DNA from: an uncultured Aquificaceae bacterium
Lineage (GTDB): Bacteria > Aquificota > Aquificia > Aquificales > Aquificaceae
Length of the DNA: 11,692 nucleotides
Direction of reading: 5' to 3'
Assembly (NCBI GenBank): GCA_938002625.1
Contig: CALLAD010000074.1
Coordinates: 1-11,692, forward strand
Under the pieces are notes generated by a model, which saw only the letters and a list, made by a program, of their open reading frames with translations, did no database searches and was not told where the DNA came from. The position numbers and the translations under genes were made by a program. Positions 1 to 11,692 of the stretch are shown here, in pieces; position 1 is the stretch's first letter, and each line of letters begins with the position of its first letter.

Positions 1-236
1 GGATGTTGAGTTGTATCTGAACTGTGTGGGATGTGAAGCTCGTTGTGTAAGGGCGGTTAAATATGGTTCTATCTCGTTGTATCTGAACTGTGTGGGATGT
101 GAAGTCAGGCAATGGATGAAAGGGTTAAGTTCCTCTAAGCAAGTTGTATCTGAACTGTGTGGGATGTGAAGAGGATTATAGCTATACTCTTTTCAAGTAA
201 AAAGTTGGTTGTATCTGAACTGTGTGGGATGTGAAA
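1..236 (+). CRISPR. CRISPR array, trailing end (4 repeats, 3 full spacers)
   Basis: Four copies of a 29-bp repeat lie at 10-38, 76-104, 143-171 and 208-236. The repeat starts GTTGTATCTGAAC and ends GGGATGTGAAG. The first three copies are identical; the fourth differs only in its last base (A instead of G). The spacers at 39-75, 105-142 and 172-207 are 37, 38 and 36 bp and share no sequence. Bases 1-9 are the end of a further spacer, so the array continues to the left of the window. The repeat has no obvious strong internal palindrome. The plus-strand 3' end ATGTGAAG resembles the ATTGAAAG/C-type crRNA handle of type I-A/I-B/III repeats, and the one degenerate repeat is on the right. Both suggest plus-strand transcription with the leader off to the left; this orientation is inferred. 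No cas gene is in the window, so the subtype is unknown. Confidence 0.97.
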
Positions 237-284
237 AATACATAATCTTGTGGAATTGTTATTTTTGAAATATCTCTAATCCAC

Positions 285-312
285 TTGACATACTAAAAAT
301 CCTTCTTAAAAT
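285..312 (+). promoter_or_regulatory. sigma70-type promoter for the DUF420-ispF-patatin-MATE operon
   Basis: A perfect -35 hexamer TTGACA (285-290) is followed after 16 nt by TAAAAT (307-312), one mismatch from consensus. The predicted transcription start is near 319, giving a very short leader before the ATG at 333. It sits between the CRISPR array and the first gene of a tightly overlapping operon, and no other promoter-like gap occurs until 3297. Confidence 0.65.
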
Positions 313-332
313 ACTACAAGACAGGTTGTGCC

Positions 333-761
333 ATGTTGGTTGAGTTAATCACTATACTAAGTATGACCGCAATAGCCATAAGTGGGCTTGCCATAGTCTT
401 GGGAATTTTCTTAATAAAGGCTGGCAAGAGGGATGCCCATAAAAAGGCCATGATAACGGCTTCTGTTTTTGCTTTGATTTTTGTATTTTTGTATGTGTTG
501 CGTAACTTTTTACAAGCTCAAGGATTAATTCCTGTAGGAAAGTACGAAGGTCCCAATAAAAGCCTTTTTCTTTTTATATTATGGTCTCATACCCTACTTG
601 CCATTATAAACTTTCCCCTTGCTATTATTACCCTAAGGTATGCCTTTAAAGGGTTATTTGGAAAGCATAAAAAAATAGCACCAATTACCGCTTTTGTATG
701 GATATATGTAGCCATAACTGGTTGGCTTATCTTTTACTTTATGAAGTTTCAAAATCAATGA
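333..761 (+). CDS. DUF420 (YozB/CtaM-like) integral membrane protein
   Basis: This 142-aa protein has four predicted membrane helices, roughly residues 5-28, 40-58, 78-104 and 117-137. Histidines sit near membrane boundaries: H36 in AHKKAM, H86 in WSHTLLA and H112 in KHKKIAP, followed by a WIYVAITGW segment. This layout fits the DUF420 family. One characterised member, staphylococcal CtaM, is needed for maturation of haem-copper oxidases, so a role in terminal oxidase assembly is plausible here, but it is inferred from family knowledge and no oxidase gene is nearby. It is the first gene of the operon, 13-14 nt behind the predicted transcription start. The ribosome-binding signal is weak (AGGT just upstream). 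Its stop codon overlaps the ispF start (ATGA). The length is normal for the family. Confidence 0.8.
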   Translation: MLVELITILSMTAIAISGLAIVLGIFLIKAGKRDAHKKAMITASVFALIFVFLYVLRNFLQAQGLIPVGKYEGPNKSLFLFILWSHTLLAIINFPLAIITLRYAFKGLFGKHKKIAPITAFVWIYVAITGWLIFYFMKFQNQ

Positions 762-1231
762 ATATTCGTATAGGACTTGGTTTTGATTCTCACTCCTTTG
801 AAGAGGGAAAAATCTTAAAGCTTGGCGGAATTGTAATAGACTTTCCAAAGGGTTTAAAAGGGCATTCCGATGGAGATGTTTTGTTGCATGCTATAACCGA
901 TGCCCTATTGGGAGCAATTGATGAGCCAGATATAGGCGAGCTTTTTCCAGATAAGGACCCAAAATGGAAAGGGGCAAACTCGGAAATATTCATAAAAGAA
1001 GCAGTAAAAAGGGTAAGAGAAAAGGGATACAGACTGGTAAATCTTGATTGTGTAATAATTGCCAATGAGCCAAAAATCTCGCCCTATAAAGAAGCTATAA
1101 GGGAAAATCTTTCAAAACTTCTTGAAGTGGAAAAAGAAAAAATATCCCTTAAAGGGAAAAGCAGGGAGGGTTTTTGTAAAGAAGAGGGAATAGCTTGTTT
1201 TTGTACTATTCTTTTAACAAATGAAGGTTAA
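758..1231 (+). CDS. ispF: 2-C-methyl-D-erythritol 2,4-cyclodiphosphate synthase IspF
   Basis: IspF converts CDP-methylerythritol 2-phosphate to the cyclic diphosphate, releasing CMP, in the non-mevalonate (MEP) isoprenoid pathway in the cytoplasm. The protein is 157 aa, the normal length. Metal ligands are recognisable: D10 and H12 in GLGFDSHSF and H44 in the signature SDGDVLLHAITDALLGA. The segment PDIGELFPDKDPKWKGANS is also typical. The reading frame is open further upstream to an ATG at 698, but that would add 20 residues overlapping the DUF420 gene. The ATG at 758 matches the family N-terminus and forms an ATGA overlap with the preceding stop, so it was chosen. Near the C-terminus the usual TTxEKLGFxGxGEGIA loop appears shortened (KGKSREGFCKEEGIA). 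This loop contacts the cytidine/diphosphate region in studied enzymes; activity is still expected. Confidence 0.96.
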   Translation: MNIRIGLGFDSHSFEEGKILKLGGIVIDFPKGLKGHSDGDVLLHAITDALLGAIDEPDIGELFPDKDPKWKGANSEIFIKEAVKRVREKGYRLVNLDCVIIANEPKISPYKEAIRENLSKLLEVEKEKISLKGKSREGFCKEEGIACFCTILLTNEG

Positions 1232-1964
1232 TTTAGTTTTATCAGGTGGTGCAGCTCGTGGTATAGCTCATATAGGTGTTATAAAAGCTTTGGAAGAACT
1301 CGGTTTTGAAATAAAGGCAGTAAGCGGTGTTAGTGCTGGTGCCCTTGTTGGGGCTTTCTATTGCAGTGGATACACTCCAGAGGAAATGCTAAAAATAATA
1401 AAATCAAAAGAATGGCTTAGATACTTAAAGCCTGTATTTCCCAAATTGGGTTTTATATCCCTGAGGGAAGCGAGTAGATTTTTAAGTAAAAAACTGCCAG
1501 CGGATATAAAAGATACAAAGAAAAAACTTTTCATAGGAGCGGTAGACATAAAAAGCGGGAACACTATTTATTTTGATGAAGGCGCTCTTGTGCCCATTCT
1601 TTTAGGTAGTTGTGCCCTCCCTGGTATATTTGAACCAGTTAAGTATAAAGAATATCTTCTAATAGATGGAGGAATAACCAATAACCTTCCAGTGGAGCCT
1701 GTACTCCCTTTGGAGGGTCTTATTGTGGGTGTGAACGTAAACCCGAGCGTAAGCATAGAAAAGGTAAATAGCATATTCCAGATAATTGTAAGAAGTTTTC
1801 TTTTGGCTGTTAGGTCCAATGTAGACAAGAGAAAGGAGTTATGCCACATAATAATAGAGCCAGACCTTAATAACTATTCTCTTTTTAGCATTACAAAGGT
1901 TGAGGAAATATATAGGATGGGCTACAAAAAAACCATGGAGATTATGAAAGCTTATGCAAAATAA
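1221..1964 (+). CDS. patatin-like phospholipase family protein (RssA/NTE type)
   Basis: This 247-aa protein has all three patatin hallmarks. The oxyanion-hole loop is SGGAARG (residues 8-14), the nucleophile elbow is GVSAG with Ser38, and DGG supplies the catalytic Asp149. Family members are Ser-Asp dyad lipid acyl hydrolases acting on phospholipids or lysophospholipids. The substrate here is unknown. There is no signal peptide or convincing membrane anchor, so it is probably cytoplasmic or membrane-peripheral. It starts 11 nt inside the end of ispF and its own end overlaps the MATE gene by 11 nt, implying translational coupling. It resembles the short bacterial RssA/YchK-type proteins and lacks regulatory domains such as cyclic-nucleotide binding. 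Confidence 0.92.
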   Translation: MKVNLVLSGGAARGIAHIGVIKALEELGFEIKAVSGVSAGALVGAFYCSGYTPEEMLKIIKSKEWLRYLKPVFPKLGFISLREASRFLSKKLPADIKDTKKKLFIGAVDIKSGNTIYFDEGALVPILLGSCALPGIFEPVKYKEYLLIDGGITNNLPVEPVLPLEGLIVGVNVNPSVSIEKVNSIFQIIVRSFLLAVRSNVDKRKELCHIIIEPDLNNYSLFSITKVEEIYRMGYKKTMEIMKAYAK

Positions 1965-3297
1965 CAAGGTATTATTAGATCCTTCGGAATCAAAAGTTTC
2001 TGTAGCAATCAAGATTTTTAGACTTGCCACGCCCATAATTTTTGTAAACCTCCTCTATATCATAGAAAGCACCTTTTCCATTATTTTGGTGTCTGGTATA
2101 TCGGCAACCGCCGTGGCAGCCGTTGGATATTCTTCCAGTATGCTCTGGTTTATTTATTCCCTCATGGCGCTTGCCTATACAGGTACCACCGTCTTGGTAG
2201 CCCAAAGGGTAGGAGCCAACAAGGATCCATCTCCAGCTTTTATATGGGGGCTTATTATTGCCATAGCAATAGCCCTTCCCCTTACCTTTTTTGGAGAGGA
2301 TTTAATAGCCTACCTAATGCTATCCTTTGGCGCCTCCCATGGAGTGGTAAAGCTTGCAAGAGAATATTTGCAACCCATCTTTCTGTTTATAACCGTGGGA
2401 TTTACAACCAATACTTTTTATGCGGCGTATAATGGCTATGGAGATACAAAAACTCCCTTTAAAGTTGCCCTTCTTATGAACGTAGTTAACATAAGCACCG
2501 CTTATTTGCTTATATATGGAAAGCTTGGCTTTCCCCGTCTTGAGGTTGCTGGAGCTGGTTTTGGAGTGGCCCTCTCAGAAGTGGCTGGGCTTTTATTTTA
2601 TCTATACCTATACCTTAAATATAAAAAACCCTTTCCTATAACTCCCAAGCTTGATGGAGAACTTTTTCTAAGGATGATTCGTATAGGTACTCCTACGGCC
2701 GTAGAAAGGGCTTTTACCAGTTTATCCTTTAATGTCTTTGTGGGTCTTGTGGCTCAGTTTGGGGATAAGGCTCTTGCCGCCCATCAAGTGGGTCTAAGGA
2801 TTGAAAGCATATCCTTTATGATAGGCTTTGGTATGATGGTGGCTTCTACCACTATTTCTGGGCAAAATTATGGAGCCAAAAACTTTAAAGGTCTTGATTA
2901 CGGAGTTAGAATTAGTGCTCACACTACAGCTTTTATAATGGGCACGATAGGGCTGCTTATAGCCCTTTTCCCCCAGTACTTTTCCTTAGTATTTACAAGA
3001 GATAAAGAGGTTATAAGCTATGCCGTGTATTACCTTATCATAGTTGCCCTTTCGCAGCCGCAAATGGCTTATGCCAGCATATTCTCTGGTTCTCTAAAGG
3101 GAATGGGAAAAACTCATATTCCCCTCTTTGTGAACCTTTCTTCCTTCTGGCTTTTTAGAATTTTGCCTTCTATGTTTTTCCTCAAGCTTGTACCCAATCC
3201 CATAGTGCCCTGGATCTTTATGAGCCTTGAAACCACCCTTAGGGCTATCATCTTCTACTTGGTATACCGAAGGGAAATAAGAAAGCTAATATCCTAA
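1954..3297 (+). CDS. MATE family efflux transporter
   Basis: A 447-aa polytopic membrane protein with about 12 hydrophobic segments in two related halves. The two halves carry matching family signatures: VAQRVGANK at about residues 83-90 and SGQNYGAKN at about 302-310. A GYGDTKTP loop (161-168) in the first half and GMGKTHIP (383-390) in the second are also typical. MATE proteins export drugs or metabolites in exchange for H+ or Na+; the substrate cannot be read from the sequence. The start ATG overlaps the end of the patatin gene by 11 nt, and only a weak GGAG lies about 12 nt upstream. It is the last gene of the operon and overlaps the convergent rlmB by 4 nt. Confidence 0.94.
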   Translation: MQNNKVLLDPSESKVSVAIKIFRLATPIIFVNLLYIIESTFSIILVSGISATAVAAVGYSSSMLWFIYSLMALAYTGTTVLVAQRVGANKDPSPAFIWGLIIAIAIALPLTFFGEDLIAYLMLSFGASHGVVKLAREYLQPIFLFITVGFTTNTFYAAYNGYGDTKTPFKVALLMNVVNISTAYLLIYGKLGFPRLEVAGAGFGVALSEVAGLLFYLYLYLKYKKPFPITPKLDGELFLRMIRIGTPTAVERAFTSLSFNVFVGLVAQFGDKALAAHQVGLRIESISFMIGFGMMVASTTISGQNYGAKNFKGLDYGVRISAHTTAFIMGTIGLLIALFPQYFSLVFTRDKEVISYAVYYLIIVALSQPQMAYASIFSGSLKGMGKTHIPLFVNLSSFWLFRILPSMFFLKLVPNPIVPWIFMSLETTLRAIIFYLVYRREIRKLIS

Positions 3298-4007
3298 ACT
3301 TTTGCCTTGCTTACAAACTGCCACATGGCAATAGCTCCAGCGGAAGAAACATTCAAAGAGTTTATTTTCCCAAGCATAGGTATAGAAAGTACAACATCCG
3401 CTATCTCCATTACACTTTTTGATACTCCTTCTCCCTCGGAGCCAAGCACAAGGGCACAAGACTTTGGAAAATCAAAATCCCTAATATCTTTTCCTCCCCT
3501 CTCTATAACCACAACCCATCCACCCATATCCTTAAACACCCTTAAACTCTTAGAAAGACTGCCAACCTTTGAAAGCATAAGATGAAATACGGCACCAGCA
3601 GAGGCTTTAACCACTGTCTCATTTATGGGACAAGCCCTATCCTTTGGTATTAAAGCTCCTACACCACCAAAAACTTCACAAGTTCTCAGAAGATTCCCCA
3701 CGTTTTGTGGGTCGGTTATATGGTCAAGCACTAAAAAGAAAGAAGATTCTTCTATGGCTTTTTTGAAAAGCCTTTGCGGTTCCACGTATTCTATTGGGCT
3801 AAGTAGGGCAAGTATTCCTTGATTCTTCTTAGTTCCCGATAGTTCTTCTATTTTCTGTCTTAGTACTTTTTGTATTTTTATTCCTCTTTCTTTACATAAC
3901 TTAACCACCTGATAGGGTGGATGGGAATCATGGGCAACAAGGATCTTTTCTATGGATTTTCCAGACCTAAGAGCCTCTATCACAGGATTTTTGCCGTATA
4001 CTATCAT
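3294..4007 (-). CDS. rlmB: 23S rRNA (guanosine-2'-O-)-methyltransferase RlmB (TrmH/SpoU family)
   Basis: A 237-aa SPOUT methyltransferase. An N-terminal substrate-binding domain (MIVYGKNPVIEAL, residues 1-75) precedes the knotted catalytic domain. Motif 1 is DHITDPQNVGNLLRTCEVFG (95-114), motif 2 is VLGSEGEGVS (187-196), and motif 3 is IPMLGKINSLNVSSAGAIA (209-227). The start MIVYGKNPV is characteristic of RlmB, which methylates the 2'-OH of G2251 (E. coli numbering) in the peptidyl-transferase P loop. A related specificity, such as TrmH on tRNA G18, cannot be fully excluded. The start overlaps the mnmA stop (ATGA), with AAGGA directly abutting the start codon, so translation is probably coupled to mnmA. 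Confidence 0.92.
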   Translation of the reverse strand: MIVYGKNPVIEALRSGKSIEKILVAHDSHPPYQVVKLCKERGIKIQKVLRQKIEELSGTKKNQGILALLSPIEYVEPQRLFKKAIEESSFFLVLDHITDPQNVGNLLRTCEVFGGVGALIPKDRACPINETVVKASAGAVFHLMLSKVGSLSKSLRVFKDMGGWVVVIERGGKDIRDFDFPKSCALVLGSEGEGVSKSVMEIADVVLSIPMLGKINSLNVSSAGAIAMWQFVSKAKV

Positions 4008-5053
4008 TCCTTAATTATTCCACCTCCTAATAGAATATCATCTTCATAAAAGGCACAGACTTGACCAGGAGTAATTCCCCTTAAGGGTTTTTCAAAGGTT
4101 ATGAGATATCCTTCTTGTGTTTTTTGTATATCTTTCACATAAACGGGCTCGTTTCTGTATCTTATTTGAGCCTTTGGTTTTTCCCAAAGCTCCAGCTCAA
4201 GGTGGAAATTTATGCTCTCCAATAGTAGCCAATCTCTGTATAGCTCTTCTTCTCTACATAGAAAGACGGCGTTATTCTTTGCATCAATACCGCAAACATA
4301 AACTGGAAAGCCAAGGGCTACCCCAAGGCCCTTTCTTTGACCTATGGTGTAATGATAAAAGCCTTTATGCTTGCCAACAGATTCTCCATCAAAGTAAAAG
4401 TATCCTTCCCTTTTTCCTATCCTTTCTTCCAGAAATTCACCAGGGCTTTTACCCATTAAAAAACATACATCTTGAGAATCTCTCTTGTCCCAAACAGGCA
4501 GGCCTTCCCTTTTTGCTATTTCTCTAACTTCCTCCTTTGTTAGATCACCTAAAGGGAACTCCAAAAGGTCAATATGCTCCCTTTTTACAAGGCTAAGAAA
4601 GTATGATTGATCCCTTTTTACATCCCTTGCCCTTTGAATTAGTTTTTTGCCCTTGTACTCCACTATTTTTGCATAATGGCCTGTTATTAGTTTATCAATA
4701 TCTGCCACTTTGTTTAAATATTCCGCTAAAAAGCCCGTTTTTACCTCCCTATTGCATATTGCACAAGGATTTGGCGTTTTGCCCGATAGAGACTCTTCTA
4801 TGAAATAATTTATAACTCTCTCTTCAAAAATCCTTTCCCAAGATAAAGTTATATGGGGTATACCAAGATAATTAGAAACCCTCGCCGCATCCTTTACATC
4901 CTGCGGAGAACAACAGAGCCTTTTATCGTAAGGAAGGCACTCTTCTTTGTGAAACCTCAAAGTAACTCCTATGACTTCATAACCAGACTTTTTGGCAAGC
5001 AAGGCACATACGCTGCTGTCTACACCACCACTCATACCTACGGCAACTCTCAT
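4004..5053 (-). CDS. mnmA: tRNA-specific 2-thiouridylase MnmA
   Basis: MnmA adds sulfur to U34 of Lys, Glu and Gln tRNAs, using ATP and a persulfide relay. The 349-aa protein has the PP-loop SGGVDSS (residues 8-14), the CCSPQDVKDA segment (47-56), TGHYAK (125-130), and the two reactive cysteines C97 (TPNPCAIC) and C197 (DSQDVCF). YTIGQRKGLGVALG is the usual C-domain motif. The frame stays open to a TTG at 5074, which would add MKDKLFL. That TTG lies within the upstream gene and has no ribosome-binding sequence. The ATG at 5053 (MRVAVGMSGG) matches the family start and has AAGGA 13 nt upstream, a rather long spacing. It was preferred, but the start is less certain than the function. Confidence 0.95.
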   Translation of the reverse strand: MRVAVGMSGGVDSSVCALLAKKSGYEVIGVTLRFHKEECLPYDKRLCCSPQDVKDAARVSNYLGIPHITLSWERIFEERVINYFIEESLSGKTPNPCAICNREVKTGFLAEYLNKVADIDKLITGHYAKIVEYKGKKLIQRARDVKRDQSYFLSLVKREHIDLLEFPLGDLTKEEVREIAKREGLPVWDKRDSQDVCFLMGKSPGEFLEERIGKREGYFYFDGESVGKHKGFYHYTIGQRKGLGVALGFPVYVCGIDAKNNAVFLCREEELYRDWLLLESINFHLELELWEKPKAQIRYRNEPVYVKDIQKTQEGYLITFEKPLRGITPGQVCAFYEDDILLGGGIIKE

Positions 5054-5063
5054 AAGAAATAAT

Positions 5064-5477
5064 TTATCCTTCAAAGAACTTTTTCATAAAGCTTATGATT
5101 TCCGAATTATCCTTAAGGTTTTCCAAGCCAATTTTTATTATCTTTTCTGGAGGATCCTTTTCTTCCATAAACCCAAGGCTGTATGCAATGCTTAGCTTTT
5201 CTATAACACTTTCTGCCGTGTATATCATCATCTGATCAAATCCAAACTTCTCGTAAAGCTTTTGTCTTTCTTTTTCTTCTTTCTTCATCATGTTTTTACA
5301 AAAATGGCATATTCTTTTCCATGTTTGCAATGTCCTTTCCCAATGATCCTTTGGCAAGCTTTCTAACTCAAGCTTTATAATTTCTATAAGGGAATTTGAA
5401 AGATAATCCTTAAAACTATCCTGCGTCCAGTTATTTGCTTGTGAGCCTTTTATAAAATTACTTAAATCCAACTTCAT
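5064..5477 (-). CDS. hypothetical protein, 137 aa, upstream of mnmA
   Basis: I do not recognise this protein. It is predicted to be mostly helical and rich in Lys/Glu, with no signal peptide or membrane segment. Two features stand out: a basic-aromatic stretch WKRICHFCKNMM containing a single CxxC (C57, C60), and an IYTAESVIEKLSIAYSLGFMEE helix region (85-106). The ATG at 5477 is preceded by GGGAG at a spacing of about 7 nt, which supports real translation. It is the first gene of the operon with mnmA and rlmB (10 nt to the chosen mnmA ATG), so it may be linked to RNA modification or sulfur transfer. A single CxxC is not enough to claim metal or persulfide binding. It may be specific to this lineage. 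Confidence 0.75.
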   Translation of the reverse strand: MKLDLSNFIKGSQANNWTQDSFKDYLSNSLIEIIKLELESLPKDHWERTLQTWKRICHFCKNMMKKEEKERQKLYEKFGFDQMMIYTAESVIEKLSIAYSLGFMEEKDPPEKIIKIGLENLKDNSEIISFMKKFFEG

Positions 5478-5492
5478 GATTAATCTCCCATT

Positions 5493-5522
5493 TTGCTTAT
5501 TTTCGTGATATGCTAATATATT
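5493..5522 (+). promoter_or_regulatory. possible serA promoter
   Basis: TTGCTT (5493-5498) is followed after 18 nt by TATATT (5517-5522). An alternative -10, TAATAT at 5514-5519, is preceded by an extended TGC. The start codon at 5547 has a good ribosome-binding site, GGAGG at 5532-5536, 10 nt upstream. No serine-responsive operator is recognisable. Confidence 0.4.
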
Positions 5523-5545
5523 ACATCCTTTGGAGGTACGCGCAA
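5518..5545 (-). promoter_or_regulatory. possible promoter for the 137-aa/mnmA/rlmB operon
   Basis: On the minus strand TTGCGC (5540-5545) is followed after 16 nt by TAATAT (5518-5523). It is in the 69-bp gap between divergent genes and would give a leader of about 35 nt. The -35 is poor, and the -10 region overlaps that of the opposing serA promoter. Confidence 0.28.
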
Positions 5546-5546
5546 T

Positions 5547-7139
5547 ATGTATAAGATCCTTATAACCGACCCTATTTCGGAAAAGGGCATTGAATTACTC
5601 AGGCGTGAACCAGACTTTGAGGTTGATAACGAGCCAGATATATCCTACGAAGAACTTCTTGAAGTGGTAAAGGACTATCATTGCATAATTACCAGAAGTA
5701 GAACACCAGTAACGGCAGAGCTCATAGAAAGGGGTGAGAATTTAAAGGTTATAGGTAGGGCTGGTGTTGGTGTGGATAACGTGGACATAGAAGCAGCCTC
5801 TATGAAGGGCATATTGGTGATAAATACTCCTGGTGCAAACACCATAGGAGCAACGGAGCTTACTCTATGCCATATGTTAAACGTGGTAAGGAATGCTCAC
5901 GTAGCCCATAATAGCATGGTGGAAGGAAGGTGGGACAGGAAAAAATTTATGGGAACGGAGCTTTATGGTAAAGTACTTGGAATAATAGGTCTTGGAAACA
6001 TTGGATCCCAGGTAGCTATAAGAGCAAAGGCTTTTGGAATGACCGTTTATGCTTATGACCCTTATATACCAAGGGAAAAAGCGGAAAGGCTTGGTGTAAA
6101 GCTCTTTGATAAACTTCACGATATGCTAAGGCAAGTAGACATACTTACCATTCATGCTCCCCTTACTCACGAAACAAAGCATATGATAACCAAGAAAGAG
6201 TTTGAAATTATGAAGGATGGTTCCATACTTATAAATTGTGCAAGGGGGGGAATAGTAAAGGATGAGGATTTAATATGGGCTTTGGAAAGTGGAAAATTGG
6301 CGGGTGTTGGGCTTGATGTTTTTTCCGTAGAGCCACCACCTTATGATTTTATAAAGCAAGTCGCAAAATTTCCTAATGTATCTCTTTCCCCCCATATAGG
6401 TGCCAATACGTATGAATCTCAAGAAAATGTGGCGGTGATAGTTGCCCAGCAAGTTATAAAAGCATTAAGGGGTCAAACGGTAGAGTATGTAGTAAATGCT
6501 CCTTTCCCAGATCTTTCTGTTTTAACTCTTATAAAGCCACATCTTGACCTTGCGGAGAAGATGGGAAGGTTCCTTGTCCAATGGGCTGAAGAGGGTATAA
6601 GGGAGGTGCATATAGAAGTAAGGGGAGATATAGCAGAGCACTTCCATCCAATAGCCTCGGCAGTGCTCATGGGAATATTAAAGGAGACAGTAGATTTCCC
6701 TGTAAACATCATAAACGCCAGCTACGTGGCAAGGGATAGGGGAATAAAGGTTGAAGAGCTAACCTCGGAAGAGAGCGAAGACTATAAGCATTATATAAAA
6801 GTTGTGGCAAGGGGTAATAGCACTGAAAAAGTGGTAGCTGGGTCTGTTTTGGAAGGGCACATAGCAAAAATATTCCAAATTGACAACTACAGGGTTGATG
6901 TGGAGCCAGAGGGCATAATGTTGGTTTTTGAAAATAGAGACGTGCCGGGTGTGATTGGTAAGATAGGTACCATATTGGGCAATGCAGGTATAAACATAGC
7001 GGGCTTTAGATTGGGAAGGGAGAAAAAAGGTGGTATAGCCTTAGGCATTCTAAATCTTGATGATCCCATACCAGAAGAGGTTTTAGAGCAATTAAGCAAG
7101 CTACCCCATATAATTTTTGTAAAGCAAGTTATATTATAA
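5547..7139 (+). CDS. serA: D-3-phosphoglycerate dehydrogenase SerA (long, ACT-domain form)
   Basis: SerA oxidises 3-phosphoglycerate to 3-phosphohydroxypyruvate with NAD+, the first step of serine biosynthesis. The 530-aa protein is the long form. A split substrate-binding domain (about 1-100 and 285-315) surrounds a Rossmann domain with GLGNIG at 148-153 and the NAD-ribose-binding D171. Catalytic residues are R233 (NCARGG), E262 (SVEPP) and H283 (SPHIG). An intervening ASB-type domain (about 320-450) and a C-terminal ACT domain (about 458-530, FENRDVPGVIGKIGTIL) follow. ACT domains commonly bind serine for feedback inhibition; whether this enzyme is inhibited cannot be told from the sequence. 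The start has GGAGG 10 nt upstream. No intrinsic terminator is seen before the next gene 48 nt downstream. Confidence 0.97.
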   Translation: MYKILITDPISEKGIELLRREPDFEVDNEPDISYEELLEVVKDYHCIITRSRTPVTAELIERGENLKVIGRAGVGVDNVDIEAASMKGILVINTPGANTIGATELTLCHMLNVVRNAHVAHNSMVEGRWDRKKFMGTELYGKVLGIIGLGNIGSQVAIRAKAFGMTVYAYDPYIPREKAERLGVKLFDKLHDMLRQVDILTIHAPLTHETKHMITKKEFEIMKDGSILINCARGGIVKDEDLIWALESGKLAGVGLDVFSVEPPPYDFIKQVAKFPNVSLSPHIGANTYESQENVAVIVAQQVIKALRGQTVEYVVNAPFPDLSVLTLIKPHLDLAEKMGRFLVQWAEEGIREVHIEVRGDIAEHFHPIASAVLMGILKETVDFPVNIINASYVARDRGIKVEELTSEESEDYKHYIKVVARGNSTEKVVAGSVLEGHIAKIFQIDNYRVDVEPEGIMLVFENRDVPGVIGKIGTILGNAGINIAGFRLGREKKGGIALGILNLDDPIPEEVLEQLSKLPHIIFVKQVIL

Positions 7140-7187
7140 AGAGGGTTTTAGCTATTGAACTCTACTTTGGGATTAAAATTATAAACT

Positions 7188-7607
7188 ATGTTACTTTTAC
7201 TTCTGCTTTTATTTTCTTTTGCCTTCTCGGAAGATGTGTGTATAAAAGATTTAGTGGATCCCTATAAGGAGCCTTATTTAGGCTATGCCTTTGTAAAAAC
7301 TGTAGAAAAGGCTATCTTAGAAAGCGGTAATAGTATTAGTTGCAAAGAGGGATCAAAGGAAGTAAGACTACAAATAGAGCTTTTTAGGGAAACTCCAATA
7401 GCATATTCACCTCAGCAAAGGGTAAGCGCTTACAATATGGAAATGCGGCTTAGTGTTAGTATAGAGAATACAAGAAAAAGCTTTTACGTAAGCGTGCCCT
7501 ATTCTCAGCCCACGGGTGCTATTGGCGATTTGCAAAGAAAAGAGGCAACCGAGGATGCTTTTAAGATAATATACTTAGATATTTTAGAATTCCTTAAGAG
7601 GAGGTAG
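7188..7607 (+). CDS. small exported protein, possibly LptE-like
   Basis: A 139-aa protein with a very short signal peptide: an unbroken run of seven leucines after Met, then FSFAFS, with likely cleavage near residues 14-15. C18 is not in a lipobox, so it is probably a soluble periplasmic protein. C18 and C52 could form a disulfide. The mature part has alternating beta-type segments (VRLQIELF, NMEMRLSVSIE, SFYVSVPY), then QPTGAIGDLQRKEATEDAF and a terminal helix. This faintly resembles LPS-assembly LptE-family proteins, but the family lipid anchor is missing, so the assignment is tentative. Upstream, TTGAAC (7155-7160) and TTATAA (7179-7184) could form a weak promoter that would leave almost no leader. 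The ribosome-binding site is poor. An in-frame TAA at 7182-7184 rules out an earlier start. Confidence 0.72.
   Translation: MLLLLLLLFSFAFSEDVCIKDLVDPYKEPYLGYAFVKTVEKAILESGNSISCKEGSKEVRLQIELFRETPIAYSPQQRVSAYNMEMRLSVSIENTRKSFYVSVPYSQPTGAIGDLQRKEATEDAFKIIYLDILEFLKRR
7598..7605 (+). promoter_or_regulatory. strong ribosome-binding site for the DUF302 gene
   Basis: GAGGAGGT lies 6 nt before the ATG at 7612 and overlaps the last codons and stop codon of the preceding exported-protein gene. It is the strongest Shine-Dalgarno sequence in the plus-strand half of the window and fixes the start of the DUF302 gene. Confidence 0.85.
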
Positions 7608-7611
7608 AAGT

Positions 7612-7998
7612 ATGCTTATAACCTTAGAAACCAACAAAAGCCTTCAGGAAGTCAGGCAGAAATTGGAAGAAGTGGCAAAGGCAAAGGGTTTTGGCGTTAT
7701 GGCTGTTCACGAGGTTTCTAATATACTCCAAAGTAAAGGAGTTCCAATAGACTATTCTTGTGTTATAGTGGAAGTGTGCTCTCCAAGGCATGCAAGCCAG
7801 GTTCTATCGGTAGATCCTTACTTCTCCACTGCCATGCCTTGTAGAATAGCTTTATTTGAGAAGGAAGGAAAAACAATAATAAGCACAATATCACCCAGTG
7901 CCATGGTTAATATGTTTGATAAGCCAGAAGTTAGCCATATAGCAGAGGAAGTAGAAAAGCTTATGAGGGAAATAATGGAGGAAAGCATAAAGGCGTGA
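7612..7998 (+). CDS. DUF302 domain-containing protein
   Basis: A 128-aa cytoplasmic protein made up almost entirely of one DUF302 domain. The family pattern is visible as VIVEVCSPRHASQVLSVDP (52-69) followed by MPCRIALFEKEGKTIIST (75-92). The two conserved-looking cysteines are C56 and C77, with H60 between them. The function of DUF302 is not established; small members are common in sulfur- and hydrogen-oxidising bacteria. The start is fixed by GAGGAGGT 6 nt upstream. Its stop overlaps the GTG start of ribD (GTGA), so the two are probably co-translated. A functional link to riboflavin synthesis is possible but not shown. Confidence 0.88.
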   Translation: MLITLETNKSLQEVRQKLEEVAKAKGFGVMAVHEVSNILQSKGVPIDYSCVIVEVCSPRHASQVLSVDPYFSTAMPCRIALFEKEGKTIISTISPSAMVNMFDKPEVSHIAEEVEKLMREIMEESIKA

Positions 7999-9101
7999 TA
8001 GCAGAAGATATTAAATTTATGGGGAGGGCTCTTGAGCTTGCAAAATTAAGAAAGGGCCTTACCCATCCCAATCCCACTGTTGGCTGTGTTATAGTAAAGG
8101 ATGGTCAAATAGTTGGAGAAGGTTATCACGAAAAAGCTGGAATGCCCCATGCGGAAGTTATAGCCCTCCAAAAGGCTGGTGAAAAGGCTAAAGGAGCAAC
8201 CCTTTATGTGACCCTTGAGCCATGTACCCACTATGGAAGGACTCCACCATGTACTGATGCAATAATAAAAGCAGGCTTAAAAAGAGTAGTAATTGCCACC
8301 CTTGACCCAAACCCCCTTGTATCTGGAAAGGGAGTAGAAAGATTAAAAAAGGCTAACATAGAGGTTTTGGTAGGAGTTTTGGAAGAAGAAGCGAAAAAAC
8401 TTAACGAGGATTTTTTCGTTTATATAACCCAGAGGAGACCATATATAACCCTAAAATGGGCACAAAGCATAGATGGGACAATGGCAACAAAAACTGGTAA
8501 TAGTAAATGGATAAGCTCTGAGGAATCACGGGCCTTTGTTCACCAGTTAAGGGCAGAAGCCACGGCAGTGCTCGTAGGTATAAACACAGCTTTGACAGAT
8601 GACCCCCAGCTAACGATAAGAGCCTTCCCTTGGGAAAAACAGCCTGTGAGGATAGTACTTGATCCACAGTTAAAAATTAGAGAGGATTTAAAAATTGTAA
8701 AGGACAGGGAAGCTCAAACCATTGTAATATCAGCGGTGGAAAAGGAAGATAAAATAAAGAGGTTAGAAGAACTGGGAATAAAAGTAATATTGGCACCGTG
8801 GGAGGAGGGAAAATTAAACTTGAAGGAAGTTTTAAGGGAGCTTTACTTTATGGAAATAATGCATATTCTTGTAGAGGGTGGCTCCACAACACATACAACC
8901 TTTATAAAAGAAAACCTTTTTGACCGCCTTTGGGTATTTATAGCTCCCCTTTTACTTGGAGAGGGCAAAAGGATAGGAGACCTTGGCATAAGCCTTATCA
9001 AAGAAGCAAAAAAGTTAAAGCTTAGGGAAATTAAAAAATTTGGTATGGATATAGCTTTGGAGTACATAAGGGAAAATTCTACAAATCTTCAAGCTTCTTG
9101 A
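7995..9101 (+). CDS. ribD: bifunctional riboflavin biosynthesis protein RibD (deaminase/reductase)
   Basis: RibD deaminates the pyrimidine produced by GTP cyclohydrolase II and then reduces the ribosyl side chain with NADPH, two successive steps to riboflavin. The 368-aa protein has an N-terminal zinc deaminase domain with HAE (52-54) and C77/C86 in EPCTHYGRTPPC. The C-terminal reductase domain (about 148-360) shows ITLKWAQSIDG, VGINTALTDDPQLTIR and ILVEGGSTTHTTFI. The start is GTG, overlapping the DUF302 stop as GTGA; an internal ATG (codon 9, 8019) would cut off the first helix. GGAGG at 7977-7981 is 13 nt upstream. No FMN riboswitch fits between the genes. Its last 23 bp overlap the end of trmD on the other strand. 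Confidence 0.97.
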   Translation: MIAEDIKFMGRALELAKLRKGLTHPNPTVGCVIVKDGQIVGEGYHEKAGMPHAEVIALQKAGEKAKGATLYVTLEPCTHYGRTPPCTDAIIKAGLKRVVIATLDPNPLVSGKGVERLKKANIEVLVGVLEEEAKKLNEDFFVYITQRRPYITLKWAQSIDGTMATKTGNSKWISSEESRAFVHQLRAEATAVLVGINTALTDDPQLTIRAFPWEKQPVRIVLDPQLKIREDLKIVKDREAQTIVISAVEKEDKIKRLEELGIKVILAPWEEGKLNLKEVLRELYFMEIMHILVEGGSTTHTTFIKENLFDRLWVFIAPLLLGEGKRIGDLGISLIKEAKKLKLREIKKFGMDIALEYIRENSTNLQAS

Positions 9102-9858
9102 TAGCCCTTTTATGACCAAACTCTTTAAGCCAGTCTTCAAAGTCCATGCCTCTTTTTATGGCTAATACCATTTCTTTTTCTATATCTTTTAAATCCTCTG
9201 GGACAAGGTCTGGTCTTAATCTTAAGGTCCTTTCTATGGAATGCCAAAGTTCCCAAAGTTTTATAAGTTGGTGATTTCCAGAAAGAAGTATGTTAGGTAC
9301 TTTCATGCCTTTAAAATCCGCTGGCCTTGTGTATACGGGTGCTCCCAACCACCTCCTAAAAGAGTCCCTTTTTATGCTTTCTTCGTCGCCCAATACTCCG
9401 GGCAAAAGCCTTGCAATTCCTTCCAAGAGAACCAAAGCAAAAAGCTCACCACCAGCCAAAACGAAGTCCCCTAAGGAAAATTCTTCATCGGCAAGCAAGC
9501 TTATTCTCTCATCCAATCCTTCATATCTTCCGCATATAACTGCAATACTATCAAGCTTTGAAAGGCGATCAAGATGCTCTTGTGTTAGGCTTTTTCCCCA
9601 AGGCTGAGGAATTATAGTATATGGCTTTCCGTATTCTTTTAAAATATGCTCATAAGCATTAAATACGGGCTCAGGTTTTATAACCATACCAGGATGGCCA
9701 CCATAAGCTATATCATCAACTTGCCCTTTATAAGCAAAATCTCTTATATTCACCGTATGTAAATTTAAGGCTCCTTTCTTTATGGCTTGTTTAACTATAC
9801 CGTAGCTTGCATAACACTCTATTATTTGCGGGAAAAGGGTAAAAACAAAAAACTTCAT
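9079..9858 (-). CDS. trmD: tRNA (guanine37-N1)-methyltransferase TrmD
   Basis: TrmD methylates N1 of G37 next to the anticodon, which prevents +1 frameshifting. The 259-aa protein shows the trefoil-knot SAM-binding motifs ICGRYEGLDER (108-118) and SLGDFVLAGGEL (128-139). It also has ARLLPGVLG, the catalytic Asp165 in RDSF, and YTRPADFKGMKVPNILLSGNH near 176-196. In the usual YGGGxGM motif the third glycine is replaced (YGGHPGM, 52-58). TrmD is usually found with rpsP and rimM, but here it is the last gene behind a tyrosine recombinase. Its ATG overlaps the recombinase stop (ATGA) and no Shine-Dalgarno sequence precedes it, which points to translational coupling. Confidence 0.96.
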   Translation of the reverse strand: MKFFVFTLFPQIIECYASYGIVKQAIKKGALNLHTVNIRDFAYKGQVDDIAYGGHPGMVIKPEPVFNAYEHILKEYGKPYTIIPQPWGKSLTQEHLDRLSKLDSIAVICGRYEGLDERISLLADEEFSLGDFVLAGGELFALVLLEGIARLLPGVLGDEESIKRDSFRRWLGAPVYTRPADFKGMKVPNILLSGNHQLIKLWELWHSIERTLRLRPDLVPEDLKDIEKEMVLAIKRGMDFEDWLKEFGHKRAIKKLEDL

Positions 9859-10724
9859 TTAAGGAGGCTTCTTACTAAACTTTTTGCCCTTTCGTGGCTA
9901 AAGCGGTAATATATGTCAATAGTAGTCTTTATATTGGAATGGCCTGCGAATTCCTTTACCACCTCCGCTGGAAAGCCTGCGTTAACTAAGTTTGTTATAT
10001 ATGTATGTCTAAAGCTATGAATTGAAAAGGGAATGCCAAGCTTTTTGGAAAGCCTATTTGTGAAGACTTGTAGAGAACTTGGATTTACCTTTAAAGACCT
10101 ATCAAAATCTTCAAGCCATAAATCAAGACGCCGATTAATCCCCAAGGTTTCTTCCTTTGTAGGGCCTATTATGGGTGCTATTCTTTCTCTCTTCCTCTTG
10201 GTTATCTCTGCAGGAAGCCTTAACCAATAGGTACCATCACTATCCTTTTGAAAGAATTCCCTTTTCAAATAGGCATATTCCGACAACCTGATACCGCTAT
10301 ATAGAAAAAGGCTATAGACGCGCTCATACTTGGTGTTATTTACATACTGAAAAATTTTATAAAGCTCTTCTTTGGTAAGTGCTTTTGGTCCCCTTTGTAC
10401 ACGTGCCGTAGAAAGTTCCTCCCTTATTTCTTCTATGGCGGACTCCAATTCCGAAAAATGCTCTTTACTTATCCATCCTCTTCTCAGGGCAAACTTATAA
10501 AAGTGCTTTATAGCAGACAGATGGGTAAGTATGGAAGAAATGGAGAATTTTGAATTGTCTATATACAAGTAAATGAATTTTGGTTCAATTTCTAAAAGGT
10601 GTTTTGTTTCTAAAAATTTCCTAAAGGAGTCTATACAAGTTCTGTAAGTGGTAACCGTCTTTTGGCTTTTAGTCCTTTCCAGACTCTTAAGCCAAAGGTC
10701 CACCAACCTTTCCATAATAAACAA
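9855..10724 (-). CDS. tyrosine recombinase, Xer/integrase family
   Basis: A 289-aa site-specific recombinase of the usual Xer size. The N-terminal SAM-like DNA-binding domain (about 5-90) includes KTVTTYRTCIDSFRKFL and SSILTHLSAIKHFYKFA. The catalytic set is complete: R146 (SGIRLSEY), K176 (EITKRKRER), H236 and R239 (HSFRHTY), H262 (AGHSNIKTT) and nucleophile Y272 (IDIYYRF). The start is taken as TTG at 10724, because AAAGGA lies 6 nt before it; an ATG three codons later (10715) would have a 15-nt spacing. It lies 2 nt behind a helix-turn-helix/coiled-coil gene and overlaps trmD by 4 nt. The housekeeping operon setting and the dif-like site at 11449-11476 favour a chromosome-resolving Xer over a phage integrase. 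A domesticated element integrase remains possible. Confidence 0.9.
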   Translation of the reverse strand: MFIMERLVDLWLKSLERTKSQKTVTTYRTCIDSFRKFLETKHLLEIEPKFIYLYIDNSKFSISSILTHLSAIKHFYKFALRRGWISKEHFSELESAIEEIREELSTARVQRGPKALTKEELYKIFQYVNNTKYERVYSLFLYSGIRLSEYAYLKREFFQKDSDGTYWLRLPAEITKRKRERIAPIIGPTKEETLGINRRLDLWLEDFDRSLKVNPSSLQVFTNRLSKKLGIPFSIHSFRHTYITNLVNAGFPAEVVKEFAGHSNIKTTIDIYYRFSHERAKSLVRSLLK

Positions 10725-10726
10725 TT

Positions 10727-11359
10727 TTATTCCTTTCTCTTTCTCTTTTCTAACTCCATGCGTAGAGTGGAAATTTCCATTTCCTTACTCAAAATCTCCT
10801 TATCTTTATCAAGCATCACCCTTTGAAGGTCAAGATCTTTTTGACTAAGCATAAATTCCTTTTCTTTTAAAAGCTCTTGCAGTTCAGTAATTTTCTTTTC
10901 TTTTTCCTCAAGAGCTTCTTTGAGTTTTTGATTTTCCCTTTCCTTTTCCATATATTTTTCCCTTAGATTGCTTAGATCTCTTAAAAGAAATTCCATCTCT
11001 TTTTCCCTTATAGCGAGAAGAGTGTACAAACTGGCAAGTTCATGAAGTAACTGCTCTTTTTGTTGTTCCTTTTGCATTAGGGCAGACATATACGTAGCTA
11101 TAAGACTACCCTCTAAGCTTGATTTTAAACCTTCAAGGTTAGACTGGAAATTTTTTACCTTTTCTTCTTGAAGCATTTTGGATGTTTTCAGGTGTTCCAG
11201 CTCCTCTTGAGTAAGATAAACGTACCATATACCATCTTCCTCTTTACCACCTTTTAATACTCCAGCCTTAATACGATTTTTTACAGTGTTTAGAGATAGG
11301 TCTGTTAACATTGCGTACTCGCTTGCCTTTACTTTGATAGCATCCTTGATATCATCCAT
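10727..11359 (-). CDS. helix-turn-helix protein with long C-terminal coiled coil
   Basis: A 210-aa protein in two parts. Residues about 10-55 form a MerR/excisionase-like winged helix-turn-helix: ASEYAMLTDLSLNTVKNRI, then a KGGKEEDGIWYVYLT wing. From about residue 95 to the end it is highly charged with near-continuous heptads (for example KEKKITELQELLKEKEFML), predicting a long dimeric coiled coil. It ends in the basic tail KRKRKE. I know no specific family. The architecture recalls plasmid KfrA-type DNA-binding coiled-coil proteins, but no homology is claimed. A strong AGGAGG lies 5 nt before the ATG. It leads an operon with the recombinase and trmD and lies downstream of a repeat cluster it might bind. 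A role as regulator or accessory DNA-bridging partner of the recombinase is inferred. Confidence 0.88.
   Translation of the reverse strand: MDDIKDAIKVKASEYAMLTDLSLNTVKNRIKAGVLKGGKEEDGIWYVYLTQEELEHLKTSKMLQEEKVKNFQSNLEGLKSSLEGSLIATYMSALMQKEQQKEQLLHELASLYTLLAIREKEMEFLLRDLSNLREKYMEKERENQKLKEALEEKEKKITELQELLKEKEFMLSQKDLDLQRVMLDKDKEILSKEMEISTLRMELEKRKRKE
10731..10736 (-). promoter_or_regulatory. ribosome-binding site favouring the TTG start of the recombinase
   Basis: AAAGGA on the minus strand lies 6 nt before TTG 10724 and 15 nt before ATG 10715. It overlaps the end of the upstream coiled-coil gene. The spacing favours the TTG start and coupled translation. Confidence 0.6.
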
Positions 11360-11392
11360 GATAGCCTCCTTTTAAGGTTTTGACATAATTTT

Positions 11393-11426
11393 ATATCAAT
11401 AGATATCAGATATCAATGATTGTCAA
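11393..11426 (-). promoter_or_regulatory. promoter/operator region of the HTH-recombinase-trmD operon
   Basis: On the minus strand a perfect TTGACA (11421-11426) is followed by a cluster of GATAT elements. On the plus strand these read ATATCA at 11393-11398, 11403-11408 and 11410-11415, with two palindromic GATATC at 11402-11407 and 11409-11414. With a 17-nt spacer the -10 would be TCTATT (11398-11403), a poor hexamer lying inside the repeats. This suggests a promoter controlled by a protein bound there, perhaps the HTH protein itself (autoregulation, inferred). A second TTGACA, on the plus strand at 11380-11385, has no good -10 and no gene downstream. Confidence 0.5.
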
Positions 11427-11448
11427 AGTGTAAGTTACGGCTTTTCTA

Positions 11449-11476
11449 TGTTAATTTAATTGCGATTATGTTAACA
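11449..11476. other. candidate dif-like Xer recombination site (28 bp)
   Basis: Two 11-bp arms flank a 6-bp centre: left arm TGTTAATTTAA (11449-11459), centre TTGCGA (11460-11465), right arm TTATGTTAACA (11466-11476). The arms are inverted repeats matching at 9 of 11 positions. This 11-6-11 layout is that of bacterial dif, and the right arm begins TTATGTTAA, as in the XerD-binding arm of E. coli dif. It lies 90 bp upstream of the operon encoding a tyrosine recombinase. Single-recombinase Xer systems (XerS, XerH) often have dif next to the recombinase gene. An alternative reading is an operator with two direct TATGTTAA copies 20 bp apart (11447-11454 and 11467-11474). Confidence 0.5.
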
Positions 11477-11689
11477 AATTACCCTCAAAAGAAAGCACGC
11501 CATATTCCAATTTCAATAAACCTCTGCTACCAAATTGCCAAGGGTGTTCTAAAAAACCATATAAGAGCCTTGGAGTACTTTTAAAAGCCCTTTTGGGGAT
11601 TTATTAAGTCCGTAATAATAATCTGGCTTAATTTTTGTAAACGGATACTCACTAAATATCCGCGAACCTATTTTTGAGTTTATGTCTTT
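11466..11689 (-). pseudogene. possible broken coding remnant or repeat (low confidence)
   Basis: No intact gene is visible from 11477 to the right edge. On the minus strand two adjacent frames read plausibly as protein. One runs from 11689 to a TAG at 11549-11551 and includes IKPDYYYGLNKSPKGLLK. The other, in the -1 frame, ends at the TAA at 11466-11468 and includes LEHPWQFGSRGLLKLEYG. They meet near a run of six T (11551-11556 on the plus strand), and neither has a normal start codon. An in-frame TAG at 11690-11692 closes the first at the edge. This could be a decayed gene or a dispersed repeat. I do not recognise the product, and chance is possible at this length. Confidence 0.25.
11538..11573. 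repeat. imperfect inverted repeat CCAAGG...CCTTGG
   Basis: CCAAGG (11538-11543) and CCTTGG (11568-11573) face each other across 24 bp with little further pairing. Just beyond lies a perfect 10-bp palindrome CTTTTAAAAG (11578-11587), and further right CGGATA (11642-11647) pairs with TATCCG (11657-11662) across 9 bp. None is followed by a convincing T-run, so these are not called terminators. They mark the gene-free tail as rich in dyads but have no assigned role. Confidence 0.35.
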
Positions 11690-11692
11690 CTA

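Follow-up and report, generated by a model that had tools for sequence, protein, structure and literature searches.

A probable dif site of a single-Xer, apparently FtsK-less Aquificaceae lineage and the likely DNA-binding gene fixed beside it

In those bacteria where Xer recombination has been studied, it is described as FtsK-dependent (PMC5357621). The XerS/difSL and XerH/difH systems use, like the locus considered here, a single recombinase that is often linked to its site (PMC5357621), and both are described as FtsK-dependent (XerS in PMC2958812, XerH in PMC5357621). The archaeal XerA/dif system of Pyrococcus abyssi also resembles the present one, with one recombinase, a 28-bp dif and, in the account of PMC2958812, no FtsK; archaeal xer genes lie beside dif in some cases and apart from it in others (PMC5357621). 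A further arrangement is that of the ColE1 cer site with ArgR and PepA, where a stretch bound by accessory proteins adjoins the core Xer site and decides recombination (PMC5357621). This report concerns a 28-mer in the window, the whole 11,692-nucleotide stretch of DNA analysed, from an uncultured Aquificaceae bacterium. The 28-mer is very probably the dif of a lineage that possesses a single Xer recombinase and apparently lacks FtsK. Features of the window are listed in Table 1.

Table 1. Positions of the probable dif site and of neighbouring features in the window.
Feature	Position	Strand	Remarks
dif left arm, TGTTAATTTAA	11449..11459	+	left-arm columns 1.20-2.00 bits (29 sites)
dif central spacer, TTGCGA	11460..11465	+	loosest block over 29 sites
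dif right arm, TTATGTTAACA	11466..11476	+	window sequence and 29-site alignment
Nine TGAYA/TRTCA copies	11335..11425		candidate HCC operator; runs into first HCC codons
HCC, 210-aa protein with predicted winged HTH and long single helix	10727..11359	-	AlphaFold model, dif linkage
xer, single Xer-type tyrosine recombinase, 289 aa	9855..10724	-	PF00589 and PF02899
trmD, tRNA m1G methyltransferase	9079..9858	-	overlaps xer end

The preliminary description read positions 11449-11476 of the window (TGTTAATTTAA-TTGCGA-TTATGTTAACA) as an 11-6-11 site with inverted arms, and this anatomy stands: as inverted repeats the two arms agree at 9 of 11 positions. The right arm begins with TTATGTTAA, which we take to be like the classical XerD arm. 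The 28-bp layout of two 11-bp arms and a 6-bp spacer is found at 29 sites in the family, with near-fixed arms and a looser spacer. Information content reaches at least 1.28 bits in 20 of the 22 arm columns; in the two remaining columns the choice is between C and T (1.20 bits) and between A and G (1.07 bits). The spacer carries 0.45-1.43 bits at positions 13-17, and position 12 is T at every one of the 29 sites. The two arms agree at 9, 10 and 11 of 11 positions in 8, 12 and 9 genomes, respectively.

The genome set (n = 61) comprised 37 Aquificaceae, including the MAG that contains the window (795,624 bases, 65.7% complete), and 24 genomes from two other families of the order. A search with the pattern TGTTAATATAATNNCNATTATATTAACA, allowing up to three mismatches and requiring a palindromic match on both strands, located the site in 27 of the 37 family genomes, at exactly one place in each; the reversed pattern, which served as the control, had no match across the 61 genomes. 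The reservation that short AT-rich arms might arise by chance is hard to reconcile with these counts. Two more genomes, G018 and G021, carry the 28-mer once Y/R positions are allowed; their sites are known from fetched loci, and the per-genome copy count covers the other 27. The site is thus known from 29 of 37 family genomes, which represent 10 of the 11 genera covered in the family. The 161-base region around the window site also occurs at a single place in its own MAG. The expectation of a single copy is borne out in all 27 genomes counted, and the expected conservation of the arms and of the 6-bp spacing is seen at the 29 sites. Extra one-strand matches with three mismatches occur once each in G004 and G030 and twice in G048, a genome outside the family.

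The pattern did not locate a dif in eight family genomes (G008, G020, G024, G025, G027, G031, G032 and G035). Two of these, G008 and G020, also lack a recombinase orthologue, leaving six of the 35 genomes with a recombinase in which the site was not found (G024, G025, G027, G031, G032 and G035). The contig of G024 ends at the HCC gene, where dif would adjoin. Weak pattern matches in G024 and G027 overlap reading frames and were not taken as dif, and those in G031, which have the same sequences as in G024, were likewise set aside. A separate locus of G031 (L240, 1501-1974) holds an RHH-like gene with a dif-like palindrome of six mismatches about 140 bp upstream; the palindrome is excluded from the counts and may represent either a dif that has diverged or a copy that has moved. 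The recombinase, HCC and the 28-mer were all not found in G008, a genome of the same genus (70 contigs, 99% complete), which may reflect loss or an assembly gap. The tables of Kono 2011 (PMC3025954), the main text of which does not contain the string "aquif", may list a dif for the family, and for this reason the site is not claimed here as unpublished.

The recombinase gene, xer, has a listed start of TTG, with an ATG at residue 4. The complete R-K-H-R-H-Y set claimed for its product is present (R146, K176/K178, H236-x-x-R239, H262 and Y272), the catalytic roles being assigned from a HMMER alignment to XerA. Orthologues occur in 35 of the 37 family genomes; that of G025 has 38% identity and that of G031 is only a 77-residue piece at a contig edge. 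Among the 24 genomes outside the family, distant matches were seen in 18 (22-30% identity, best rows) and none in six. Relatives lie on 16 named contigs labelled Aquificaceae or Aquificota (seven), Thermocrinis (four), Hydrogenobacter (two) and Acidobacteria (one, 65% identity), with two distant ones from other phyla, which places the window in an Aquificaceae bacterium. The gene is the sole PF00589 match in its own MAG. In ten complete or two-contig relatives in which PF00589 proteins were counted, xer is the only tyrosine recombinase of six complete chromosomes (G006, G014, G022, G023, G029 and G030); G013 has two such proteins, G007 and G018 have four each, and the second one of G016 is on a small second contig.

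By sequence, the nearest solved structures are the archaeal XerA 4a8e (7e-12; 292 aa against 289 aa here) and 5hxy (5e-7), the former of which we take to be P. abyssi XerA, its entry being titled XerC-like. The best NCBIfam model is XerA_Arch (NF040815), at 83.5 bits and below its cut-off of 220; the XerC and XerD models score 79.6 and 79.3 bits against cut-offs of 335 and 330, the XerS model 41.7 bits against 267, and the best PHROG match is a generic phage integrase family. On these profile scores the protein is not assigned to the XerA, XerC, XerD or XerS families. Because the 28-mer occupies a single place in each of the 27 genomes counted, keeps its arms and spacing, and is often accompanied by Xer as the sole tyrosine recombinase, the earlier suggestion that it is the dimer-resolution site of this lineage is strongly supported.

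A search for FtsK-gamma was negative in all 61 genomes and positive in 8 of 14 control genomes. The FtsK motor domain PF01580 had matches in 44 of the 61 genomes (31 over the cut-off), all of them partial and confined to profile positions 5-108 of 221, and 44 of the 49 rows come from reading frames that encode either 364-404 or 614-661 aa. Four of the matching proteins were checked by Pfam; three are HerA-like and one is a T2SSE-family (PilT-like) ATPase. The HerA-like three include two fusions of a phospholipase-D-like domain with HerA (615-617 aa) and one protein cut by a contig end. Since FtsK-gamma is absent from the results for all 61 genomes and the four motor matches examined are HerA-like or T2SSE-type, FtsK is taken as not detected in the family, which by its sequences appears to have a HerA-like pump. 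HerA has been suggested as an archaeal analogue of FtsK (PMC2958812). The phospholipase-D-like and HerA fusions lie at L254 625-2475 and L255 187-2031, and reading frames of about this length that match the FtsK motor weakly recur throughout the order.

A dimer-resolution site had been expected to mark the replication terminus, and the skew data do not support such a placement. GC skew, computed at 20 points in two genomes, is weak and follows gene orientation. An orientation-corrected fourfold G-C skew, left minus right, was read within 100 kb on either side of the site in eight genomes (bootstrap errors of 0.015-0.032 per side; the right flank of G022 is about 89 kb, and the chromosome is taken as circular). 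The differences are +0.015 (G006), +0.057 (G007), +0.069 (G013), +0.016 (G014), -0.053 (G016), +0.014 (G022), -0.025 (G023) and +0.048 (G029); the sign expected of a switch thus appears in six of the eight, at best at about 2.5 s.e., and is opposite in G016 and G023. A two-switch fit in three genomes failed to pick out the site: alternative positions scoring at least as well make up 18% (G006), 8% (G029) and 86% (G023). The two sides of the site near 360803 of contig C1 of G023 have nearly the same negative orientation-corrected A-T skew (-0.079 and -0.075), and because both flanks share the same bias this site is not at a strand switch. The gene dnaA was rejected as an origin marker, its distance from the site ranging from 0.4 to 45% of the chromosome in nine genomes. 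Skew is not usable here as proof of a terminus.

The order in the window is site, 210-aa gene, xer, trmD. The site had been placed just upstream of the recombinase operon; an operon does lie downstream, but its first gene is the 210-aa gene (10727-11359), and the recombinase follows. The trmD gene comes directly after xer in many relatives and is outside the dif system. The accompanying idea that dif is kept beside the recombinase gene describes some genomes (site-xer distance 0.7-1.6 kb in G006, G007, G013 and G022) and fails in others, where the distances are 613 kb (G014), 484 kb (G016, which we take to be Aquifex aeolicus), 269 kb (G018), 178 kb (G023, presumably Hydrogenobaculum) and 674 kb (G029, presumably Thermocrinis ruber); the constant neighbour is the gene for the predicted HTH and long-helix protein. 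Because the site lies 178-674 kb from xer in genomes of five genera, the 28-mer is not an operator of the xer operon.

The main alternative raised for the 28-mer, that it serves the downstream operon as a direct-repeat operator and is no recombination site, draws on the repetition of TATGTTAA 20 bp apart in the window and on the position of the site upstream of a promoter-like region. What is conserved among relatives, however, is the palindrome, and the 28-mer is kept beside quite different genes: an AhpC/TSA-family gene in G016, the downstream side of mraW in G034 (similarly in G019), and RHH genes, as well as at places far from xer. An operator of this kind is for that reason very improbable, and the 28-mer continues to be read below as dif.

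The constant neighbour, HCC, occurs once per genome in 22 of the 61 genomes, all of them members of the family. In every one of the 21 testable genomes dif lies 102-120 bp from the KASEYA motif of HCC; in the 22nd genome, G024, the contig stops too early for the test. The xer gene directly follows HCC in 16 of the 22, is elsewhere with HCC still beside dif in five (G014, G023, G029, G030 and G036), and in G005 the HCC-xer order is split by contigs. The dif site is locked to the HCC gene and not to xer. Pfam and PHROGs contain no family match to HCC at E 0.001, Pfam at E 10 gives nothing usable, and NCBIfam gives one match in the coil region, far below its cut-off. The AlphaFold model (mean pLDDT 91.6, pTM 0.40) predicts a winged HTH and a helix of about 159 residues. 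Foldseek with this model returned no match at E <= 0.001, and VIA-align ranks long helices of unrelated proteins, myosin for one, at the top. Of the near matches, all weak, those with a winged-HTH fold are RacA, BldC and Xis. Matches of the HCC profile in the PDB, mainly to coiled coils and RNA polymerase omega, were set aside as compositional, and no HCC relatives were found in virus contigs. In trees of Xer and HCC (19 genomes in both; G023, G030 and G036 left out), 12 of the 16 inner branches of the HCC tree are open, too many for congruence to be judged. Spacer and HCC are not oriented alike in all species: a TTGCNN-like spacer or TTACCA faces HCC at 8 of 21 loci and is reversed at 13, as would be expected if either dif or the gene beside it inverts.

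Between dif and HCC lies an array of short repeats. The stretch from dif to the KASEYA motif contains 136 copies of TGAYA/TRTCA in 21 loci, against 24.9 +/- 4.6 (maximum 38) in 300 dinucleotide shuffles. This stretch takes in the first HCC codons and a -35-like TTGACA; because that TTGACA is the HCC gene's own, part of the array may be plain promoter. Copies per locus range from two to nine (nine in the window, two in G017, three in G009). Six of eight genomes have a cluster of at least six copies within 105 bp at the site, the exceptions being G016, which is without HCC, and G022, with five copies; a scan of 2.47 Mb, part of which overlaps, found no further cluster of this size. Forward copies are spaced most often by 10 bp (17 of 51), then by 7 bp (seven) and 9 bp (five). 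Molecules of BldC and of Xis reportedly form rows on DNA, and RdfS is reported to take up about 10 bp per molecule and to bind both its own promoter and the att region (PMC5859096, PMC11963761).

Other genomes have a different gene in this place. Over the 29 sites, the neighbour is HCC at 21, a ribbon-helix-helix (RHH) protein at five, apparently broken frames at two and none at one. The RHH protein takes the place of HCC in all five genomes of the genera g6 and g9 (G018, G021, G026, G028 and G033); Pfam RHH_1 is found in all three of the dif-side proteins scanned from them, and the three listed C-termini read KRRWFF or KRWKIF. Between dif and the RHH gene there are two near-copies of TTTGTAATACAAA in each of L033, L034 and L058, one weak one in L238, and none within two mismatches in L236. 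In genus g7 (G019 and G034), separate and apparently broken RHH- or coil-like frames lie beside dif in opposite orientation (L035 1492-1857, L036 1539-1779), and in G016 no DNA-binding gene was seen beside dif. An accessory protein is accordingly not essential everywhere, since G016 is without such a gene and the frames of G019 and G034 look broken.

From the anatomy of the site, each of the two near-identical 11-bp arms would be bound by one copy of the recombinase, and strands would be exchanged across the 6-bp spacer with a second dif on the other half of the dimer. HCC may bind the repeat array beside dif and may repress its own promoter, and the resulting nucleoprotein complex could help to pair or licence dif sites as a local counterpart of FtsK. 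That the HCC and RHH neighbours are accessory factors for a single-Xer dif without FtsK is a serious possibility, somewhat short of an even chance. The linkage of these proteins to dif and not to xer suggests, in a cer-like reading, that they are parts of the site. In its fullest form this reading holds, tentatively and with considerable doubt, that Aquificaceae use a cer-like chromosomal dif to resolve dimers without FtsK, that a dedicated winged-HTH/long-helix protein, or in other genera an RHH/coil protein, coats the array, pairs sites by its coil and licenses Xer, and that Pyrovirus-like phages integrate there. The neighbour may instead be an autoregulated regulator or nucleoid protein that is kept by descent and is unrelated to recombination, the site itself still being dif; autoregulation would suffice to explain repeats around the HCC promoter, and dif occurs in G016 with no such neighbour seen and in G019/G034 with frames that look broken. 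Against such an unrelated role stand the persistence of the linkage although the other dif flank and the place of xer vary between genomes, and the filling of the same place by an unrelated DNA-binding domain in two genera. This alternative, too, is a serious possibility, somewhat short of an even chance.

A tolerant form of the 28-mer pattern had two matches among 2.9 million virus contigs. The record IMGVR_UViG_3300005853_000017 (L260 1-4614, L261; 40,321 bases, of which 40,000 were seen) contains one junction only, in which Aquificaceae-like host genes are followed by dif at 1966-1993 and then by about 38 kb of phage. Its host part encodes an M28 peptidase and an ilvE-like aminotransferase; G006 has an aminotransferase of 79% identity to the latter with the same neighbour. 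The phage part encodes a clamp, a terminase, a sub-cut-off capsid match, a D12-class methyltransferase and a 1608-aa DUF927-exonuclease-PolA protein, which matches the description of the 1,606-aa polyprotein of Pyroviruses, a group reported as purely lytic, without integrase or prophage (PMC7689252). PF00589 was not found in the record, and no HCC or RHH gene was seen at the junction. A phage-host junction at dif where no integrase was found hints that the site recombines, and the record is possibly an Xer-dependent provirus in a group reported purely lytic; the shared 28 bases could also favour a false assembly. The traits of an IMEX, an element that uses the Xer of its host, namely a host joined at dif and no PF00589 found, are those of one record and one junction. 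The second match, IMGVR_UViG_3300021973_000005 (L258 8092-8119), is an intergenic 28-mer that differs by one base from that of G016, in an 11.7-kb tailed-phage fragment of 24.6% GC with terminase, portal and protease.

These two records, and the resemblance of the recombinase to phage integrases too, might suggest that an integrated element left the 28-mer behind as its attachment site and that it is not a chromosomal dif. Such an origin is extremely improbable: the site has a single place per genome in 10 of 11 family genera, xer is the sole tyrosine recombinase of six complete chromosomes, and the phage in the first record, for which no integrase was found, seems to make use of a host site. 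A thermophile family with dif, one Xer and no FtsK found offers a way into pump-free dimer resolution, the likely DNA-binding genes fixed to dif are candidates for the missing helper, and dif is suggested as a host site for viruses reported purely lytic.

Compared with XerCD/dif-FtsK, the family dif shares the 11-6-11 site and differs in having one recombinase, near-symmetric arms and no FtsK detected. At 289 aa the recombinase is shorter than XerS and XerH, which have about 355 aa, and XerH is set apart by length and description (PMC5357621); in addition, no FtsK was found here, and the constant linkage is to a gene other than xer. Archaeal XerA/dif is set apart by lineage, which is bacterial here, by the 83.5 bits against the family cut-off of 220, and by the likely DNA-binding gene and repeat array beside dif. 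The Xis/RDF, BldC-type and RacA proteins have a winged-HTH fold (PMC5859096, PMC11963761) like the one predicted for HCC, to which HCC would add the helix of about 159 residues; HCC has no sequence-family match. Finally, the cer site is plasmid-borne with about 180 bp of accessory DNA (PMC5357621), whereas the site described here is chromosomal, with about 100 bp of adjoining DNA, an unrelated protein and an inferred function.
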